Assembly (NCBI RefSeq): GCF_012184425.1
Contig: NZ_VTOW01000004.1
Location: forward strand, 1-64,000
Source of the DNA: Candidatus Manganitrophus noduliformans
GTDB lineage: Bacteria > Nitrospirota > Nitrospiria > SBBL01 > Manganitrophaceae
Length of the DNA: 64,000 bases
Direction: 5' to 3'
Shown: positions 1 through 64,000 of the stretch, in pieces
Position numbering within the stretch: position 1 is the stretch's first letter
Layout: each line of letters opens with the position of its first letter
Notes under the pieces: generated by a model
Database searches by the model: none
Seen by the model: the letters and a program-made list of their open reading frames with translations, nothing else
Told to the model about the DNA's origin: nothing
Position numbers and translations under genes: made by a program

Positions 1-33
1 GGACTCATTGATGATCGGCTCTACCTGGGTCAT
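1..33 (-). CDS. 5' end of an unidentified leftward gene (partial)
   Basis: Eleven codons of a reading frame begin at an ATG (33 down to 31) and run off the left edge; the visible peptide is MTQVEPIINES. A purine-rich AAGGAAAGGGGGAG stretch lies just upstream on the minus strand and could be its ribosome binding site. A TTGACC/CATGAT promoter candidate lies at 70-99. Too little is visible to assign a family. It is called because start, Shine-Dalgarno-like tract and an otherwise gene-free upstream region agree. Confidence 0.45.
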   Translation of the reverse strand, partial: MTQVEPIINES

Positions 34-418
34 TGCTCCCCCTTTCCTTTTTCAAGAAAAAGCAGGGAAATCATGACCGTTAGCCGTTTAATTGGTCAAT
101 CTATTTTGTTACGTATAGGTAGGTGAAAGCGTGACTTCGTTGGTATTGCCTGACAGGTCACGTTCTGATTTTCACAAAAAAATTTCACAATCGATATTCC
201 GTCCTTCTTCATCATCCATGCAATTCCGAAAAGCAACCCGTTCTTCCCCCCGCTCGGCGATCTCCTCTCAATGCTGAGGTTGCCTAAGCGGGATCACTAC
301 TCCCTTCAAGCTAATTGACGCCCCCTTCCATAGCGTTCTACCCTTCCATAAAGGATACTTCGTGTTCAAGCAGTCACGACCTCATTGAACAAAAAATTAG
401 AACAAGGAGGTTCTTGAG
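34..418. other. Gene-free divergent intergenic region
   Basis: About 385 bp with no convincing reading frame between the leftward partial gene and the rightward SRPBCC gene. It presumably carries both promoters. The best leftward candidate is at 70-99. On the plus strand a TTGACG hexamer sits at 315-320, but no good -10 follows at normal spacing. TTTCACAA occurs twice around 170-190. No stable hairpin or RNA gene was recognised. Confidence 0.5.
70..99 (-). promoter_or_regulatory. Candidate sigma70 promoter for the leftward partial gene
   Basis: Read on the minus strand, TTGACC (99-94) is followed after 18 bp by CATGAT (75-70), roughly 40 bp before the partial gene's ATG. The -35 is good and the -10 only fair. 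It is inferred from hexamer match and position. Confidence 0.3.
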
Positions 419-889
419 ATGGAAATAAAAAAGGCAGTCACCGTTTTAAAGTCGCCGGAGGAGCTCTACCGTTACTGGCGAAAGTTCGACATGCTTCCGA
501 ATTTCATGAAAAACCTCGAGGCGGTCACGCCGCTGGGGGACCGGCGCTCTCATTGGCGGGCGAAGGGGCCGGCGGCTCAGGTGTTCGAATGGGACGCGGA
601 GATCACCGAGGATCAGATCAACGAGCGGATCGCGTGGCGGTCGCTGGAGGGCGCCGACGTTGAGCAGGCCGGCGCCGTGACCTTTAAAAAGGCGCCGGGC
701 GACCGGGGGACGGAAGTTCGGGTGAGGATGGAATACAACGCGCCGGGCGGGAAACTCGGCGCGGCGGCGGCAAAGCTGATCGGAGATGATCCGGGGACGC
801 GGGTCTATGAAGATCTGCGTCGCTTCAAAGCGCTGATGGAAACGGGAGAGATCCCGGTCAACAACGGCGAGCCGGCCCGTCCCAAATAG
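419..889 (+). CDS. SRPBCC-fold (START/polyketide-cyclase-like) protein
   Basis: A 156-residue protein of the SRPBCC (Bet v1-like) hydrophobic-ligand-binding fold. The N-terminus (residues 1-35) has the family's pattern of a basic strand followed by a helix with aromatic residues (YRYWRKF), then strands with W46 and the FEWDAEI segment and a C-terminal helix. There is no signal peptide, so it is cytoplasmic. AAGGAGG sits about 7 nt before the ATG, fixing the start. The next gene, a zinc dehydrogenase, follows 60 bp later on the same strand and the two are probably co-transcribed. The ligand cannot be predicted. Members of this family often appear beside such dehydrogenases in stress-related clusters, which is only suggestive here. 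Confidence 0.8.
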   Translation: MEIKKAVTVLKSPEELYRYWRKFDMLPNFMKNLEAVTPLGDRRSHWRAKGPAAQVFEWDAEITEDQINERIAWRSLEGADVEQAGAVTFKKAPGDRGTEVRVRMEYNAPGGKLGAAAAKLIGDDPGTRVYEDLRRFKALMETGEIPVNNGEPARPK

Positions 890-949
890 CCGAACGAGAA
901 CGATCGGTTTATTTCGTAGAAATTCTGAAGTGATTTAAGGAGGAAGAGA

Positions 950-2125
950 ATGAAGGCTGTTTCTTGGTATGGATCACAAGAGGTTCGGGTCGAGACTGTT
1001 CCCGATCCGAAAATTCTCAATCCGCGCGATGCCATCGTCAAAGTGACGACGGCGGCGATCTGCGGTTCCGATCTCCACCTCTATCACGGCAATGTTCCGA
1101 CGATGAAGCGCGGTGATATTCTCGGTCACGAATTTATGGGGGAGGTGGTCGAGGTGGGAAAGGGAAATCGGAAGCTCCGCGTGGGGGACCGGGTGGTCGT
1201 TCCCTTTTCGATCTCCTGCGGCAACTGCTTCTACTGCCGAATGGAAGCGTTCACCCTCTGTGACAACTCCAATCCGAATTTCCTGATGCAGGAGAAAGTG
1301 ACCGACTATCCGACCGCCGGTCTCTTCGGCTACACCCACCTTTATGGCGGCTACCCGGGAGGACAGGCGGAGTATGTCCGTGTCCCGTTTGCCGACGTGG
1401 GGCCGGTCCGTATCCCGGACGATCTGACCGATGAGCAGGTTCTCTTCCTGGGGGATATCTTCCCTACCGCGTATCATGCGGCGATCAACGGCCGTATTCA
1501 GCCGGGGGATGTGGTGGCGGTTTGGGGATGCGGTCCCGTCGGACTACTCACGATCAAGTGCGCTTATCTTCTCGGGGCGGAGCGGGTCATCGCAATCGAT
1601 CACGTTTCGGAGCGGCTCGAAAAGGCGGGGGGCCAGAACCACACCGAGGTCCTCAACTTCGAAGAGGTCGATGTCGTGGACGCACTCAAGGACATTACCG
1701 CCGGCCGGGGTCCCGATGTCTGCATCGATGCGGTCGGGATGGATGCCGATGAAAAAGGGCCGGTGGCCGCGTATGAAAAATTAAAACAGAAGTTTTACCT
1801 GGAGACCGATCGCCCCTTTGCGCTGAGAGAAGTCATCCGCGCCTGCCGAAGCGGGGGAACGGTTTCTCTGCCGGGGGTCTATGCCGGCTATGTCGACAAG
1901 ATGCCGATGGGGATCGCCTTCGGGAAGGGGATCACGTTTCGGATGGGGCAGACGCCGGTTCAAAAATATACGGGGCTCCTGCTCGATCGGATCATCAAAG
2001 AGAAGATCGATCTGACCTACATTATCACCCATCGGATGCCGCTCGATGAAGCGCCGGAGGGTTATCGGATCTTTAACGAAAAAGAGGAGGGCTGCATCAA
2101 AGTTCTCTTAAAACCGGGGAGTTGA
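950..2125 (+). CDS. Zinc-dependent alcohol dehydrogenase, formaldehyde-dehydrogenase-like
   Basis: A 391-residue medium-chain dehydrogenase/reductase. Catalytic zinc ligands are visible at C38 (ICGSD) and H60-E61 (GHEFMG). The structural zinc site is C90, C93, C96 and C104. The Rossmann nucleotide site is GCGPVG at 193-198 with D217 at the end of the second strand, favouring NAD. The long insertion after the Rossmann core (about 240-290) and overall layout match the glutathione-independent formaldehyde dehydrogenase-like branch. The substrate is not proven and could be another aldehyde or alcohol. AAGGAGGAAG precedes the ATG. It lies downstream of the SRPBCC gene and ends tail-to-tail with the glgA operon. 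Confidence 0.85.
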   Translation: MKAVSWYGSQEVRVETVPDPKILNPRDAIVKVTTAAICGSDLHLYHGNVPTMKRGDILGHEFMGEVVEVGKGNRKLRVGDRVVVPFSISCGNCFYCRMEAFTLCDNSNPNFLMQEKVTDYPTAGLFGYTHLYGGYPGGQAEYVRVPFADVGPVRIPDDLTDEQVLFLGDIFPTAYHAAINGRIQPGDVVAVWGCGPVGLLTIKCAYLLGAERVIAIDHVSERLEKAGGQNHTEVLNFEEVDVVDALKDITAGRGPDVCIDAVGMDADEKGPVAAYEKLKQKFYLETDRPFALREVIRACRSGGTVSLPGVYAGYVDKMPMGIAFGKGITFRMGQTPVQKYTGLLLDRIIKEKIDLTYIITHRMPLDEAPEGYRIFNEKEEGCIKVLLKPGS

Positions 2126-2166
2126 TTCCTTCCGTTGTGCTGCTTGTGAATGGGGAGGGGAAAGCG

Positions 2167-2922
2167 TCAGCGGGAAAAAGGGGCGAGCGCCTGGTCGCAG
2201 AGCGCTTCGGCGTTAAACCGGCAGATCCGGCATTTGTTGATCGAACCGCTCGGTTCGGGCTCCCTTTTCCCCCGCCAGTAATCGACCGCCCAGCGCAGAT
2301 CGCGCTCGGCGATCTGCGGACGGAACGGGAAGAGATGAAGCGTGAACGATTTTTCTTGCCGGAGAATGGGGACCGCAGAGCGGAACGTTTTTGCCCGAAG
2401 TTGCTCCGTGACCTTCAGGAGCGTTCCGATCAGATCGGCGGGGAGAAGCTTGACGTGAGGAATCGTCGCGGGGAAGATCGCGACGGCGCAAAGAAGAGAA
2501 TCGACATCAAATCGATTCTGCTGGAGTAGCCAGCCGTAGAGGTTGGCCTGCGTTTGTTGCGAAGGGAAGAGATTCGAGCGACGTGAGAATTTAAATTCGA
2601 CCAGCAGTTTGGCCGATTTCCCCTCCAATTGAACCAAGTCGGGCCGCCCCCAAATCGGGATCTCTTCCCAGACCCCTTCCATCGGAAATTCGAAAAGAGT
2701 CAGGCTCTCCCCGCGATGGAGCGAAGCCTCAATCTCCTCCCGGGTGACGGGGGTCGCCCCTTCTTCCAGCCGCGCATGGCCTTCGGCCCCTTGCTCCATC
2801 GCCGGAGAGGTCGGCTCCACCTCTGGGAACTGCATCGCGAGATCGACCTTCTTCTCGCAATACCGCTGTTGCGAGAGGGTGGAGACCATCAGGATTTCTT
2901 GTTGATGCCGCAATCCGCTCAT
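2167..2922 (-). CDS. Cas4/AddB-like iron-sulfur PD-(D/E)XK nuclease
   Basis: A 251-residue protein of the RecB/Cas4 exonuclease family. Motifs in order: C22; a GxxxH motif ending at H49; D95 (GRPD); E109-x-K111 (VEFK); QxxxY at 125-129; and a C-terminal cluster C231-x2-C234-x7-C242. Together these give the PD-(D/E)XK metal site and the four cysteines that hold a 4Fe-4S cluster in Cas4, AddB and Dna2. The ATG overlaps the pfkA stop as ATGA, so translation is probably coupled; an internal ATG 11 codons later is an alternative. No cas1, cas2 or repeat array is present, so a CRISPR role is unlikely. A repair or DNA-processing role is inferred from family alone. Confidence 0.75.
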   Translation of the reverse strand: MSGLRHQQEILMVSTLSQQRYCEKKVDLAMQFPEVEPTSPAMEQGAEGHARLEEGATPVTREEIEASLHRGESLTLFEFPMEGVWEEIPIWGRPDLVQLEGKSAKLLVEFKFSRRSNLFPSQQTQANLYGWLLQQNRFDVDSLLCAVAIFPATIPHVKLLPADLIGTLLKVTEQLRAKTFRSAVPILRQEKSFTLHLFPFRPQIAERDLRWAVDYWRGKREPEPSGSINKCRICRFNAEALCDQALAPFSR

Positions 2923-3998
2923 CGGCCGAAGGAGATCCCGAGCGCTTCGGCGGCGCGGACCCTCTCCCCGTCGGCCGGGACGAATTTCAGCCCCCGCGTC
3001 GCTTCCGAGAGGGGAACCGAGCAGATCTCGTCTCCTTTCAAGCAGACCATCTCGCCGAAACGACCCTGCGCAAAAAGGTCCATCGCGGCGACGCCGAAGC
3101 GGGTCGCCAGGATGCGATCGTAGGGGGTCGGCGATCCGCCCCGCTGAATGTGGCCGAGCACCGTGACCCGGACATCCATTTTGGTGCAGCCGCCGATCTC
3201 CTCCCCGACCTTGTTGCCGATACCGCCGAGGCGCAGCGCGTAGCCGGTCTCGGAGCGTTTGATGACCGACATTTCGCCGCCGAGCGGTTTGGCCCCTTCG
3301 GCGACGACGACGATCGAAAAGCGGCTCCCCTGCTCGTAGCGCGCCACGATCTTCTTGCAAACCTGATCGATCTGGAACGGGATCTCCGGGATCAAGATCA
3401 CATCCGCCCCCCCCGCAATCCCGGCTTCCAGGGCGATCCATCCGACATAGCGGCCCATCACCTCGACCACGATGACCCGATGATGGCTTTCGGCCGTCGT
3501 ATGGAGCTTGTCGAGCGCCTCGGTCGCCGTGTTCACCGCGGTTTGAAATCCAAAGGTGACGTCGGTCGCCGGGATATCGTTATCGATCGTCTTCGGAATG
3601 CCGATCGTCGGGACCCCCAATTTGTAAAGGTTATCGGCGATTTTTAAGGTCCCATCCCCGCCGATCACGATCAAGCCGGAGAGCCCGAGTTCCTCGACAT
3701 TTTTTTTGAGTTCTCCTGAAAGATCGACCTGCTGCTCTTTCCCGTCGATCTTTTTTGTCATCTCCATCGGGTTGATTGTGCTGGTGGTCCCCAAGACGGT
3801 GCCCCCCGTCGGAAGGATCCCTCGGATGGTCCAGGGGGTCATCGCTCTGACTTTCACCGGGGAGAGAAGCCCGTCGAAGCCTTCTTCGATCCCGAGCACT
3901 TCGCAGTTGTATTTGACCTTGGATGATTTGACGATGGCGCGAATGACGGCATTGAGTCCCGGGGCGTCCCCCCCTCCCGTTAACACACCGATTTTCAT
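2919..3998 (-). CDS. pfkA: 6-phosphofructokinase
   Basis: A 359-residue phosphofructokinase that phosphorylates fructose 6-phosphate in upper glycolysis. The N-terminal TGGGDAPGLN loop, GGDGT at 113-117 and PKTIDND at 135-141 are clear. The Gly in GGDGT is typical of ATP-using enzymes. The Lys in PKTIDND is typical of pyrophosphate-using or mixed group III enzymes, whereas E. coli PfkA has Gly there. The phosphoryl donor is therefore uncertain. The gene overlaps glgA upstream and the Cas4-like nuclease downstream, each by ATGA. Co-expression with glycogen synthase suggests joint control of carbon storage and use. Confidence 0.92.
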   Translation of the reverse strand: MKIGVLTGGGDAPGLNAVIRAIVKSSKVKYNCEVLGIEEGFDGLLSPVKVRAMTPWTIRGILPTGGTVLGTTSTINPMEMTKKIDGKEQQVDLSGELKKNVEELGLSGLIVIGGDGTLKIADNLYKLGVPTIGIPKTIDNDIPATDVTFGFQTAVNTATEALDKLHTTAESHHRVIVVEVMGRYVGWIALEAGIAGGADVILIPEIPFQIDQVCKKIVARYEQGSRFSIVVVAEGAKPLGGEMSVIKRSETGYALRLGGIGNKVGEEIGGCTKMDVRVTVLGHIQRGGSPTPYDRILATRFGVAAMDLFAQGRFGEMVCLKGDEICSVPLSEATRGLKFVPADGERVRAAEALGISFGR

Positions 3999-5476
3999 TT
4001 CTCCCCCCGTTTCTTATTGTGGATCCGCTTGTAGAGATTCAGGTATTTTTCGGCGGAGGCGTCCCACGCGTAATTCCCCTCCATCCCGTTTCGGATCAGG
4101 GCCCGCCACTTCTTTTTCTCTCTGAAAAGCGAGAGGGCGTTTTGGACTTGCCGAAAGAAGGCGGTTGCGGTGTACGCCTTGAATTTGAATCCGTTTCCCT
4201 TCAACGTATCCGGATTGAATTGGGTAATGGTGTCGTCGAGCCCTCCCGTCGCGCGGACGACCGGCACCGTTCCGTAACGGAGACTCATCATCTGGCTCAA
4301 CCCGCACGGCTCATACTTGGACGGCATCAGAAAAATATCGGCGCCGGCTTCGATACGGTGCGCGAGAGGATGATCATAGGCGATCTTCACTACCGCCTGC
4401 TGCGGATATTCCTTTGCCAACGCTTCCAGCCGCATTTCATATTCCTTGTCGCCGTTTCCTAAAATGATCAATTGCGCCCCGGTCGCCATCATTCGATCAA
4501 AGGCCGAGACGATCAGATCGATCCCCTTCTGCTCGCTCAGCCGGCTGATCATCGCCAGCAGCGGAGCGTCTTTCTGGACGGGAAGGCCGACTTCTTTCTG
4601 GAGCGCGGCTTTGCATTTTTCTTTTCCCTGGAGCGTTTTTGTGTCGTAGTTTGAGGCGATATGAGGATCACGCGAAGGGTCCCATTCCTCTGTATCGATG
4701 CCGTTTAAAATTCCATAGAGGTTTTTCCTTCGTTTTCGAAGGACCCCTTCTAAACGGTGTCCGTATGCGGCTGTCTGGATCTCTTTCGCATAACCGGGGC
4801 TGACCGTCGAGAGGGCATCGGCAAAGATCAATCCTCCTTTGAGAAAATTGATCTTTCCATAGAATTCCAAAGCCTCAGGGTTGAAGTACTCCCAGGGAAG
4901 GTTGAGAAGATGCCAGTCATAATGCCAGAAGATCCCCTGATAGCCGAGATTATGAATCGTGAATAAGGTCGCGGTTTCCTGAAAAGAGGGCTCCCCGGCA
5001 TAGGCCGTATTTAAGTAAACGGGGATGAGTCCGGTATGCCAATCGTGGCTATGAACGATCTGAGGGCGCAGATTCAGGACTTTTGCCGATTCCAGAACGG
5101 CGCGTGAGAAGAAAACAAAGCGCGCGGCGTTGTCGGGGTAGTCCCCTTCGTTGGTTCCATACAATCCGGGTCGATTAAAGTATGAATCGTTTTTGATGAA
5201 ATAGTATCGAACGCCGGCGAGTTCGTGAGAAAAAATCTCGCCCGTCTCAAGCCGGCCGGAGACCGGGACGGCGATCGTCTGTCCCGTCGATTTCAGGGGG
5301 AAACGGCTTTGATCAATCTGCGAATAAAAGGGAAGGAAGACGGAAACCGATGCGCCGCGGGCTGCCAACGCCTTCGAGAGGGCGCCGACGACATCGGCCA
5401 ACCCCCCCGTTTTCGCGTAAGGAGCCGCCTCGGAGGCCGCCATCAAGATATTTAATTTTCCTTCCACCGGGGTCAT
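3995..5476 (-). CDS. glgA: Glycogen synthase (ADP-glucose, GT5)
   Basis: A 493-residue GT-B glycosyltransferase that extends alpha-1,4-glucan from ADP-glucose. The KTGGL sugar-nucleotide loop is at 22-26, the second half carries the MISRLSEQKG segment, and the SKYEPCGLSQ acceptor/donor motif lies near residue 400. Length is normal for bacterial GlgA. It is the first gene of a minus-strand operon with pfkA and a nuclease, behind a TTGACA/TAGCAT promoter at 5499-5526, leaving a leader of about 15 nt. Only a GGAA-type ribosome site is visible upstream. Confidence 0.95.
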   Translation of the reverse strand: MTPVEGKLNILMAASEAAPYAKTGGLADVVGALSKALAARGASVSVFLPFYSQIDQSRFPLKSTGQTIAVPVSGRLETGEIFSHELAGVRYYFIKNDSYFNRPGLYGTNEGDYPDNAARFVFFSRAVLESAKVLNLRPQIVHSHDWHTGLIPVYLNTAYAGEPSFQETATLFTIHNLGYQGIFWHYDWHLLNLPWEYFNPEALEFYGKINFLKGGLIFADALSTVSPGYAKEIQTAAYGHRLEGVLRKRRKNLYGILNGIDTEEWDPSRDPHIASNYDTKTLQGKEKCKAALQKEVGLPVQKDAPLLAMISRLSEQKGIDLIVSAFDRMMATGAQLIILGNGDKEYEMRLEALAKEYPQQAVVKIAYDHPLAHRIEAGADIFLMPSKYEPCGLSQMMSLRYGTVPVVRATGGLDDTITQFNPDTLKGNGFKFKAYTATAFFRQVQNALSLFREKKKWRALIRNGMEGNYAWDASAEKYLNLYKRIHNKKRGEK

Positions 5477-5498
5477 GAGGATTCCATCCGATTTGTTG

Positions 5499-5526
5499 AT
5501 GCTATCTTAACCGTTTTGGCTGTCAA
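5499..5526 (-). promoter_or_regulatory. Sigma70-type promoter of the glgA-pfkA-nuclease operon
   Basis: On the minus strand TTGACA (5526-5521), 16 bp spacer, TAGCAT (5504-5499), with the glgA ATG at 5476. The -35 is perfect and the -10 matches four of six positions. Confidence 0.6.
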
Positions 5527-5822
5527 AGTCGATACCGAGGGGTCACCCGTTCGATCCGGTTTATTCAGTAATGCTGGGGAAGGAATAAAAATAAAAGCGT
5601 TGCTTAAAGACAACAGAATTCGCCCGGCTCGTCTTTTTTTTACAACAACTCGCACGCGTGATCTTCATCGCAGCGGCAAGCCTTTTCTAAACGATTGATT
5701 GTATGAATAAAATAAAACTCTCCGTGGGAATACATTGGCATAGATGTTGCTTTTCATCTCCAGGCAATGGTCATCATATCCCATATTAGAGATCAGGAAG
5801 GTTCGAGCGAGGTTTCTTACGA
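5527..5822. other. Intergenic region upstream of lpxC
   Basis: About 300 bp between the divergent glgA and lpxC genes, with no supported gene. The 5690-5725 part is AT-rich and contains TTCTAA-N17-TAAAAT, a weak candidate for an lpxC promoter. Short frames here overlap the promoter and have atypical composition. GAGG lies about 10 nt before the lpxC ATG. Confidence 0.4.
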
Positions 5823-6746
5823 ATGATGAATGAAAAAACAATCCAAAACGAGGTATCCTGCTCTGGAATCGGCCTTCATTCCGGGGAAAAGATCCATCTG
5901 AGACTCATTCCCGCCGCTGAGGGGAGCGGGATCATTTTCTGCAGAACAGATCTCGGCGGAGTATTGATCCCTGCAAATGCTTCCCATGTGGTTTCTACCC
6001 ACTTGTCTACCACAATCGGAATGGAAGGAGCAACCGTCCAGACCATCGAACACCTTCTGGCGGCAATCGCTGCTTTCGGCGTCGATAACCTCATCATCGA
6101 ATTAGATGGTCCGGAGGTTCCTATTTTAGACGGCAGCGCGGCCCCCTTTGCCGATCTCTTATCGGAGGCGGGGATTGTTCATCAGAAAAAGGCAAAAAGA
6201 ATCGTCCAAGTGATCGAACCGGTGACCGTCTCGGAAAAGGGGAAACATGTTACTGTTTCTCCGGCGTCCACCTTCGAGATCTCCTATCAGATTCAATTCG
6301 ATCATCCGCTGATCTCGAGCCAGACATACCGTTATCAGCATAGCCCGGAAACCTTCATGACCGAGATCGCTCCGGCCAGGACATTCGGGTTCCTGAAAGA
6401 TGTCCAAATGCTTCAATCGATGGGGCTGGCCCGGGGAGGCTCGCTCGAGAATGCGATTGTCATTGGGGAGGAGCAGGTGTTAAATGAGGGGGGGCTTCGC
6501 TTCCCGGACGAATTCGTTCGCCACAAAATTCTCGATTTAATTGGAGATCTCTCGCTGCTCGGAATGCCGATCATCGGTAAGATCGAGGCGGTATGCTCGG
6601 GACACCTGCTTCATTCAAGGCTGATTAAAGCGCTTTTACAAAACAATAAAGCCTGTAAAATCTTGGGCGCCGGTCCCGCGGTTGAACCACACAGAGTTCC
6701 TTCCCGCCCAGCACCGATCTACTCTCCACTTTCTTCAGCAATATAA
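5823..6746 (+). CDS. lpxC: UDP-3-O-acyl-N-acetylglucosamine deacetylase
   Basis: A 307-residue zinc deacetylase performing the committed step of lipid A synthesis in the cytoplasm. Zinc ligands are H77 (TIEHLLA), H234 and D238 (HKILD), and the catalytic acid is H261 (SGHLLH). GIGLHSG near the N-terminus is also conserved. Two adjacent ATGs (5823, 5826) could start it. The last 25 residues, rich in Pro and Ser, extend slightly beyond the core fold. Its presence shows a lipid A-containing outer membrane. It is apparently monocistronic and converges on the HARE-HTH gene. Confidence 0.97.
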   Translation: MMNEKTIQNEVSCSGIGLHSGEKIHLRLIPAAEGSGIIFCRTDLGGVLIPANASHVVSTHLSTTIGMEGATVQTIEHLLAAIAAFGVDNLIIELDGPEVPILDGSAAPFADLLSEAGIVHQKKAKRIVQVIEPVTVSEKGKHVTVSPASTFEISYQIQFDHPLISSQTYRYQHSPETFMTEIAPARTFGFLKDVQMLQSMGLARGGSLENAIVIGEEQVLNEGGLRFPDEFVRHKILDLIGDLSLLGMPIIGKIEAVCSGHLLHSRLIKALLQNNKACKILGAGPAVEPHRVPSRPAPIYSPLSSAI

Positions 6747-6773
6747 TATAATTCCATAAAATCAAAAAACAGA

Positions 6774-6791
6774 GGGGCCCCGGAGGGCCCC
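6774..6791 (-). terminator. GC hairpin terminator between lpxC and the HARE-HTH gene
   Basis: A 7-bp stem GGGGCCC/GGGCCCC (6774-6780 with 6785-6791) has a four-base loop. On the minus strand it is followed by a T-rich tract (reading TCTGTTTTTTGATTTT), so it should stop transcripts of the leftward HARE-HTH gene. It may also stop lpxC transcripts, although the plus-strand T tract is poor. Confidence 0.7.
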
Positions 6792-6811
6792 CCATTCATT
6801 TCTATCTAACA

Positions 6812-6886
6812 CTATTTCTTTTTTGTCGCTTTTTTCTTTGTGGCGGTCTTCTTTTTTGTCGCCAATTCTCTCTCACCCCCTTTCAT
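6812..6886 (-). CDS. 24-residue Lys/Thr/Ala-rich micro-ORF (histone-tail-like)
   Basis: ATG (6886-6884) overlaps the stop of the HARE-HTH gene as ATGA. The frame gives 24 residues ending in three ATKKK-type blocks, with 10 Lys among the last 16 residues. A second possible start is the TTG at codon 8, preceded by AAGGGGGTGAG, which would give a 17-residue peptide. The composition resembles the basic tail of H1-like nucleoid proteins. It could be a separate coupled peptide, a tail reached by -1 frameshifting, or a tail cut off by mutation. It ends about 20 bp before the terminator, so it lies within the transcript. Confidence 0.5.
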   Translation of the reverse strand: MKGGERELATKKKTATKKKATKKK

Positions 6887-7419
6887 GACCCAGCAGGGTT
6901 TTTTCCCAACAGGGTTTCCGGCCCTGTCTCCTCAACAAGCGTGAATGTATTCGGCGCGATTTTCTTGAAGCGCTTATCCCTTGAAAGGGAGATGGCGACC
7001 GAGGTCACAGGGGTCTTCCCCCTGATGCGAACACCCCCCTCCGTAAGTTTTTGGTATATTTCTTTGGCGTGTAGCGGCTTACCGGCCTCTTTCAAGAGCA
7101 AGAAGGTCGCCTGTGGGACGGAGAGCCCGGCATATTTGGTTTTTTCCAGAAGAATTTCTTTGGAGTGATCGTGGCCTTCGGAGGTGGGTTTGCCCCCCTT
7201 CTCTTTTTCCACTTCTGAAGTAAGTTGATTGGAAGGCTGAGCCCACTTGACCTTTTCAATCTCAACTCGGTAAAGCGTTTCGGCGAGCTCTAGGTATTTT
7301 TTGACAGTCTTAATCTCATCCTCGATCTTTTCACGTTTCTTTTGAAGCTCTTGAAGTTTCGATTTGTAAACGTGAATTCGCTGCTCAAGACCTGTAATAA
7401 TATCTTTGAAGTCTTCCAC
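6883..7419 (-). CDS. Coiled-coil protein with HARE-HTH DNA-binding domain
   Basis: A 178-residue protein. Residues about 1-55 are a heptad-rich coiled coil (KSKLQELQKKREKIEDEIK) and a charged linker follows. Residues about 95-165 form a HARE-HTH winged helix (LHAKEIYQKL, then TPVTSVAISLSRDKRF and a short strand), as in RNA polymerase delta and some restriction proteins. The start chosen is the GTG at 7419, because AGAGGTG lies 5 nt upstream. Earlier starts at 7440 (ATG) and 7449 (GTG) fall inside the promoter's -10 and spacer. Its role is probably nucleoid or transcription related; no target is evident. The micro-ORF follows with an ATGA overlap. Confidence 0.7.
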   Translation of the reverse strand: MEDFKDIITGLEQRIHVYKSKLQELQKKREKIEDEIKTVKKYLELAETLYRVEIEKVKWAQPSNQLTSEVEKEKGGKPTSEGHDHSKEILLEKTKYAGLSVPQATFLLLKEAGKPLHAKEIYQKLTEGGVRIRGKTPVTSVAISLSRDKRFKKIAPNTFTLVEETGPETLLGKNPAGS

Positions 7420-7439
7420 TGTAACACCTCTATAGAACA

Positions 7440-7468
7440 TGTATAGCACATAGAATAATTCCAGTCAA
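7440..7468 (-). promoter_or_regulatory. Sigma70 promoter of the HARE-HTH gene
   Basis: On the minus strand TTGACT (7468-7463), 17 bp spacer, TATACA (7445-7440). Transcription should begin near 7433, about 14 nt before the GTG start at 7419. This rules out the longer reading frame. Confidence 0.7.
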
Positions 7469-7576
7469 GACAAATTTATAGCCATGCTACTGTTATTAAT
7501 TTTATGAATGCTATATCCAAGGCTATTGCTTGTATACTATATATGGACGGGATGTTTACTCACTCTACCAATGAGT

Positions 7577-9199
7577 TTAACGAGGAGTTTGGGAGCGCTT
7601 TGTAAGGCGGCTCTTGATAAGATTGAGGATAAAGTAGAATTCTTCACTTTTTAAAGAAGCCTGTATCAGAAAATAGGATGCTGCACTTACAACAATAGCT
7701 ATAGAGAGTAGCGCTGCTTTAAGAAGCCAATCCCCGGCTGAGAGCCACATCTCATGGGCATTTAGCCATAAGGAGGCCGGTAAAAGGGTGCTGGAGGCGA
7801 AGAGTACCTTTAGATGGGAGTTGAGAATTCGTTTTCCGTCGATCCGTCCGATCCGTTTCCTCAAAATGAGGAGGAGGAGGGAAAAGTTGAGGATCGCTGA
7901 AAGAGAGGTCGCCAGCGCCAAACCGCCATGCTGGAGCGGACCCATCAGGATGAGATTCAGAATTATATTGGCGACCACGGCAACCAGACCGATCTTTACA
8001 GGGGTTTTTGTATCTTGAAGAGAATAGAAGACCGGCACCACGATCCGGATTCCGGCAAAGGCCCAAAGTCCGATGGAATAGAACAGAACGGCGTTTGCCG
8101 TCCCAAGTGTCGCCACGCGGCCGAATTCCCCATGTTCGAAGAGCAGATGAACGATCGGAATCCGAAAGAGAATCAGCCCCATCATGGCGGGAAAGGTGAT
8201 AAAAAAGACCAACCGAAGGCCGAAAGAAAAGGTTTGCCGCAACCCTTCTGTTTCTCCTCTGGCCGCTTGTGCCGAGAGGGTCGGAAGAATCGCCGTGGAG
8301 AGAGCGACGGCAAAGATACCGAGCGGGAAGTGGATGAGCCGCATCCCGAAATAAAGATAAGTGACGCTTCCGGCAACCAAGTATGAGGCGAGAAGGGTGT
8401 TTACTAGGACATTGATTTGCGTGACGGAGAGGCCGAGCGTCGTCGGAAGGAGGAGCCGTCCCATTTGAACAACCCCGGGATGCAGCGGCCGGATCGGCCT
8501 TCGAAAGGAAAGAGGGAATCCCTCCTGATAAAGCGCGGGAACCTGGATGAGAAACTGCGCGAGGCCTCCCAGTGCAACCCCGATCGCGGCCCCGTAAACC
8601 GGCTCGGGAAGGAGCGGGGTAAAGCCGAAAACGAAAAGAATGCTGACCACATTAAAAACACCGGAGGCGAGCGCGGGGGGGGCGAAACGCCGGGTGCTGT
8701 TGAGGATTCCCATCGCGAGGGCCGCCAGGGAGATAAAGAGGAGGAAGGGAAACATGATCCGGGTCATGGAGACGGTCAGCGAGAATTTATGGGGATCATC
8801 GACAAAGCCGGGCGCAATCAAACGGATCAGTAGGGGAGAAAAGAAAATCCCGAAGGCGACGACAATGCAAAGAAGCAGAAGGAGGGTGGTAAAGGCCGCG
8901 GAGGCAAGCTCTTTGGCCTCCGACCGTGACTTTTTCGAGAGGTACTCCGTAAAAACCGGAATAAAGGCGGCCGACATCGAGCCCTCGGCGAACAACTCCC
9001 GAAGGATGTTCGGAATCCGGAAGGCGACATAGAAGGCATCCGCCGCGATCGTCGCCCCGAAGAGGTTGGCCAGGATCATATCCCGAATGAATCCGAGAAT
9101 GCGGCTGATCAGCGTTCCGAATGCGACAATGCCGGCCGCGCCGGCGATTCCTTTCTCGACTTGGCCCTGAGCAGCGAGGCTTTTTCCTTGACTTTCCAT
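7577..9199 (-). CDS. murJ: Lipid II flippase MurJ
   Basis: A 540-residue polytopic MATE-like (MOP superfamily) membrane protein with about 14 predicted helices. The N-terminal segment GTLISRILGFIRD and the following ADAFYVAFRIPN are the MviN/MurJ signature. The family flips undecaprenyl-linked lipid II across the inner membrane for peptidoglycan synthesis. The first ~20 residues are hydrophilic and precede helix 1. The gene is transcribed away from rpsT, with 47 bp between them. Confidence 0.95.
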   Translation of the reverse strand: MESQGKSLAAQGQVEKGIAGAAGIVAFGTLISRILGFIRDMILANLFGATIAADAFYVAFRIPNILRELFAEGSMSAAFIPVFTEYLSKKSRSEAKELASAAFTTLLLLLCIVVAFGIFFSPLLIRLIAPGFVDDPHKFSLTVSMTRIMFPFLLFISLAALAMGILNSTRRFAPPALASGVFNVVSILFVFGFTPLLPEPVYGAAIGVALGGLAQFLIQVPALYQEGFPLSFRRPIRPLHPGVVQMGRLLLPTTLGLSVTQINVLVNTLLASYLVAGSVTYLYFGMRLIHFPLGIFAVALSTAILPTLSAQAARGETEGLRQTFSFGLRLVFFITFPAMMGLILFRIPIVHLLFEHGEFGRVATLGTANAVLFYSIGLWAFAGIRIVVPVFYSLQDTKTPVKIGLVAVVANIILNLILMGPLQHGGLALATSLSAILNFSLLLLILRKRIGRIDGKRILNSHLKVLFASSTLLPASLWLNAHEMWLSAGDWLLKAALLSIAIVVSAASYFLIQASLKSEEFYFILNLIKSRLTKRSQTPR

Positions 9200-9246
9200 A
9201 GCGTGCTATGTTAAAAAATGACTTTTAAATTAAGGAGATCTCAATC

Positions 9247-9534
9247 GTGGCAAATCATCCATCTGCATTGAAACGAGAACGGCAGGCAAAGAAAAGGAGA
9301 CAGAGAAATCGAGGGATCCTCTCCGCCGTTCGAACCGCCGTCAAGCGGGTTCAGGCGGCCCTTTCCGAAAAAAATCAGGATCAGGCGAAAACGGCTCTCA
9401 AGGACGCAACCTCGTCGCTCGACGGCGCCGCATCCAAAGGGGTGATTCCCAAAGCGCGCGCCTCCCGCAAAATCTCTCGCCTCGCGGCGCGAGTCAATAA
9501 GTTCCTGTCGTCGAAGGCATCCCCCTCTGCCTAA
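9247..9534 (+). CDS. rpsT: 30S ribosomal protein S20
   Basis: A 95-residue, highly basic helical protein that binds 16S rRNA in the small subunit. The N-terminus MANHPSALKRERQ and basic repeats are typical of S20. It starts at GTG, with TAAGGAG 8 nt upstream. Its promoter must overlap the 5' end of the divergent murJ: TTGACT at 9188 with TTAAAA 17 bp later is a candidate. A GC-rich hairpin lies in the 128 bp before the convergent holA end, without a clear T tract. Confidence 0.96.
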   Translation: MANHPSALKRERQAKKRRQRNRGILSAVRTAVKRVQAALSEKNQDQAKTALKDATSSLDGAASKGVIPKARASRKISRLAARVNKFLSSKASPSA

Positions 9535-9662
9535 CATCAAACCACGGCATATCGAGCGGGTTATCTCAAGGCGCCTTGCTGGGCACGCTCCTTCCGCCGG
9601 ATCGCCGGCGAGGCGGAGAGCGGTCCGATCGGTTCTCTTCAAAAGGGAAAATCGGGCGAGCC

Positions 9663-10706
9663 TCATGACCTTGATTCCAGAAAAGGGAGGGTGTAGCCGG
9701 TCCGTTGGGATGTCGGATGCGGTCTGCAGAGGTCGAGCAACAGCATCTCGAGAACTTGCGGCGCCGATTGTCTTCCCCCCTTCAATTGAGAATCTGCGGC
9801 CAAGGAGAGGTCAAACGCCCTCCGAATCTCGCTTTCCTTCCAATTCCGCAGCTGCTTGAAGAAAGCCGGAAGGAGGCTGGGGGGCATCGGAACCTTCTTG
9901 CCGACCGCCGTTTCCGATTTCCCGGCGTCGATTCCCTCTCGGGCCGTCGCCATGAGCCGCCACTGCCGCGTCAGCATCGTCAGAATGAAAAGGGGATGCT
10001 CCCCCTCTTCGAGCAGAGAGGAGAGAAGGGTCAGAGAGCGCTTCAGATTCTTCTCACCGACAGCTCGGACCAATTCAAAAATTGAATGGCTTCGCCCCCC
10101 TGCGATCAACTGCTGAACCATCTCGAGAGAAACTTCCTTTTTATCCGAAGAATGAAGTGAAAATTTATCGATCTCTTGCTGAATAAGAAAGAGATCATTC
10201 CCGAGGCGTTCTTTCAGGTACCATGTCGCTTCCTCCGAAAGGGAGACTCCCCGCCGCTTTCCTTCCTGAGCGATCCACCCCGGCAAGGCCTGTTCCGAGA
10301 GAGGGGCGCAGTGGATCGCGGTTCCTTTCTTTTTCAGCGCGGTAAAAAGTTTTTTACGCATATCGGGTTTCGCCGCAACAAAGACTAAAACGGTCGTATC
10401 GCAGGGCGATTCGAGGTAACTCAAGAGCGTCTCGCGCTCATCTTTGATGAGATCCGCGTTTTGGATGATGACCAACCGCCGCGCGCTGAACAAAGGAAAG
10501 GTCTTCGCCGTCATCAACACCTGATGCGGATCGAGACTCTCCCCTTGAAAGTGATCATAATTAAAATCGCGGGACGCCTCTTCGAGGACCTTCTCTCGAA
10601 AGCGGCTCAGGATCTGTTGGATGAAAAAGGGCTCTTCCCCGGTGAGCAGATAAATGGGAGAAAAGCGCGCTTGCTCAAGGTGCTTTACGGCTTCTGTGTA
10701 GGTCAT
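9663..10706 (-). CDS. holA: DNA polymerase III subunit delta
   Basis: A 347-residue clamp-loader subunit that opens the beta sliding clamp. The N-terminus (about 1-45) has the YLLTGEEPFFIQQ pattern of the family's Walker-A-like region, followed by the AAA+-like domain and the helical C-terminal collar. Its ATG overlaps the lptE stop by 4 nt, so it is the third gene of a leuS-lptE-holA operon. This lptE-holA order is common in Gram-negative bacteria. Confidence 0.93.
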   Translation of the reverse strand: MTYTEAVKHLEQARFSPIYLLTGEEPFFIQQILSRFREKVLEEASRDFNYDHFQGESLDPHQVLMTAKTFPLFSARRLVIIQNADLIKDERETLLSYLESPCDTTVLVFVAAKPDMRKKLFTALKKKGTAIHCAPLSEQALPGWIAQEGKRRGVSLSEEATWYLKERLGNDLFLIQQEIDKFSLHSSDKKEVSLEMVQQLIAGGRSHSIFELVRAVGEKNLKRSLTLLSSLLEEGEHPLFILTMLTRQWRLMATAREGIDAGKSETAVGKKVPMPPSLLPAFFKQLRNWKESEIRRAFDLSLAADSQLKGGRQSAPQVLEMLLLDLCRPHPTSQRTGYTLPFLESRS

Positions 10707-11245
10707 CGGTCCGCCGGCGTTGCGAGGGGGGGTGCTGAAAGTGGGGCGATGCTGATCAAACCGGCTACCCGCTCGGCCAGCTTTTTCCCCGCTTCACGAA
10801 TGGCCCGGTCTTGCGCGACCCGATCTGCAAGCGGGTCGGGATGGACGATGTACTCCGCGGACGCCTCCGCGTGATTTCTCTCTTTCGGCGGATCGCCTTC
10901 GCCGGAAAGGAGCGTATAGTCGAGGCCGATGGTAATCCGGTATTCCTGGGCTTGGCCGATCCGATTCAACGAGATGGGGGTTTTGTCGAAACGGGTCACG
11001 CGGCCGGAAAGGGTCCGGGGGGCTTGGTGGGGATGGGCGACGACCTGCCAACCTTGTCTGAGAAAGGTCTCTTTGAAGCTCTCGCCGACCCGCTTCTCCA
11101 AAAGCGGCTCGAACGTCGCGTTCTCAAAGAGGGGAATGGCGATCGTCTGATCGGGAGGGATCATCTCCGATCGGAGTCCGCTGTGGTATCCACAGCCGGC
11201 CAGGCTCACCAGGCTCGATAGAAAGAGAAGAATCGCTCTTCTCAT
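10703..11245 (-). CDS. lptE: LPS-assembly lipoprotein LptE
   Basis: A 180-residue outer-membrane lipoprotein that plugs LptD during LPS insertion. The signal peptide ends in the lipobox LAGC (C18), directly followed by the GYH segment common in LptE. The rest is the alpha/beta LptE fold ([13 protein letters not shown]). ATGA overlaps with leuS before it and holA after it indicate one transcript. The Pro/Ala-rich final 15 residues are not conserved. Confidence 0.88.
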
Positions 11246-13737
11246 ACGACGATGTTGACCAATTTTCCCTTCACCACGATGACCTTCTTGATCGGGCGTC
11301 CTTCGATCCAGGGCTGTGTCTTCGGATCGGAAACGGCGCGCTCCTTGAGTGTTTCCTCATCGGCGTTTGCGGGCGCCGGAAATTTGCTCCGGACCTTGCC
11401 GTTGACCTGCACGACGACCTCCACGACCTCTTCTTCGGTCCAGGCCGGATCGTAAGAAGGCCATGAGACGTCCAGAATCGAAGGGGAATGGCCCAGAACC
11501 TCCCAGAGCGATTCGGACAGATGCGGCGCGAACGGCGAGAGGAGAAGGACCAAATGATCGAGCGCTTCCGTGTAGGCTGCCCGATGTTTTTGTTCTTCTT
11601 CCTGAGAGGGGGGCGCCGCCGACGGGTCGCGCGAGAGGGCGTTGTAAAACTCCATCAACGCCGCGATCGCCGTATTGAATTGGAACCCCTTTTCGATATC
11701 TTCGGTCACCCGTTTGATCGTCCGGTGGGTCATTCTTCGGATCTGTTTCACGCGGGGGGAGGCTTCGGAGAGATCGATCTGCTCGCGTAAGGCCCGGCCG
11801 GATGCGGCAAACTCCTGGACCATGCGCCAGACCCGCTGCAGGAAACGGAAGGCCCCCTGCACCCCTTCATCGCTCCACTCCAGATCTTTCTCGGGAGGGG
11901 CGGCAAAAAGAGAGAAAAGCCGGGAGGTGTCGGCGCCGAAGGTCTCGATCAGCTGATCGGGATCGACGATGTTTCCCTTCGATTTGGACATCTTGGCGCC
12001 GTCTTTGATGACCATCCCCTGTGTGAGGAGGTGGGCGAACGGCTCGCCGACTTTGATCAGGCCGAGATCGCGAATGACCTTGGTGAAAAAGCGGGCATAA
12101 AGAAGATGCAACACGGCATGCTCGATCCCGCCGATGTATTGATCGACCGGCATCCAATGAGCGGCCCCTTTCGGATGGATCGGTCCCGAGGTCTCGTGCG
12201 GAGAGGTGTAGCGCAGAAAATACCACGAGGAGTCGACGAAGGTATCCATCGTGTCGGTCTCCCGCCGCGCCGGCCCGCCGCATTTCGGACAGATGGTATT
12301 GAGAAAAGAAGGACTCTCCGACAAAGGGGAGCCTCCCTTTCCGGTAAAAGGGACATCCTCCGGAAGCGCGACGGGGAGATCTGACTCCGGAACCGGCACC
12401 ACGCCGCAGCGCTCGCAATAGAGCATCGGGATCGGCGTTCCCCAATAGCGCTGCCGCGAGACCCCCCAATCCCTCAGGCGATAATGGATCTTTTCCCTTC
12501 CCAGCCCTTTTTCTTCAACGGATCGGGCGATCGCACTTTGGGCCTCAAGGGGAGGGAGGCCGCTGAACGGTCCGGAATTCACAAGCGTGCCGGCCTCTTC
12601 GGTGTAAGCGGCCGTCAGCGGTTCCGCCAAGGTCCCGGACGGATTCTGAATGACAATCCGAATCGGCAGGTGATATTTCCGGGCAAATTCGAAATCGCGT
12701 TGATCGTGCGCCGGCACGGCCATCACGATCCCGGTTCCATAATCCATCAAGACAAAATTGGCGACCCAGATCGGAATCCTCTCCCCCGTGAGGGGATGGA
12801 CGGCATGCGCCCCGGTGAAAACCCCTTCTTTCTCCTGGTTCAGGGCGGTCCGGACCGTTTTATCCTGACCTTTGACCTTTTCGATAAAGGCGCGAACGGC
12901 GGCCTCCTCCGGCCGGCCGGCGATGAGGGCCGGGAGGAGCGGATGCTCCGCCGCGATGCTCATGAAGGTGACGCCGAATAAGGTGTCGGGACGGGTTGTA
13001 AAAATGGAGAGCTTTTCGGATCGATCCGCGACAGGGAAGGCAATCTCCACCCCCCGGCTTTTGCCGATCCAGTTTTTCTGCATCACCAGGACGCGCTGTG
13101 GCCAACCGGTCAACCGGTCGGACTCCGAGAGAAGCTCTTCGGCATAGGCCGTGATTCGAAAAAACCACTGCTCCAAATTTTTCTGGATCACGACGCTGTC
13201 GCAGCGCCAGCAGTGTCCCTCGATCACCTGCTCATTCGCCAGGACCGTGGCGCAGGAGGGGCACCAGTTCACCGAAGCCATCTTCCGATAGGCAAGGCCG
13301 CGCTCGTACATCTTGAGGAAGAACCATTGATTCCAGCGATAATATTCCGGCCGGCAGGTCGTCACCTCCCGATCCCAATCGTAAGAGAGCCCCATCTTTT
13401 GGAGCTGGGACCGCATATAGCCGATGTTTTGGGCGGTCCAAACGGCCGGATGGACCTTCTTTTGGATGGCGGCGTTTTCCGCCGGCAGACCGAAGGCATC
13501 CCATCCCATCGGATGAAGGACCTGATAACCGCGCATTCTCTTGAAGCGGGCGATCACATCCCCGATGGCATAGACGCGAACATGGCCCATGTGGATTCTC
13601 CCCGAAGGATAGGGGAACATCTCCAGGCAGTAGAACTTGGGGCCGATGGGGTCTTCGACCACCTTAAAGGTCTGATGATCGCGCCAGTAGGCTTGCCATC
13701 GCGCTTCGATCTCTTTGGGTTGATAGGTTTTTTCCAT
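11242..13737 (-). CDS. leuS: Leucyl-tRNA synthetase
   Basis: An 831-residue class I synthetase that charges tRNA-Leu. The HIGH motif appears as HMGH near residue 50 and the KMSKS motif as KMSKSKGN near residue 575. An editing (CP1) domain lies between, and cysteine pairs CPSC and CPKC mark zinc elements. The start is taken at the ATG encoding [15 protein letters not shown]. An in-frame ATG 16 codons upstream adds a non-conserved stretch. It heads the leuS-lptE-holA operon and is divergent from the RMD1-like gene. Confidence 0.96.
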
Positions 13738-13845
13738 CTCTTCAGGGATACAATTTATGGTGTGAGTGTTGGATAAAATTAACATAGGCTTGCCAATTTA
13801 GCAAGCTTGGTTGACGGGAGAATACACGGGGTATATCCTTTTCTT

Positions 13846-14889
13846 ATGCAAATGAACATGGAAAAAGAGGCCGCGTTGCCGGGAAGGCTGGTCGCTTTTT
13901 TAGTCGGCCAGACCGACCTCAACTTGGAGAGTACCGCTGTTTTTGAGAGCAAGACTTTAAAGCGCTCTCCCGCCTATCCCAACGTCATTCCAAAGCAAAA
14001 AGTCATCAGAGTAGAGAAAAAAAACATGCTCGGCCGTGATGCGACCTTTCTGGTCAAGGCCTATCTGCCCGATATCGTGATTGTCGAGGCCACCGTAGAG
14101 TTGGAGAACCTTCTTTCCGAGCAATTGGAGAGTATCAAGAAGGGACTTTTGGAAGAGTGCAGGGCGTTCCTGGTGAAATACCAATGTCTCCCCGATTTTG
14201 AAGAAGATTACAGCCTCTACTGCGTTTCCAACTATCAGGGAGACCCGGAAATCTATCTTACTCTTTACGGAGAGCGGATCGCCCAGATCCTCAAAAACGA
14301 AAGGATCCAGCTCGATGAAGAAGAGATTCAAAACACACTTCAATCGGGATTGAAATATGCCAAAGACGATCTGACGCTGGTCGACTGGGACGGCGCCTTT
14401 ATGTTCGATCCGCACGGCGATTTCGAAAGCGACATCGAGCTCTTTGAGATCGCCAATGTTCAGCTTCTGAAGTCGCGGATTTTGGATAAGCAACTGGACG
14501 ATCGACTCCAGCAGACGATTATTTTGCTGAAGCAGACGCAGCGAATGCTCTTCCGCTCCAAAGAGATCCGGGCCAATCTCAAAGAGATCATCCAGATTCG
14601 GACCCAATCGCTTCTGGAGTCCGACGCCATCGACCACAATATCAAGCTGATCGGCGATTGGTATTCGGCCCGTCTTTTCAATCAGATTTCAAAGAAGTTT
14701 CATCTGGATGCCTGGAGCAAAAGCATTTCTCAGAAGCTCGACGTCCTGGAGGATGTCTATACGATGGCGGCCGAGCAGTTTTCGGTCTCCTTTTCGACCA
14801 CACTCGAGTTTATCCTGATCGCCGGCTGGTTTGTCCTTCTGGTCGGTTGGTTCGGGATCTTTATCCTTGATTTACTTCTTCGCACCTAG
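13846..14889 (+). CDS. RMD1/DUF155-like C-terminally anchored membrane protein
   Basis: About 347 residues with no recognised catalytic motif. The N-terminal two thirds is soluble and alpha/beta. The C-terminal third has a coiled-coil-like region (LLKQTQRMLFRSKEI), then an IGDWYSARLF...LDVLEDVYTMAAEQ helix and a terminal hydrophobic segment of about 20 residues (LEFILIAGWFVLLVGW). This layout resembles the RMD1/YagE (DUF155) family, whose bacterial function is not established. ATGs at 13846, 13852 and 13858 are possible starts; none has a clear ribosome site. A TTGACG at 13811 with TATCCT 17 bp later may be its promoter, leaving a very short leader. Confidence 0.55.
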   Translation: MQMNMEKEAALPGRLVAFLVGQTDLNLESTAVFESKTLKRSPAYPNVIPKQKVIRVEKKNMLGRDATFLVKAYLPDIVIVEATVELENLLSEQLESIKKGLLEECRAFLVKYQCLPDFEEDYSLYCVSNYQGDPEIYLTLYGERIAQILKNERIQLDEEEIQNTLQSGLKYAKDDLTLVDWDGAFMFDPHGDFESDIELFEIANVQLLKSRILDKQLDDRLQQTIILLKQTQRMLFRSKEIRANLKEIIQIRTQSLLESDAIDHNIKLIGDWYSARLFNQISKKFHLDAWSKSISQKLDVLEDVYTMAAEQFSVSFSTTLEFILIAGWFVLLVGWFGIFILDLLLRT

Positions 14890-14920
14890 ACTCCCCCTTT
14901 ACTCTTTTTCCAAAAAGAGC

Positions 14921-14949
14921 TTGACAAGGAAAGCTCCCGGTTTTAGAAT
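14921..14949 (+). promoter_or_regulatory. Sigma70 promoter of the ferric iron transporter operon
   Basis: TTGACA (14921-14926), 17 bp, TAGAAT (14944-14949). It is followed at once by a Fur box at 14956-14974. The first gene starts 200 bp downstream, leaving a long leader in which no gene or clear riboswitch was recognised. Confidence 0.8.
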
Positions 14950-14955
14950 GGGAAT

Positions 14956-14974
14956 GACTTTGATAATCATTCTC
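14956..14974 (+). promoter_or_regulatory. Fur box upstream of fbpA
   Basis: The 19-mer GACTTTGATAATCATTCTC has a near-perfect right half of the Fur consensus GATAATGATAATCATTATC. It lies 6 bp after the -10, over the expected transcription start, where bound Fur would block initiation. A 17-bp core is identical to the box upstream of fur. Confidence 0.8.
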
Positions 14975-15151
14975 ACTTCTTAAAGGATCGGAAAAACTGC
15001 GGAAGCAGGGCTCCCTTCCACTCAACAAACGATCCACGGGTCTTCCTCTCTTGATTCAAATCAATGACATCATGAGCGCAAACAGGTCACCGAATTCCTC
15101 CCTTGTCCGGGAAGAAATCCTGACTATAAACGAAGGAGAATAAGAAAACCG

Positions 15152-16210
15152 ATGTCCCTTCTCAGCCGTCCGACTTATTGTTTTGCTTCCACAGAGTCAT
15201 TCGTTCAATTTATTTCGAGATTATCCTTCATCGGGTTGCTTGTTTCGCTATTCATGACGTCTCCTCTCCGTGCGGCAGAGGAGGTGATCGTTTATTCTGC
15301 CCGGAATGAGCAGCTCATCAAGCCGCTTTTTGATGCTTACACGAAAGAGACCGGGACGCGCATCAAGTTTATCACCGACAAGGAAGGCCCTCTGCTGGAG
15401 CGGTTGAAAGCGGAAGGGGAGCATACACCCGCCGATCTCCTCATCACCGTCGACGCCGGCAATCTCTGGAGGGCGGCCGAGGAGGGATTGCTGAAGCCGA
15501 TCCATTCGAAAGTCCTCCAGGAGAATATCCCGGCGCACCTGCGCGATCCCGAGAACCGCTGGTTCGGCTTGTCGGTGCGCGCGCGGACGATCGTTTACAA
15601 CACCCAAAAAGTCAAGCCGTCGGACCTCTCGACCTATGAAGACCTCGCCGATTCCAAATGGAAGGGACGGCTCTGCCTTCGAACCTCGAAAAAGGTTTAT
15701 AACCAATCGTTGGTGGCGATGATGATCTCGGAACATGGAGAGCCCAAGACGGAGCAGATCATCAAATCTTGGGTCGGCAATCTTGCCACCGATGTTTTTT
15801 CCGACGATACCCAAGTGATGAAGGCGATCGCGGCCGGACAATGCGATGTCGGAATCGTAAACACCTACTACTACGGACGCCTTCTCGTGAAAGAGCCGAC
15901 CCTTCCTCTGGCCCTCTTTTGGCCCAATCAAAACGGCAGCGGTGTCCATGTGAACATCTCAGGGGCGGGGATCACAAAGCATGCGAAACATGAACAAGCG
16001 GCTTTGAAACTCCTCGAGTGGCTCTCTTCGCAGAAGGCGCAGAATCTTTTCTCAGACACCGATATGGAATACCCGGCCAACCCGAAAATCGCGCCGGACA
16101 AATGGGTGGCGTCGTGGGGATCGTTCAAGCAAAACCTGATCAATGTTTCCAAAGCGGGCGAGCTGCAGGATGAGGCGGTGAAGTTGATGGATCGCGCCGG
16201 ATATAAATAA
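15152..16210 (+). CDS. fbpA: Fe(3+) ABC transporter substrate-binding protein
   Basis: A 352-residue periplasmic iron-binding protein of the FbpA/FutA type. A hydrophobic signal segment (about residues 28-46) ends in LRAAEE, then the mature domain opens with VIVYSARNEQLIKPLFD. Near residue 240 NTYYYGRL holds the paired tyrosines that bind ferric iron in this family. The 25 residues before the signal helix are unusually long. AAGGAG is 14 nt from the ATG, so the true start is not certain. First gene of fbpABC, behind a promoter with a Fur box. Confidence 0.9.
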   Translation: MSLLSRPTYCFASTESFVQFISRLSFIGLLVSLFMTSPLRAAEEVIVYSARNEQLIKPLFDAYTKETGTRIKFITDKEGPLLERLKAEGEHTPADLLITVDAGNLWRAAEEGLLKPIHSKVLQENIPAHLRDPENRWFGLSVRARTIVYNTQKVKPSDLSTYEDLADSKWKGRLCLRTSKKVYNQSLVAMMISEHGEPKTEQIIKSWVGNLATDVFSDDTQVMKAIAAGQCDVGIVNTYYYGRLLVKEPTLPLALFWPNQNGSGVHVNISGAGITKHAKHEQAALKLLEWLSSQKAQNLFSDTDMEYPANPKIAPDKWVASWGSFKQNLINVSKAGELQDEAVKLMDRAGYK

Positions 16211-16236
16211 ATACGGCGTGAAGGGGCCGGATCCGA

Positions 16237-17907
16237 ATGATGAAACCGTATGTATTGAAAGTCCCTTTCGAGCGGGGGGTAAGCTTCTTTCAGCGCGCCT
16301 TTCTCGATCGCTGGCAGGTTGCGACATTGTCTATTGCCGGTCTGGTCTTGACGCCGCTCGGGGTCGTCCTCTTTTCGGTCTTCTCGGAGACGAATGATGT
16401 CTGGCTTCACTTCGTTCAGACCAGTCTGGTCACACTTCTCGCCAATACCTTTTGGCTCCTTCTGGGCGTGGGGGTAGGGACCACCTTCCTTGGCGTGAGT
16501 CTGGCCTGGCTGACGGCGGCGTGCGATTTTCCAGGAAGAAAATGGCTCGATTGGGCCTTGATGCTCCCCCTCTCTCTCCCCCCTTATGTGGTCGCTTTTG
16601 TCGGCATCGGCCTGCTCGATTTTACCGGTCCGGTTCAAACGCAGTTGCGATCGTGGCTCGGCGCGGAGCCGCTTTGGTTCCCGAAGATCCGATCGACCGG
16701 AGGGGTCATCGCCGTGATGACCCTGACCCTCTATCCTTATGTTTACATGTTGGCCCGCAATGCTTTTCTGACACAGGGAAGACGCGCCATCGAGGCGGCG
16801 CAATCGCTCGGCCAGGGTCGGCTCCGAGGGTTTCTCCATGTGGCGCTGCCGATGGCGCGGCCCTGGATCGCAGGGGGGTTGGCGTTGGTTCTCATGGAGA
16901 CCTTGGCCGACTTCGGCACGGTTTCCATTTTCAATTACGATACCTTTACGACGGCGATCTATAAGGCGTGGTTCGGACTCTTCTCTCTCTCCGCCGCCGC
17001 GCAACTCGCCTCGCTGCTGGTCTTGATTGTCTTCATCGTCTTGCTCATCGAGCAGCGCTCTCGCTCCCGTCGGCGGTTTTCTCACGCGGGACGGAGCAGC
17101 GTGGCCGATCGGATTCCACTCCGGGGCGGGCGAGGCTGGTTGGCCTTTGCTTATGCGATATCGGTCCTGGGGATCGCTTTTATCATTCCGGTCGGTCAGC
17201 TCTCGGTCTGGGCTTTCGGTGTATTTCAGCAAGATTTCGATCTCCGGTATCTTTCCTTTCTCGGCCATTCCGTTTTTTTGGGGGGAGCGGCGGCGCTGCT
17301 CACCTGCGCCGGCGCGCTGATTCTCGTTTCCGCAAATCGGCTGCGAAACGATTTGATGACGCGGACCGCTGTCCGGGTGGCGACCCTCGGTTATGCCCTC
17401 CCCGGATCGGTGCTCGCGGTCGGCATTTTTATTCCCCTCATCTGGATCGATAAGCAAATGATCGAATGGATCCAAACCCTTTTCGGAATAGAAATCGGAT
17501 TTATCCTCAACGGCACGCTGGCCGCGATGCTCCTGGCTTACCTGATCCGCTTTCTGGCCGTCGCGCACGGCGCCGTCGACAGCGCCATGAACCGGATCAC
17601 GCCCAGTTTGGATGAGACCGCGCGTTGCCTGGGTGTCAGCGGCGTTCCCCTGCTTCGAAGAGTTTATCTGCCGATGCTTCGCGGGGGGCTCCTCACGGCC
17701 GCCCTGTTGGTGTTTGTCGATGTGATGAAGGAGATGCCGATCACATTGATGACCCGTCCTTTCGGCTGGGATACGCTGTCGGTTCGGATTTTTGAGATGA
17801 CCTCCGAGGGCCAATGGGAGCGGGCGGCCCTCCCCGCCGTCGCACTGGTCTTAGCCGGGTTCATCCCGATTTTGTTGTTAAGCCGATATTCCAACAGGGA
17901 ACCGTAA
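16237..17907 (+). CDS. fbpB: Fe(3+) ABC transporter permease (double-domain)
   Basis: A 556-residue inner-membrane protein with two binding-protein-dependent permease domains in one chain, as in FbpB. Each half has about six helices and an EAA-type coupling loop: EAAQSLGQGRLRGFLHVALP near residue 190 and DETARCLGVSGVPLLRRVYL near 455. It lies 26 bp after the binding-protein gene and 4 bp before the ATPase gene. A 628-codon open frame on the opposite strand is a composition artefact. Confidence 0.92.
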   Translation: MMKPYVLKVPFERGVSFFQRAFLDRWQVATLSIAGLVLTPLGVVLFSVFSETNDVWLHFVQTSLVTLLANTFWLLLGVGVGTTFLGVSLAWLTAACDFPGRKWLDWALMLPLSLPPYVVAFVGIGLLDFTGPVQTQLRSWLGAEPLWFPKIRSTGGVIAVMTLTLYPYVYMLARNAFLTQGRRAIEAAQSLGQGRLRGFLHVALPMARPWIAGGLALVLMETLADFGTVSIFNYDTFTTAIYKAWFGLFSLSAAAQLASLLVLIVFIVLLIEQRSRSRRRFSHAGRSSVADRIPLRGGRGWLAFAYAISVLGIAFIIPVGQLSVWAFGVFQQDFDLRYLSFLGHSVFLGGAAALLTCAGALILVSANRLRNDLMTRTAVRVATLGYALPGSVLAVGIFIPLIWIDKQMIEWIQTLFGIEIGFILNGTLAAMLLAYLIRFLAVAHGAVDSAMNRITPSLDETARCLGVSGVPLLRRVYLPMLRGGLLTAALLVFVDVMKEMPITLMTRPFGWDTLSVRIFEMTSEGQWERAALPAVALVLAGFIPILLLSRYSNREP

Positions 17908-17911
17908 CGGA

Positions 17912-19003
17912 ATGACTGTCATCGAACTGGCTCAGATCACCAAGACATACCCGGGCGGGAAAATGCCGGCGGTCTACGATGTTTCTTTCAGGGTGGAGAA
18001 AGGAGAGGTGCTGGCGCTCTTGGGGCCGAGCGGCAGCGGCAAAACAACCCTTCTTCGCTTGATCGCCGGTTTTGAGAAGCCCGATCAGGGCAACATTCTC
18101 CTAAACGGCCAGGAAGTAAGCCGGCCGCATCAGTGCCTTTCTCCTGAAAAGCGGGGGGTCGGGATGGTCTTCCAGGACTATGCGCTCTTCCCGCATCTGA
18201 CGGTGGAAGAGAACGTCGCCTTCGGGCTCGGCGGTTTGAGCCGGGAGCTTCGAAGGAAGCGGGTCCAAGAGGTCATCGATCAGGTCGGCCTGACCCCCTG
18301 GGTTCAACGCTACCCTCATGAGCTCTCCGGGGGGCAGCAGCAGCGGGTCGCCCTCGCGCGGGCGCTGGCGCCCAATCCGATCGTCTTGATGTTGGATGAG
18401 CCGTTCAGCAACCTCGATCCCGATATGCGAACCCAGATGCGGATGGAGGTGGCGGCGATTCTGCGCCGGACCGGGAGCACCGCCATCCTGGTGACGCACG
18501 ATCATGAAGAGGCGTTCGCCATGGCCGATAAGGTCGCCGTCCTCAACGCGGGCCGTCTGGAGCAGTGCGATACCCCGGAGATGGTCTACCATATTCCGTC
18601 CACCCCTTTTATCGCCGATTTCGTCGGGCAGGCCGATTTTATCCCCGGGGCCATTCAGAACGGAAAGGTTCTCACCGAGATCGGGATCTTTCCGAACGTG
18701 TCGACCTTTCCCGACGGGGCGGAGGTGATGGTGATGATCCGTCCCGACGATGTCGATTTGCTCCCTCAGGCGGAGGGGGCGGCCACGGTTTTGGGCCGCC
18801 AATTCAAGGGATCGGAGAACCGCTACATCGTTGCCCTCCCCTCCGGGCAGATTCTTCATAGCAGCCAGCATTCCCTTGCGGTTTATGCCGACCGAACGAA
18901 AGTGGACCTTAAATTAAAGGTGACGCACACGGTTTTGTTTAAAAGGGACGATGAATTCTTTAAACAGGGGTTCCATCATCCATATGGAGTGAAAAATGCG
19001 TGA
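17912..19003 (+). CDS. fbpC: Fe(3+) ABC transporter ATP-binding protein
   Basis: A 363-residue ATPase. Walker A is GPSGSGKTTLL near residue 38, the signature LSGGQQQRVALARAL near 140, Walker B VLMLDEPFSNLD near 160, and the switch His is in VTHDHEE. About 120 extra residues at the C-terminus form the TOBE-type regulatory domain typical of FbpC. It completes the fbpABC importer, which uses ATP to bring ferric iron into the cytoplasm. The fur promoter begins 29 bp after its stop. Confidence 0.92.
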   Translation: MTVIELAQITKTYPGGKMPAVYDVSFRVEKGEVLALLGPSGSGKTTLLRLIAGFEKPDQGNILLNGQEVSRPHQCLSPEKRGVGMVFQDYALFPHLTVEENVAFGLGGLSRELRRKRVQEVIDQVGLTPWVQRYPHELSGGQQQRVALARALAPNPIVLMLDEPFSNLDPDMRTQMRMEVAAILRRTGSTAILVTHDHEEAFAMADKVAVLNAGRLEQCDTPEMVYHIPSTPFIADFVGQADFIPGAIQNGKVLTEIGIFPNVSTFPDGAEVMVMIRPDDVDLLPQAEGAATVLGRQFKGSENRYIVALPSGQILHSSQHSLAVYADRTKVDLKLKVTHTVLFKRDDEFFKQGFHHPYGVKNA

Positions 19004-19031
19004 AAAAGGGAATCGCCCTCTGAAAAAAAGC

Positions 19032-19060
19032 TTGACAACCACAAAGCGCTCTTCTACTAT
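19032..19060 (+). promoter_or_regulatory. Sigma70 promoter of fur
   Basis: TTGACA (19032-19037), 17 bp, TACTAT (19055-19060), directly followed by a Fur box. Transcription should start near 19067. Longer frames that begin at 18996 or 19059 are therefore unlikely to be the real start. Confidence 0.8.
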
Positions 19061-19067
19061 GGAGAAC

Positions 19068-19086
19068 GAATTTGATAATCATTCTC
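19068..19086 (+). promoter_or_regulatory. Fur box upstream of fur (autoregulation)
   Basis: The 19-mer GAATTTGATAATCATTCTC lies 7 bp after the fur -10. It shares an identical 17-bp core, TTTGATAATCATTCTCA, with the box in front of fbpA. It indicates negative autoregulation of fur. Confidence 0.8.
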
Positions 19087-19100
19087 AATTAGGGACCCAG

Positions 19101-19589
19101 ATGAAGGAAGAAGCACTGCTGCAAGAACATATCGCGAAGCATCATTTGAAGGTCACCAAAGAGCGAAGCGCCATTTTGCGCGCCTTCATCGAGGCGGAAC
19201 GCCACGTTACCGCCGAAGAGTTATACCGAATGATGAGGGAGAAGCACGCCTCGATCGGGCTGGCGACGATCTACCGGACCCTTAATCTTTTCTGCGAATG
19301 CGGTTTGGCGGAGCAGCGGCAATTCGGAGACGGCCATGCCCGGTATGAACTGACCTACAACGTCAACCACCATGATCATCTGGTCTGCACCCAATGCAAG
19401 AAGATCATCGAATTCGAAAACATGGACATCGAGAAGCTCCAGGAGAAAGTGGCGAAGGCCCATCGCTTCACCATCTACAGCCATAAACTGGAGCTCTACG
19501 GACTCTGCTCCGATTGCGCCAAGTCGAACAGCTCCCTCCGGAAGGGAAAGGACGAGCTTCATGCCGTGCGATCTTCCCGATCCGAATAA
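19101..19589 (+). CDS. fur: Ferric uptake regulator Fur
   Basis: A 162-residue metal-dependent repressor. The N-terminal winged helix contains VTAEELYRMM and IGLATIYRTLNLF. The dimerisation domain has the HHDH motif followed by CTQCKK, and a second CSDC near the C-terminus for structural zinc. The start is set at the ATG at 19101 with AGGGA 5 nt upstream, because promoter and operator lie inside the longer frame. The last 20 residues are basic and extend beyond the usual Fur. Position after fbpABC, and matching Fur boxes on both units, point to iron as the signal. Confidence 0.9.
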   Translation: MKEEALLQEHIAKHHLKVTKERSAILRAFIEAERHVTAEELYRMMREKHASIGLATIYRTLNLFCECGLAEQRQFGDGHARYELTYNVNHHDHLVCTQCKKIIEFENMDIEKLQEKVAKAHRFTIYSHKLELYGLCSDCAKSNSSLRKGKDELHAVRSSRSE

Positions 19590-19724
19590 TCGCGCCGAGA
19601 CGGGCGATCCTGAAGCGCTTCGTGTCGATTCCGATTTCTCCATGCATTTCCTTCACAGGCAGCACGAGTAAGAAGGTTTGGAAATAAGAGTATGGTTGCT
19701 TCTTAGGGAAAGAGAGAACTGGAT

Positions 19725-19952
19725 ATGCCGAAGAATGAAGAGAAAACAGCCCCGGAGGATTTGCGTTGTCTCTGTGGCAGTCTCGTCGCCAAGGTCAGAA
19801 AAGAGGGGATTGAGCTCAAGTGTCGTCGCTGCAAACGAGTGGCCCTCATTCCTTTTTCCGGGGATGATCAGGCTTTCCTGGAAGAAAACCATCCCGATAT
19901 CTTTTGGCACCAGATTACATTCGACCACCCATCGGGCTGTAATCCGTTATAG
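19725..19952 (+). CDS. Com-like small zinc-finger protein
   Basis: A 75-residue protein with C-x-C (RCLCGSLVAKV) and C-x2-C (LKCRRCKR) pairs about 18 residues apart, the pattern of the phage Mu Com translational regulator family. Cellular Com-like proteins are small zinc-binding proteins of unknown role. The C-terminal half is acidic and aromatic with no known motif. It sits between fur and a porin gene on the same strand. No ribosome site stronger than GAGAACTGGAT is visible. Confidence 0.6.
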   Translation: MPKNEEKTAPEDLRCLCGSLVAKVRKEGIELKCRRCKRVALIPFSGDDQAFLEENHPDIFWHQITFDHPSGCNPL

Positions 19953-20020
19953 TTCGGGCGCCGCTCGCGTTTCTGCAATATATTGAAAACATAAAAATTT
20001 AAGAGAAAAATTTGTGATCT

Positions 20021-20040
20021 TGGACACAGGGGGGTGTCCA
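20021..20040 (+). other. Hairpin in the porin 5' leader
   Basis: TGGACAC/GTGTCCA, a perfect 7-bp stem (20021-20027 with 20034-20040) around a six-base purine loop, starts about 90 nt before the porin ATG. It has no T tract, so it is more likely a leader structure or protein site than a terminator. Confidence 0.45.
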
Positions 20041-20111
20041 GACAGCGGCCAGAGATCCTTTGCGAGCCAGAGCCCGAATTCGAAACAAAACACGAATAGG
20101 AGATCCTGGAG

Positions 20112-21278
20112 ATGCTTAAGAAATGGGTGTGGCCGTTTTTCGCGTTGATGTTTGTTTTTGTTTCTTCCGGTTGGGCCATGGAGATGGAGCCGGGTGAAGG
20201 CTCGCAGACGAAGATCTACGGATATGGGGAGCTTCATTACAACGATTACGAGGGGACGCAATCGGTTTCCGGGAGACCGCAGGGAGGAGGGGTCGGAGCC
20301 AAACTGGAGCTTCACCGTTTTGTCATTGGAATCGGTCATGATTTCAACGACTGGATCTCGTTCCGCGGGGAGATCGACTTAGAGCATGCCTTTCGGGAGC
20401 CCTACGTCGAATATGCCTATATCGAGTTTCGTTTAAATCAAGCGTTGGCGATCCGCACGGGAAGTCTTCTGCTGCCGGTCGGTTTTATGAACGAGGTGCA
20501 TGAACCGCCCACATTCTACAGCGTGGAGCGGCCCGACGTCGAGGCGAGGGTGATTCCGACCACCTGGCCGGAAGGAGGAATCGGATTTTTGGGAAATGTC
20601 GTTCCCGGCCTTCGATATAAGGTTTACATCGTCTCGGGTCTTGATGCGCAGGCCGGCTTCGGCGGCACGGCCAATTTCGCCACGGGATTCAGCGCCAGCA
20701 ACGGCATCCGAGGGGGGAGAAACAAGGCGGCCGATGCGCCCGCGCAAGACAAGGCGGTGGTCGGCCGGCTGGAGTATACCGGGATTCCGGGGCTGAAGCT
20801 GGGAACCTCGGCCTATCGCGGAGAGGCCGATCAAGGAAAGATTCCGGGGGCGGATGTCGCCGTTCTTCTTTTGGAGGCTGACGCCCAGATCCGATTCGGA
20901 GGGTTCGAGGTGCGGGGGGTTTATGCTCAGATCGACATCGACGATGTCGCCGCCCTCAACGCCGCGAAAGGAATCGCGGCCGGCTCCAGCGCCTCCGTCG
21001 GGGAGCAAATTTACGGCTGGTATGCCGAACTGGCGTATCACCTGGTTCTCGGGAACCACGAACTGGTCCCTTTTGTCCGCCACGAGCAGTTCAATACGCA
21101 GGATGCGGTTCCGACCGGTTTTACAGCCGATCCGGCCAATGACGTGACGGTCTGGACGGGGGGATTGGCTTATTTCCCCCATCCGCAGGTCGTCGCGAAG
21201 GCCGACTTCCAGGGACGGGAGGATGGAACGAACGATCACAGCAGGCAGTTCAATCTCGGCATCGGTTGGATGTTTTAA
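20112..21278 (+). CDS. Outer-membrane porin-like beta-barrel protein
   Basis: A 388-residue protein with a signal peptide (SSGWA|MEME). The mature part alternates polar and aromatic residues as in beta-barrels (IYGYGELHYNDYEG, YVEYAYIEFRLNQALAIRTG) and ends in the outer-membrane signature GIGWMF with C-terminal Phe. The pattern resembles phosphate-selective or general porins of the OprO/OprP type; substrate unknown. AGGAGATCCTGGAG precedes the ATG. It lies 4 bp before the ApbE-FMN fusion gene, so the two are probably one transcript. Confidence 0.8.
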   Translation: MLKKWVWPFFALMFVFVSSGWAMEMEPGEGSQTKIYGYGELHYNDYEGTQSVSGRPQGGGVGAKLELHRFVIGIGHDFNDWISFRGEIDLEHAFREPYVEYAYIEFRLNQALAIRTGSLLLPVGFMNEVHEPPTFYSVERPDVEARVIPTTWPEGGIGFLGNVVPGLRYKVYIVSGLDAQAGFGGTANFATGFSASNGIRGGRNKAADAPAQDKAVVGRLEYTGIPGLKLGTSAYRGEADQGKIPGADVAVLLLEADAQIRFGGFEVRGVYAQIDIDDVAALNAAKGIAAGSSASVGEQIYGWYAELAYHLVLGNHELVPFVRHEQFNTQDAVPTGFTADPANDVTVWTGGLAYFPHPQVVAKADFQGREDGTNDHSRQFNLGIGWMF

Positions 21279-21281
21279 TCT

Positions 21282-22790
21282 TTGACGGATCGATATTACA
21301 AAAGAATACGCTACTTGATGGGATCTCCCGTCGAGATCACGGCGTATGGAGAGAAGGAGATCTGCTCGAACGGGATCGAAGCGGCCTTTCTGGAAATCGG
21401 TCGGATCGAGCGGCTGTTGAGTGTTTATCAACCGGACAGCGTCCTCTCCCGAGTTAATCGCTTCTCCAAAAAAGGTTTCATTTCGGTTCCGAGGGAGGTC
21501 TTGGATCTCCTCTCCGAGTCGATCCGTTACGCCAAGGAAAGCCAGGGGGCCTTCGACATCACCGCAGGCCCCCTGGTTCGTCTCTGGGGGTTTGGTCCGG
21601 GAAAAGAAAGGGGAGAGCCCCCTTCGAGAGAAGAGATCGCCGCGGCCTGCCGTTCGGTCGGCTCCGAGCATGTTCGGATCCATTTCGATTCCGGCGAGCT
21701 TGAACTTTTGCAGGAGGGAATGGAACTCAATCTCGGGGGGATCGGGAAAGGGTATGCCATCGATCGGGCGGCGCATGTTTTAAAAGCGTTCGGGGTCACC
21801 CGAGCGTTGATCAGTTCCGGAAGCACCCTCTTCGCGCTGGGGTCGCCGCCGGGCCAACGCGGGTGGCCGGTTTTGATTCGGCATCCGCGGCTGGAGAAAG
21901 AAGAGATCGGCACCCTTTTTTTATGTCATCAGGCCCTGTCCACCTCCGGAGATTATGAGAAATTTTTTGTTTTTCAAGGGAGGCGCTTCAGCCATCTGAT
22001 CGATCCGCGGACGGGCGCTCCGGCCGCGTGGATGGCCTCCGTCAGCGTGGTCGCCCCCGGTGCGATGGAAGCGGATGCCCTCTCCACCGCCGGGTTTATC
22101 CTGGGAGAACGGGAGGGGAGCGCGCTTCTTAAAAGATTTTCAGGTGCCGAGGGGCTTTTTGTCGCCGAGAGTTCCGAAGGGAACGTCTCCTTTCATGCCA
22201 CCACGGAGTGGCGTCGGGTCGAGGCCTCCTATTCACCAAGCCGTCGAAGGTTTCTGACGCTTCTCTCCGGATTCTTCATCGGCCTCATGGTTCCTCTCCC
22301 GGCGCGGGCGACCGTCGTCTACGCGAAGGAAGAGGAGGCGCTCCGGAGGATGATGCCGGAGGCCGATCGTTTCGACGCGGACGAGATCGATCTCTCCCCC
22401 GACCAGCTCTCCAAGGCGCAAAATCTGACCGGAAAGGGGTTCAGGGATAAAAAATTTCTCTTCAAAATCGGTCGGAAGGGAAAAGAGACGGTCGGGTATG
22501 CCGTTCGTCTTGAAGCGATCGGAAAGGAGCGGCCGATCACCTTTCTGATCGGGATCAATTCGGACGGGACGGTCAAAGGGGCCGAAGTCCTGATCTATCG
22601 TGAATCCGAAGGCTCCGAGATCCGTCACCCGCGGTTTATGGCGCAGTTTCTCAGAAAAACGGTGGAGGATCCTTTACGCCCCGGGCAAGACATTCAGGTG
22701 ATCAGCGGCGCGACCCTTTCCTCCCGCGCCGCCGCCTACGTCGTCCGGAAAGCGTTATCGATCTTTGAGGCGGTTTATAAAAAAGGATAG
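21282..22790 (+). CDS. ApbE flavin transferase fused through a Tat-like signal to an FMN-binding domain
   Basis: A 502-residue fusion. Residues 1-310 are an ApbE-type FMN transferase (LNLGGIGKGYAID at 149-161, HLIDPRTG at 238-245, DALSTA at 265-270). Residues 320-343 read like a Tat signal peptide: SRRRFLTL, a hydrophobic core and an ARA end. Residues about 375-500 are an FMN-binding domain with the flavinylation motif SGAT at 475-478. ApbE covalently attaches FMN to the Thr of that motif, so enzyme and substrate share one chain. No N-terminal signal is seen. The start is a TTG; an ATG 12 codons later is possible. Porin gene upstream, four-helix gene 5 bp downstream. Confidence 0.85.
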   Translation: MTDRYYKRIRYLMGSPVEITAYGEKEICSNGIEAAFLEIGRIERLLSVYQPDSVLSRVNRFSKKGFISVPREVLDLLSESIRYAKESQGAFDITAGPLVRLWGFGPGKERGEPPSREEIAAACRSVGSEHVRIHFDSGELELLQEGMELNLGGIGKGYAIDRAAHVLKAFGVTRALISSGSTLFALGSPPGQRGWPVLIRHPRLEKEEIGTLFLCHQALSTSGDYEKFFVFQGRRFSHLIDPRTGAPAAWMASVSVVAPGAMEADALSTAGFILGEREGSALLKRFSGAEGLFVAESSEGNVSFHATTEWRRVEASYSPSRRRFLTLLSGFFIGLMVPLPARATVVYAKEEEALRRMMPEADRFDADEIDLSPDQLSKAQNLTGKGFRDKKFLFKIGRKGKETVGYAVRLEAIGKERPITFLIGINSDGTVKGAEVLIYRESEGSEIRHPRFMAQFLRKTVEDPLRPGQDIQVISGATLSSRAAAYVVRKALSIFEAVYKKG

Positions 22791-22795
22791 CTTGC

Positions 22796-23335
22796 TTGAA
22801 AAACTTTATACGCAAAGGAACTTGGCTTGAACAGACCTCTTTGGAGATCCGGTGGATCTATAGCCTCTTTCTGGTTTTCGCCTTCGTCGGCCATTTAACC
22901 TTCGTCATGATTTCGGTCTACCGGGTCGGTCCCGGCTATCAGGAGATCGTCCGCCATTATCGGGGAGACGAAGGGGGGGATGAAATGGCCTTTCCGAAAG
23001 AGTTTCTCACTTTATTGGAAGTCACCCATTTCCATGCCTACATCGAAGGGATCGTTCTCTTGGTCTTGGCCCATCTCTTCGCCGCCGTTCCGATCCAGCA
23101 GAAGATACGGTTGGGAATTATCGCCGCCGCCTTTGGAGCCACCTTTCTCGATCTCGGCTCCCCCTGGCTGATCCGTTATCTTTCCCCCCAGGCAGCCTAT
23201 GCCCAGATCGCCGCCTGGATCGGGATGGGGGTGAGTTATCTTCCCCTGACCTTCTTTCCTCTTTACTATCTCTGGAAGAGCCCTCCCGACAAGGAAGGCC
23301 GTAAGAAGAAGGGGCATGCCGCGCCGCAAGGGTAG
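22796..23335 (+). CDS. Four-helix membrane protein with conserved-looking histidines
   Basis: A 179-residue integral membrane protein with four hydrophobic segments (about 20-42, 78-98, 103-125, 135-160). Histidines H33, H78, H80 and H93 lie in or at the ends of helices 1 and 2, where they could hold heme b or metal; this is inference. It starts at TTG with AAGGATAG upstream and follows the ApbE-FMN fusion by 5 bp. It may pass electrons between the quinone pool and the flavin domain. I do not recognise the family with certainty. Confidence 0.65.
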   Translation: MKNFIRKGTWLEQTSLEIRWIYSLFLVFAFVGHLTFVMISVYRVGPGYQEIVRHYRGDEGGDEMAFPKEFLTLLEVTHFHAYIEGIVLLVLAHLFAAVPIQQKIRLGIIAAAFGATFLDLGSPWLIRYLSPQAAYAQIAAWIGMGVSYLPLTFFPLYYLWKSPPDKEGRKKKGHAAPQG

Positions 23336-23361
23336 TCCGATCGAATTCGGGTTTTCAGCGG

Positions 23362-23389
23362 TTGACAGCGGGGGGCTAATTTGTTAAAT
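23362..23389 (+). promoter_or_regulatory. Promoter of tRNA-Val
   Basis: TTGACA (23362-23367), 16 bp, TTAAAT (23384-23389), 21 bp before the mature tRNA 5' end. Confidence 0.55.
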
Positions 23390-23410
23390 ATGAGCTTCCC
23401 GTTCGGTATC

Positions 23411-23485
23411 GGGCGATTAGCTCAGTGGTAGAGCGCTTCCTTCACACGGAAGAGGCCGCTGGTTCAATCCCAGCATCGCCTACCA
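23411..23485 (+). tRNA. tRNA-Val(CAC)
   Basis: A 75-nt cloverleaf. Acceptor stem GGGCGAT pairs with ATCGCCT (G1-U72 wobble). D-arm includes AGCTCAGTGGTAGAGC. The anticodon stem CTTCC/GGAAG encloses the loop TTCACAC, giving anticodon CAC. The T-arm is GCTGG-TTCAATC-CCAGC. Discriminator A and CCA are encoded. Confidence 0.95.
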
Positions 23486-23507
23486 ATCCTTAAAGTCTTT
23501 ATCCCTC

Positions 23508-24023
23508 TCATCGAAGCCATCCCGGCGGTGCGCCGGCCTTTCTGGCCGCTTCCGGAAGCGCGGTTTGAAGCGCCTCTTCGGCCTCCCGGATCTCCTGTTT
23601 CATCGCTTCGATCTCCCGCAGAAGCCGGTTGGTTTCAGCCTCCCTGAAGAAAACGGCCTTATTCTCGAATCGAAGCCGGCCGAGCGCTTTCTCCGCTTCC
23701 GTCAGCTGCCTGATCAGTTCACCCTTTCGAGACCGCCATTCTTGGATTCGCTTCTTCCACCAACGCTCATCATGTCCGTTCAGATCGACATTCGCTGAAC
23801 GTGGGACGGATACCAAGGGGGCGATCGATTTTACCACCGGCAGGTCGGGAAGCGGCTGGACCTCCGCATGTTCCCGATAGGCCGGCGGGATTCTCGAAGG
23901 AACGTTGGTAAAGTGTGGCGTGCCGTCTTCATCCAACCATCGAAAGATCTCCCCCGCCATGGCCGAAGGTTTGGATGGAGTCAATAACAGCAACAGAATC
24001 AACATGGTTTTAGAGAATATCAT
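23508..24023 (-). CDS. DUF4124-type periplasmic protein with coiled coil
   Basis: A 171-residue protein with an N-terminal signal peptide (about 1-23, ending SAMA). The short DUF4124 segment follows: EIFRWLDEDGTPHFTN. After a Pro-rich linker, residues about 90-155 are a charged coiled coil (LTEAEKALGRLRFENK, EIEAMKQEIREAEEAL). DUF4124 proteins are envelope proteins of unknown function. It is convergent with tRNA-Val and divergent from the M48 protease gene. Confidence 0.7.
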   Translation of the reverse strand: MIFSKTMLILLLLLTPSKPSAMAGEIFRWLDEDGTPHFTNVPSRIPPAYREHAEVQPLPDLPVVKSIAPLVSVPRSANVDLNGHDERWWKKRIQEWRSRKGELIRQLTEAEKALGRLRFENKAVFFREAETNRLLREIEAMKQEIREAEEALQTALPEAARKAGAPPGWLR

Positions 24024-24064
24024 TTTTCTCCTCGGCAGAATTCATATGGACAATAGAACGCTTT

Positions 24065-24094
24065 TTGATTCGTCTCTTTTGCTTATGCTACTAT
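24065..24094 (+). promoter_or_regulatory. Candidate promoter of the M48 protease gene
   Basis: TTGATT (24065-24070), 18 bp, TACTAT (24089-24094), about 50 bp before the chosen ATG at 24143. It lies within the longer open frame and so supports the shorter gene. Confidence 0.45.
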
Positions 24095-24142
24095 AAAAGT
24101 ACTGTTTATCCTTGGCAAAAATCAACTAGCAGGGTGGTCTCT

Positions 24143-24952
24143 ATGAAATTTGCGAATGTAATTAAAAAACAGATGATCCTTCTGGTGCTCCTCTCGATCC
24201 TGGTTGCCTGCCGGAGCACTCCCGTCACCGACCGGGAACAGTTGATCCTGGTCCCGGAATCTCAAGAAATCCAGATGGGGCTCACCGCGTATCAGCAAAT
24301 CTTGTCCGAGTCAAAACTTTCGGACGATCCTGAAAAAGTGGCCATGGTCCGGCGGATCGGCGAGCGGATCGCCGCGGCGGCGGATAAGCCCGATTATGAG
24401 TGGGAGTTTAATCTGATCGAAGATGACAGCCAGGTCAACGCATTCGCCTTGCCGGGAGGGAAGGTCGCCGTCTATACTGGAATCCTCCCGATCACGCAGA
24501 ACGAGGCCGGGCTGGCGACGGTGATGGCGCACGAGGTGGCCCATGCGACGGCGCGGCACGGGGGCGAGCGGATGTCGACCGGGCTTCTGGCGCAGCTCGG
24601 AATGATGGCGCTCGATGTCGGATTGGCCATGAAGAATCAAGACCCGCAGATGAAGCAGGCGCTCCTTGCCGCTTACGGCGCCGCGGCTCAGGTGGGGGTG
24701 ATCCTGCCGTTTAGTCGAAAGCAGGAATCGGAAGCGGATCGGATCGGCCTGACCTATATGGCAAAAGCCGGCTACGATCCCGAGGAGGCGCTTCAATTTT
24801 GGGAGCGGATGTCGAAGATCGAGAAAGAGAAAGCGCCCGAGTTTCTCTCCACCCATCCGAGCGACGAGACCCGTGTCGAGCAGATTGCCGAATGGATTCC
24901 GGAAGTGAAGGAGGAATATCGGGAGAATCAAACGGGGATGGGGGGAAGGTAA
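24143..24952 (+). CDS. M48-family metalloprotease lipoprotein
   Basis: A 269-residue zinc protease. The signal peptide ends in the lipobox LVAC (C23). HEXXH is present as MAHEVAHATARHGG, and the third ligand lies in ESEADRIGLTYMAKAGYD, the YcaL/LoiP/BepA-like arrangement. Such periplasmic proteases degrade misfolded outer-membrane proteins. The start is the ATG at 24143 with AGGGTGG upstream. An in-frame extension to 24065 overlaps the promoter and would put 26 polar residues before the signal peptide. Confidence 0.9.
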   Translation: MKFANVIKKQMILLVLLSILVACRSTPVTDREQLILVPESQEIQMGLTAYQQILSESKLSDDPEKVAMVRRIGERIAAAADKPDYEWEFNLIEDDSQVNAFALPGGKVAVYTGILPITQNEAGLATVMAHEVAHATARHGGERMSTGLLAQLGMMALDVGLAMKNQDPQMKQALLAAYGAAAQVGVILPFSRKQESEADRIGLTYMAKAGYDPEEALQFWERMSKIEKEKAPEFLSTHPSDETRVEQIAEWIPEVKEEYRENQTGMGGR

Positions 24953-24966
24953 CTCTTGGGACGCTG

Positions 24967-26166
24967 CTAAGAGGCGGCCGGCGCATCCGGCTGCTTGCAG
25001 CGGTTTTTCTCCCGCTCGGCATCGGCCGTCGATTCGAGGTGGGTGAACGCCTCTGCGAGAAGACAATGGGGCTCGTTTAATTGAGGATTGAGCTTGAGCG
25101 TTTGCTCCAGCTCAAGAACCGCCTGTTCATAGAGATCGACCGCAAGATAGGCTTTGCCCAATCCCAGATGGCCGTCCGCCGAGTCGGCCTTCCTGCGGAG
25201 AAGCTTATGGAATGTGTTAATCGATTCTTGCGTCCGGCCCTGCTTCAAGTAGGCTTCTCCCAGCTTTACGTATAGCCCGATATGACCGGGGGAAAGGACC
25301 AACGCCCGTTTGATGGCGGAGATCCCTTCATTTGTCGCCCCCTTTTTAAAGTAAACGTCGGCCAACCCCTCATAGGCCCGCGCGCTCTGAGAGGTCAATC
25401 GGATCGCCGCTTGAAACGATTCGAGGGCGGGGTCGGTTTCTCCATTCTTTAAATAGCTCTCTCCGAGAAGGACATGAAGATTCGGGTCACGGGGCTTTTT
25501 GGAAAGGGCCTCCCGATACGATTCAATCGCATCTCTCCATAATTCTTTCACCCTGTACAAATCTCCCACCCCGCGATAGGCCCGCGCATATTCATCATCG
25601 GACGGCGTTTGCCTTGGGAGGGGGGTCACGCCGTCGAGGATGTCATCGATCATTTGCTGCTGGTTTTCATAAAAAGGGGCCGGAAGCTCAAAGTGAAGTT
25701 GGACCAAATTCAGTCCAACCGAAACAGTGTACGAATGAAAAATTTTGGGGAGACCCTCTCTTTGGCCCATCCAGACCAATTCTCTCCAGGTTTCTCCTTT
25801 TCTTTCGATCTCTCGGGAGGAGATTTCCTGAAAGTGGGAGAGCTCATTCCGGATAAACTTTTGAAGCCGCTGGGGAAGCGGGAGCGCCGCCTCGATTTTT
25901 CGGTAGTTTTCCAGTGAAGGAATGTCCGGCAAGAAAATCCCGGTCAAGCGGGCGATCTCCGTTCCGTTCGGTTTTAACTTTCCGACGAACAGCGTATTTT
26001 CCGGGGCGGAGAGATGCCATTGCGGGGGGAAGGCGATTAAAATTCCGGCTTCGTTCGATTTGAAAAGATGGTTTTCGTTATCGATCGGTGTTGGCTTGGA
26101 AAAACATCCGGCGAAAAAAAGGAGGAGGACCGAGGTGAAGATCGTATTGTAATGCTTTTTTATCAC
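24967..26166 (-). CDS. TPR-repeat lipoprotein
   Basis: A 399-residue envelope protein. The lipobox is FAGC (C21). Residues about 35-190 form a domain I do not recognise (PQWHLSAPENTLFVGKL onward), followed by five to six tetratricopeptide repeats (for example YRGVGDLYRVKELWRDAIES, AYEGLADVYFKKGATNEG, HLGLGKAYLAVDLYEQAV). TPRs mediate protein-protein contacts, so an assembly or scaffolding role at a membrane is likely. It converges on the M48 protease gene and has its own promoter at 26174-26201. Confidence 0.8.
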   Translation of the reverse strand: MIKKHYNTIFTSVLLLFFAGCFSKPTPIDNENHLFKSNEAGILIAFPPQWHLSAPENTLFVGKLKPNGTEIARLTGIFLPDIPSLENYRKIEAALPLPQRLQKFIRNELSHFQEISSREIERKGETWRELVWMGQREGLPKIFHSYTVSVGLNLVQLHFELPAPFYENQQQMIDDILDGVTPLPRQTPSDDEYARAYRGVGDLYRVKELWRDAIESYREALSKKPRDPNLHVLLGESYLKNGETDPALESFQAAIRLTSQSARAYEGLADVYFKKGATNEGISAIKRALVLSPGHIGLYVKLGEAYLKQGRTQESINTFHKLLRRKADSADGHLGLGKAYLAVDLYEQAVLELEQTLKLNPQLNEPHCLLAEAFTHLESTADAEREKNRCKQPDAPAAS

Positions 26167-26173
26167 AAATTTT

Positions 26174-26201
26174 AGTGTATCGCATCATTCGATGGTGTCA
26201 A
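26174..26201 (-). promoter_or_regulatory. Promoter of the TPR lipoprotein gene
   Basis: On the minus strand TTGACA (26201-26196), 16 bp, TACACT (26179-26174), just before the ATG at 26166. The leader would be almost absent, so either this promoter or the start is slightly misplaced. Confidence 0.45.
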
Positions 26202-26250
26202 GTTTCCGATGGGCGAGAAGGTTTCTCTGCCGAGCCAATTTTTTTATCGG

Positions 26251-26499
26251 TCATGGAAGGTGTTGAATGGCGACTTCGAGAAAATCCCATAAGACTTGAC
26301 GCGTGGTGGCGTGTGCGTGGGGGTAGCTTTTCCCGGTCAACTGCTCGTAAAGAATTTTCGCTTTTTCTTTTTTCGCCTGAAAGTCGGCCAGCGGAAGATC
26401 GGGGGAGAGCGAGACCAGATCGGGATAGCCGTTGGGATCTTTTTTGATAAGAAGAGACTCCCCCTGGTCTGTTTGAATCCAAAGTCCGATCTCAGTCAT
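26251..26499 (-). CDS. Conserved-looking small protein of unknown function
   Basis: An 82-residue soluble protein (begins MTEIGLWIQTDQGESLLIKK, ends in VLWDFLEVAIQHLP). It has no signal peptide, cysteine or known motif. Its start overlaps the stop of the upstream membrane-protein gene by 4 nt, and composition matches neighbouring genes; this is the main evidence that it is real. Function unknown. Confidence 0.6.
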   Translation of the reverse strand: MTEIGLWIQTDQGESLLIKKDPNGYPDLVSLSPDLPLADFQAKKEKAKILYEQLTGKSYPHAHATTRQVLWDFLEVAIQHLP

Positions 26500-26723
26500 G
26501 GCGCTTCTTCATCTGTGTTGTTTTGATGGTCGGTCTTCTCTTCTCGGACACTTTTCTTTTTCTCATCCCTGACCGGTCCGAGCGCAAAAGAGATAAGGAG
26601 GAGGGAGCCGATAAAAAAGAGAAAGGCGAGGGGGAGCAGATAAAAGGTGAAGGCAAGTATAATAGAAAAAAAGAGTCCGAAAAGTCCGAGGAAAACAAGA
26701 AAGCAGCCTCCCATTCCCTTCAT
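26496..26723 (-). CDS. Small two-helix membrane protein
   Basis: A 75-residue protein with a Gly-rich start (MKGMGGCFLVF) and one long or two short hydrophobic helices over residues 7-48, then a strongly charged cytoplasmic-type tail (DEKKKSVREEKTD). The ATG at 26723 and the overlap with the next gene support it. No family recognised. It lies downstream of the DksA-like gene on the same strand. Confidence 0.55.
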   Translation of the reverse strand: MKGMGGCFLVFLGLFGLFFSIILAFTFYLLPLAFLFFIGSLLLISFALGPVRDEKKKSVREEKTDHQNNTDEEAP

Positions 26724-26799
26724 GATCGGCTATTCCGGAACGGTTGCGCGGAAGGAGATGGAATCGGCCCGCTCGATAATTTTCAAGGGGAGGACTTTT

Positions 26800-27183
26800 C
26801 TACTGCCTGATTTTTTCTTCCGCCTCTTGTTTGGTTTTACAATCGATGCAAAGGGTTGTGACGGGGCGCGCTTTCAGCCGTTTTACCGAGATCTGGCCGC
26901 CGCACGATTCGCAGACGCCGAACGTTCCTTCGTTGATCCGATCGATCGCCTCGTCGATCTTCTTTAAGAGCTTCTGCTCGCGCTCACGAAGCCGGAGGAT
27001 AAAGTTTTGATCCGCTTCCGCGGAGGCTTGATCGCCCAGATCGGTCAACGTTTCATTCCCCTGATTCAGACCGCTTCCGAGAATCACGCCGGCATCGGCC
27101 AGCAACGCTTCCTTTTGCTTCTCGAGATCCTTCTTGATCTCCTCATAGGGATTTGTCACCCGTTCTTTTTTCTTCGTTTTCAT
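26800..27183 (-). CDS. TraR/DksA-family zinc-finger regulator
   Basis: A 127-residue protein. An N-terminal coiled coil (about 10-80) precedes the zinc finger C-x2-C-x17-C-x2-C (CESCGGQISVKRL...LCIDC). DksA-type proteins insert into the RNA polymerase secondary channel and modulate transcription with ppGpp. Which DksA-tip acidic residues are kept cannot be judged by eye. AAGGAA lies before the ATG at 27183; an ATG at 27207 is also plausible. The frame from 27252 is excluded because it overlaps the promoter. Confidence 0.85.
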   Translation of the reverse strand: MKTKKKERVTNPYEEIKKDLEKQKEALLADAGVILGSGLNQGNETLTDLGDQASAEADQNFILRLREREQKLLKKIDEAIDRINEGTFGVCESCGGQISVKRLKARPVTTLCIDCKTKQEAEEKIRQ

Positions 27184-27242
27184 CCGATTGTTCCTTTCTA
27201 TCGCCATTGCTTCGGTCCCTTTGTAAAAGCAATTAGCGAAAC

Positions 27243-27271
27243 AGTATAACAAAGAAAAAAAAGTGCGTCAA
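27243..27271 (-). promoter_or_regulatory. Promoter of the DksA-like gene
   Basis: On the minus strand TTGACG (27271-27266), 17 bp T-rich spacer, TATACT (27248-27243). Transcription would begin near 27236, giving a leader of about 50 nt to the ATG at 27183. Confidence 0.75.
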
Positions 27272-27365
27272 ATAGAAATTCCAGCCGCTTTTCTCTCCAT
27301 TTACTTGGGCGACGGGAGCGTTTTGAAAGGAGTTTGGTCTGCGATAAACGGGAGGAGGCGAGGAG

Positions 27366-28511
27366 TTACTTCTCCTCTTCCTGAAGGCGCTTGATCTCTT
27401 TTTTAATCTCGACTTCTGCAAGGGAAGGAAGGACTTCCCAGGCGACCTTCTCGATAATTTCTTTTAATTCCGCCTTCGGCAGGGCGGCCTGGAGCATGCC
27501 TGGAAGCACTTCCCAGACGACCTTCTCGACAATCTCCAGGACGTTCTTCCGAATCAGTTCGTTCACCTCTGCCGGATCGATCGGAGCGGCGGAAGACGCG
27601 GCGGCCGTCCGAGAGATTTCCTCCGAAGAAGAGGAGGGATCGGCCATCGGCGGAACCAGCGGTACATGCATCTCCACCTCCTCATTGTTCGTTTGAAGCG
27701 ATTCTTCCAGGGAGGGGACATCGATCTGCGGAAGGGAGCTCTCCAAGATAGACGGCTCTTCTAGAGAGGGTTCCTCTGTCGATGCGGGGGGAGGGGGCTC
27801 TTGAAAATAGCGGGTTTCTTCCAGAGACGGCTCATCGAAAGCCTTGGCCGATTCCGTCGGCGCCGCAGCCGGCTGAGGAACGACCGGATCGGTGAAAAAC
27901 TGTGTTTCTTCTCCCATCTCTTCGGAGGAGGCCTTCGGTTCGTCTGACGCGGGAGGAGCGGACTCTATAAAGGTCTGTCCCGCCGGAACGATCCCTTCCG
28001 GCTCCTCCGGCAGGCTTCCCGGGCTCGACCAGCCGAGCAGCTCTTCGATCTTAACGGCGTCACCTCCCGGATTTGAGAAATGTTCCGAAAGAGTCGATCC
28101 TTCCTTTTTTCCGGAAGCGTTGAGATCGACCATGACCGCCTCGGCGGTTCCGGTCTGCCGTTTGGCCTCCTGAATCAGCTCTCTCGAATCGATCGGTTTT
28201 TTCAAGAAGGCCTGAATTCCCGCGGATTGAAGCTGCGCGGGATCGTAACTTTCAGTGGAGTTGATCAAAAGGATGATCGGGGTTTCGACGAGGCTTCCGC
28301 GCTGCCGTATCTTTTGAACGAAATTAAATATGTTCATCCCCTCGAGATTATAGTCGGCGAGGATCAAATCGGGCTGATTTTTAAATGCAAGATCGAGGGC
28401 GGAGAGGCCGTTGTCGATGGAGGTGACATCGTAACCCTCTTTTCGGAGGGTCAGCTCGACCAGCTTTTGGACGGCCAGATTATCATCGATGAGGAGCACT
28501 CTTCGGGGCAT
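27366..28511 (-). CDS. Response regulator with long acidic linker and C-terminal WEVLP repeats
   Basis: A 381-residue protein. Residues 1-120 are a receiver domain with acidic D9 and D10, phosphoacceptor D53 (LADYN) and K104/K105-P. Residues about 130-300 are a low-complexity Glu/Pro/Ser linker with short SLEE-type repeats. The C-terminus holds two copies of an amphipathic helix, EIVEKVVWEVLPGML and EIIEKVAWEVLPSLA. No DNA-binding or enzymatic output domain is present, so output is probably by protein interaction. No histidine kinase gene is adjacent. A promoter candidate lies at 28571-28599. Confidence 0.8.
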   Translation of the reverse strand: MPRRVLLIDDNLAVQKLVELTLRKEGYDVTSIDNGLSALDLAFKNQPDLILADYNLEGMNIFNFVQKIRQRGSLVETPIILLINSTESYDPAQLQSAGIQAFLKKPIDSRELIQEAKRQTGTAEAVMVDLNASGKKEGSTLSEHFSNPGGDAVKIEELLGWSSPGSLPEEPEGIVPAGQTFIESAPPASDEPKASSEEMGEETQFFTDPVVPQPAAAPTESAKAFDEPSLEETRYFQEPPPPASTEEPSLEEPSILESSLPQIDVPSLEESLQTNNEEVEMHVPLVPPMADPSSSSEEISRTAAASSAAPIDPAEVNELIRKNVLEIVEKVVWEVLPGMLQAALPKAELKEIIEKVAWEVLPSLAEVEIKKEIKRLQEEEK

Positions 28512-28570
28512 CTCGCCTCCGGTTCTTGGGGGTACGAAGTCCAGATTTCAAGGACGGAAAAAACGACCAA

Positions 28571-28599
28571 AAGCTACCATAGGATCTTTTTCCTGTCAA
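28571..28599 (-). promoter_or_regulatory. Candidate promoter of the response regulator gene
   Basis: On the minus strand TTGACA (28599-28594), 17 bp, TAGCTT (28576-28571), about 60 bp before the ATG. The -35 is perfect and the -10 weak. Confidence 0.45.
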
Positions 28600-28707
28600 G
28601 GAATCTGCCTGGTTTATCGATTGAAAATCATTCTTTCCCAGGATATTACTCTCCTGGATGCAGGGATAGAAGCAGGGTTTGGCCGAAACAGTTCGAACGC
28701 GGAGGGC

Positions 28708-29505
28708 TTACGCCAGGGTGGCCACCGGGCTGATGAAGTCCTGCCAGCCGAGGTGAAGTTGAACCGCGTCGCCGGTTTCTTTCAACACCGATTCCGCAGC
28801 CTGGTAGGCGAGATGAGGAAGATTGTTCTTCCAGCTCAAATGGGCCAGAAAGAGGGTTCTTAATTTGGGGTGGAGAAGCGATCGGAGCAGCGTGCTGGAA
28901 TCCTCGTTCGAGAGATGACCCCGGTCGCCGGCGACCCGCTTCTTGATGTGAAGCGGGTAGGGCCCGTTGAGCAACAAGTGGGGATCATAATTCGATTCAA
29001 GGATGAGGAGATCACATTCTTTCATCGCATCCAAAGAGGGGGTCAAACAACCGAGGTCGGTGACCATGCCGACTTTATGCCGGTCGGTCTGGACCGTATA
29101 ACCGACCGGATCGGCGGCATCGTGAGAAATCGGAAAGGGATGGATCTGGAAAGGACCGACCGAGAAGGAAGACCCGGTTTCAAACAGATGAATCGACATC
29201 GGGAGTTTTCTGAGGCTCTTGGCGGCCCGGCGGGTTTCTTCATTGGCGTAGATCGGGATATTGTACTTCAAGGCGAGAGGACCGGCCCCGTGAAGATGAT
29301 CGTGATGTTCATGGGTAATGAGGACCGCCTTGATCTGGCGGATATCGACCTGAATGGCGCGAAGGCGGGAGACGATCTGCCCTGCGGGAAGACCGGCATC
29401 GATCAAGACGCCTTCTCCCTCTTTCTTCCCGTTGTCGGGGTGGCCGATGTAGGCGGTGTTTCCCCCGCTTCCGCTCCCCAGCAGACAGACCCGTAGCTCG
29501 ATGAT
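28708..29505 (-). CDS. Metallo-beta-lactamase-fold hydrolase (YycJ/WalJ-like)
   Basis: A 265-residue metal-dependent hydrolase. It opens with RVCLLGSGSGGNTAYI, followed by the metal motif HEHHDH (ITHEHHDHLHG), then D in MVTDLG and H in GHLSNED. This matches the YycJ/WalJ group, which may include DNA 5'-exonucleases; the substrate here is unknown. The start is taken at the ATG at 29505, with a GTG at 29517 as alternative. The promoter at 29529-29557 would start transcription near 29522, which favours the shorter form. Confidence 0.82.
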   Translation of the reverse strand: MIELRVCLLGSGSGGNTAYIGHPDNGKKEGEGVLIDAGLPAGQIVSRLRAIQVDIRQIKAVLITHEHHDHLHGAGPLALKYNIPIYANEETRRAAKSLRKLPMSIHLFETGSSFSVGPFQIHPFPISHDAADPVGYTVQTDRHKVGMVTDLGCLTPSLDAMKECDLLILESNYDPHLLLNGPYPLHIKKRVAGDRGHLSNEDSSTLLRSLLHPKLRTLFLAHLSWKNNLPHLAYQAAESVLKETGDAVQLHLGWQDFISPVATLA

Positions 29506-29528
29506 CATTTCCCTCACACTGGAGGGAA

Positions 29529-29557
29529 AAGATAAAGAATCGAACCCGGCTTGTCAA
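29529..29557 (-). promoter_or_regulatory. Promoter of the metallo-beta-lactamase-fold gene
   Basis: On the minus strand TTGACA (29557-29552), 17 bp, TATCTT (29534-29529). Confidence 0.65.
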
Positions 29558-29599
29558 GGCGGCTTTTGATTTGACGGGTCATCAGTGCAAAGCAAGCGA

Positions 29600-29679
29600 C
29601 TGGCTTTGCCAGCGGGAGCGCCAGGGGTGTGGGGGCATCGGAGGATTCCTGCGCAGCAGGAACCGCACGGGCCCCCACA
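29600..29679. repeat. Cluster of inverted repeats downstream of nrdJ
   Basis: Three nested or adjacent dyads: CTGGC-TTT-GCCAG (29600-29612); an outer stem TGTGGGGGC/GCCCCCACA (29628-29636 with 29671-29679); and inside it TTCCTGC-GCA-GCAGGAA (29646-29662). No T tract follows on either strand, so it does not look like a simple intrinsic terminator. It may be a REP-like element or an mRNA 3'-end structure of nrdJ. Confidence 0.6.
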
Positions 29680-29689
29680 TACAAACGGG

Positions 29690-31420
29690 TCAGCAGTAGT
29701 CGCTTTGTGCACAGGCGAGAACCTGCTCGTCTCGGCTCATGTCCCGGTAAATCGTGACCCCTTTGCACCCTTCGCGATAGGCGAGAAGAAAAGCCTTCTC
29801 GACATCTTGAGGGGTGGCCTCTCTGGGGAAATTGACCGTCTTGGAGACCGCGTTGTCGGTGTGCTTCTGAAAGGCCGCCTGCATTCGAATGTGAAATTCA
29901 GGAGCGAGATCATGGGAGGTCACGAAAATGCGTTGAATCTCTTCCGGGACCTCGGCCATCCCCCGTACCGATCCGGTCGCGGCGACCCGGGCGATGAGCG
30001 CCTCGGAATAGAAGCCTCCGCGGCGGGCCGCCTCCACGAAGCGGGCGTTTAATTCAGGAAGCCGAACCCCTCCCAGAACCCGGCGATGGTAGGAGAGGGC
30101 ATACAGCGGCTCGATTCCGCTGGAGCAGTCTGCGATGACGCTCAAGGTTCCGGTCGGAGCGATCGTCGTCGTGGTCGCGTTCCGCAACCGGATTCCTTGG
30201 CGAGGATAAATGCTCTGATCGTAAGCCGGGAAGACGCCCCGTTCCTTCGCAATCGCCGCGGAGGCTTCTCGCGCTTCCCTCCGGATAAAAGACATGATCT
30301 CCTCCGCGAACCGAAGCGCTTCGTCGCTGTCGTAGGGAATGCTCAACTCCGTCAGCAGGTCGGCGAACCCCATCACCCCCAGCCCGATCTTTCGGGTCCG
30401 ATGGGTCGCCTCGGCGATCTGGGGAAGGGGATATTGGTTTTGATCGATCACATTGTCGAGGAAGTGAACCCCCTTCCAGACGGTCTCCTTTAACTTCGGG
30501 TAGTCGATCTCTCTTTTGTGGGAGAGCATCTTGACGAGGTTCACCGAGCCGAGATTACACGACTCGTTCGGGAGAAGCGGTTGTTCTCCGCAGGGGTTGG
30601 TCGACTCGAAGTTCCCGAGCGCCGGCGTCGGATTATCCCGGTTGATCCGGTCGATAAAAATGATTCCGGGATCTCCGCTCTTCCAGGCGGCCTGAACGAT
30701 CTGATTGAAGACCATTCGGGCCGGGAGCCGGCGCACTTCTTTCCCCGTCCGTGGGCTGACGAGCGGGTAGGCTTCGTCTTTCTGGAGCGCTTCCATGAAC
30801 AGATCGGTCACGGCGACCGAGAGATTGAAGTTCACCATCTCCCGGGGGTCCTCCTTGATCGTGATGAAATCGAGGATGTCGGGATGGTCGACGCGGAGGA
30901 TCCCCATATTGGCCCCCCGCCGGGCCCCCCCCTGCTTGATCACTTCCGTCGCCATGTTGAAGACCTTCATAAAGGAGACCGGTCCGGAGGCGATCCCCGA
31001 GGTCGAGAGGACCCGATCGTTCTGCGGCCGAAGCCGCGTGAAGGAAAAGCCGGTTCCCCCCCCGCTCTGATGAATCAAGGCGGTATCCTTGATCGCTTCA
31101 AAGATCGATTCGAGCGAGTCTTCGACCGGGATGACGAAACAGGCGGAGAGCTGCTGCAACTCTCTTCCGGCATTCATCAGCGTGGGGGAGTTCGGAAGAA
31201 ACGCGAGAGACGAGAGAAGTTCGTAGAAGATTTCGGCGGTTTCCGCCGCTTGAGAAGGGGATCGATACCGCCGGTCGGCCTCGGCAATGTTGTTGGCTAC
31301 CCGGCGGAACATCTCCTCCGGGGTTTCGATCAGGCGGCCCTCCGGGTCCCTTTTAAGATATCGCTTTTCCAGAACGGTGATCGCATTCTGAGAGAGGGAA
31401 GAGCGATCTTTTAGCTGCAT
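29690..31420 (-). CDS. nrdJ: Adenosylcobalamin-dependent ribonucleotide reductase
   Basis: A 576-residue class II reductase that makes deoxyribonucleotides without needing oxygen. Recognisable segments: [13 protein letters not shown], the active-site region [20 protein letters not shown] with its central Cys, and [20 protein letters not shown]. The chain ends LACAQSDYC, a C-x5-C pair at the extreme C-terminus that could relay electrons from thioredoxin. No ATP-cone is seen. The protein lacks the long zinc-type C-terminal extension of some NrdJ proteins. AAGGAA precedes the ATG, and a strong promoter lies at 31453-31481. Confidence 0.94.
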
Positions 31421-31452
31421 GTTCCGAATTCCTTTCGATCTAAATGATTACG

Positions 31453-31481
31453 ATCATATCGGTGCGGCGCGGGGGAGTCAA
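31453..31481 (-). promoter_or_regulatory. Promoter of nrdJ
   Basis: On the minus strand TTGACT (31481-31476), 17 bp, TATGAT (31458-31453). A short dyad ATGAT-TACG-ATCAT overlaps the -10 and start region and could be an operator; it does not match the NrdR box I know. Confidence 0.7.
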
Positions 31482-31540
31482 GTCTGAGACGTCTTATTCC
31501 AAACGCGACCTGATCTATTTTAACGGGACCGCCTCCCGGT

Positions 31541-31569
31541 TTGACAGCGCCGCGGCGGATCGATATGAT
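31541..31569 (+). promoter_or_regulatory. Promoter of the cytochrome c gene
   Basis: TTGACA (31541-31546), 17 bp, TATGAT (31564-31569), with the ATG at 31602 and GGAGA before it. It is divergent from the nrdJ promoter, 60 bp away. Confidence 0.75.
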
Positions 31570-31601
31570 AGCGCCGACCTGTTATTTACTTGGAGAAAAG
31601 A

Positions 31602-31979
31602 ATGAAGAGAATCCTCTTTGTGTCGCTGCTGGCGGCTTTCCTCTGGGTCGGCTGCAGCGAGTCGAAATCGTTCCCATCGGGTCCGGCGCCGAAAGCGCCG
31701 GCCGAGCTCGCCAAGGGAGAGGCGCTATTCAATAGCCACTGCGCGCGATGCCACGGGGAAGGGGCCAAGGGAACCAACCGGGGACCGACTTTCCTTTCGA
31801 AAATCTATGAGCCGAGTCATCACGGCGACGCTGCGTTTCAACTCGCGCCCCAAAGAGGGGTCCGCGCCCATCACTGGAATTTCGGAGATATGCCGAAAAT
31901 CGAAGCGGTTCAGCCGGAGGAGGTCAACGAGATTATCGGCTATATCCGGTGGCTTCAGAAAGAAGCGGGAATATTCTGA
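31602..31979 (+). CDS. Small c-type cytochrome, probably a lipoprotein
   Basis: A 125-residue protein with a signal peptide ending in the lipobox-like WVGC (C18). The single heme-attachment motif is CARCH, and a Met in FGDMPKIEAV is the likely sixth ligand. It has the mono-heme class I cytochrome c fold and would carry electrons at the outer face of a membrane. It would need the Ccm system encoded 2.5 kb downstream. An in-frame TTG at 31590 is a weaker alternative start. Confidence 0.85.
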   Translation: MKRILFVSLLAAFLWVGCSESKSFPSGPAPKAPAELAKGEALFNSHCARCHGEGAKGTNRGPTFLSKIYEPSHHGDAAFQLAPQRGVRAHHWNFGDMPKIEAVQPEEVNEIIGYIRWLQKEAGIF

Positions 31980-32020
31980 TCTTCATTGATAGCCGTTCCG
32001 GCGAAGGGTAGCTTCAATTG

Positions 32021-32944
32021 ATGACGTCCAAGCAAAAAGAGCGACTGGCGCCCCTGATTAAATCGTTTTTCCAAAGTCATCCTCATGCCGAGCGGATCAA
32101 AGCCGATCCGGTGGAGCTTCCGCACCGCTATACCGACCCGAGGGAGATCGAGCTGGTCGGCTGGCTGGCCGCGGCGCTCGCGTATGGCCGGGTTGATCTC
32201 TTCAAGGCGGCGGTGGAGAAGATTTTGGCCTTGATGGAGGGACGGCCGTATTCTTATCTGGCCCGGTTCGATCCGGTTCGCGAGCGTCCCCGTTTCAAGG
32301 GAATTTATTACCGGCTCAACTCAACCGATGATCTCTTCTGCTTCATTTACATGATGAGCCGGGTCGTCCAGCGGTTTGGGTCGGTCGGGGCGCTTTTCCG
32401 GTCGCTCTACCGGGAAGAGGAAGAAGACCTCGGTCCCACCCTCTCTCGGTTTATCGGGATTGTCTCTTCGATCGATTCCCGACCGGTCTACGGCAAAAAA
32501 GGGATTCCCGACGGCCTCCGCCAACTCCTCTCTTCCCCCGCCCAGGGGAGCGCTTGCAAGCGGATGAATCTTTATCTGCGATGGATGGTTCGTCCGAGCG
32601 ATGGGATCGATTTCGGCCTCTGGAGGGAGGTCCCGCCGGGCAAGCTGATCATCCCGCTCGACACCCATATCGTCCGCATTTCCCGCTACCTGGGTCTGAC
32701 ACGGCGAAAGAGCCCCGACTGGAAGATGGCGAAGGAGATTACGCAAAGTCTAAAGGCGTTCGATCCACTCGATCCGCTCAAATACGATTTCGGTCTCTGT
32801 CATCTGGGGATTTCAGGGGCCTGTCCGATCGAACGGGATCGGGAAAAGTGCCGCGCCTGTTCCCTTTTGGACGGTTGTCGTCGGGGCCGACGGGCTGTAG
32901 GGGCCATTCAGGGATTACCCCTGCCTTCAATCACGATCTCGTAG
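32021..32944 (+). CDS. TIGR02757/DUF2400 family protein with cysteine cluster
   Basis: A 307-residue protein of the DUF2400 (TIGR02757) family. The segment PLDTHIVRISRYLGLTRRK and the region DPLKYDFGLCHLGISGAC resemble helix-hairpin-helix DNA glycosylases. The cysteines C-P...C-x2-C...C near residues 272-291 could hold a 4Fe-4S cluster. A DNA repair role is inferred; the family is not characterised as far as I know. TTG at 32018 directly precedes the ATG and is an alternative start. The 3' end overlaps the convergent hypothetical gene by 37 bp. Confidence 0.8.
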   Translation: MTSKQKERLAPLIKSFFQSHPHAERIKADPVELPHRYTDPREIELVGWLAAALAYGRVDLFKAAVEKILALMEGRPYSYLARFDPVRERPRFKGIYYRLNSTDDLFCFIYMMSRVVQRFGSVGALFRSLYREEEEDLGPTLSRFIGIVSSIDSRPVYGKKGIPDGLRQLLSSPAQGSACKRMNLYLRWMVRPSDGIDFGLWREVPPGKLIIPLDTHIVRISRYLGLTRRKSPDWKMAKEITQSLKAFDPLDPLKYDFGLCHLGISGACPIERDREKCRACSLLDGCRRGRRAVGAIQGLPLPSITIS

Positions 32945-33564
32945 CTTGGACGGGAGGGAGGAAGGTCGAATTCGAAGACGGCGTGATCCCGTCCGCCGAT
33001 GATTCCGCTTTTCTCGCTCTCCTTCTGAAGGGTCTCGGAAAATTCAATCTCAACCCTCATCCGTCCTGTTTTCGGAACTTTTCCTTTATAACAATAACGG
33101 TGTTTTCGGTCTTCTCGGGTTGCCTCGCTCCGCTCATAGAGGAGTCCGTTCCAAGGGACCTCTTTAAACGAGTCGGCGCTTCCGGACGGACCGAGGGCAA
33201 TCACGAACGGGATCGGTTTTGGGCAACTTTTTCGGGGGGCATGGAGGCCGCGGCAGGTGGGAAGGTCGCAGGGAAGGAATTCAAAAAAGGGTTTCCACCC
33301 TCTGGTTCCTTCGCGATGATAGAGGAAGATCTGAATTCGTTCCCCGTCCTGGCGTAGACCCTGGAGATAGATCGGGTTTTTTCGCTGGTTGATGATCCGA
33401 AGCGAGACGGGCGTCGGTTTTTCCGAGAAAGTTTCAGGAGGGACAGGCTGGGGAACGATCGTCCCGGCGGGGACGATTTTCGCGGTCTTTTCTTCCAGAA
33501 GGGCGGTTTGAACCGGAGCGATCGACGCCAAGACGAAAATGAAAGCCAGGGAGAGCGTCCGCAT
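32908..33564 (-). CDS. Secreted hypothetical protein
   Basis: A 218-residue protein with a signal peptide (about 1-20). The mature part carries four cysteines (FLPCDLPTC, KSCP, YCYKG) that could form disulfides, and beta-strand-like stretches with alternating polarity. No family recognised. It overlaps the DUF2400 gene tail-to-tail by 37 bp. Confidence 0.55.
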   Translation of the reverse strand: MRTLSLAFIFVLASIAPVQTALLEEKTAKIVPAGTIVPQPVPPETFSEKPTPVSLRIINQRKNPIYLQGLRQDGERIQIFLYHREGTRGWKPFFEFLPCDLPTCRGLHAPRKSCPKPIPFVIALGPSGSADSFKEVPWNGLLYERSEATREDRKHRYCYKGKVPKTGRMRVEIEFSETLQKESEKSGIIGGRDHAVFEFDLPPSRPSYEIVIEGRGNP

Positions 33565-33655
33565 TTCTTGTTTCCCGAAGAGGGCTTCGATTCCCTTGAA
33601 AACGATCGACGCAGTGTGATATCACTATCGGTCAGAACGATCTCTGGAGGAAACC

Positions 33656-33871
33656 GTGCCGATTTACGAATATGCCTGCTTAGAATGTAAAGAACAGTTT
33701 ACCCTGTTGCAGTCCCTTTCTGCCAAAGCGGAAGAGACCCTTTGCCCCCATTGCGGCAAGCGGAAGAGCCGTCGGCTCTTTTCGACCTTCGCCTCCAAAG
33801 CCAATACCGAAACTTCCTCCTCGCCTCCCTCCACCGGTCATTCCCATTCCGGCGGCTGCGGCTGTGGATAA
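33656..33871 (+). CDS. FmdB-family zinc-ribbon protein
   Basis: A 71-residue protein that starts MPIYEYACLECKEQF and continues with CPHCG, the two CxxC knuckles of the FmdB/CxxC_CxxC_SSSS zinc ribbon. The tail is Ser/Thr-rich and ends in HSHSGGCGCG, as is usual in the family. The start codon is GTG with GGAGG upstream. Function is unknown; a transcription link was proposed for the name-giving gene. Confidence 0.8.
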   Translation: MPIYEYACLECKEQFTLLQSLSAKAEETLCPHCGKRKSRRLFSTFASKANTETSSSPPSTGHSHSGGCGCG

Positions 33872-34037
33872 TTTTATAGACGAATGGCTGGAAGATTACT
33901 CCCTGTCGGCGTAGCCGTCAATAGATTTGTTATTTAATGATAGAGTAACTGAAACGGCCCCTCCGGAAAAAGAAGGGGTGGAAATTCCCCCCTTGACATG
34001 GGTGCCGGCGCTTGTTTTTCCGGAGGCTTCCCGCTGC

Positions 34038-34066
34038 TTGACCCCTCTCTTCAACCATGCTAAGAT
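34038..34066 (+). promoter_or_regulatory. Promoter of the cytochrome c maturation operon
   Basis: TTGACC (34038-34043), 17 bp, TAAGAT (34061-34066), about 85 bp before ccmA. A second TTGACA at 33993 has no good -10. The remaining gene-free sequence (33872-34150) shows nothing else clear. Confidence 0.65.
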
Positions 34067-34150
34067 TCAGCACTTTACAGGCGCGTGGATCGGTTTCTCC
34101 GCCTGTTTTAACCTCTGAAATAAACGGGGAGAGACGGACTTAACTGTAGA

Positions 34151-34828
34151 ATGGCAGCCATCCAAGGAATAGAGCTGAGTAAGTCTTTCCAGTATTTCCA
34201 GGTTCTGAATCGGGTTTCATTTGAGGTGAAGGAGGGCGAGTGTTACGCCCTGTTTGGACCGAACGGCGCGGGAAAAACGACCCTCCTGAGAATTCTGGCG
34301 ACACTCCATCGTCCGACGAGCGGGCGATTCGAGATCTGCGGACACGACGGGCTCCGGGAGAAAATGAAGGTCCGGGAGGCCCTTTTTTTAATCAGCCACG
34401 GATCCTACCTTTACGATGATCTCAGCGTCTTAGAGAATATCCGGTTTGCGATCGGCCTTCGCGGGGCGGAGCCGACCGGTCCTGAGATCAAACGGGCTCT
34501 CGACCGTGTCGGGATCGGCGCATTCGGCTCCCTCAAAAGCCGGCATCTTTCCGCGGGAATGAAAAAACGCCTCTCCATTGCCAAGGCGATGCTCGCCCGG
34601 CCCAGCGTCCTCCTTTTAGATGAAGCGTATGCCTCGCTCGACGAGCGGGGGGTCGATATGATGAATGCCTATATTCGAGAGGTTACCCGGGAGGGGACGA
34701 CCGTCCTCATCACCGCGCATGATCGGGCCAAAACAGCGGAAGTGGCCCATCGCGCCGGCGTCTTGAACCGAGGGGAGCTGCGCGAACTGGCAGTAAATGA
34801 ATTGTTGACGGCCCATGCACTTTTTTAA
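34151..34828 (+). CDS. ccmA: Heme ABC exporter ATPase CcmA
   Basis: A 225-residue ABC ATPase: Walker A GPNGAGKTTLLR near residue 37, a signature region reading HLSAGMKKRLSIAKAM (first Gly of LSGG changed to Ala), and Walker B VLLLDEAYASLD. It is the energy subunit of CcmAB(CD), which frees heme-loaded CcmE for cytochrome c assembly. It is the first gene of a run in which most neighbours overlap or touch, and its end overlaps ccmB by 14 nt. Confidence 0.88.
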   Translation: MAAIQGIELSKSFQYFQVLNRVSFEVKEGECYALFGPNGAGKTTLLRILATLHRPTSGRFEICGHDGLREKMKVREALFLISHGSYLYDDLSVLENIRFAIGLRGAEPTGPEIKRALDRVGIGAFGSLKSRHLSAGMKKRLSIAKAMLARPSVLLLDEAYASLDERGVDMMNAYIREVTREGTTVLITAHDRAKTAEVAHRAGVLNRGELRELAVNELLTAHALF

Positions 34829-35492
34829 TGTCATAAAGTGGATCGCCTGGAAAGATCTCTTAAGCGAGCTGCGCAATCGCGAGAACATCTCTTCGATGTT
34901 CTTTTTCGCCCTGATCGTCATCCTGATCTTCAGTTTCAGCTTTTCGCTCGATCCGAAGTCCACCCATGAGCTGATGCCGGGGATCATCTGGATCGCCTTC
35001 GGCTTCACCGGAATCATCGGCCTCGGAAAGTCATTCCTGGCGGAGGTCCACAATGACTGTATGGAATATTTCCAAATCGTTCCGGCGCCGAAGGGGGCGA
35101 TTTATCTAGGTAAGTTTTCAGGGAACGTCCTCTTTATGTTGATTGTGGAAATTATCCTCTTCCCATTGTTTATTCTTTTCTTCAATCTGGACGTACTTGA
35201 AAAAATTCCGATGATTCTGCTAATATTCGTGGCGGCCACGATCGGTCTTTCCGCCTTAGGCACCCTCTTCTCCGCTTTGACCGTTCAGATCCGCGCGCGG
35301 GAGGTGATGTTTCCGATCCTCCTCCTGCCGATGGCGGTCCCGATCTTTATCGGCGCGGTCGAAGCGACCCGCGGCGTGTTCAGCGGCGATCCTCTCTCGA
35401 TGTATGTCGATTGGATCAAGTTACTGGTCGTTTTCGACGGTATTTTTATGGTCGTTTCTTTTTGGGTTTTTGAATTCATCTTGGATTATTAG
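34815..35492 (+). CDS. ccmB: Heme exporter protein CcmB
   Basis: A 225-residue inner-membrane protein with six predicted helices. The N-terminus WKDLLSELRNRENISSMFFF and the FPILLLPMAVPIFIGAVEAT segment are characteristic of CcmB, the membrane partner of CcmA. It starts within the end of ccmA and ends 2 bp before ccmC. Confidence 0.9.
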   Translation: MHFFNVIKWIAWKDLLSELRNRENISSMFFFALIVILIFSFSFSLDPKSTHELMPGIIWIAFGFTGIIGLGKSFLAEVHNDCMEYFQIVPAPKGAIYLGKFSGNVLFMLIVEIILFPLFILFFNLDVLEKIPMILLIFVAATIGLSALGTLFSALTVQIRAREVMFPILLLPMAVPIFIGAVEATRGVFSGDPLSMYVDWIKLLVVFDGIFMVVSFWVFEFILDY

Positions 35493-35494
35493 GG

Positions 35495-36208
35495 ATGGTG
35501 ATCAGTCGTCTTATCGCCAGGCTTCAACGGTATGAAGGGTGGTTCGGCGTTGCCGCCGGACTTCTCATCATGGTCGGCCTTTATATGGGGCTGGTGACCT
35601 CCTCCCCCGATTATTATCAGGGCGAGGTGGTCCGCATTATGTATATCCATGTCCCGGCCGCCCAGAGCGCCATGTTTGCTTATACGGTCCTCTTCGGCGG
35701 CAGCATTTGGTATCTCTGGAAGCGCGATCCGATTGTCGATAACATGTCTCATGCGGCCGCCGGCATCGGCGTTTTCTTTACCCTGATCGCCCTCATTACC
35801 GGCTCGATCTGGGCAAAGCCGACCTGGAATACCTGGTGGACCTGGGATCCCCGGCTGATCTCCTTCACGATCATGCTCTTAATCCTCGTCGGGTACCTGA
35901 TGCTTCGAACCTTCTTGGAGGATAAAGAAAAAGAAGCAACTTACGGCGCCATCCTCGCCATTGTCGGCTTCATCGACCTTCCGATCATCCATTTTTCCGT
36001 CGAATGGTGGCGGACATTACACCAACCCCTCTCGATTTCGACGAGAGGGGTCAGCATCGCCTCCGATATGCTTATCCCGCTGCTTCTGATGTCGATCGGT
36101 TTTTATCTCCTCTTCACCTACATGCTGATGGTCCGGACGCAAATGCTCTATCTTGAGCGCCTGCTCGAAGCCAAACGAGGGCGGATGCTCAGTAAGGTTC
36201 ATGTATGA
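35495..36208 (+). CDS. ccmC: Heme handling protein CcmC
   Basis: A 237-residue six-helix membrane protein. It carries the tryptophan-rich WWD motif (TWNTWWTWDPRL) and flanking histidines (MYIHVPAAQS, IHFSVEWWRTLHQP) that bind heme at the periplasmic side and pass it to CcmE. Reading frame, order and length fit CcmC. Confidence 0.93.
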   Translation: MVISRLIARLQRYEGWFGVAAGLLIMVGLYMGLVTSSPDYYQGEVVRIMYIHVPAAQSAMFAYTVLFGGSIWYLWKRDPIVDNMSHAAAGIGVFFTLIALITGSIWAKPTWNTWWTWDPRLISFTIMLLILVGYLMLRTFLEDKEKEATYGAILAIVGFIDLPIIHFSVEWWRTLHQPLSISTRGVSIASDMLIPLLLMSIGFYLLFTYMLMVRTQMLYLERLLEAKRGRMLSKVHV

Positions 36209-36245
36209 GAACCGATCATTTAGAAGAAGGAGCGGCCACCAGACA

Positions 36246-36749
36246 ATGAAGCGGTTTTACATCCGGTGGGGAGGGGTCCTGATCATCACGGCGATCATCG
36301 GGGTCCTTGGAATTCAGCGTTATAATCGAGATGTCACCTCCATCTCCCCGGATCGCCTTCTTCGTGAGCAGCCGGCCCAAGCGGTCCGTGTTTTAGGGAT
36401 GGTGGAGGCGGCCAGCATTGTGAAGGAGGGAGAAGGGGGGCCGGTCGCCTTCCAACTCTCCGGAGAGGGGACCAAATTTTCGGTCCGGTACATCGGTGAA
36501 GAGTCGGAAAACCTGAGGGATTTAAAAACCCTGGTCGTCGAAGGAAAGTGGAATTCGACCACCCAAATTTTTGAAGCGGATAAAATTTCTCTGGTCCCGA
36601 ATTACGGTTTTATTACGGCGGCCTATTTGGCGTCGTTGATTCCGATGGGTCTTTTTCTTTTTAATATGGAACGAAGGGTCGCAATGTTATATATTCAGAT
36701 TAAAGAGGAAAAGGTCTATCAACCGGAGGAGCCCCTTGAAGTCGGGTAG
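36246..36749 (+). CDS. CcmE-like OB-fold protein with C-terminal CcmD-like helix
   Basis: A 167-residue protein. An N-terminal anchor (about 8-26) is followed by an OB-fold region like CcmE (VRVLGMVEAASIVKEG ... VRYIGEESENLRD ... VVEGKWNS). The CcmE heme-binding His motif is absent: where CcmE has H-x3-Y, this reads EADKISLVPNYGF. A C-terminal helix (YLASLIPMGLFLFNMERR) with a charged tail resembles CcmD. It therefore may combine CcmD with a degenerate CcmE fold. A start at 36201 inside ccmC is also possible. AAGGAG is 13 nt from the chosen ATG. Confidence 0.6.
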   Translation: MKRFYIRWGGVLIITAIIGVLGIQRYNRDVTSISPDRLLREQPAQAVRVLGMVEAASIVKEGEGGPVAFQLSGEGTKFSVRYIGEESENLRDLKTLVVEGKWNSTTQIFEADKISLVPNYGFITAAYLASLIPMGLFLFNMERRVAMLYIQIKEEKVYQPEEPLEVG

Positions 36750-37191
36750 AAAAACAGCCATCATTATCAGCGCCCTGATCGTTTTGGCCGGGGTCGGCTA
36801 CTTGGGTTTTGGGAGTTTCGGAAAGAACCTGATCTATTTTGTCACCCCGTCGGAGGTGGTTGCCTTTACACCCGAACATTACGGAAAGAAGGTTCGGGTC
36901 GCCGGGATGGTGGTGAAGGATAGCCTCAAGGTGGTTCCGAATACCTTGCGGCTCACCTTTGACCTAAGCGACGGGGCCCAGACTATCCCGGTGGCCTTCG
37001 AAGGGGTGCCGCCCGATCTCTTTAAAGAAGGCCAGGGGGCGGTGGTGGAAGGTTTTTGGGATGCCGATCGGACGTTTCATTCCCATATGATCATGGCGAA
37101 GCACTCTGAAGATTATATGCCGGTCGAAATGAAGAATGCGGGGGCGGAGCTCCCGAAGAAGGATTTCTTTAAAACCCTCAAGGTCGAGTAG
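36736..37191 (+). CDS. ccmE: Heme chaperone CcmE
   Basis: A 151-residue periplasmic heme chaperone with an N-terminal anchor (about 8-30) and the OB fold (VRVAGMVVKDSLKV, IPVAFEGVPPDLFKEGQG, VVEGFW). The heme-binding histidine is in MAKHSEDYMP, the equivalent of H-x3-Y. It starts at TTG inside the end of the preceding CcmE-like gene (14-nt overlap). Confidence 0.88.
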   Translation: MKSGRKTAIIISALIVLAGVGYLGFGSFGKNLIYFVTPSEVVAFTPEHYGKKVRVAGMVVKDSLKVVPNTLRLTFDLSDGAQTIPVAFEGVPPDLFKEGQGAVVEGFWDADRTFHSHMIMAKHSEDYMPVEMKNAGAELPKKDFFKTLKVE

Positions 37192-37220
37192 GGCGGCGCA
37201 TGCGTCGCCCCGAAAGGGGC
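37191..37220 (+). repeat. Overlapping palindromes between ccmE and ccmF
   Basis: A 20-bp palindrome (37191-37210, GGGCGGCGCATGCGTCGCCC, one G-U pair) overlaps a second hairpin, GCCCC-GAAA-GGGGC (37207-37220). The two share GCCC and cannot both form. They lie just before the ccmF ribosome site GGAGG and might tune ccmF expression, or be a dispersed palindromic element. Confidence 0.55.
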
Positions 37221-37251
37221 CGGGGGCCAGCAAAATCGGAGGTCCAAATCA

Positions 37252-39342
37252 ATGATCATTGAGCTCGGCCATTTCGCCGTCATTACCGCCCTGGTTCTCG
37301 CGGTCCTCGGAATTGTCTCCCCGATTGTCGGGTTGAAGCGGCGGGACGCCGTCTGGGTGGAGGTCGGCCGCCAGGCGGTCACGCTGAACTTCGTTCTGAT
37401 CTCGGTCGGCATGCTGGCAATGATCTACGCCTACCTCACCCACGATTATTCGGTGAAGTATGTCTACGCCACCTCCAACACCAAGTTGTCGATCTTTTAC
37501 AAAATCGCCGGCCTCTGGGGCGGCCACGAAGGCTCCCTCCTCCTTTGGGCATGGGTTCTCGCCCTCTTCTGCATGATGGCGGTTCACATTCACTGGAAAA
37601 CACAGCCGGCGGTCATGCCTTATCTTATTTCAATTGAATCGGTCGTCTTAACCGGTTTCCTCCTTCTGACCCTCTTTCTCTCGAATCCTTTCGAGCGGAT
37701 CTTCCCGGTCCCCGCCGACGGCAAAGATTTGAACCCCCTTCTGCAAGATCCGGCGATGGTGCTCCATCCCCCCTTCCTCTATCTCGGTTATGTCGGCCTC
37801 TCGATCCCCTTCTCCTTCGCGATGGCCGCCCTCTTCTCCGGGCGTTTGGGGGAGGAGTGGATCAAGGCGACGCAAAAATGGACTTTGGCGGCGTGGCTCT
37901 TCTTGACGATCGGGATTTTGATGGGAGGCTACTGGGCCTATTATGAGCTCGGCTGGGGAGGTTATTGGGGATGGGACCCGGTCGAAAATGCCGCCTTTAT
38001 GCCGTGGCTTGTCGCCACCGCCTTCCTTCATTCGGTGATGGTTCAGGAGACGAGAAAGATGTTCAAGGTCTGGAACCTTTTTCTGATCATCCTCGCCTTC
38101 TCCCTCTCGCTGATCGGGACCTTCCTGGTCCGAAGCGGCATCCTCTCCTCGGTTCATTCGTTCGCCACCGACCCGGGCCGGGGTCTTTTTATCCTCGGTT
38201 TTGTCGCATTCATGCTCCTCCTTTCCTTCGGAACCCTCATTTTGCGTTCAGCCAAGCTGAAAAGCCAGATCGAGATGGATTCGGTCATCTCGCGGGAGGC
38301 GGTCTTCCTCTTCAATAATCTTTTCTTCCTGGTGGCGCTGATCACCGTCTTCGTCGGGACCCTCTATCCCCTTCTGGTCGAGGCGCTGCAGTTCAAGAAG
38401 GTCTCGGTCGGGCCCCCCTATTACAATACCGTCTTCATGCCGGTGGCGCTCGGCCTTGTTTTTCTGATGGGGATCGGACCGTATATTCCATGGCGGAAGG
38501 CGTCGGCCCAGAATCTGAAGGATCTCTTCCTGATGCCGAGCCTGGTCGCCTTGGGAGGGTTGGTCTTCTTCCTGGCCGTCGGCATTCGGCACAGTTACGC
38601 CTTGGCCGGATTAACGGTGGTCTGTTTCGTCGCCGTGGCGATTTTCCGCGATTTTGCGAAGATCTCCTCCTTTTGGGCGAAGCGGGAACAGGTCGGTCGT
38701 TTGCAGGGATTTCTCACCGCGTACAAAAAGAATCCGAGACGCCTCTCCGGCATCCTGACCCATATCGGCGTGCTCGTCATGATCATCGGCATCATTTTCT
38801 CGACCATCTACCAGACCGAGAAGATTTTGATCATGAAGCCGGGGGATGAGGTCGGGCTTGGTTCCTATCGGCTTAAATTGATCCGGTTGTACGGCGCCCA
38901 AGGGGTCAATTGGGAGGCCCAGGAGGGACTCTTCAATGTCTACAAGGGGGAGGCCCTGATCGCGCAGCTCCGTCCTCAAAAACGGTTTTATACCGTCTCG
39001 CAGACGCCGACCACCGAAACGGCGATTCACCAAGTCCTGATGGGGCATGTGTTCGTGACGATCCCGGAGGTCTCTCCCGACGGAACCTGGGCGCGGGTGC
39101 GGGCGCTGCACAACCCCCTGGTCCTCTGGGTCTGGTACGGCGGGGGAATCATGGGGATCGGGGTGATCTTGAACATATTGAGAAAGACCCGGCTGAAAGT
39201 AACTGCGGCGCGTCCCCAGGCGGCGGCGCCCGAAGGGGCGGTCTCTCTGCCGCGGCAGGCGCGGGAAGAGGTGTTGCAACATCGGTCGAATCGATGGCAG
39301 AGTTTCCTGAATGCCGTCCGGCCGGGGAGGAAAGAAGTATGA
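37252..39342 (+). CDS. ccmF: Cytochrome c heme lyase CcmF
   Basis: A 696-residue polytopic inner-membrane protein, close to usual CcmF length, with about 14-15 helices. The WWD motif is GGYWGWDPVENAAFMPWL near residue 240, with a heme-binding His in the following HSVMVQETR and another in LHPPFLYLGYVG. It attaches heme from CcmE to apocytochromes. A large periplasmic domain precedes the last helix. GGAGG precedes the ATG. Its stop overlaps ccmG (ATGA). Confidence 0.95.
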   Translation: MIIELGHFAVITALVLAVLGIVSPIVGLKRRDAVWVEVGRQAVTLNFVLISVGMLAMIYAYLTHDYSVKYVYATSNTKLSIFYKIAGLWGGHEGSLLLWAWVLALFCMMAVHIHWKTQPAVMPYLISIESVVLTGFLLLTLFLSNPFERIFPVPADGKDLNPLLQDPAMVLHPPFLYLGYVGLSIPFSFAMAALFSGRLGEEWIKATQKWTLAAWLFLTIGILMGGYWAYYELGWGGYWGWDPVENAAFMPWLVATAFLHSVMVQETRKMFKVWNLFLIILAFSLSLIGTFLVRSGILSSVHSFATDPGRGLFILGFVAFMLLLSFGTLILRSAKLKSQIEMDSVISREAVFLFNNLFFLVALITVFVGTLYPLLVEALQFKKVSVGPPYYNTVFMPVALGLVFLMGIGPYIPWRKASAQNLKDLFLMPSLVALGGLVFFLAVGIRHSYALAGLTVVCFVAVAIFRDFAKISSFWAKREQVGRLQGFLTAYKKNPRRLSGILTHIGVLVMIIGIIFSTIYQTEKILIMKPGDEVGLGSYRLKLIRLYGAQGVNWEAQEGLFNVYKGEALIAQLRPQKRFYTVSQTPTTETAIHQVLMGHVFVTIPEVSPDGTWARVRALHNPLVLWVWYGGGIMGIGVILNILRKTRLKVTAARPQAAAPEGAVSLPRQAREEVLQHRSNRWQSFLNAVRPGRKEV

Positions 39343-39929
39343 AAGAGATGGCTGAAAACAAATCGCCTTCGGCTGGCGTCCGCGGCTGGCAGATTGCGCT
39401 CCTCGTCGGCATTTTCGGCTTGATTATTCTCTTCTACAAGGGTCTGTGGGGCAACCCTTCCTTCATCCCTCCCGTGATCGTCGGAACAGCTGCGCCGGAG
39501 ATTACGGCGCCCGATCTCTATCAGCCGAGGGAGGTGACCCTCTCCCAATTCCGCGGCAAGGTCGTGGTTCTCAATTTTTGGGCCTCTTGGTGTTTGGAGT
39601 GTAAGCTCGAACATCAAAACCTTCTCGCCATTCAGAAGCGCTTCGGTGAGAACCCGAATTTCGTGATGCTGGGGGTGAATTATCAAGACAAAGAAGACCT
39701 CGCCCGGCAGTATCTGCAGGAGCATGGAAATAATTTCGAGCATGTCCGTGATCTGAAGGGGAGGATCTCCATCGACTACGGGGTGTATGGGGTTCCGGAG
39801 ACCTTCGTCATCGACCAGAACGGCGTGATCCGGCATAAACAGATCGGCCCGATTGTCGGAGAAACCTACACCTTCCTGGTGGAAGGGCTGATCGAGCCTT
39901 TATTAAATGGAACGGCAACGACGTCATGA
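39339..39929 (+). CDS. ccmG: Thiol-disulfide reductant CcmG/ResA
   Basis: A 196-residue membrane-anchored thioredoxin-fold protein. It has an anchor (about 18-38) and active site WASWCLECKLE near residue 85, plus the cis-Pro segment VYGVPETFVID. It reduces the CXXCH cysteines of apocytochromes in the periplasm. The start is the ATG overlapping the ccmF stop. An open frame extending upstream to 38910 is a frame shadow of ccmF. Confidence 0.92.
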   Translation: MKEMAENKSPSAGVRGWQIALLVGIFGLIILFYKGLWGNPSFIPPVIVGTAAPEITAPDLYQPREVTLSQFRGKVVVLNFWASWCLECKLEHQNLLAIQKRFGENPNFVMLGVNYQDKEDLARQYLQEHGNNFEHVRDLKGRISIDYGVYGVPETFVIDQNGVIRHKQIGPIVGETYTFLVEGLIEPLLNGTATTS

Positions 39930-40405
39930 TGAAGCCTTTTGTTTTGGTTCCCATTTTCCTCCTTCTTTTTACCTCTCTTTCGACGGCGCAAACCCTCACT
40001 GAAGATCAGCTTCAAGTCCGCGTGAAAGAGGTGGCGAAAACCCTCCGCTGCGCCGTTTGCCAATCGGAGTCGGTCTGGGAGTCGAATGCGGAGCTCGCCC
40101 TCCAGATGAAAGAGATCGTCCGCGAGCGCCTGATCCAGGGGGAGTCGCCCGATGAGATCCGGGCCTATTTCGTCAGCCGGTACGGCGATTTTATTTTGCT
40201 GAAGCCCCGGGCGCTCGGCCTCAATCTGCTTCTTTGGATCGGGCCCTTTCTTCTTCTGGCCGTCGGGGGGGTCTTTTTGTTTCGCACTCTGCGGAAGTGG
40301 GTGGCTGAGACGTCGCCGGCGTCGCCGGAGGACCTCTCGCCCATCGACGAGAAAAGCCGGCGGCGGATTGAGCAGGAGATCCGCGCTCTGGAGCCGGACA
40401 AATAA
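39926..40405 (+). CDS. ccmH: Cytochrome c maturation protein CcmH
   Basis: A 159-residue protein with a signal peptide (about 1-21), the redox motif LRCAVCQSES (C-x2-C), and a C-terminal helix (about 92-113). It keeps apocytochrome cysteines reduced together with CcmG. The tail is charged. The start overlaps the ccmG stop by 4 nt. Confidence 0.93.
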   Translation: MMKPFVLVPIFLLLFTSLSTAQTLTEDQLQVRVKEVAKTLRCAVCQSESVWESNAELALQMKEIVRERLIQGESPDEIRAYFVSRYGDFILLKPRALGLNLLLWIGPFLLLAVGGVFLFRTLRKWVAETSPASPEDLSPIDEKSRRRIEQEIRALEPDK

Positions 40406-40432
40406 TGATGCGATTACTGAAGGAGTAAGCAT

Positions 40433-41359
40433 ATGTTACCCATTGCCGCCGGTCTGATGTTGTTGGCGGTCATCCTGGTTCTTCTTTTCCCGATGTGGCA
40501 ACGCTCTAAAACGGCGTTGATCGTCGGCGATGAGGCTGCACTGGATGAAGAACGGATCAATCTTCAGATCGAGAAAGAAAGCCTTCTGCGCACCCTTTCC
40601 GATCTGGAACTCGATTATGCTCAGTCCAAAGTCGCTGAAGCCGACTACCATCGGCAGAAGCTCGGGCACGAACATCGGCTGATCCAGATCCTCGATCGAC
40701 TCGATGCGCTGGTTGGGATCGGTCTCGTCCCGCCGAAAAACAAGAAATCTCGTTCGTCGCCGAGCGGCGCCGGCCCCGTTTTCATCGGCTTTCTGGGGAC
40801 GGTGATCATCGCCGGCGCGGTCGGCATGCATCAGCTCGTCCAGTGGAAATTGGAGCGGCAACAGTTCGCCGAGGCCGGGGCGGAGGGGGCGGCGACGATG
40901 CCCCCGATCAATCCGGCGGAGATGGTGGCGCGCCTGGAAGAGCGGCTGAAGAACAACCCGAATGACCTTCAAGGGCAATTGATGGCGGGCCGATCGTATG
41001 TGGCGCTGGAGCGATGGGAAGATGCCGAAAAGGCGTGGCGGAAGGCGATCGAGCTCGACCGGCGCAGCCACGCCGCCCATTATGGACTCGCCGAGGTCCT
41101 GATCCGCACCGCCGATCCGGGCAATCGCGCGGTCTACCAGGAGGCGCTCGACCACCTCGACACGGCGCTGATCAATGTTCCTCAAGACGCGTCGGTTCTC
41201 TGGGCGAAGGGGGTGGTGCTGATTCACCTGGAGCGATACACAGAGGCGGACGAGGCCTGGACCGAGGCGTATAAATATATCCCCCCACAGACCGAAAGCG
41301 CCGAATTCGTCAAGAAGGCCCTGCAGGATCTCCGATCGGGCCGCGCGCCGCTGTTCTAG
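40433..41359 (+). CDS. ccmI: CcmI-like TPR protein
   Basis: A 308-residue protein with two membrane helices (about 3-22 and 115-137). Between them is a charged loop with a leucine-zipper-like coiled coil (LLRTLSDLELDYAQSKV). A periplasmic TPR domain follows (for example AGRSYVALERWEDAEKAWRK, YGLAEVLIRT). This is the CcmI/CycH/NrfG layout that presents apocytochrome tails to CcmF/H. It is the last clear Ccm assembly gene of the run. Confidence 0.82.
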   Translation: MLPIAAGLMLLAVILVLLFPMWQRSKTALIVGDEAALDEERINLQIEKESLLRTLSDLELDYAQSKVAEADYHRQKLGHEHRLIQILDRLDALVGIGLVPPKNKKSRSSPSGAGPVFIGFLGTVIIAGAVGMHQLVQWKLERQQFAEAGAEGAATMPPINPAEMVARLEERLKNNPNDLQGQLMAGRSYVALERWEDAEKAWRKAIELDRRSHAAHYGLAEVLIRTADPGNRAVYQEALDHLDTALINVPQDASVLWAKGVVLIHLERYTEADEAWTEAYKYIPPQTESAEFVKKALQDLRSGRAPLF

Positions 41360-41390
41360 ATCGTCCCTGGGCGACCGGCTGAGAAGGCAG

Positions 41391-41430
41391 TATAATAATC
41401 GAAAGAGGCCGGGCCTTCTTTGAAGGCCCG
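41391..41430 (+). promoter_or_regulatory. Candidate -10 and leader hairpin before the TlpA-like gene
   Basis: A perfect TATAAT (41391-41396) has only a weak -35. Fourteen bases later comes a 9-bp hairpin CGGGCCTTC-TTT-GAAGGCCCG (41410-41430). With no T tract, it may be a stabilising leader structure or a processing site between ccmI and the TlpA-like gene. Confidence 0.4.
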
Positions 41431-41450
41431 ACGACGGATGTCATACGCAG

Positions 41451-41984
41451 ATGATCAAGAGAACGCTGGCGATCTTTTTCCTTCTTCCACTGCTGATGGC
41501 TTGTTCTCAGAAAGAGAGAGGAGAAGCGGGGCCGCTTTCCATCGGCGTCGAAGCGGGGTCGCTCGCCCCCGACTTCATGGTCAAAAATCTCCGGGGCGGG
41601 ATGACGTCGCTCTCGCAGTATCGGGGAAAGGTCGTCCTGATCAATTTCTGGGCGACCTGGTGCGGCCCATGCAAGATGGAGATGCCGTCGATGGAGGCGC
41701 TCTACCGAAGTTATTCCCGGGACGATTTCGAGATGTTGGCCGTTTCCATCGATACGATGGGAGAGCCGCCGGTCCGGCTCTTTGTGGAAGATTTCGGATT
41801 CACCTTTCCGGTGTTGATGGACGACCAGTTCGAGGTGAACGACCGGTTTCAGGTCCGTGTTGTTCCGACGAGCATCCTGGTGGACCGGAAAGGGGTGGTC
41901 GTGCAGCGGTTTCTCGGCGCAAAAGATTGGAATAACAAGGAGAGCCGAAGCGTCATCGAAAAGCTGGTGCAGGTGAAGGGTTAA
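41451..41984 (+). CDS. TlpA-like thioredoxin-fold lipoprotein
   Basis: A 177-residue protein with lipobox LMAC (C18) and a thioredoxin active site WATWCGPCKMEMP. Such proteins hand reducing power from CcdA to periplasmic targets such as apocytochromes. It is followed 6 bp later by ccdA, which supports a shared electron relay. The WCGPC site differs from WCLEC in CcmG, suggesting a distinct partner or direction. Confidence 0.88.
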   Translation: MIKRTLAIFFLLPLLMACSQKERGEAGPLSIGVEAGSLAPDFMVKNLRGGMTSLSQYRGKVVLINFWATWCGPCKMEMPSMEALYRSYSRDDFEMLAVSIDTMGEPPVRLFVEDFGFTFPVLMDDQFEVNDRFQVRVVPTSILVDRKGVVVQRFLGAKDWNNKESRSVIEKLVQVKG

Positions 41985-41990
41985 GGTAAA

Positions 41991-42734
41991 ATGCAGGGAG
42001 CGGAAAACATTTCACACTTTATCGCTTTTTCGGCGGGGTTTCTTTCATTCGTTTCCCCCTGTGTCTTGCCGGTGGTTCCTTCTTATATCTCCTACATCAC
42101 CGGACTCTCCCTGGAAGAGTTGACCTCGCCCGAAGGAAAGGCGCGCGCCCGCGAGGTGGCGATTAAAAATTCCCTGATGTTCATCGGGGGGTTCTCAACG
42201 ATTTTCATTCTCCTAGGGGCCTCGGCGACGCTGATCAGCCGGTTCTTTCTGATGTATCAGTCGGTCATTCGGCAGATCGGCGGGCTTCTGATCGTCTTCT
42301 TCGGTCTCTACATTATGGGTCTCATCAAACCCTCGCTGCTGATGCGGGACGCCCGGTTCCATTTTCAAAGCAAGCCGGCCGGTTATCTCGGCTCGTTTTT
42401 TGTCGGGATCGCTTTCGGCGCTGGATGGACGCCGTGCGTCGGCCCGATCCTCGGGTCGATTCTTCTCTACGCCAGCGCGTCGGGATCGGTGGCCACCGGG
42501 GTCACGCTGCTGACGGCCTATTCGTTCGGACTCGGCCTTCCCCTCTTTCTTTCCTCCATCGGGGTTCAATCGTTTCTGGCCTATTCCAGGAAAACGTCCC
42601 GGTACATGCCATGGATCTCCGCGACCAGCGGCGTTTTCCTGGTGGCGGTCGGCCTCCTCATCTTCACGAACTCATTGACCCGGCTCACTTCATTTTTTAC
42701 CCAGATCGGCATCGGCTGGTCGATCGGGCAGTAG
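41991..42734 (+). CDS. ccdA: Cytochrome c biogenesis protein CcdA
   Basis: A 247-residue six-helix membrane protein. Redox cysteines lie in FVSPCVLPVVPSY (helix 1) and GWTPCVGPILGS (helix 4). It carries electrons from cytoplasmic thioredoxin to periplasmic TlpA/CcmG-type proteins. It ends the cytochrome c maturation block. Confidence 0.92.
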   Translation: MQGAENISHFIAFSAGFLSFVSPCVLPVVPSYISYITGLSLEELTSPEGKARAREVAIKNSLMFIGGFSTIFILLGASATLISRFFLMYQSVIRQIGGLLIVFFGLYIMGLIKPSLLMRDARFHFQSKPAGYLGSFFVGIAFGAGWTPCVGPILGSILLYASASGSVATGVTLLTAYSFGLGLPLFLSSIGVQSFLAYSRKTSRYMPWISATSGVFLVAVGLLIFTNSLTRLTSFFTQIGIGWSIGQ

Positions 42735-42783
42735 GGCGATCGGCCCGGTCTCTCCTCCATTTTTTCTCTTATGACGGTGACGC

Positions 42784-43833
42784 ATGCTGCGATTGTTCCC
42801 TCTTTTATCTTTTATCCTTTTCGTGATCTCTCCTCTGCATGCGGAGGAAACCTCCCGAAACTATACCTTTGCGGAACTGGTCCATAAAGAGCGGGCGGCG
42901 GTCGTCAGCATCCGATCCGCGAAGCTGGCCCGGGAGGGGGGGGGACCGCTCAAAGATTTTTTCTCCCTCCCCGGCGACCGGCTCAAACAGGAGATCCGGG
43001 AGGGGAGTTTGGGGACCGGCTTCTTTATCGATTCATCCGGCTTGATTCTCACCAACTATCACATCATCGCGCCGGGCAATCGTCCGGCCGAGGAAATTCT
43101 CGTCCGAACCTCCGACCGGCGGGAGTTCCCGGCGCGGGTGATCGGGAAGGATGCAAAAACCGATATCGCGATCCTCCGAATCGAGGGGGGTGGTCCTTTC
43201 ACCTCCGTCGTCTTGGGAGATTCCGACCAACTCGACATCGGCGAGTGGGTCGTGGCGCTTGGAAACGCCTTCGGTCTCGAGGAGACGGTCACGGTGGGGG
43301 TGGTCAGCGGAATCGGCCGCGCTCTCGGCACCGGCCCGTATGACAGCTACATCCAAACCGATGCGGCGATCAACGCCGGCAATTCCGGCGGTCCGCTCTT
43401 CAACATCCGGGGGGAGGTGATCGGCGTCAACGCGGCGGTCGGCGCCTCCGCGCAAGGGATCGGCTTCGCCATTCCGATCAATATGGTCCGAAAAATCCTT
43501 CCGGCCCTGGAGAAGGAGGGAAAGGTGACCCGCGGATGGCTGGGGGTGATGATTCAGCAGCTGACCACCGATCTGGCGAAGGCGTTCAAACTCGACGACG
43601 ACCAGGGGGCGTTGGTCTCCGAGGTGATGAAGGAGAGCCCGGCCGAGCAGGGGGGGATTGTCCGGGGGGATGTCATTGTGGAGTTCGACGGGAAAAAGGT
43701 CACCCAGATGCATGATCTCCCCGCGATTGTGGCGGAAACCCCCATTGGAAAGACGGTCCTTGTCCGGGTCATCCGGGACGGCGCGCCGCTTCAAATGAAG
43801 GTCAAAATTCTCCAGTTAAAAGACGAAGAATAG
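42784..43833 (+). CDS. HtrA/DegP-like serine protease with one PDZ domain
   Basis: A 349-residue periplasmic protease with a signal peptide (about 1-20, ending LHA). The catalytic triad is visible: H in TNYHIIAPG, D in KTDIAIL, S in NAGNSGGPL. One PDZ domain (about 245-340, GWLGVMIQQLT ... PAEQGGIVRGDVIVEFDG) follows, so it is DegS/HhoB-like rather than two-PDZ DegP. It removes or senses misfolded envelope proteins. It lies 49 bp after ccdA, possibly on the same transcript. Confidence 0.9.
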   Translation: MLRLFPLLSFILFVISPLHAEETSRNYTFAELVHKERAAVVSIRSAKLAREGGGPLKDFFSLPGDRLKQEIREGSLGTGFFIDSSGLILTNYHIIAPGNRPAEEILVRTSDRREFPARVIGKDAKTDIAILRIEGGGPFTSVVLGDSDQLDIGEWVVALGNAFGLEETVTVGVVSGIGRALGTGPYDSYIQTDAAINAGNSGGPLFNIRGEVIGVNAAVGASAQGIGFAIPINMVRKILPALEKEGKVTRGWLGVMIQQLTTDLAKAFKLDDDQGALVSEVMKESPAEQGGIVRGDVIVEFDGKKVTQMHDLPAIVAETPIGKTVLVRVIRDGAPLQMKVKILQLKDEE

Positions 43834-43869
43834 AGCGAAGCTGCAAGGGCGACCTTATTGTCGTCTGGA

Positions 43870-45006
43870 ATGAACATGCATTACGACGTCATTATCATCG
43901 GCGCCGGCCCCGCGGGATCTGCGGCGGCAACGGCCCTCGCGCGGCAGGGGCGTTCGGTCCTTCTACTGGAGAAGGCCGCTCACCCAAGACATAAATCGTG
44001 CGGGGGGGGCCTCTCCGCTCGCCTCCTTCCCTACCTGGACGCCGACCTGAAAGAGATCGTCGAGCGGGAAGTCCGAAAAGTCGTTTTTCTTCTCCGAAAA
44101 AAAGAGGTGTCGGGTTCTTCCGCTGAGCCGGTCGCCTATCTGGTGCGTCGTGATCGATTCGACGCCTACCTTGCCGAGAAAGCGCGAAAGGCGGGGGCCG
44201 AGATCGTCGAGAATTGCCCGGTGCGCGATTGGCGCGAGACGCCGGAGGGGGTGGAGGTGCAAAGCCGCCGGGGCCCCGATACCGCTTCGTTTTTGATGGG
44301 CGCCGACGGCGCGGCCGGCCGCGTGGCCCGGAAGCTCCATCCCGATTGGAAGAAACACCTTGCCTTCGCCCTGGAAACGGAGGTTCCCCTCCGGAACAAG
44401 GAGGAAGCGGTCTGGATCGATCTTGCGGTTCCGCGGGGATACGGTTGGATCTTTCCAAAGGAGAACGGGGCGGCGATCGGGGTGGCCGATTTTAAGGGAA
44501 AGGTCCCAAAGCCGCAGGCGCTTTATTCCGATTTTCTTGGACGGCACCCGCTCTCTTCCGAAGCGGGTTCGGTCCCGCCGAACGGCTGCACGATCCCGAT
44601 CTATCGGAGCGCTGCCCCCCCACTGGTAAAGGGAAGGGTGCTCCTCATCGGGGATGCGGGCGGGTTGGTCGATCCGCTCTTCGGAGAAGGAATTTTTTAT
44701 GCGGTCCGCAGCGGACAGATGGCGGCCGAAGCGATCGGCGCCGCCTTTGCCGGCCGCGGTGAGGCGACCTCTTACGACCGGGCCGTTCGGGAGACCTTTT
44801 ATCCCGACTTCGAGCGGGCGGCGCGGATGGCGAAGTGGATCTATGCTTTCCCCGGCCTCTACCTGGAGGCGATCCGCCTTCATCCGGGGGCCGTCGATCT
44901 CTATTTGGGGATTCTTCGGGGCGAGCGGACTTACTGCCAATTTTGGAAGGAAGTGCAGTGGGCCTTTGTTCGAAAGTTCATTCCGTTCAAGAATACTGCT
45001 GGATGA
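43870..45006 (+). CDS. Geranylgeranyl-reductase-family FAD oxidoreductase
   Basis: A 378-residue flavoprotein. The N-terminal FAD-binding Rossmann motif is IIIGAGPAGSAAATAL. Downstream are the family segments SCGGGLSARLL, YLVRRDRFDAYL and LLIGDAGGLVDPLFGEGI. Members saturate isoprenoid chains (archaeal lipids, menaquinone, chlorophyll side chains); the substrate here is unknown. Start candidates are the ATGs at 43870 and 43876; the TTG at 43858 is less likely. The 3' end overlaps an antisense small-protein gene. Confidence 0.82.
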   Translation: MNMHYDVIIIGAGPAGSAAATALARQGRSVLLLEKAAHPRHKSCGGGLSARLLPYLDADLKEIVEREVRKVVFLLRKKEVSGSSAEPVAYLVRRDRFDAYLAEKARKAGAEIVENCPVRDWRETPEGVEVQSRRGPDTASFLMGADGAAGRVARKLHPDWKKHLAFALETEVPLRNKEEAVWIDLAVPRGYGWIFPKENGAAIGVADFKGKVPKPQALYSDFLGRHPLSSEAGSVPPNGCTIPIYRSAAPPLVKGRVLLIGDAGGLVDPLFGEGIFYAVRSGQMAAEAIGAAFAGRGEATSYDRAVRETFYPDFERAARMAKWIYAFPGLYLEAIRLHPGAVDLYLGILRGERTYCQFWKEVQWAFVRKFIPFKNTAG

Positions 45007-45163
45007 ACCACCCCACCATAAAGATTCCCATCCCCAGCACCGTGAACTTGAATAGAAATCCCATGCTGCCGTTCTCAAGCCCGGAGACGATCAAGACATT
45101 TAGGATCAAAAGCAATCCCGTCGCCTGAACGACTCTGCCGAGGTAATAAAAAAACTTTCCCAT
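44987..45163 (-). CDS. 58-residue two-helix membrane protein
   Basis: Starts at an ATG preceded by GAGGATCG and encodes two hydrophobic helices (about 14-27 and 38-53) joined by a short polar loop (SGLENGSMG), ending FIQQYS. Its 3' end overlaps the convergent flavoprotein gene by 20 bp. Composition, ribosome site and two clean helices support it as real. Function unknown. Confidence 0.6.
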   Translation of the reverse strand: MGKFFYYLGRVVQATGLLLILNVLIVSGLENGSMGFLFKFTVLGMGIFMVGWFIQQYS

Positions 45164-45247
45164 CGATCCTCATCCTGGTTGAGCAAAACCGGAATTTACC
45201 ACAGCCCTGTCTAAAAATCAATTTAGCCGTGTTTCACGCGCCTTTTC

Positions 45248-45275
45248 TTGACAAATGTCCGACGGCTGTTATAGT
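45248..45275 (+). promoter_or_regulatory. Promoter upstream of pilB
   Basis: TTGACA (45248-45253), 16 bp, TATAGT (45270-45275). The 28-bp palindrome at 45274-45301 begins on the -10 and covers the expected transcription start. Confidence 0.65.
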
Positions 45276-45301
45276 AGGGGCGTATTGCAATACGCCCCTA
45301 C
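45274..45301. repeat. Perfect 28-bp palindrome at the pilB transcription start
   Basis: A perfect inverted repeat with half-site GTAGGGGCGTATTG and no loop. It overlaps the pilB -10/+1 region and lies 23 bp before the ATG. It could be an operator or a 5' mRNA hairpin, or a copy of a dispersed palindromic element of the kind seen in many bacterial genomes. It resembles the GGGCG-type palindrome at 37191-37210. Confidence 0.75.
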
Positions 45302-45323
45302 CCATCTGAAAAAAGAGCCAACC

Positions 45324-47048
45324 ATGCCGCAACCGCAGCAGAAAAGAAAGATGCTCGGCGAAATGTTGATCGCCGAGGGACTCCTTTCGAACGAGCAGCT
45401 GAAGCGCGCGCTCGCCGAGCAGAAGACACACGGCGGCCGGATTGGCGTGGTCCTCAAGAGCCTGGGCCTTGTCACCGAGGACGATATCATCAAAGTTCTC
45501 GGGAAGCAGATGGGGATTCAGTATGTCGATCTTTCCGGCATCATCGTCGAGCCGGAGACCATCCTGATCGTTCCGGAGATGCTGGCCCGACGTCATCAGA
45601 TCATCCCTCTTTACAAAAAAGGCTCCATCCTGACCTTGGCGATGGCCGATCCCTTGAACGTCTTTGCGATCGACGATGTGAAGCGGACCGCCGGCTGCGA
45701 GATCGAGCCGGTGATGAGCAAAGAATCGGATGTAATGAGGGCGATCGACCGCTACTACTCCGGCGCGGGCTCCTTGGAGGAGGCGGCGCGGGAAGCCGAC
45801 CGTCAGGGATTCGGGGTGGCCGAAGAAGGGGACGCTGTCATCGAGCTCTCCAAGTTGGCTGAAGACACGCCGGTCGTCAAGTTCGTCAATACGATGATCA
45901 CGCAGGCGATCAAAGAAGGTTCAAGCGACATTCACATCGAGCCCGACGGCGAGGTGCTCCGCATCCGGTTCCGGCGTGACGGGCTGCTCCGGGAGGTGAT
46001 GACCGCCCCGCGCAATCTTCAGTCGGGGGTCGCTTCCCGGATCAAGATTATGGCCGATCTCGACATCGCCGAGAAGCGGGTTCCTCAGGATGGGCGCATC
46101 CAGATGAAGGTGGGAGATCGCGACATCGATATCCGTCTCTCAACTCTCCCGACCCTCTTCGGCGAGAAGATCGTGATGCGGCTGCTCGACAAATCGAAGC
46201 TGCTCCTCTCACTTTCCGATCTGGGTTTTTCAACCGAGGGGCTCCAAGTTTTCGAGAAAATGATCCGCCGCCCGTATGGTCTGGTCCTGGTGACGGGACC
46301 GACCGGCAGCGGCAAAACGACGACGATCTATTCGGCCCTCAAACAGCTCAGCTCGGTTGAAAGAAACATCGTGACAATTGAAGATCCGGTGGAGTATCAG
46401 ATCAAGCTGATCAATCAGGTACCGGTGAATACGAAAGTAGGCGTGACCTTCGCCAACGGGCTTCGCTCGATTTTGCGGCAAGACCCCGATATCGTGATGG
46501 TCGGGGAGATTCGGGACCGGGAAACCGCCACCATCGCCATTCAGGCGGCCCTCACAGGCCATCTCGTCTTATCGACCCTTCATACCAACGATGCGGCCGG
46601 CGCCATCGCCCGGCTGGTCGACATGGGGGTCGAGCCGTTCCTCATCGCCTCCTCGTTGATTGGCATTGCGGCGCAGCGGCTGGTTCGAAAAGTCTGCAGT
46701 GCCTGCAAGAAGTCCTACGCCGCCACCCCCCAGCTTTTAAACGATCTCGGTCTCACCCACCTTGTGAACGGGAAGCGGGAGATCACCTTTGCCCGGGGCG
46801 AGGGATGTCCCGACTGCCGGGGGAGCGGGTACTCCGGGCGGATCGCCATTTATGAGCTGCTGATGGCCGACGATCCGATCCGCCAGCTCGTCGTGACGCG
46901 CGCCTCTTCCAGCGAGATCCGCAAATATGCGGCGAACATGAAATTTAAATCGCTTCGCGTCGAAGGCCTTTTCAAGGCGGTCCAGGGAATGACGAGCGTG
47001 GAAGAGGTTTTCCGCGTCACCCAGGAATTCGACGGCGACCTCACCTAA
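45324..47048 (+). CDS. pilB: Type IV pilus assembly ATPase PilB (GspE family)
   Basis: A 574-residue cytoplasmic extension motor. The N-terminal MshEN-type domain (about 1-160, starting RKMLGEMLIAEGLLS) precedes the ATPase core. Walker A is GPTGSGKTTTI near residue 330, with an Asp box, Walker B region (ILRQDPDIVMVGEIRD) and His box (LSTLHTNDA). A zinc knuckle CSACKK...CPDCRG lies near the C-terminus. The start is the ATG of MPQPQQKRKM; the longer frame includes the promoter palindrome. No pilT is in the window. Confidence 0.93.
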   Translation: MPQPQQKRKMLGEMLIAEGLLSNEQLKRALAEQKTHGGRIGVVLKSLGLVTEDDIIKVLGKQMGIQYVDLSGIIVEPETILIVPEMLARRHQIIPLYKKGSILTLAMADPLNVFAIDDVKRTAGCEIEPVMSKESDVMRAIDRYYSGAGSLEEAAREADRQGFGVAEEGDAVIELSKLAEDTPVVKFVNTMITQAIKEGSSDIHIEPDGEVLRIRFRRDGLLREVMTAPRNLQSGVASRIKIMADLDIAEKRVPQDGRIQMKVGDRDIDIRLSTLPTLFGEKIVMRLLDKSKLLLSLSDLGFSTEGLQVFEKMIRRPYGLVLVTGPTGSGKTTTIYSALKQLSSVERNIVTIEDPVEYQIKLINQVPVNTKVGVTFANGLRSILRQDPDIVMVGEIRDRETATIAIQAALTGHLVLSTLHTNDAAGAIARLVDMGVEPFLIASSLIGIAAQRLVRKVCSACKKSYAATPQLLNDLGLTHLVNGKREITFARGEGCPDCRGSGYSGRIAIYELLMADDPIRQLVVTRASSSEIRKYAANMKFKSLRVEGLFKAVQGMTSVEEVFRVTQEFDGDLT

Positions 47049-47276
47049 AGACTTCCCCTCTTTGAACCACAATCCATGCGGATTTTTCCTGACAAAAAAC
47101 GGCCCGGTTGGGTGGAGGCCTACATAAGTTTAAACTTCTAACGTCCTTCCTTTCTTCAAATCAAGCCGTTAACCGCATGACTTTTATGGTATTTTCACAA
47201 CTTCTTTCAAGCATACCCCAAAGGCATATGACTTGCAAAACTGTGCGATGGGATCACCGCAGGTATAGGGAAGGAC

Positions 47277-48497
47277 ATGCCCACTTTTCGGTACAAAGCG
47301 AGAGACAAATACGGCGCCCTTTTTATGGGGACGTTCGAGACCCACGGCAAAGAGGCGGTCGCCGGCCATCTCGACAGTCTCGGCTACATCCCCGTTGCGA
47401 TCGAGGAAGAAAAGCCGGGCATTTCTCTGACCGAGCTTCTTCCGCAATTCGAGAGGATCTCTTCCGAGGATTTGATCATCTTCTCCCGGCAGTTGGCGAC
47501 GCTGATCGGCGCCGGGATTCCCTTCATGGCGAGTTTCAATGCGCTGGAGGAGCAGACGGAGAACCCGAAGCTGAAGAAAGTGATCGGCCAGGTCCAGAAG
47601 GAGGTGGAGGGAGGAAGCACTTTCGCCGATGCATTGGCGAAACATCCGAAGGTTTTCTCCCAGATGTATGTCAGCATGGTCAAAGCGGGAGAGACCGGCG
47701 GTGTGCTGGATGAAGTTCTCAACCGCCTGGCGATGCTGGCGGAGCATGACGCAGAAACCCGCGCTCGGATCAAAGCGGCGACGCGCTATCCAAAAATTGT
47801 TCTGATTGCCCTTGTTGTCGCATTTGTTATTTTAGTCTCTTTCGTTATTCCGAAATTTTCCGCTCTGTACGCCAATTATAACGTCGCACTGCCTCTCCCG
47901 ACACAGTTGATGATCGGGCTTAATAACATCGTTCACCGACATGGACTCTTGATTCTTGCGGCGGCCATCGGGTCATTTTGGGGATTTCGAAAATATATCA
48001 ATACCCCCCAAGGGCGGCTTTGGTGGGACGGCTTTAAGTTGAAGCTTCCGGTCTTCGGACCCATCTTCACTAAGACGGCCCTTTCCCGTTTTGCTCGGGT
48101 CTTCGGTACTTTGACCCGCTCCGGTCTCCCAATTTTACAGACGTTGGAGATCGTTTCAGAGACGGTGGGAAATGTGGTGATAGGACGCGTCGTCGACAAT
48201 ATCCGCGATTCGGCTCGACAGGGCCGCGGAATCGTCCAGCCAATGAAGGTCAGCAAGGTTTTTCCGCCGATTGTCATTCAGATGGTCGCCGTCGGTGAAG
48301 AGAGCGGCAAGATGGAAGAGATGATGATGAAAGTCTCGGAATATTACGATCGAGATGTGGAATATGCGATCAAAAATCTTTCGAGCAGCCTGGAGCCGCT
48401 GCTGCTGGCGGTGATCGGCGTCGTTGTTGTCTTTTTAGCGTTGGCAATCTTTATGCCTTGGTGGAACCTGATCAATGTGTTTAAAGGAGGCAGATAG
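47277..48497 (+). CDS. pilC: Type IV pilus inner-membrane platform PilC (GspF family)
   Basis: A 406-residue protein with two GspF domains and three membrane helices, starting MPTFRYKARDKYGALFMG. Typical segments are FSRQLATLIGAGIPFM and FARVFGTLTRSGLPILQTLE. It anchors the PilB motor and is thought to lift pilins from the membrane. It follows pilB after 228 gene-free bases containing only a 12-bp AAGTTTAAACTT palindrome (47126-47137). Confidence 0.93.
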   Translation: MPTFRYKARDKYGALFMGTFETHGKEAVAGHLDSLGYIPVAIEEEKPGISLTELLPQFERISSEDLIIFSRQLATLIGAGIPFMASFNALEEQTENPKLKKVIGQVQKEVEGGSTFADALAKHPKVFSQMYVSMVKAGETGGVLDEVLNRLAMLAEHDAETRARIKAATRYPKIVLIALVVAFVILVSFVIPKFSALYANYNVALPLPTQLMIGLNNIVHRHGLLILAAAIGSFWGFRKYINTPQGRLWWDGFKLKLPVFGPIFTKTALSRFARVFGTLTRSGLPILQTLEIVSETVGNVVIGRVVDNIRDSARQGRGIVQPMKVSKVFPPIVIQMVAVGEESGKMEEMMMKVSEYYDRDVEYAIKNLSSSLEPLLLAVIGVVVVFLALAIFMPWWNLINVFKGGR

Positions 48498-48514
48498 TTG
48501 TTTTTATCGGCCCC

Positions 48515-48904
48515 ATGTTGAGACCTAATCAAAAAGGGTTCACGAGTTTAGAGACGCTGTGTGTCTGCATAATGGTCGGCGGTTTGATCGGCATCGCGAT
48601 GCCGTATTATCAAAAATTGGCGCTGGAGGCGAAAGAAGTGACGTTAAAGACTGGGTTGGTCAATATTCGAAGCGGGATTGTACTTTACCAAGCGCTTCAG
48701 CGGCATTACCCGACCGATTTAAAGAGCCTCGTCCGTGAAAAATATATTTTGCCGGTGAACGATAAAATTATTTCAAGGGAATATTTAATTGCACAATCTG
48801 TAGATACTGAAGGGAATCTGCTGGATCCTTTTGGAAATCATTACCGGTACGATCCGGTGACGGGCCAGGTGGCATCCAGTACAGAGGGATATGAAAGCTG
48901 GTAA
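48515..48904 (+). CDS. Prepilin-like protein (GspG-like)
   Basis: A 129-residue type IV prepilin with a short leader MLRPNQKG, cleavage before FTSLE (Glu5 present) and a hydrophobic N-terminal helix. The C-terminal LLDPFGNHYRYDPVTGQ is the pattern found in GspG-type major pseudopilins. No strong ribosome site precedes the ATG. It lies between pilC and the major-pilin-like gene. Confidence 0.8.
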   Translation: MLRPNQKGFTSLETLCVCIMVGGLIGIAMPYYQKLALEAKEVTLKTGLVNIRSGIVLYQALQRHYPTDLKSLVREKYILPVNDKIISREYLIAQSVDTEGNLLDPFGNHYRYDPVTGQVASSTEGYESW

Positions 48905-49001
48905 CAACACGAAGATAAAAACACGATGTAGTAAAAAGCAGGAAAAAAGAAAAACGGAATTTTGATGAACACCATGCACCTAAAAAAGGAGGAAAGAAAC
49001 A

Positions 49002-49385
49002 ATGAAGACGCTTCGAAATGAAAAGGGTTTTACACTCATTGAACTGGTTATGGTGATCGTGATCTTGGGAATTATGGCGGCGGTGGCGATTCCCCAATTT
49101 ACCAATCTTTCGAACGAAGCAAATCAGGCTGCAACCAATGGTGTTGCTGGTGCAATGGGTTCGGCTATGGCAACGAATTTTGCCGCCCGCACGGCAAATA
49201 ACGCATTAGGAGCTGCAGTGGATAATTGCGATGATGCGGAGACGCTCCTTCTCGGGGGAGCAATGGCTGGTTACACCGTGACGGCAGGGGCAATTGCACC
49301 CGGTGCAACAGCAACCTGTACGGTTACTAAAGATGGTACTGCCCCGGCTGTCACGGCGACTTTTATGGGGGTTGGGATCAACTAA
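49002..49385 (+). CDS. Type IV prepilin, probable major pilin
   Basis: A 127-residue prepilin: leader MKTLRNEKG, mature start FTLIELVMVIVILGIMAAVA with Glu5. The globular part is short and Ala/Thr-rich with one cysteine pair (DNC ... TATC) that could form a disulfide loop. AAAGGAGGAAAG before the ATG is the strongest ribosome site in the pilus locus, which suggests high expression and the major subunit role. It needs a prepilin peptidase encoded elsewhere. Confidence 0.82.
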   Translation: MKTLRNEKGFTLIELVMVIVILGIMAAVAIPQFTNLSNEANQAATNGVAGAMGSAMATNFAARTANNALGAAVDNCDDAETLLLGGAMAGYTVTAGAIAPGATATCTVTKDGTAPAVTATFMGVGIN

Positions 49386-49480
49386 GTCTTCCGGCGGTAA
49401 GCAGGGAGGAACGTGCTGGAGGGGGAAATCTCCGCCTTATTAGGGTGATCTCTACCTCCTCAAAACAAGGAGTATTCCTT

Positions 49481-49984
49481 GTGCATCAGCGAGGCTTCAC
49501 CTTAGTTGAGGTGGTCATCGTCTTAGTTCTCCTTGGCATCTTGGCCGTGGTGGCAATTCCGCGGTTGGGAAATATGGCGGGAACGAGGGCGTCGGCGACG
49601 GCCCGGAAGCTTCAATCGGACATCGCCTATGCCCAAAGTCTCGCCATGACCCGCAACCTGCCGCACCGGGTTTACTTCAACACCGCTCCCGCCCCTGCAA
49701 ACGGGTATGCGGTGGTGAATGATGCGAACGGGAACGGGAACTGGGGCGTTGATCCGGGGGAGTATGCAATCGACCCGGCCAACCCCGGCGCGAATCTCTC
49801 GGTGACCCTCAATGCCGGAAGCTACGCGGGGGTGACGATCTCGGGGGGGAGCTTCGCCGGTACCTTTGTCCACTTTAATACACTCGGGGTGCCGACGGCA
49901 GGAGGGACAGTGATCGTCTCGGGGGGAGGGGTTCCCATAACGGTAGCTGTTCAGCCGGAAACGGGAAGTGTGAGTATTCCTTGA
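49481..49984 (+). CDS. GspH/FimT-like minor prepilin
   Basis: A 167-residue prepilin from a GTG start with AAGGAG 8 nt upstream: leader MHQRG, mature FTLVEVVIVLVLLGILAVVAIPRL. The SDIAYAQSLAMTRNLPHRV segment is characteristic of GspH/FimT minor pilins that prime the pilus tip. The C-terminal part is Gly/Val-rich beta sheet. A GTG at 49445 is possible but has no ribosome site. Confidence 0.8.
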   Translation: MHQRGFTLVEVVIVLVLLGILAVVAIPRLGNMAGTRASATARKLQSDIAYAQSLAMTRNLPHRVYFNTAPAPANGYAVVNDANGNGNWGVDPGEYAIDPANPGANLSVTLNAGSYAGVTISGGSFAGTFVHFNTLGVPTAGGTVIVSGGGVPITVAVQPETGSVSIP

Positions 49985-50403
49985 AAAGGCCTATATACCC
50001 TATGCTCTACCAGGGCTTTGCCCAAGAACGAGGGTTTACGTTGATCGAGATTGTGATTTTTATCATGGTCATCGGTCTTGCCGGTGGAATCTTAATTCCG
50101 TTGACTCAAAGTGTCAGCGGAAGCGCCAACCCGGTGATCACACAGCAGGCGATCGCTTTGGCCCAGGCGGAGCTTGACCAAACAATCGCTCAGAAGCGGG
50201 CGGCCGGTTTTGGTCCGATAGCGTCAGGTGCCTGCGTTGTGCCGATGCCGGCGGGATTTACCTGCGCTCGCGCGGTTTGTTTTGTGCCGGCAACGAATCT
50301 CAACAGTTGCGGCGCGGCGACCGATTTCAAAAGGGTCGATGTAACGATCACAAACGCTGTTATTGGAAATGTAACTGCAGTAACGCTCTTGACGAATTAC
50401 TGA
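49981..50403 (+). CDS. Minor prepilin (PilV/MshB-like)
   Basis: A 140-residue prepilin with leader ending QERG and mature start FTLIEIVIFIMVIGLAGGIL. Four cysteines in the globular part (GACVVP, TCARAVCF, LNSCGA) could make disulfides. It starts either at the TTG overlapping the previous stop or at the ATG at 50002. It follows the FimT-like gene directly. Confidence 0.75.
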   Translation: MKRPIYPMLYQGFAQERGFTLIEIVIFIMVIGLAGGILIPLTQSVSGSANPVITQQAIALAQAELDQTIAQKRAAGFGPIASGACVVPMPAGFTCARAVCFVPATNLNSCGAATDFKRVDVTITNAVIGNVTAVTLLTNY

Positions 50404-50421
50404 AGAGAAGCGGAGGGATGG

Positions 50422-51009
50422 GTGAAGGATCGCCTGCCGGACGGTAAAACTGGCGCAACACCGAGACCGAGCGGAAAGGTAGTGCCCGTTCCAGGTTTCA
50501 ACTTTGCCAATCGTGCCGCGCGGGGCGAGGCCGGTTTTACCCTGGTCGAACTGGTCCTGGTCATCGTCCTTTTGGGAATTGTTTCGGCCGTCGCCGCCGT
50601 TCCGTTGATGGAAGGGGCGAGAATATTCACTTCCGGCGAGGTTCGCGCCGATCTGAATAACCAGGGACGGCTGGCCGTCGAGAGAATGGCGCGCGAGATC
50701 CGGATGGCGCGAAGCCGAACCGCCGCCGATCTCCCAGGCTGCTGCAATGCAGGAACGCTCAGTTTTGTAGACTTGAATGGGAGTGCCATCGCTTATACCA
50801 CGGCGGCCGGCAACACCATTACACGAAACGGAACGGCATTGGCCGCGGGCGATACGGTTGTCTTGAATTTTTCATACTTTCAGCAAGACGGGTCAACCCC
50901 GGCAACCCTGGCAACGCAGGTTTGGAGCATTCAAATCGATCTGACCGTCACAAAGAACAGCGAATCGCAGGCGTATCGGGTTCGGGTTCATCCAAGGAAT
51001 TTCGTATGA
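50422..51009 (+). CDS. PilW-like minor prepilin with unusually long leader
   Basis: A 195-residue prepilin. Mature sequence begins FTLVELVLVIVLLGIVSAVA after GEAG. The GTG start with GGAGG 5-6 nt upstream gives a 38-residue leader, far longer than the usual 6-20. A GTG near codon 21 would shorten it. The N-terminal helix is followed by RLAVERMAREIRMARSR, the PilW/GspJ-like pattern, and a beta-rich domain with a CC pair (LPGCCNAG). Confidence 0.75.
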   Translation: MKDRLPDGKTGATPRPSGKVVPVPGFNFANRAARGEAGFTLVELVLVIVLLGIVSAVAAVPLMEGARIFTSGEVRADLNNQGRLAVERMAREIRMARSRTAADLPGCCNAGTLSFVDLNGSAIAYTTAAGNTITRNGTALAAGDTVVLNFSYFQQDGSTPATLATQVWSIQIDLTVTKNSESQAYRVRVHPRNFV

Positions 51010-52772
51010 GCCACTTTTTAATTCTGGAAACGGAACGGGGAATCGCGCTGATCGCGGCGGTTTTTCTGATTGTCGTTTTCGGCTTTCTCGGTGTTACTGT
51101 TGTCTCGCTGGTCGGCACGCAGGGATTCTCTGCGATGAACGAGGTAAAGTCGGATCAGGCCTTTTTCATCGCCGCGGGGGGGATGCAGATGGCCCGGTAT
51201 CAGTTCGAAACGGGAACCCCCTGCGCCGGGCTGACCAACGCCGTTCCGACGGCGCTGGGAGCGGGAAGCTTTACCACCGTCGGGACAGCCTACAATCCGG
51301 TGTCCACCCTTGTCGATCAGGCCGGCGGGATCACTAGTTCCGCCGCGACGATTCCGGTCGACTCCATCGCGGGTTATGCGCCGCACGGACGCATCCGCAT
51401 CGATGCGGAGTCGATCGATTATGCCGGAACGTCCACGGACGCGCTGGTCTGCGGCGCCCCGGCCTGCTTCACCGGCGCCGAGCGGGGCGCGGACGGAACG
51501 ACGGCCGCCCCCCATGCAGACAACGCGCAGGTGACTCAGAACCAATGTTTGATCCGGTCGACCGGGACGGTCATCGGAGCATTCGGCAACAGCCGACGGG
51601 TCATCGAAGTGGGTGTGGCCAACAGCGGTCCCTCGGTTCAAACGGGCGAGAACACGATTTCGGGTCATCCTTCGGACACCGTGACCCTGGACATCCCGTT
51701 ACCGACTCCCGTCGATCCGGCGCGCGCCTTTCTTCTTTTCAATACCCGTCACAATCACAATGAGCCGACCGGCGCAATGCTCCGCGGCCAGATCCTCGAT
51801 GCGAATACGATCCGGTTTCAACAGAGGACGAACGCCTCTCGGCCGATCACAATCCGGTGGTATGTGGTGGCGTACCCCTCCGGCGTCAACGTGCAGCGCG
51901 GCTCCATTACCCAAAGCAACGCGGTGGTAAATGTCGGCGCCGCACAAGGTTTTGCAGGGGTGTCCTCTTTAAGTCAGGCCTTCGTGACCTGGTCGAAAAC
52001 GCCCGACCCGGACCATGTCACTTGGGATAACAATGACCCGATTCTCGGGGAGCTGACGAGTCCGACCAATCTTCAATTTCGGGCGACGGATGCCGATAAT
52101 ACCCATACCATCTGGTGGCAGGTGATCGAGTTTACCAACCCGGCCGACATTTTCGTCCAGAAGGGGACCATCGGTCCAACGGCGATGAATCAAGGGGGGC
52201 CTACTGTTCAAACCGTTACGGCGACACTTCCGATCGCAGTCGATGTCAGCAAGACATTCGTGCTGGTGGGATATCGGACGTCGAGGGGCCAAGACGAAGA
52301 CGACATCGTCGGAGCTCGGATGCTGCGGGCGCAATTGACCGGCCCGACCACGATCACCATCGATCGCGCCACAAGGCGGACCGCCAGAATCGAAGAGATC
52401 ACCTGGCAGGCGATCGAACTAAGAGATGGCTCCACCGTTCAACACGGAAGCGAGACCTTTCCCAACAGCGATCCACTGGAGACCGTCAACTTGGCGACCC
52501 CGGTCGACGTGACCCGTTCCGTTGCCTTCGCGTCGGTTCAGCCGGCGGCGGGACAGAGCATGGGCCGCTCTCCGTATGCTCCGAACAACGGTTCCAATTC
52601 CGACTATGTCGGCGTCGGCTCGGTCACGATGGCGTTATCACCGGCGGGGGATCAGATCACGATGCAGCGAAGCAATACCAATTCGTCGGCCGACATCGGC
52701 TGGTTTGTCGTCGAGTTCGGGTCCGGCGGCGGGGGCCAGCCTCGGATCGATTGGATCGAGCGGTTTCAGTAG
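51006..52772 (+). CDS. Large PilX-like pilus protein with four C-terminal repeats
   Basis: A 588-residue protein. Residues 1-50 are a PilX/GspK-type start (ERG then IALIAAVFLIVVFGFLG, no Glu5). Residues about 128-176 hold a small motif ending ERGADGTTAAPHADNAQV. The PilX-like section ends STGTVIGAFGNSRRVIEV (184-202). Residues 225-572 comprise four degenerate repeats of about 85 residues, each with an I-x-W-x-V/A-V/I-E/A core followed in three by VQ-x-GS/T (about 225-300, 306-388, 401-482, 492-572). The ATG overlaps the previous stop. Likely a tip or adhesive subunit; this is inference. Confidence 0.7.
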   Translation: MSHFLILETERGIALIAAVFLIVVFGFLGVTVVSLVGTQGFSAMNEVKSDQAFFIAAGGMQMARYQFETGTPCAGLTNAVPTALGAGSFTTVGTAYNPVSTLVDQAGGITSSAATIPVDSIAGYAPHGRIRIDAESIDYAGTSTDALVCGAPACFTGAERGADGTTAAPHADNAQVTQNQCLIRSTGTVIGAFGNSRRVIEVGVANSGPSVQTGENTISGHPSDTVTLDIPLPTPVDPARAFLLFNTRHNHNEPTGAMLRGQILDANTIRFQQRTNASRPITIRWYVVAYPSGVNVQRGSITQSNAVVNVGAAQGFAGVSSLSQAFVTWSKTPDPDHVTWDNNDPILGELTSPTNLQFRATDADNTHTIWWQVIEFTNPADIFVQKGTIGPTAMNQGGPTVQTVTATLPIAVDVSKTFVLVGYRTSRGQDEDDIVGARMLRAQLTGPTTITIDRATRRTARIEEITWQAIELRDGSTVQHGSETFPNSDPLETVNLATPVDVTRSVAFASVQPAAGQSMGRSPYAPNNGSNSDYVGVGSVTMALSPAGDQITMQRSNTNSSADIGWFVVEFGSGGGGQPRIDWIERFQ

Positions 52773-52788
52773 AAGAAGGATTTTCTGC

Positions 52789-53673
52789 ATGGGTTATTCG
52801 GTATTAAAGACGGAGCGGGGAATCGCCCTGATTGCGGCGGTCTTCTTGATCGTTGTCTTCGGCTTCCTCGGTCTTGCCGTCGTCTCGCTGGTCGGCACGC
52901 AGGGATTCTCCGCAATGAACGAGGTGAAATCGGACCAAGCCTTTTTTGTCGCGGAGGGAGGGACCGAATTTAGCCAGCGCTTCCTGGCGCAGAACCTTCA
53001 GTGGTATCGGAGCACGGTCGATCCGATCCTCATCCCGGCCACGAATTTGGGAGCCGGGTCTTTTAATGTGAGTGTGAACCTGCCGGCGACGATGCTGAGA
53101 ACCCGCATCCCAAATGACACTTCGACCGCGCCGATCCGCGTTTATACCACAAACCGGTTCCCGACAAGCGGATTTTTACAGATCGAGGAGGACCTCACCG
53201 GGGACGCAGAATTCGTCTTCTACAGTGGGATTGCCGGAAACACCTTCACCGGAATATTACGGGGACAGACGGTCGGCGGGGTGTCAAACGCCGCTTCGGC
53301 CCACGAGCGGGGCCACCGGGTTTATCCGGTGACGACCCTCACCGTCGCGCTTGCCAACAGTTGCGCAGCCCCCGCATCATTCACGGCGGCTGCTCATCCG
53401 AAGTTTCTCGGCGCGGGAACGGTCGACATCGAGGGGGAAGAGATCAGTTACACAGGGTCGACGATCGCCGGAGGTGTGATGACCCTCACCGGCGTAACGC
53501 GCTGCCAGAATGGGACCGCCTCCGCCGTCCATAACAACGGCAGGCCGGTGACGCCGCTGTTGGCGGAGGGGACCCTCCCCGATTTTGAGGCGGAGATTAT
53601 TTCTACCGGAACGGTCAGTCTGGCCGCAGTGGGGAACGCGGCCCGATCGGTTCGCAAGACAGTGCAACGGTAA
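52789..53673 (+). CDS. PilX-like pilus protein, paralogue of the preceding gene
   Basis: A 294-residue protein whose N-terminal 55 residues are nearly identical to the preceding gene's (GIALIAAVFLIVVFGFLG and VSLVGTQGFSAMNEVKSDQ). It carries two copies of the small motif seen once in that protein: residues about 127-178 (GILRGQTVGGVSNAASAHER) and 209-255 (VTRCQNGTASAVHNNGRPV). It ends like PilX with STGTVSLAAVGNAARSVRK, without the large repeat section. AAGGA precedes the ATG. The longer open frame from 52522 is a shadow. Confidence 0.7.
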   Translation: MGYSVLKTERGIALIAAVFLIVVFGFLGLAVVSLVGTQGFSAMNEVKSDQAFFVAEGGTEFSQRFLAQNLQWYRSTVDPILIPATNLGAGSFNVSVNLPATMLRTRIPNDTSTAPIRVYTTNRFPTSGFLQIEEDLTGDAEFVFYSGIAGNTFTGILRGQTVGGVSNAASAHERGHRVYPVTTLTVALANSCAAPASFTAAAHPKFLGAGTVDIEGEEISYTGSTIAGGVMTLTGVTRCQNGTASAVHNNGRPVTPLLAEGTLPDFEAEIISTGTVSLAAVGNAARSVRKTVQR

Positions 53674-55385
53674 TGGAAGAAAGAACCCGAATAAAGGTGA
53701 CGCTGATCATGCTGATGACGGCAGGCTTATTTTTCTCCTTTGGGCAGAGCGCGGCCGAGGCGGCTTACAACTTCACATCGACCATGACCAATGCGCCGAC
53801 CCCGGTCGAGTTTACCATGGGAGATCCCGCTTCGATCACGTTTCAGATCACGAACAGCAGCACGGGGGGAGAAGTGGATCAGCGGATCTACCAGATGCGG
53901 TTTCGCCTGACCAGCGCCACCGGAGGGACCGTTTTCTCAAACACGACCGCGGCCCCGGCGGGATGGACCCGGACCGCTTTCTCCACGACCTCAATTACTT
54001 TCCGGGCGAACACGGCGAACGATGCCATCGTCTGCACGATCGGCGGATGTCCCGTGGGACCGTCCACGTCAAAGACATTTACGTTAAACATCGTCGCCGG
54101 GAGTTATTCATCGGATGTCACCCACGACTTGCGGGATGTCCGGGCGTATTTTCAGGATTCGACCAGCCGCTGGCCCCCTTCCAGGTCGGATTCAACGGTC
54201 ACCAAAAGCAGCGGAACGAGCGTCGGGCTCTGGACCCTTAAATCTCTCTTGATGACCCTGGTGCCGTCTACGACGGCGGTGCCTGTGGGCGGTACGTTTA
54301 ACCTAACGATGACCGTGACCAATCGGTCGACGTCCAACTTAACAGGCGTGACCTCGAACCCCAAGCCGCCGACACGACAGTATGTTCACTTCAACAATCC
54401 GCCCACTCCAGTGGCGGTTAATACCACTTCGAATCCGGCCAACTTGAATCTTAATGCGGGTGCCACGGGAACCATGGTTTGGAGCTACACGACGACGGGC
54501 TCCGGCCCCGGTACAGTCACATTTCAGGCCTATGCCGGTGTCGGCACGAGAACGTCTAAAACCGTGACCTCCGTCCCGGTATCGATCGGCGTTATTTCAG
54601 GAAGCTTTTCGATCACACCGATCTGCCTTTTTTCCGGAAACGTTGCGACGTTTGTCATGACGGTGACGAATGTGACAGGAGGGACGGTGAACAACATTGT
54701 TCCCTCTGCTCTCACGAGGGGGGGGACTACGACGATCGGCGCCTTCACCGGACCGGCCCCCGCATCAATCGCCTCTCTCGCCAACAATAGCTCCGGCACA
54801 TTTACCTGGACCGCGACCGTCACAGGGGCGGTCGGTTCGACCTTTTCTGTCACAGGTTCTGCGACCGGCAATGGCGGGAACAGCACCGGTCCGGTTGTCT
54901 CAGCTACGGAGGATGTAGGCGGATACGTGATCAATCTCGATGTCACCGAAACAAATCTTTCCAGCACCAACCAACCATTGACATGGTCGATTACGAATCA
55001 AGGTTGCGCGCCGGCCCAGAGCGTTTCGATCTCAGTTCCATCCGGCTGGGTATGGGGAGGAGGGGCGGAAGATGGTTACGCATTGGTAACGAACTCGGTT
55101 GGAAGTCTGGTCGAGTCTTGGGTTGCCTCCGGTCCGACCTCCGGCCCTGTTCAGTTTGCCTCCCCTTCCGCCGCGGATCGGATTCCGTTGACCGAGGGAG
55201 GGGACTTCGAACTGGTCTTTTCAACGGTACCGACTTCCGGAACGAGCAGCACATTTAACGTCACGGTGACCGATGAGAATGGCGTGACCAGTCCGCCGCA
55301 AGCACAGGTGGTGGATCTAAATGCATTTAATTTTAACGCGTTAAATGAAGCCAACACCGAATCGTACCGCGAGGAATTTCGTTGA
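53673..55385 (+). CDS. Large secreted beta-sandwich protein of the pilus locus
   Basis: A 570-residue protein with a signal peptide (about 1-30, ending AEAA). The mature part is Thr/Ser/Gly-rich and contains several Ig-like or CARDB/DUF11-like domains (PASITFQITNSSTGG, GGTFNLTMTVTNRSTSN, FVMTVTNVTGG, SGTFTWTATVTG). There is no membrane anchor or LPXTG-type signal. Its ATG overlaps the previous stop by one base, placing it in the minor-pilin operon. It may be an adhesin or fibre-associated protein; it does not look like PilY1. Confidence 0.65.
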   Translation: MEERTRIKVTLIMLMTAGLFFSFGQSAAEAAYNFTSTMTNAPTPVEFTMGDPASITFQITNSSTGGEVDQRIYQMRFRLTSATGGTVFSNTTAAPAGWTRTAFSTTSITFRANTANDAIVCTIGGCPVGPSTSKTFTLNIVAGSYSSDVTHDLRDVRAYFQDSTSRWPPSRSDSTVTKSSGTSVGLWTLKSLLMTLVPSTTAVPVGGTFNLTMTVTNRSTSNLTGVTSNPKPPTRQYVHFNNPPTPVAVNTTSNPANLNLNAGATGTMVWSYTTTGSGPGTVTFQAYAGVGTRTSKTVTSVPVSIGVISGSFSITPICLFSGNVATFVMTVTNVTGGTVNNIVPSALTRGGTTTIGAFTGPAPASIASLANNSSGTFTWTATVTGAVGSTFSVTGSATGNGGNSTGPVVSATEDVGGYVINLDVTETNLSSTNQPLTWSITNQGCAPAQSVSISVPSGWVWGGGAEDGYALVTNSVGSLVESWVASGPTSGPVQFASPSAADRIPLTEGGDFELVFSTVPTSGTSSTFNVTVTDENGVTSPPQAQVVDLNAFNFNALNEANTESYREEFR

Positions 55386-55451
55386 TCTGAGCAATGATTT
55401 TTCGCGCAACATTAGAAAAATAAATTCATCACCTTTTAGAACGATAGGCAG

Positions 55452-55718
55452 ATGAAGACATCGGAAGTTTTACACAAGATCGATATTCCCAGACACAAGC
55501 TCTACTACTTGGAGCAGAAGGGATATGTCACACCCAGACGGATTCCGATGGGGGACCTTGAAGCCCGGGAGTACAGCCAACAGGATCTGCTCAAGATTAA
55601 ATTTATCTGGAAATATTTAAGCAAAGGATTCAAACACAAGGTCGCTTACGAGATGGCCATGGAGGAGTTAAATGCCGGGGTCGGGTGGGGGCCAGGGAAC
55701 GCAGGGGGGAGAAATTAA
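55452..55718 (+). CDS. MerR-like single-domain DNA-binding protein
   Basis: An 88-residue protein that is almost only a MerR-type winged helix: IPRHKLYYLEQKGYVTPRRI, then REYSQQDLLKIKFIWKYLSKG. It lacks the long dimerisation helix and ligand domain of full MerR proteins. The last 15 residues are Gly-rich. Its TAA shares one base with the pilM ATG, so it is coupled to pilM, and it may regulate the pilus genes. Confidence 0.65.
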   Translation: MKTSEVLHKIDIPRHKLYYLEQKGYVTPRRIPMGDLEAREYSQQDLLKIKFIWKYLSKGFKHKVAYEMAMEELNAGVGWGPGNAGGRN

Positions 55719-56740
55719 TGGGATGGCTGCCATTTAGAAAGCCGTTTTGGGCCATTGATATCGGGGCGAGCTCGGTGAAGGTGGTCCGGCTCAGCCGGAC
55801 GCGGCAAGGAATAAAGCTGCTCGATATCGGACTCAAAGAGCTTCCGATGGAGCAGGAGTTTCGGCAGGAAAATATCACCGCGGCGCTGGACGAGTTGATC
55901 AAAGAGAAAAAGCGGCCGAAGGCGGTCATTAATTTTTCCGGCCAGGCGCCTCTGATTCGATATTTAACCCTCCCCGCCATGCCGAAAGAGGAGCTTGCCG
56001 AGGCGGTGAAGTGGGAGGCGAAAAAGCTGGTCTCCATTCCGATGGAGGAGATGATCCTCGATTTCATCATCGCAGGGGGGCGTCAGGAGCGGGAAACGAA
56101 GCGATACGATTTGATTCTGGTCGTGGCGGACAGGAGCACCCTCCGCGAGCAGTGGGCGATGATGCAGCGGGCGGGGCTCGACATTGTCGCCATCGATGTG
56201 AACCCCCTCTCTCTGCTGAATACGATTCGGATGAGCTATGGGAAAGAGCTGACGGGGAATTTCATCTATATCGACATCGGCGCCGCGAAAACCGATATGA
56301 CGATTTTGAAAGATGGTGTCCTGCGATTTACCCGGCGATTGGAAATGGGGGGGGAGCAGATTACACGCCGACTCGAACGGGAAATGGGCCTCCCGTATGA
56401 AGAGGCGGAAAAGCTGAAACGCGAAAAAGGGCTCGGCGCGGAAGAGGGGCCGCAGGCGATCATCAAAAATGAAATCGACCGGTTTATCGTAGAAATCCAG
56501 CGGTCGATCGATTATTACCGGGCTCAGTTCCGGGAAGGGGTCTTCAAAAAGGTGATCTTGATGGGGGGAGGGGCGCTTCTTCCAGGCTTCTCCGATTATT
56601 TTGGAAGTTATTTTGATGCCGAGATGGAAATTGATGATCCCCTTGCGGAGATCATCGGAACGGAATCGGTCGGCGCGATCCGGGCGATCGCCCCTCGCTT
56701 CTCGAGCGGGATCGGGCTGGCCCTCCGTTCTCACAATTAA
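55718..56740 (+). CDS. pilM: Type IV pilus assembly protein PilM
   Basis: A 340-residue actin/FtsA-like cytoplasmic ATPase fold: WAIDIGASSVKVVRL (phosphate 1 loop), then IYIDIGAAKTDMTIL, and a C-terminal KVILMGGGALLPGFSDYF adenosine motif. It binds the PilN cytoplasmic tail. The start is the ATG overlapping the previous stop; GGGAG lies upstream. First gene of pilMNOPQ. Confidence 0.92.
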   Translation: MGWLPFRKPFWAIDIGASSVKVVRLSRTRQGIKLLDIGLKELPMEQEFRQENITAALDELIKEKKRPKAVINFSGQAPLIRYLTLPAMPKEELAEAVKWEAKKLVSIPMEEMILDFIIAGGRQERETKRYDLILVVADRSTLREQWAMMQRAGLDIVAIDVNPLSLLNTIRMSYGKELTGNFIYIDIGAAKTDMTILKDGVLRFTRRLEMGGEQITRRLEREMGLPYEEAEKLKREKGLGAEEGPQAIIKNEIDRFIVEIQRSIDYYRAQFREGVFKKVILMGGGALLPGFSDYFGSYFDAEMEIDDPLAEIIGTESVGAIRAIAPRFSSGIGLALRSHN

Positions 56741-56781
56741 GGCCGCGCTTTCCGTTTATTTGAAACGGGCGGATGAGGATG

Positions 56782-57345
56782 ATGAAAGAACATATTAACC
56801 TCTTTCAACCGGATCTCCTTGAAGGAGCCGCCCAGGCAAGGACCCCCCGCAAAAAGCAGTGGGCGGTCGCCTCGGCCGGGATATTCCTTGTTCTTTTTAT
56901 TCTATTTTATATTCAAGAGGAGAAGAAGCAGATCCTGCTTAAAAGAGAGGTCGATGCAATTTTACAACAGCGCCAACAACTTGAGCAGCAGATGGCGGCG
57001 CTGGCCCCGGGGACCCTCTCCCGCGGGGAGGGCGCCTTGACGGAAGAGGCGATTTTAAAAGAGCGGATCGCCTGGTCGAGGGTGTTGGTCGAGGTCAGCC
57101 GGGTGGTTCCGGAAGGGGTATGGATCACCGGATTTGAGAACAATGCAGGGGAGGGGGTTCGCTTCGATGGGTTCGCGGTCTCCTATCAGAAAGTGACCGA
57201 TCTTCTCTCCTCACTGGAAGCCTCCCGGATGTTTCAAGATGTGCTGCTTGATTTTTCACGGCAGAATACCGAGCGGAAGGTCGACTTCTCAATCAACACC
57301 CGCTTGAAGAAGGTCGATCCGGAAGTTCAATTGGGAATGAGATGA
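56782..57345 (+). CDS. pilN: Type IV pilus assembly protein PilN
   Basis: About 187 residues. The N-terminal KEHINLFQPDLL is the PilM-binding motif, one membrane helix (about 30-45) is followed by a coiled coil (ILQQRQQLEQQMAALA) and a periplasmic ferredoxin-like domain. ATGs at 56773, 56779 and 56782 are possible; GAGG at 56774 favours the last. It ends with a 4-nt overlap on pilO. Confidence 0.88.
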   Translation: MKEHINLFQPDLLEGAAQARTPRKKQWAVASAGIFLVLFILFYIQEEKKQILLKREVDAILQQRQQLEQQMAALAPGTLSRGEGALTEEAILKERIAWSRVLVEVSRVVPEGVWITGFENNAGEGVRFDGFAVSYQKVTDLLSSLEASRMFQDVLLDFSRQNTERKVDFSINTRLKKVDPEVQLGMR

Positions 57346-57893
57346 GCGCGCTGACCCTATTACAATGGTCAAAGTTATCAAAAAGAGAGCGAATTCTCTT
57401 CGTCTCCACCTTATTTGCGCTCCTTTATTCGTTTGTCTTCTTTTTCTTGCAGCCGAGGATGGCGGAGCGCCAGAGACTCGATCAGCAAAAGAAAACCCTT
57501 CAACAAGAAATTTCGATGCTTTCCTCCACGATCCCCGTCCTGATGCGAAGAGCCGAAGCGGCCAATCCCTCTGATTCCGAGCCGGCGCTGCTCCTTTCGA
57601 ATGCGTCGCTTTCGACGATTTTGGAAGAGCTCAGCCGGCAGGCGCGGATCAAGGAGGTCCAACTGATGGAGCTCAAACCGAGTCCGGCTGAAAAGAAAGA
57701 AGGCTATGAAATCTTGCAGATTCAGGTCAAGAGCCGCTCCCGATTTTTCAATCTGGGAGATTATATTTCGGCGCTGGAGCGTCTCCCGCGCCCCATTGTG
57801 ATCGAGCGTCTCAAAATTGAATCAACCGCCGAGACCAGTCCCGACGTCATCGCCGAGATGGTCCTACAGGTTTATAAGGGAGGAGGCGTATGA
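57342..57893 (+). CDS. pilO: Type IV pilus assembly protein PilO
   Basis: A 183-residue single-pass inner-membrane protein: cytoplasmic LSKRERILFVS, a helix (about 20-37), a periplasmic coiled coil (RLDQQKKTLQQEISML) and a ferredoxin-like fold. It dimerises with PilN to form the alignment complex. Overlaps with pilN and pilP by ATGA. Confidence 0.88.
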   Translation: MSALTLLQWSKLSKRERILFVSTLFALLYSFVFFFLQPRMAERQRLDQQKKTLQQEISMLSSTIPVLMRRAEAANPSDSEPALLLSNASLSTILEELSRQARIKEVQLMELKPSPAEKKEGYEILQIQVKSRSRFFNLGDYISALERLPRPIVIERLKIESTAETSPDVIAEMVLQVYKGGGV

Positions 57894-58291
57894 AGAAAAT
57901 GGCCGTTGTCATCATGTCTATTTGTTCGCTCCTTCTCACCTCGCCTGTTTTCTCCGCCCAGAATGCTCCTTCGTTGATCGACATGAATCGCGCTTTTCTT
58001 GAAGAGAAGCAGCGTGCGACCGATTGGGGAAGGGATCCGTTTATTCTTCCGGCCCCACTGCCCGAGCAGGCGCTGTTGAACAGTGTCGAGAACGATGCCG
58101 GAAAAGCATTTTCTTTGAGCGCGATCATCTATCGGGATGGGGAAGGGGCGGCGATCATCAATCACCGTATTCTTCGTCTGGGGGATCGGATTGAAGGGAT
58201 GATGGTGCAAGAAATCCTCTCCGATCGGGTGATTCTCAGAGAAGGTTCTAAGATAATGGAATTGAAAGTCGATTCATTTTTAGCGAAGTAA
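57890..58291 (+). CDS. pilP: Type IV pilus assembly protein PilP
   Basis: A 133-residue periplasmic protein with a signal peptide (about 1-22, ending FSA; no lipobox Cys, unlike many PilP lipoproteins). The beta domain reads WGRDPFILP, then FSLSAIIYRDGEGAAIINHRIL and LGDRIEGMMVQEIL, as expected for PilP/GspC homology regions. It links PilNO to the PilQ secretin. Confidence 0.85.
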   Translation: MKKMAVVIMSICSLLLTSPVFSAQNAPSLIDMNRAFLEEKQRATDWGRDPFILPAPLPEQALLNSVENDAGKAFSLSAIIYRDGEGAAIINHRILRLGDRIEGMMVQEILSDRVILREGSKIMELKVDSFLAK

Positions 58292-58318
58292 TGAACGCTT
58301 ACATGCGGAGGATCTTCG

Positions 58319-59728
58319 ATGAACGCATTTTTCACGGCCCGGCCTAGAGGGGCTCTCATCAATGTGGCGATATACTTTTCCCTCTTCCTGATTTTTGTCC
58401 CCGCAGCGATGCGGGCGGATGCACAGGAAGCGGCCGAGCGCGCGTCCATCTCGCTTAAAAAGGATGATTCCCTCTTTTCGATGGAATTCCGAAATGCCGA
58501 GTTGAAGGATGTTCTTCGCGCCCTCGGTCAAGAGAATCACCTGAATATCATTATCAGTGACGATGTTGACGGGAAGTTGACCCTCAGCTTCCGGGAGGTC
58601 ACGTTCGAGGAGGCGCTCGAATCGATTTTGAAAATCAACAACTTGACCTCTTTCCGGGAGGGGGACATTATCCGCGTGATGAAATCTCCTTTTGGTGAAG
58701 GAGAGGCCGATCTTGCGACGAAGATCATCCCGATCCATTTCGGGAGTGCCAAAGAGATGCAGGAGAGCGTGAAAGGGCTGCTGACCAAAAAAGGAAGCCT
58801 TACGGTCGATGTCCGAACAAATGCTTTGGTTGTCCGTGATTATGCCTGGAACATGGCGAAAATTAATGAGGTAGTCAAACAACTCGACAGCAAGACCCCT
58901 CAAGTCATGATTGAAGCAAGAATTGTTGAGGTGAACTCGAATTTTGCGCGGGAGTTGGGTGTCCAGTGGGGAGGGGCGTACGAGTCGGATCGGTTCCAGG
59001 TAACCGGAGCGACGAGGGGAACGACCTCGACGACCGGTTCAAACGCGCTGACGGGAGGGGCCGGCCTATCCGGGAATAATTTTGCAGTCAATCTCCCGGC
59101 GGCGGTCGGTGTCGGCTCGGGCGGAGGGCTGGGTTTTACCTTCGCCAATGCGGGATCGAGCCTCCAACTGGATCTTCAGCTTTCCGCAATGGAAGATACT
59201 GGGCGAGGGAAGATCTTATCCAATCCCCGCGTTCTCACTTTAAACAATAAAGAAGCGAAAATTTCCAGTGGAACCGAAATCCTCATACCGACAACTTCGA
59301 TTTTGTCGACCTCAACCTCCTCGACGGAGACGATAGCCGGCGCCACAACGACATCAGGGGTCACTGTCATCGATGCGAAACTAGAGCTCACCGTAACGCC
59401 CCATATTACACCGGACAATCAAATATTGCTCCACGTGAAAACGGAAAAGAAAGAACCCGATTTTAATCGTCAGGTCCAGAACATCCCTCCTTTGAATACA
59501 CGTACCGCTGAGACCGATCTCTTAGTCGGAGACAATGAGACGGTCGTGATCGGCGGAATTTATACCCGTAACGAGTCGCACGGAGAGAAGAGCGTCCCCT
59601 GGCTCTCAAAGATTCCCATCTTAGGCTGGTTATTTAAAAAAGAAACAAAAACAGACATCCAAAATGAACTCTTGATTTTCATCACGCCGACCGTCTATAA
59701 AGGAGGGAACGAGGTCGCCCGGCAGTAA
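58319..59728 (+). CDS. pilQ: Type IV pilus secretin PilQ
   Basis: A 469-residue secretin with a signal peptide (to about residue 36), an STN/N0 domain (SMEFRNAELKDVLRALGQ), an N1 domain (IIPIHFGSAKEMQESVKGLL) and the secretin barrel ending KIPILGWLFKKETKTDIQNELLIFITP. It is short because the N-terminal AMIN domains of proteobacterial PilQ are absent. It forms the outer-membrane pore for the pilus. Confidence 0.93.
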   Translation: MNAFFTARPRGALINVAIYFSLFLIFVPAAMRADAQEAAERASISLKKDDSLFSMEFRNAELKDVLRALGQENHLNIIISDDVDGKLTLSFREVTFEEALESILKINNLTSFREGDIIRVMKSPFGEGEADLATKIIPIHFGSAKEMQESVKGLLTKKGSLTVDVRTNALVVRDYAWNMAKINEVVKQLDSKTPQVMIEARIVEVNSNFARELGVQWGGAYESDRFQVTGATRGTTSTTGSNALTGGAGLSGNNFAVNLPAAVGVGSGGGLGFTFANAGSSLQLDLQLSAMEDTGRGKILSNPRVLTLNNKEAKISSGTEILIPTTSILSTSTSSTETIAGATTTSGVTVIDAKLELTVTPHITPDNQILLHVKTEKKEPDFNRQVQNIPPLNTRTAETDLLVGDNETVVIGGIYTRNESHGEKSVPWLSKIPILGWLFKKETKTDIQNELLIFITPTVYKGGNEVARQ

Positions 59729-59787
59729 GATACCCGGGCCGACGAAACCGCCTCGCCGTTTATTTTCCCGCCGAATCGAATTGTCCT

Positions 59788-60105
59788 ATGGATGAAATCG
59801 TCGTTCTGATGACCGCCCCTTCCAAAGAAGAAGGGGAGAAGATCGGGCGGGCGCTTGTTGAAATGAAACTGGCCGCCTGCGCGAATATCTTCTCTCCGAT
59901 CTCATCGATTTTCTCGTGGGAGGGGAAGATATCTCAGGAGCAGGAAGCGCTGGTGATCCTAAAAACGAGAAGAGAGTGCTTCGCCCGGCTTGCTGAAGAA
60001 GTGAAAAGACGCCATCCTTATTCCGTGCCGGAAATTATCGCCCTCCCCCTGATAGAAGGATCTTCGGACTACCTCAATTGGATTCGAGGGAATACCCGGC
60101 CGTGA
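59788..60105 (+). CDS. cutA: Divalent-cation tolerance protein CutA
   Basis: A 105-residue trimeric ferredoxin-like protein: VLMTAPSKEEGEKIGRALVEMKLAACANI near the start and HPYSVPEIIALPLIEGSSDYLNWI at the end are the CutA1 signature. The family is linked to copper tolerance in E. coli, but its real role is unsettled. It lies 59 bp after pilQ. Confidence 0.9.
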   Translation: MDEIVVLMTAPSKEEGEKIGRALVEMKLAACANIFSPISSIFSWEGKISQEQEALVILKTRRECFARLAEEVKRRHPYSVPEIIALPLIEGSSDYLNWIRGNTRP

Positions 60106-60368
60106 CATATTTCTCCTGCCTTGAATTCTGGAAAAGGAATCTAAATTTCTCAAAAATAAATCACAGGTGTATCTTAATTTCGGCATCACCTTGGTAAGAT
60201 AAAAGCGGATGACCCCCAGAGACCGCGCTTCGCGTGAATCGGTTTCGAGTCGAAATAAAACATTAAATGAATATCATATTGTAATTGTTGTTGTTTCAAA
60301 GAAAAGTATCCCAAAAAAATAAATCTAATTTTGGGTTAATTGACTAGGAGTAATATCTTAGTTTTGTC

Positions 60369-60396
60369 TTGACAAGAGGTTAAAAACTGATAGATT
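60369..60396 (+). promoter_or_regulatory. Upstream promoter candidate of the M23 peptidase gene
   Basis: TTGACA (60369-60374), 16 bp, TAGATT (60391-60396). It would give a leader of about 115 nt. Confidence 0.5.
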
Positions 60397-60463
60397 TAAA
60401 TGCTGTGGAGAGGCGATAGAGCGTGTTACGGCCCGGGATTTATGATTTCGGGGGATATCCAGC

Positions 60464-60493
60464 TTGACAAATCGGAAATGGCTGTGATACCAT
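60464..60493 (+). promoter_or_regulatory. Proximal promoter candidate of the M23 peptidase gene
   Basis: TTGACA (60464-60469), 18 bp, TACCAT (60488-60493) with a TG element just before the -10. It lies 28 bp before the ATG; AGGAGAGAG is the ribosome site. Confidence 0.55.
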
Positions 60494-60520
60494 CCCGGCC
60501 AAATTTTTAGGAGAGAGATA

Positions 60521-61417
60521 ATGGGGAAGACTGACGACTCCTATACGGTTGTAATTCTCCCAAGTCCCACATCAGAACCATACCGATTCTCGCTCAGTAA
60601 AAAAACCTGCAAATATCTAATCGGGTTTTCATCGGTCCTCATATTAGTTCTCGCCGGCTTTTTCGTACAATACTTTTTAATGCTGGGCCAAATCACCGAA
60701 CTAAAAGACCTTCGAAGAGAGGCAAAAACCCAAAAAATCCAAATCCAAAGTTTTTTGACGAGTATTGATGATCTGAAAAATCAGATGAACCGTTTGATCG
60801 AGTTGGACCAGAAATTGCGCGTCATTACCGACATCGGGCCGAGGAAAGAAGTGGGGGTGATGGGATTGGGCGGGCCGGAAGAGGTCGGTCTATCCCATCC
60901 CGATTCCTCAAAGTTGATGACGTCGATTCAACTCGATTTAGGAGATCTTCAGGCCAAAGCGATCGCGCAAGAAAAGAGTTTTCAGGAATTGACCGAAGCA
61001 GTCCGGAGCCGCCAATCTTTGTGGGCATCGACCCCTTCGATCTGGCCGACGACCGGTTGGCTGACATCGGGTTATGGTAATCGCGTCTCCCCTTTTACCG
61101 GGAGAGTGAGTAAGCACAACGGTATTGATATCGCATCCCGCCAGGATACCCCTGTCATCGCACCGGCGGCCGGAGTGGTAAGTTACACCGGATTTGATAG
61201 TGGACTCGGAAAGCTGGTCAAGATCAATCATGGTTATGGAATTACCACCTATTATGGCCATCTGGCGAAGGCAGCAGTGAAAGTCGGACAAAAAGTAAAG
61301 CGGGGAGAGGTCATCGCTTACGTTGGAAGCACTGGCCTCTCCACCGGACCTCACCTCCATTATGAAATTTATGTGAATGACGTACCCGTTAATCCAATGA
61401 GATATATTTTAAATTAA
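60521..61417 (+). CDS. M23-family peptidoglycan endopeptidase
   Basis: A 298-residue membrane-anchored LytM protein. One helix (about 33-53) is followed by a coiled coil (ITELKDLRREAKTQKIQIQ), then the M23 domain with zinc ligands H in HNGIDIA, D of the same motif, and HLHYE near the C-terminus. All catalytic residues appear present, so it should be an active cross-link hydrolase in the periplasm rather than a degenerate EnvC-type activator. Confidence 0.9.
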   Translation: MGKTDDSYTVVILPSPTSEPYRFSLSKKTCKYLIGFSSVLILVLAGFFVQYFLMLGQITELKDLRREAKTQKIQIQSFLTSIDDLKNQMNRLIELDQKLRVITDIGPRKEVGVMGLGGPEEVGLSHPDSSKLMTSIQLDLGDLQAKAIAQEKSFQELTEAVRSRQSLWASTPSIWPTTGWLTSGYGNRVSPFTGRVSKHNGIDIASRQDTPVIAPAAGVVSYTGFDSGLGKLVKINHGYGITTYYGHLAKAAVKVGQKVKRGEVIAYVGSTGLSTGPHLHYEIYVNDVPVNPMRYILN

Positions 61418-61556
61418 GAAAGCTCAAGGGAAGGAGAAGTTCTTCTCTTTGAAGGGGGGAGAGACTGCGCGGGTTTCTCTCTGGATTATCAACACCCCAT
61501 CCTGGTTCGGGCCGGGGAGGCTGATCAAGATGGGCAGCAGGAGGGTTTGAGGTCAG

Positions 61557-61760
61557 ATGGCGGTGAAAGGGAAAGTCAAGTGGTTCAACGAAAAGAAGGG
61601 GTATGGCTTTATTGAACGGGAAGATGGGGGAGATGTGTTTGTCCATTTTTCAGCGATCAAGGGGGAGGGGTTCAAAACATTGGCTGAAGGACAAACGGTC
61701 GAGTTTGAGATTATCCAGGGTGAGAAGGGTCCGCAGGCTGCCAACGTGATAAAGGAATAG
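61557..61760 (+). CDS. Cold-shock-domain protein
   Basis: A 67-residue CspA-family protein with RNP1 KGYGFIE and RNP2 VFVHFSAI in a beta-barrel. It binds single-stranded RNA or DNA and may act as an RNA chaperone. A leader of about 140 nt separates it from the M23 gene. GAGG precedes the ATG and a strong terminator follows. Confidence 0.93.
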
Positions 61761-61776
61761 AATGGAGCGGTTTCAA

Positions 61777-61810
61777 CCCCGACAAGACCTTCTTGTCGGG
61801 GTTTTTTTTT
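61777..61810 (+). terminator. Rho-independent terminator of the cold-shock gene
   Basis: A perfect 10-bp stem CCCCGACAAG/CTTGTCGGGG (61777-61786 with 61792-61801), loop ACCTT, followed by nine Ts (61802-61810). It is the clearest intrinsic terminator in the window. Confidence 0.95.
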
Positions 61811-61839
61811 GGGGGCAGATAGTAACGGTGAATGTTCTA

Positions 61840-61848
61840 TGATATAAT
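61840..61848 (+). promoter_or_regulatory. Extended -10 promoter of secA
   Basis: TGATATAAT: a perfect TATAAT (61843-61848) with the TG extension and no good -35. It lies 44 bp before the secA ATG, just after the cold-shock terminator. Confidence 0.65.
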
Positions 61849-61891
61849 CAAAACATTTTGAGAAGTACTCTCTTAGGTTAAGGGAATTGCA

Positions 61892-64000
61892 ATGCTAGAT
61901 ATTCTATTAAAGAAGGTCATCGGGAGCAGAAATGACCGGGAGCTCAAGCGGCTTTGGCCCGTCGTGGCCAAAGTGAATGAGCTTGAGAAATCGATTTCCC
62001 CGCTCTCGGACGATGGGCTCCGCGAGAAAACAGCCGCCTTCCGTCAACAGCTTGCGGAGGGGACGCCGACCGACGAAGAATTATCCAGACGACTCGAAGC
62101 CATTCTGCCGGAAGCCTTTGCCGTGGTTCGTGAGGGATCGAAACGGGTCCTCGGGATGCGCCATTTTGACGTACAGATTGTGGGAGGGATGGCCCTGCAC
62201 GAGGGGAAGATCGCCGAGATGAAGACGGGCGAAGGGAAGACGTTGGTCGCGACGCTTCCCGTTTATCTCAATGCGCTGACGGGACGCGGCGTTCATGTGA
62301 TTACGGTGAACGACTATCTGGCGAGAAGAGACTCGCAATGGATGGGCGAGCTTTATCGATTCCTCGGACTGACGGTGGGAACCATCCAGCACGATTCGAC
62401 CGATCGCGAACGCCAGATCGCCTATGGATCGGATGTGACGTATGGGACCAACAACGAGTTCGGATTTGATTACCTCAGAGACAATATGAAGTTTGACCCG
62501 CAGAGTTTCGTCCAGCGGGAATTGAATTATGCCATTGTCGATGAGGTCGACAGCATCTTAATTGACGAGGCGCGAACCCCGCTGATCATCTCGGGTCCGT
62601 CTGAAGATTCAACCGACCTCTACTATCGGGTCAATCAGGTCATCCCCTCTTTGAAACAGGATAAGGATTATACGATTGAAGAGAAGTCGAAGACGGCGAC
62701 CCTGACCGAGGAGGGCAATGCCAAGGTCGAAAAACTGCTCGGTGTCGACAACCTCTACGACATCACAAACATGTCTTTGGTGCACCATGTGCTCCAGGCG
62801 CTGAAGGCGCATACCCTTTTTAAGGCGGATGTCGATTATGTGGTCAAGGACGGCGAGGTCCTCATTGTCGATGAGTTTACCGGTCGCTTGATGCCGGGCC
62901 GTCGGTGGAGCGACGGCCTGCACCAGGCGGTGGAGGCGAAAGAGGGGGTGAAGATCGCCAATGAGAATCAAACCCTCGCTTCCATTACTTTCCAGAATTA
63001 TTTTCGCATTTACAAGAAATTGGCCGGGATGACGGGGACGGCCGATACGGAAGCGGCCGAGTTCTCGAAAATTTATAATTTGGAGGTCTTGATCATTCCG
63101 CCGAATCGACAGATGATCCGGAAGGACTTCTCCGATGTCATCTATCGGACCGAGCGAGAGAAATTCGATGCCATCGTCGAGGAGATCATCGAGTTGAACA
63201 AGACCGGTCATCCCGCCTTGGTGGGAACGATCTCCATCGAGAAATCGGAGCGCCTTTCCGCTCTGTTGAAGCGGAAGGGGGTTCCCCACGCGGTTTTGAA
63301 TGCGAAGTATCACGAGAAGGAGGCCGAAATCGTCGCGCAGGCGGGGCGCAAAGGGGCCGTGACGATTGCGACCAACATGGCCGGACGCGGGACCGACATC
63401 CTTCTCGGAGGCAATCCGGAATTCTTGTTCAAGCAATATCATGCGCAACATCCCGACGCGGAGCCGCAGGTCCTCGAAGCGGCGAAGGAAAAAATCAAGA
63501 AGACATGCGAGAGCGAGAAACAGGAGGTCATCGCCTTGGGCGGGCTTCACATCATCGGGACGGAGCGGCACGAGTCGCGGCGGATCGATAATCAGCTGCG
63601 GGGCCGGTCGGGACGGCAGGGTGATCCCGGCTCTTCACGATTTTATCTTGCCCTGGAAGATGATCTTCTCCGAATCTTCGGATCGGATCGGATCTCCAAC
63701 TTAATGGGCCGTCTTGGAATGGAGGAGGGGGTTCCGATCGAGCATCGGATGGTCACCCGCGCCATTGAGAACGCCCAAAAACGGGTGGAAGGGCACAACT
63801 TCGACATTCGAAAACAGCTGCTGGAATATGACGACGTGATGAACAAGCAGCGGACCGTTATCTATAATCGGCGCAGGGAGGTCCTCTTCGGTGAGCAGGT
63901 CAAAGAGGACCTGAAGGAGATCCGGGAAGAACAGGTCGATGAGATCTTGGGGCTCTATTGCCCGGAGGGGGCCTATCCCGAAGAATGGGATACCGACGGC
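61892..64000 (+). CDS. secA: Preprotein translocase ATPase SecA (3' end outside the window)
   Basis: The first 703 codons of SecA are open to the window edge. They show Walker [11 protein letters not shown] near residue 105, DEAD-type [17 protein letters not shown] near 205, the preprotein cross-linking region, and motifs [15 protein letters not shown] and [19 protein letters not shown] of the second ATPase half. It drives secretory proteins, including prepilins and porins, through SecYEG. AAGGGA lies 8 nt before the ATG. Confidence 0.97.

Follow-up and report, generated by a model that had tools for sequence, protein, structure and literature searches.

An ApbE–FMN_bind fusion with an internal Tat-like signal in an iron-linked locus of Nitrospiria, a candidate self-loading exported flavoprotein

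The window analysed here, a 64,000-nucleotide stretch of Candidatus Manganitrophus noduliformans (contig NZ_VTOW01000004.1, positions 1 to 64,000), contains a run of genes that leads from a ferric transporter through a Fur-family regulator and a porin-like barrel to a gene in which an FAD:protein FMN transferase (ApbE) and a flavin-carrying FMN_bind domain are joined. Coordinates are those of the window, and the strand is given where a feature has one.

14961..14975: putative Fur-box-like palindrome with one mismatch, upstream of the ferric transporter
15152..16210, plus strand: ferric-iron-binding periplasmic protein of an ABC transporter (best PDB match 7li0, E 1.5e-126)
16237..17907, plus strand: ABC transporter permease, FbpB-like (Pfam BPD_transp_1), which adjoins the fusion in several relatives
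17912..19003, plus strand: ABC transporter ATPase, FbpC-like (Pfam ABC_tran, TOBE_2)
18996..19589, plus strand: Fur-family regulator (Pfam FUR, 2.2e-36), whose true start may be downstream, near 19101
19073..19087: putative Fur-box-like palindrome with one mismatch, at the fur gene start
20112..21278, plus strand: outer-membrane porin-like barrel directly upstream of the fusion, assigned through homologues, its own Pfam porin scores being below the cut-off
21282..22790, plus strand: ApbE – internal Tat-like signal – FMN_bind fusion gene, 502 amino acids, TTG start
21318..22151, plus strand: ApbE domain, residues 13-290 (Pfam 4.5e-80)
22239..22310, plus strand: internal Tat-like signal, residues 320-343 (SRRRFL, hydrophobic core, ARA)
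22521..22757, plus strand: FMN_bind domain, residues 414-492 (Pfam 8.8e-10)
22704..22715, plus strand: SGAT motif, residues 475-478, with the predicted flavin acceptor Thr478 (alignment of 15 fusions)
22796..23335, plus strand: small membrane protein of 179 amino acids with four long predicted helices, a conserved neighbour

The fusion is one uninterrupted open reading frame of 502 codons, and its TTG start lies three bases past the stop codon of the porin gene. Both halves belong to their Pfam families by score, the ApbE domain with 269.4 bits against a cut-off of 25.6 and the FMN_bind domain with 39.5 bits against a cut-off of 22. The open frame and the two scores confirm the single-frame fusion of the original prediction, whose domain limits (residues 1-310, 320-343 and 375-500) were about right when set beside the Pfam limits, and the SGAT motif that it had placed in the tail was found at residues 475-478, with the codon of the predicted acceptor Thr478 at 22713-22715. 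We aligned 15 intact fusions, leaving aside a frameshifted copy (genome G003) and two copies cut by contig ends (G006 and G019). S475, G476 and A477 are invariant across the 15, and T478 is replaced by serine in one (SGAT in 14, SGAS in one). K156-G-Y-A159, D161, H238, D265 and S268-T269, in the ApbE active region, are likewise invariant. A predicted model of the fusion matched the crystal structures of FmnB, Ftp and ApbE with TM-scores, by target length, of 0.82-0.90, and its tail part gave weaker structural matches to RnfG and NqrC. By sequence, the ApbE half matched solved ApbE proteins and a profile built from the fusion tail matched RnfG chains. An AlphaFold2 model of the whole chain had a pTM of 0.62, with pLDDT below 50 in parts of the linker and at residues 474-478, so the docking of the two domains is not readable from it.

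Between the two domains lies a Tat-like stretch made up of S320-R321-R322-R323-F324-L325, a hydrophobic core and A341-R342-A343, as had been predicted (SRRRFL, core, ARA). The twin arginine, which in the window fusion stands in an SRRxFLK-like motif, is present in all 15 fusions, and R321 and R322 are the sole invariant residues between W310 and A353 in the alignment. Measured as the highest Kyte-Doolittle mean over 15 residues, hydrophobicity reaches 2.09 in the internal stretch of the window fusion versus 0.92 in its first 60 residues, which agrees with the N-terminal signal having been reported as missing; none was seen by this measure in any of the 15 fusions, in which the maximum for the first 60 residues is 1.68 or less. 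On this crude scale the stretches that follow the twin arginine (1.39-2.61) overlap the range of the first 60 residues at the edges, and in one relative (locus L037) the stretch after the twin arginine (1.39) is less hydrophobic than another in the same protein (1.6). The traits of Tat signals listed in the available text of PMC7317946 include a G, S or P 12-17 residues after the twin arginine, which all 15 fusions have, and a basic residue before the cut; ten fusions have one between their core and the cut site presumed here, and five lack it. A cut site picked by eye has A or G at position -1 and A, G, S or V at position -3 in all 15, with a longer c-region ending in SEA in three. The signal differs from a usual Tat signal in its place, as it has no free N terminus and the twin arginine starts at residue 321, behind a complete ApbE domain. 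Nor did we find Sec-inserted helices ahead of it in the 15 fusions, whose 15-residue means are at most 1.77 over residues 61-300 and 1.68 over the first 60. In ten genus-level pairs the dN of each domain was well below dS, and the dN of the linker was above that of both domains in all ten, dS being near or at saturation. Judged from these sequences, the internal signal is under constraint, with the twin arginine fixed while the surrounding linker drifts.

As a crude control, we scanned 502 open reading frames from the window and the fetched loci, beyond residue 60, for the rule RR.[FGAVML][LITMVF] followed by a hydrophobic stretch. The frames are not independent, many being homologous, and the contig of G001 lay outside the set. 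The rule matched 21 of the 502 proteins, namely 15 fusion frames (14 intact and the frameshifted one of G003) and six others, three of which are permeases. We also looked for in-frame ATG, GTG or TTG codons in the 40 codons ahead of the twin arginine. The window fusion has none, and separate translation of its tail was rejected on that ground. The other 14 fusions have at least one, and in 5 of the 15 a candidate start in this interval has a Shine-Dalgarno-like match. Eight fusions carry a candidate two codons ahead of the twin arginine (ATG in one, GTG in one and TTG in six), none of them with a Shine-Dalgarno match.

A homology search of 58 genomes, the window's own and 57 others of its class, found the same domain order, as an intact fusion with 41-62% identity, in 14 of the 57. 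The original prediction concerned one gene; it is borne out and widened to an architecture shared across the clade, within an iron-linked locus that is itself conserved, with no frameshift or stop between the domains and the in-frame fusion intact in 15 genomes. The retention of the frame in these genomes, with a twin arginine that stays fixed, speaks for more than coincidence. In G005 the intact fusion sits in a one-contig assembly, and in G024 it was seen as two matches within one open frame. The ApbE half of the G024 fusion (L045:1318-2778) is without parts that the others keep and is possibly decaying or inactive. The copy in G003 is broken by a frameshift, and those in G006 and G019 are cut by contig ends, the start of ApbE being all that is seen of the G019 copy. 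Four genomes of the same order (G009, G014, G015 and G017) gave ApbE matches only, and 5 of the 58 genomes searched gave no match. In a named scan, the fusion loci bore names such as Candidatus Manganitrophaceae, Candidatus Troglogloeales and Nitrospiria. A model of the tail matched in 315 of 395 genomes sampled from the phylum; among the matches listed, nine genomes, including the window's own, have a fused frame and the G006 copy is cut, and four other long tail-matching frames (G147, G273, G173 and G369) showed no ApbE on inspection. Scanning contigs with the tail alignment gave 33 confirmed loci, of which 12 are from Nitrospirota (ten intact fusions, one frameshifted and one cut) and 21 from Pseudomonadota, mostly Gammaproteobacteria; no fusion was found in the latter, where the frames carry FMN_bind only. 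On plasmids, 538 records matched, and in two that we opened among the 20 listed, ApbE and FMN_bind are adjacent, with FMN_bind first.

For 78 tails, a quick tree requires two changes to account for its 17 fused rows; a tree holding them together had a slightly higher score and was not rejected (AU p 0.57). The quick ApbE tree, built from 48 domains, has its 15 fused rows (G003 included; G024 omitted, as its longest ApbE match is shorter than 200 residues) on one side of a branch with a support of 93, not starred. The two trees contain the same two fused subgroups, as would be expected if both halves had descended together, and both are consistent with a single origin of the fusion.

The ferric assignment of the transporter comes from its match to 7li0, an Fe(3+) ABC transporter substrate-binding protein; among the NCBIfam rows shown, no model names an ABC transporter above the cut-off. 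The top NCBIfam model for the Fur-family regulator is a ferric uptake regulator, below its cut-off. A ferric permease or ATPase lies within the stretch in L032-L040 and L048; neither was found in L042-L045 (families f10-f12), and a Fur-family gene is still near in L042-L044. Porin homologues occur in 14 of 18 fetched fusion stretches (L004 and L032-L048) and in all ten of the loci L049-L058, in which ApbE and FMN_bind are split; no porin match was found in the G024 locus (L045), and the porin of L037 and L038 lies some 1.4 kb away from the fusion. In the Pseudomonadota the porin directly precedes FMN_bind in 20 of 21 loci (L072-L092), the remaining one starting at a contig end, so the porin link looks old and general. 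One split-type genome (G033, L050:6571-15240) has two consecutive porin – FMN_bind pairs.

The small membrane protein lies downstream of the tail in all 16 fetched fusion loci that contain the tail, and it occurs together with the porin and FMN_bind in the ten split loci. All three gammaproteobacterial loci scanned have a PepSY_TM protein as their third gene; the membrane protein of the window locus is not of the PepSY type by Pfam, in which the 179-residue sequence matched no family up to an E value of 0.1. Its AlphaFold2 model (pLDDT 80.7) gave nothing in Foldseek at E ≤0.001 and general helical bundles only in VIA-align. His78, His80 and His93 are invariant in a 12-row alignment and His54 nearly so, and from these conserved histidines one might guess at heme. 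As a guess, too, the protein is a candidate membrane electron conduit. It recurs with the locus across the phylum and, having no Pfam family, is a candidate for a new electron-transfer protein.

By comparison with a Fur-box consensus, the window has four Fur-box-like sites at three mismatches or fewer against 1.1 expected, and 2 of 100 shuffles reach four; no such site stands directly ahead of the porin in the window. In relatives they lie ahead of the porin (L037 and L038) or 46 bases ahead of the fusion (L039). L041-L048 gave no site with two or fewer mismatches, and of the ten split loci (L049-L058) eight are without one. Given this distribution, the iron link is good for the order to which the window belongs and less so elsewhere. 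By its gene content, the locus points to iron uptake through the ferric transporter, Fur, the porin, the small membrane protein and the Fur-box-like sites. The available text of PMC8238504 links flavinylated PepSY-type systems to iron and Fur, and on the strength of that link the flavoprotein may reduce ferric iron.

In split relatives of the same class, ApbE bears a lipobox or signal, and FMN_bind is a protein by itself with an N-terminal signal of its own. Among nine of them (families f6, at a guess probably a Nitrospira family, and f13), inspection of ApbE by eye showed a lipobox-like cysteine after a hydrophobic stretch in eight and another signal-like start in one, and the FMN_bind proteins have N-terminal hydrophobic signals. 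A twin arginine occurs in the scanned stretch of 16 of 61 standalone tails, three of which match the full rule, and by eye it lies inside the N-terminal signal in eight (L054, L083, L089, L090, L103, L113, L115 and L123), some of which may be Tat substrates. We rejected the twin arginine as a mark exclusive to fusions, since it is scattered among the standalone tails and constant in the fusions. Two alphaproteobacterial plasmids (L168:3129-6652 and L169:3146-6607) encode a barrel-like protein, an FMN_bind protein with a Sec-like signal, an ApbE without a signal and a small membrane protein in a row. This is the same module in another order. Because the ApbE without a signal is paired here with a Sec-like FMN_bind, the lack of a signal on ApbE cannot by itself be taken as a sign of Tat. 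In another genome (G381, L124:4386-6516), FMN_bind, a signal-less ApbE and a second FMN_bind-like frame stand in a row, possibly an intermediate or a broken gene.

We then asked which enzyme could load the tail, counting ApbE proteins by PF02424. Besides the window's own, nine genomes with an intact fusion reach a completeness of 95% or more. Four of them (G004, G005, G013 and G031) have no ApbE match other than the fusion, and five (G011, G012, G016, G022 and G023) have a second ApbE. The second ApbEs of G011, G012, G022 and G023 have N-terminal hydrophobic stretches, so a periplasmic ApbE could act in trans in these four. Among 17 genomes, ten have one ApbE match, which in two is the cut copy of G006 or G019. 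The window's genome has a single FMN_bind match and a second ApbE beside a DUF3570 protein (contig C2, L167:4622-6792); DUF3570 proteins are treated as a class of ApbE substrate in the available text of PMC8238504. This second ApbE follows the DUF3570 gene directly, and its frame, as read, likewise has no clear signal at the N terminus. A separate ApbE with a twin arginine and a hydrophobic stretch near its N terminus occurs in G003 (L150:1300-2385), whose genome is 7% contaminated. The window's genome has TatC, as do 14 of the 17 genomes, including all 12 of good quality; the three misses are 72%, 85% and 69% complete. For at least the four genomes in which no other ApbE was found, loading in cis, in the cytoplasm and before export, would be the simplest account.

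On balance we favour the reading in which the C-terminal domain is loaded in the cytoplasm by the ApbE of the same chain and is then exported by Tat for iron acquisition. The N-terminal ApbE domain would be made and kept in the cytoplasm, where FAD is available, and would move FMN from FAD onto Thr478 of its own FMN_bind domain. The internal twin-arginine signal would then send the folded, loaded domain through the Tat translocon while ApbE remains on the cytoplasmic side. Signal peptidase would probably cut near A343, leaving a holo-flavoprotein of about 159 residues in the periplasm, where it could act, together with the four-helix membrane protein, as an electron carrier for iron acquisition beside the ferric ABC transporter, the porin and Fur. 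Flavinylation in cis, the use of Tat, cleavage, the electron partner and the substrate are steps that we infer. The original prediction had offered loading of the tail before Tat export by an ApbE that stays inside, with a possible separation of the two by cleavage, and of its proposals this one fits the comparative evidence best, given the invariant twin arginine, the small residues at a possible signal-peptidase site, the lack of an N-terminal signal, the fusion as sole ApbE in several near-complete genomes and the presence of TatC.

In favour of self-loading we counted the constancy of the twin arginine in the 15 fusions, as against 8 of 61 standalone tail signals, and, in the window's genome, the single FMN_bind match and the absence of a start in the 40 codons before the twin arginine. 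Against it we counted that Tat signals ordinarily have free N termini and that the internal ones in the available text of PMC5449189 come after Sec-inserted helices, as well as the missing basic c-region residue in 5 of 15 fusions, the overlapping hydrophobicity ranges, the second ApbE in five near-complete genomes and the window's own, the start candidates before the twin arginine in 14 of 15 fusions, the incomplete ApbE half in G024, the low-confidence linker of the AlphaFold2 model and the pairing of a signal-less ApbE with a Sec-like FMN_bind in L168 and L169. One enzyme per substrate also seems wasteful.

If the signal were not cut, the fusion would be a bitopic membrane protein with ApbE inside and FMN_bind outside. 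The Tat signals of Rieske proteins are such uncleaved anchors (PMC7317946, PMC4383559, available text), hydrophobicity rises to 2.61 in one member, and an anchor would keep the flavin close to its membrane partner; we nevertheless think this arrangement rather unlikely, as small residues stand, by eye, at a possible signal-peptidase site in 15 of 15 fusions, including the longer c-region ending in SEA in three. The internal stretch could also be a Sec signal-anchor, with FMN_bind exported unfolded; its modification would then take place before it leaves or through another ApbE outside, if it takes place at all. The N-terminal signals of most standalone relatives lack a twin arginine, the signal-less ApbE of L168 and L169 adjoins a Sec-like FMN_bind, and several fusion genomes have a second ApbE, but the invariance of the twin arginine within a drifting linker and the four near-complete genomes in which no other ApbE was found make this quite improbable in our view.

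An internal start might, in some relatives, also yield a separate Tat-type FMN_bind protein, since an ATG, GTG or TTG stands two codons ahead of the twin arginine in 8 of 15 fusions; with a Shine-Dalgarno match in none of the eight and no start codon within 40 codons of the twin arginine in the window, there is very little chance of this. That most ApbEs seem secreted (PMC12052999) and that Tat exports the ApbE homologue NosX itself (PMC7660919), as given in the available text of these papers, would suit a fusion whose two domains both reach the periplasm and are flavinylated there, as in ordinary ApbE systems. We find this barely credible for a protein that has an N-terminal signal in none of 15 fusions and whose signal, 320 residues in, should leave the preceding part in the cytoplasm. 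An assembly or sequencing artefact that joined two genes could be suspected from the frameshift inside the G003 gene, but the M48 and permease genes of G003 are split too, which points to errors in that assembly, and the in-frame fusion in 15 genomes, including the one-contig G005, refutes this reading, to which we give next to no credence.

Cytoplasmic self-loading followed by Tat export has partial precedents, which we describe from the available portions of the papers cited. The fumarate reductases of trypanosomatids (Trypanosoma brucei and Leptomonas) carry their own ApbE domain (PMC12052999, PMC8065229). They resemble the fusion in having ApbE and the flavinylation target in one chain that is modified inside the cell, and differ in being eukaryotic and glycosomal, with the acceptor at the extreme N terminus and a fumarate reductase core; an internal Tat signal is not mentioned in those portions. 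Internal Tat signals are known from actinobacterial Rieske proteins, Sco3746, a polyferredoxin and YkuE-type proteins (PMC5449189, PMC7317946, PMC4383559). These share with the fusion a conserved twin arginine deep in the chain, behind which a domain takes up its cofactor in the cytoplasm before Tat moves it, but their signals come after Sec-inserted helices, whereas that of the fusion comes after a soluble enzyme domain with no earlier hydrophobic helix. Ordinary systems of ApbE and a separate FMN_bind protein (Rnf/Nqr, PepSY-like and iron-assimilation systems; Meheust et al. 2021, PMC8238504) use the same two families, and we found porin – FMN_bind – membrane protein modules among them too, but their ApbE is a separate protein. 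The cytoplasmic ApbE of Klebsiella pneumoniae (PMC12052999) likewise has no signal peptide and loads its target inside the cell; it is a separate protein, and its target is a soluble fumarate reductase and not an exported carrier. In the mainly open-access literature we found no report of a bacterial ApbE–FMN_bind fusion, of a soluble enzyme followed by an internal Tat signal or of a self-loading ApbE combined with an internal export signal. The original prediction had called this an unusual way to load an envelope flavoprotein. Self-loading by itself is already reported for the trypanosomatid enzymes and is not new, and it is the combination with an internal export signal that appears unreported.

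To describe the fusion as a bacterial self-loading exported flavoprotein, the first known to us, in which a cytoplasmic enzyme half loads its partner and a Tat signal behind that folded enzyme sends out the loaded part only, is a conclusion for and against which we find the case evenly balanced. Such an architecture might escape surveys based on N-terminal signal peptides. If the account is true, a Tat signal can do without a free N terminus and without membrane helices ahead of it, and in the fusion export and cofactor loading are coupled one to one. The protein would then be a natural test of whether Tat accepts an internal signal that comes after a soluble, folded domain, and would offer nature's own solution to the placing of covalent FMN on an exported flavoprotein without periplasmic FAD. 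It would also extend flavin-linked iron acquisition to the Nitrospirota, including relatives of Candidatus Manganitrophus.

Follow-up and report, generated by a model that had tools for sequence, protein, structure and literature searches.

We propose, with a probability of roughly 60%, that the gene at positions 51006-52772 (plus strand) of the window, the 64,000-nucleotide stretch of DNA analysed here, encodes a modular minor pilin, in which a GspK/PilX-type stem with a position at the pilus tip carries a rigid adhesive head of four modules. Modular pilins with lectin domains are already known; a four-module head appears to be undescribed.

A unit of four degenerate tandem repeats

The 588-aa open reading frame starts with an ATG at 51006 and ends with a stop codon at 52770-52772, at the coordinates of the initial annotation. 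That annotation had described a prepilin-like protein with four degenerate tandem repeats. The description is borne out by the self-alignment of residues 201-588, which gave an off-diagonal BLOSUM62 score of 90 (masked), against a mean of 37 (s.d. 6, maximum 51) for 40 shuffled sequences, and by the comparison of the repeat profiles with one another. The hhalign probabilities are 98% for repeats 1 and 3, 93% for 1 and 4, and 86% for 1 and 2; the weaker pairs are 3 and 4 (73%), 2 and 4 (44%), and 2 and 3 (35%). A one-repeat HMM, built partly from the window's own repeats, matches the window four times (51636-51890, 51891-52145, 52155-52433 and 52437-52727), and a genome search with it found no further copies elsewhere; a match in L003 (E 0.04), in a glycosyltransferase-type neighbourhood, was set aside as chance.

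Each repeat has 85-95 residues, with a VQxG motif at its start and an IxWxVVEF motif at its end. The repeats were delimited by profiles, HMM and structure model as repeat 1 (51636-51890, plus strand; residues 211-295, VQTGE...ITIRWYVVAY), repeat 2 (51891-52154, plus; residues 296-383, VQRGS...HTIWWQVIEF) and repeat 3 (52155-52436, plus; residues 384-477, VQKGT...EITWQAIELR). Repeat 4 (52437-52721, plus; residues 478-572, VQHGS...DIGWFVVEFG) contains a long conserved β3-β4 loop. The remainder of the gene (52722-52772, plus) encodes a C-terminal tail with an end of the GSGGGGQPRIDWIERFQ type, followed by the stop codon; the tail motif IDWxExF is common to the Nitrospirota pilin copies. The VQRGS, VQKGT and VQHGS motifs had been noted before, as the ends of repeats. 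They exist, but form the first strand of the following repeat. Because a fourth VQxG motif (VQTGE, residue 211) opens repeat 1, the unit comprises approximately residues 211-572, with the same layout in every repeat. The end of the block at residue 572 is thus retained, and its start moves upstream from the residue 225 originally given.

The four-repeat unit has no family match in Pfam, NCBIfam, PHROGs or, at the sequence level, the PDB, in agreement with the earlier statement that no named domain has this pattern, and the predicted fold is indeed a repeated one. PDB sequence matches to a sea-anemone cytolysin and the S-layer protein Sap (E 0.08-0.6) were dismissed as noise. None of 25 single repeats matched H_lectin at E up to 10 (HMMER filters apply), and there was no sequence match in INPHARED, PLSDB or IMG/VR that would indicate a phage, plasmid or viral source of the repeats.

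The pilus locus and the pilin stem

The gene is part of a type IV pilus locus in a Candidatus Manganitrophus-like member of the Nitrospirota, between a gene for a PilW-like minor pilin and the pilMNO and secretin genes. The upstream part of the locus encodes a PilB-type ATPase (45255-47048, plus; T2SSE, PF00437 and PF05157), a PilC-type platform protein (47277-48497, plus; T2SSF, PF00482) and, between the platform protein and a major-pilin-like gene, a T2SSG-like prepilin (48515-48904), the length of which is not typical of a pilin. All five prepilin-like genes upstream of the repeat gene encode Glu5, including the minor prepilin directly upstream (50422-51009, plus), which is called PilW-like by gene order and inference. 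Downstream, there is a second PilX/GspK-like prepilin gene (52789-53673, plus), without repeats and without Glu5, with a near-identical stem and another head. It is followed by a gene for a predicted extracellular protein of 570 aa (53673-55385), which ends in SYREEFR and has weak Pfam matches only, and by pilM, pilN, pilO, a gene in the pilP position and the secretin gene (55685-59728, plus; PF11104, PF05137, PF04350 and PF00263). A Pfam search with the pilP-position gene (57890-58291) gave no match. In the literature searched, we found no paper on Manganitrophus pili.

The stem of the repeat protein (51006-51176, plus) consists of a class III-type leader, MSHFLILETERG, and a hydrophobic helix, IALIAAVFLIVVFGFLG, without a glutamate at mature position 5. 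By inspection, the leader is of class III, with a glycine before the hydrophobic helix (ETERG/IALIAAVFLIVVFGFLG, residues 8-29); the structure model places the helix at residues 10-29 with low confidence. Glu5 is also missing in the homologues L007-L009 and L017. The best stem match is the GspK profile, which is sub-threshold, at 14.1 bits versus a curated cut-off of 130. PilX_N does not match the repeat protein, and matches the product of the next gene (52789) below threshold. Since the family matches are sub-threshold, the label GspK/PilX-like is based on the leader, the missing Glu5 and the gene order. The PilX-type stem of the initial annotation can be kept in this wider form and in the setting of a type IV pilus locus, but its family profiles stay below their thresholds.

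Stem and linker are 45% identical to those of the next gene's product over 170 aa, and a 154-nt direct repeat covers the pilin stem (51030-51183, plus, and 52810-52963; 84% DNA identity). The linker (51177-51635, plus) contains a GxIxIxxExIxYxG...TGxxRGxxGTxAxxH module at about residues 115-180. This module of approximately 65 residues is found at 51348-51572 in the repeat pilin and twice in the next pilin (53133-53600). Its similarity to phage tail-type proteins (Pelagibacter, Roseobacter and cyanophage; PHROG 7578, E 0.009; PF23666, E 0.1) is weak.

Predicted structure of the unit

In the AlphaFold model of the full-length window protein, the repeats contain confident strands, and the N-terminal part is modelled without confidence. 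The unit of the homologue L005, which is 56% identical to the window unit, was modelled with a pLDDT of 84 and a pTM of 0.88, and has six strands per repeat. The unit is predicted to form four six-stranded β-sandwich modules in one fixed, compact arrangement, the shape of which may be a four-walled prism. The fibre originally envisaged is not supported by one compact, fixed unit (pTM 0.88) or by the constant repeat number of the homologues. In extendable bead-on-a-string stalks, by contrast, the repeat number varies.

The top structural match is the C-terminal (V) domain of PCSK9, which also consists of tandem β-sandwich modules (Foldseek E 5e-6, probability 1.0), and which compares to the unit with TM-scores of 0.35-0.48, an rmsd of 7-9 Å and about 9% identity. 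The APCβ domain of apicomplexan PLP1 (Foldseek E 3e-5) is built from six-stranded repeats of about 80 residues, packed into a compact prism. Both domains are pseudo-threefold prisms of three repeats, with disulfides that link the layers (PMC6294395, PMC5943054). APCβ has two conserved disulfides in each repeat, whereas the four-module window unit has no cysteine at all in residues 211-572, and thus lacks the disulfide signature of both domains. Compact six-stranded tandem modules are therefore shared (according to the L005 model), but three repeats and disulfides are not. Because the TM-scores are 0.3-0.5 and the rmsd is 7-9 Å, the resemblance to PCSK9 and APCβ holds only at the level of the module. 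Single modules also match the C-terminal β domains of phage tail fibres (for example those of phiAH14a and ctTBR23; Foldseek probability 1.0, E about 0.02, 94-107 columns, rmsd 2.8-3.9 Å), which have one such module instead of four. Among lectin-type folds, with six strands counted per repeat, discoidin II was matched with E 0.035 and a probability of 0.47 (Foldseek).

Invariant positions make up 30% of the β3-β4 loops and 9% of the other loops. The fraction peaks in repeat 4, whose conserved loop also has the lowest model confidence. Conservation of the strands equals or exceeds that of the loops. The conservation of the β3-β4 loops is compatible with a candidate binding site.

Homologues and spread of the unit

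A scan with exact peptide seeds of one genome per species (84,980 species) identified six loci, and may have missed distant relatives. Further copies came from genome searches: a paralogue in G003, a fragment in G023 that is divergent and at a contig edge, and a copy in G460. The unit thus occurs in Candidatus Manganitrophus, in other Nitrospirota, in two genomes of the Fidelibacterota, the phylum of L005 (recorded as Neomarinimicrobiota), and in one MAG of the Methanomassiliicoccales. The archaeal contig is possibly misbinned; by eye, the adjoining genes look consistent with the host. The unit was present in 7 of 98 relatives, in 4/296 of a phylum sample, and in 2/199 and 1/194 of further samples.

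The Nitrospirota copies sit on PilX-like pilins. The Fidelibacterota copies, L005 and L032, belong to proteins of secreted type that contain FG-GAP or LamG-like parts, and L006 is an archaeal surface protein with LamG, DUF2341 and Ig-type domains and a C-terminal hydrophobic segment. Since these non-pilin surface proteins carry it too, the unit is not specific to pili; it is a module that also occurs outside pilins, as is typical of modular pilins. The four-repeat block is probably a transferable binding head. In both Fidelibacterota loci (L005, 4211-4663; L032, minus strand), a prepilin gene adjoins the gene for the secreted four-module protein, and there may be a pilus link in this phylum despite the lack of a fusion between unit and pilin.

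In complete homologues, the number of repeats is always four, and their order is constant. Repeats in the same position are 54-63% identical between genomes (about 60% overall), and repeats in different positions 21-28% (about 24%). As position-matched repeats are more alike than different ones, the duplications predate the spread, and the unit is moved in one piece. Judging from these identities, the four-repeat block is old, fixed in number and transferred as a whole. In a tree of the unit (nine rows), the copies of the archaeon and the Fidelibacterota do not branch clearly outside those of the Nitrospirota, and the deep forks are not separated. Their placement fits transfer, in a direction that is not readable from the tree. 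A further-reaching interpretation, to which we give slightly less than even odds, is that the unit represents a new extracellular domain family. It would form a closed, four-walled β-prism or ring, a four-repeat counterpart of the three-repeat PCSK9/APCβ prism. Entire units would pass between bacterial phyla and archaea, and would serve as binding heads on pilus tips, on secreted FG-GAP proteins or on membrane anchors.

Role of the head

The GspK/PilX-type stem would enter the pilus, and most likely reside at its tip, because it lacks Glu5. The absence of this residue from the K subunit has been put forward as an argument for a position at the tip (PMC9934059). The linker would then connect the stem to the head of four rigidly packed six-stranded β-sandwich modules. 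Once displayed, the head would contact a putative extracellular target, which might be a glycan, a matrix polymer, a mineral-associated surface or a protein, and retraction of the pilus would pull on this contact. We infer both tip location and adhesion from the analysis, and consider a tip adhesin plausible.

Modular pilins with lectin and vWA domains act as tip-displayed binding modules, and Streptococcus sanguinis PilC (lectin) and PilB (vWA) likewise have an additional C-terminal module, β-rich or binding, on a pilin stem, with a proposed tip location (PMC9934059, PMC8179133). Their modules are different ones, whereas the window protein has four homologous six-stranded modules, without a database domain, on a diderm GspK/PilX-type stem. 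The type IVb minor pilins CofB and TcpB have an H-type-lectin-like β-sandwich head at the pilus tip (PMC9565799, PMC12442223). It is a trimer of three chains with one domain each, in contrast to the four modules per chain of the window protein, which do not match H_lectin.

The type IV pilus locus, the position-specific conservation of the repeats and the scores of the L005 model speak for the proposed tip-displayed head. The extracellular contexts of the unit (secreted proteins with FG-GAP parts, and an anchored archaeal protein with LamG) are typical of binding and count in favour of a binding head. So do, for an adhesive head, the conserved β3-β4 loops and the stronger purifying selection on the repeats (dN/dS about 0.09, versus 0.15-0.19 on the N-terminal part). 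The conservation of the strands would fit a structural constraint as well, and counts against adhesion, as do the sub-threshold family matches of the stem and the lack of the repeat gene in other members of the genus. The genome also encodes, at another place, PilY1, which is the usual tip adhesin. The head is therefore not the sole candidate for a tip adhesin, and a role as substitute for a missing PilY1 is ruled out.

Instead of being an adhesin itself, the head could be a docking platform for a secreted partner, as the CofB tip domain is for secreted CofJ. We consider this unlikely, despite CofB/TcpB as a precedent among type IVb pili (PMC9565799, PMC12442223) and the predicted extracellular protein encoded two genes downstream (53673-55385). 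Orthologues of the latter are present in G002, G004 and G005, but G002 and G004 lack the repeat gene, and in G003 two repeat genes are present and the downstream gene is absent. This uncoupled presence and absence rules out the downstream gene as the partner of the repeats, and an unsystematic look beside the homologues revealed no other conserved partner gene. Alternatively, the four modules could serve as a spacer or structural cap that lifts another element or stabilises the tip, without binding. Tandem β-sandwiches are common as spacers, and the strand positions are the most conserved part of the unit. However, changes in repeat number should do no harm to a spacer, whereas all complete homologues have four repeats in fixed order, and only a short tail follows the unit in the window protein and the pilin homologues, so that there is nothing to hold out. 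A spacer thus also seems rather improbable. Finally, it is very unlikely that the protein is a GspK-like pseudopilin of a secretion system with a head that acts in the periplasm, as might be suggested by the sub-threshold GspK match of the stem and the T2SSG-like gene at 48515, because PilM, PilN, PilO and the secretin form a type IV pilus set, PilY1 is present in the genome, and the module is found on exported surface proteins in other hosts.

It has been suggested that many modular pilins have modules unrecognised by databases (PMC8179133). One such module is now defined by its predicted architecture, its constant number of repeats and its spread over bacterial phyla and archaea, and is thereby open to expression, structure solution and ligand screening. 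If the protein is a modular tip adhesin, its head may show how Manganitrophus-type cells hold surfaces. A link of the head to manganese oxidation would be speculation.

Variation of the heads

The repeat gene is present at this locus in three of the six genomes of the Manganitrophus genus. In G003, two pilins with repeats are encoded in tandem; G002 and G004 have a repeat-less pilin only, and G001 (72% complete) showed no match. The tandem PilX/GspK-like genes have a common stem and unlike heads, and the presence and type of the head vary across the genus. This pattern would be consistent with an exchange of heads through recombination at the stem.

Some copies outside the window deviate in repeat 4. 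L032, the G460 copy, has one in-frame TGA within this repeat, which may indicate a pseudogene or a sequence error. L007, L008 and L009 have an insert of about 200 residues directly behind the first strand of this repeat. The insert contains the pattern WxHxIGxGxxRKLxVGV...VxYxGVPxTF...ExWxxDEA, without a match in a Pfam search, and could be a common surface module in permuted form.
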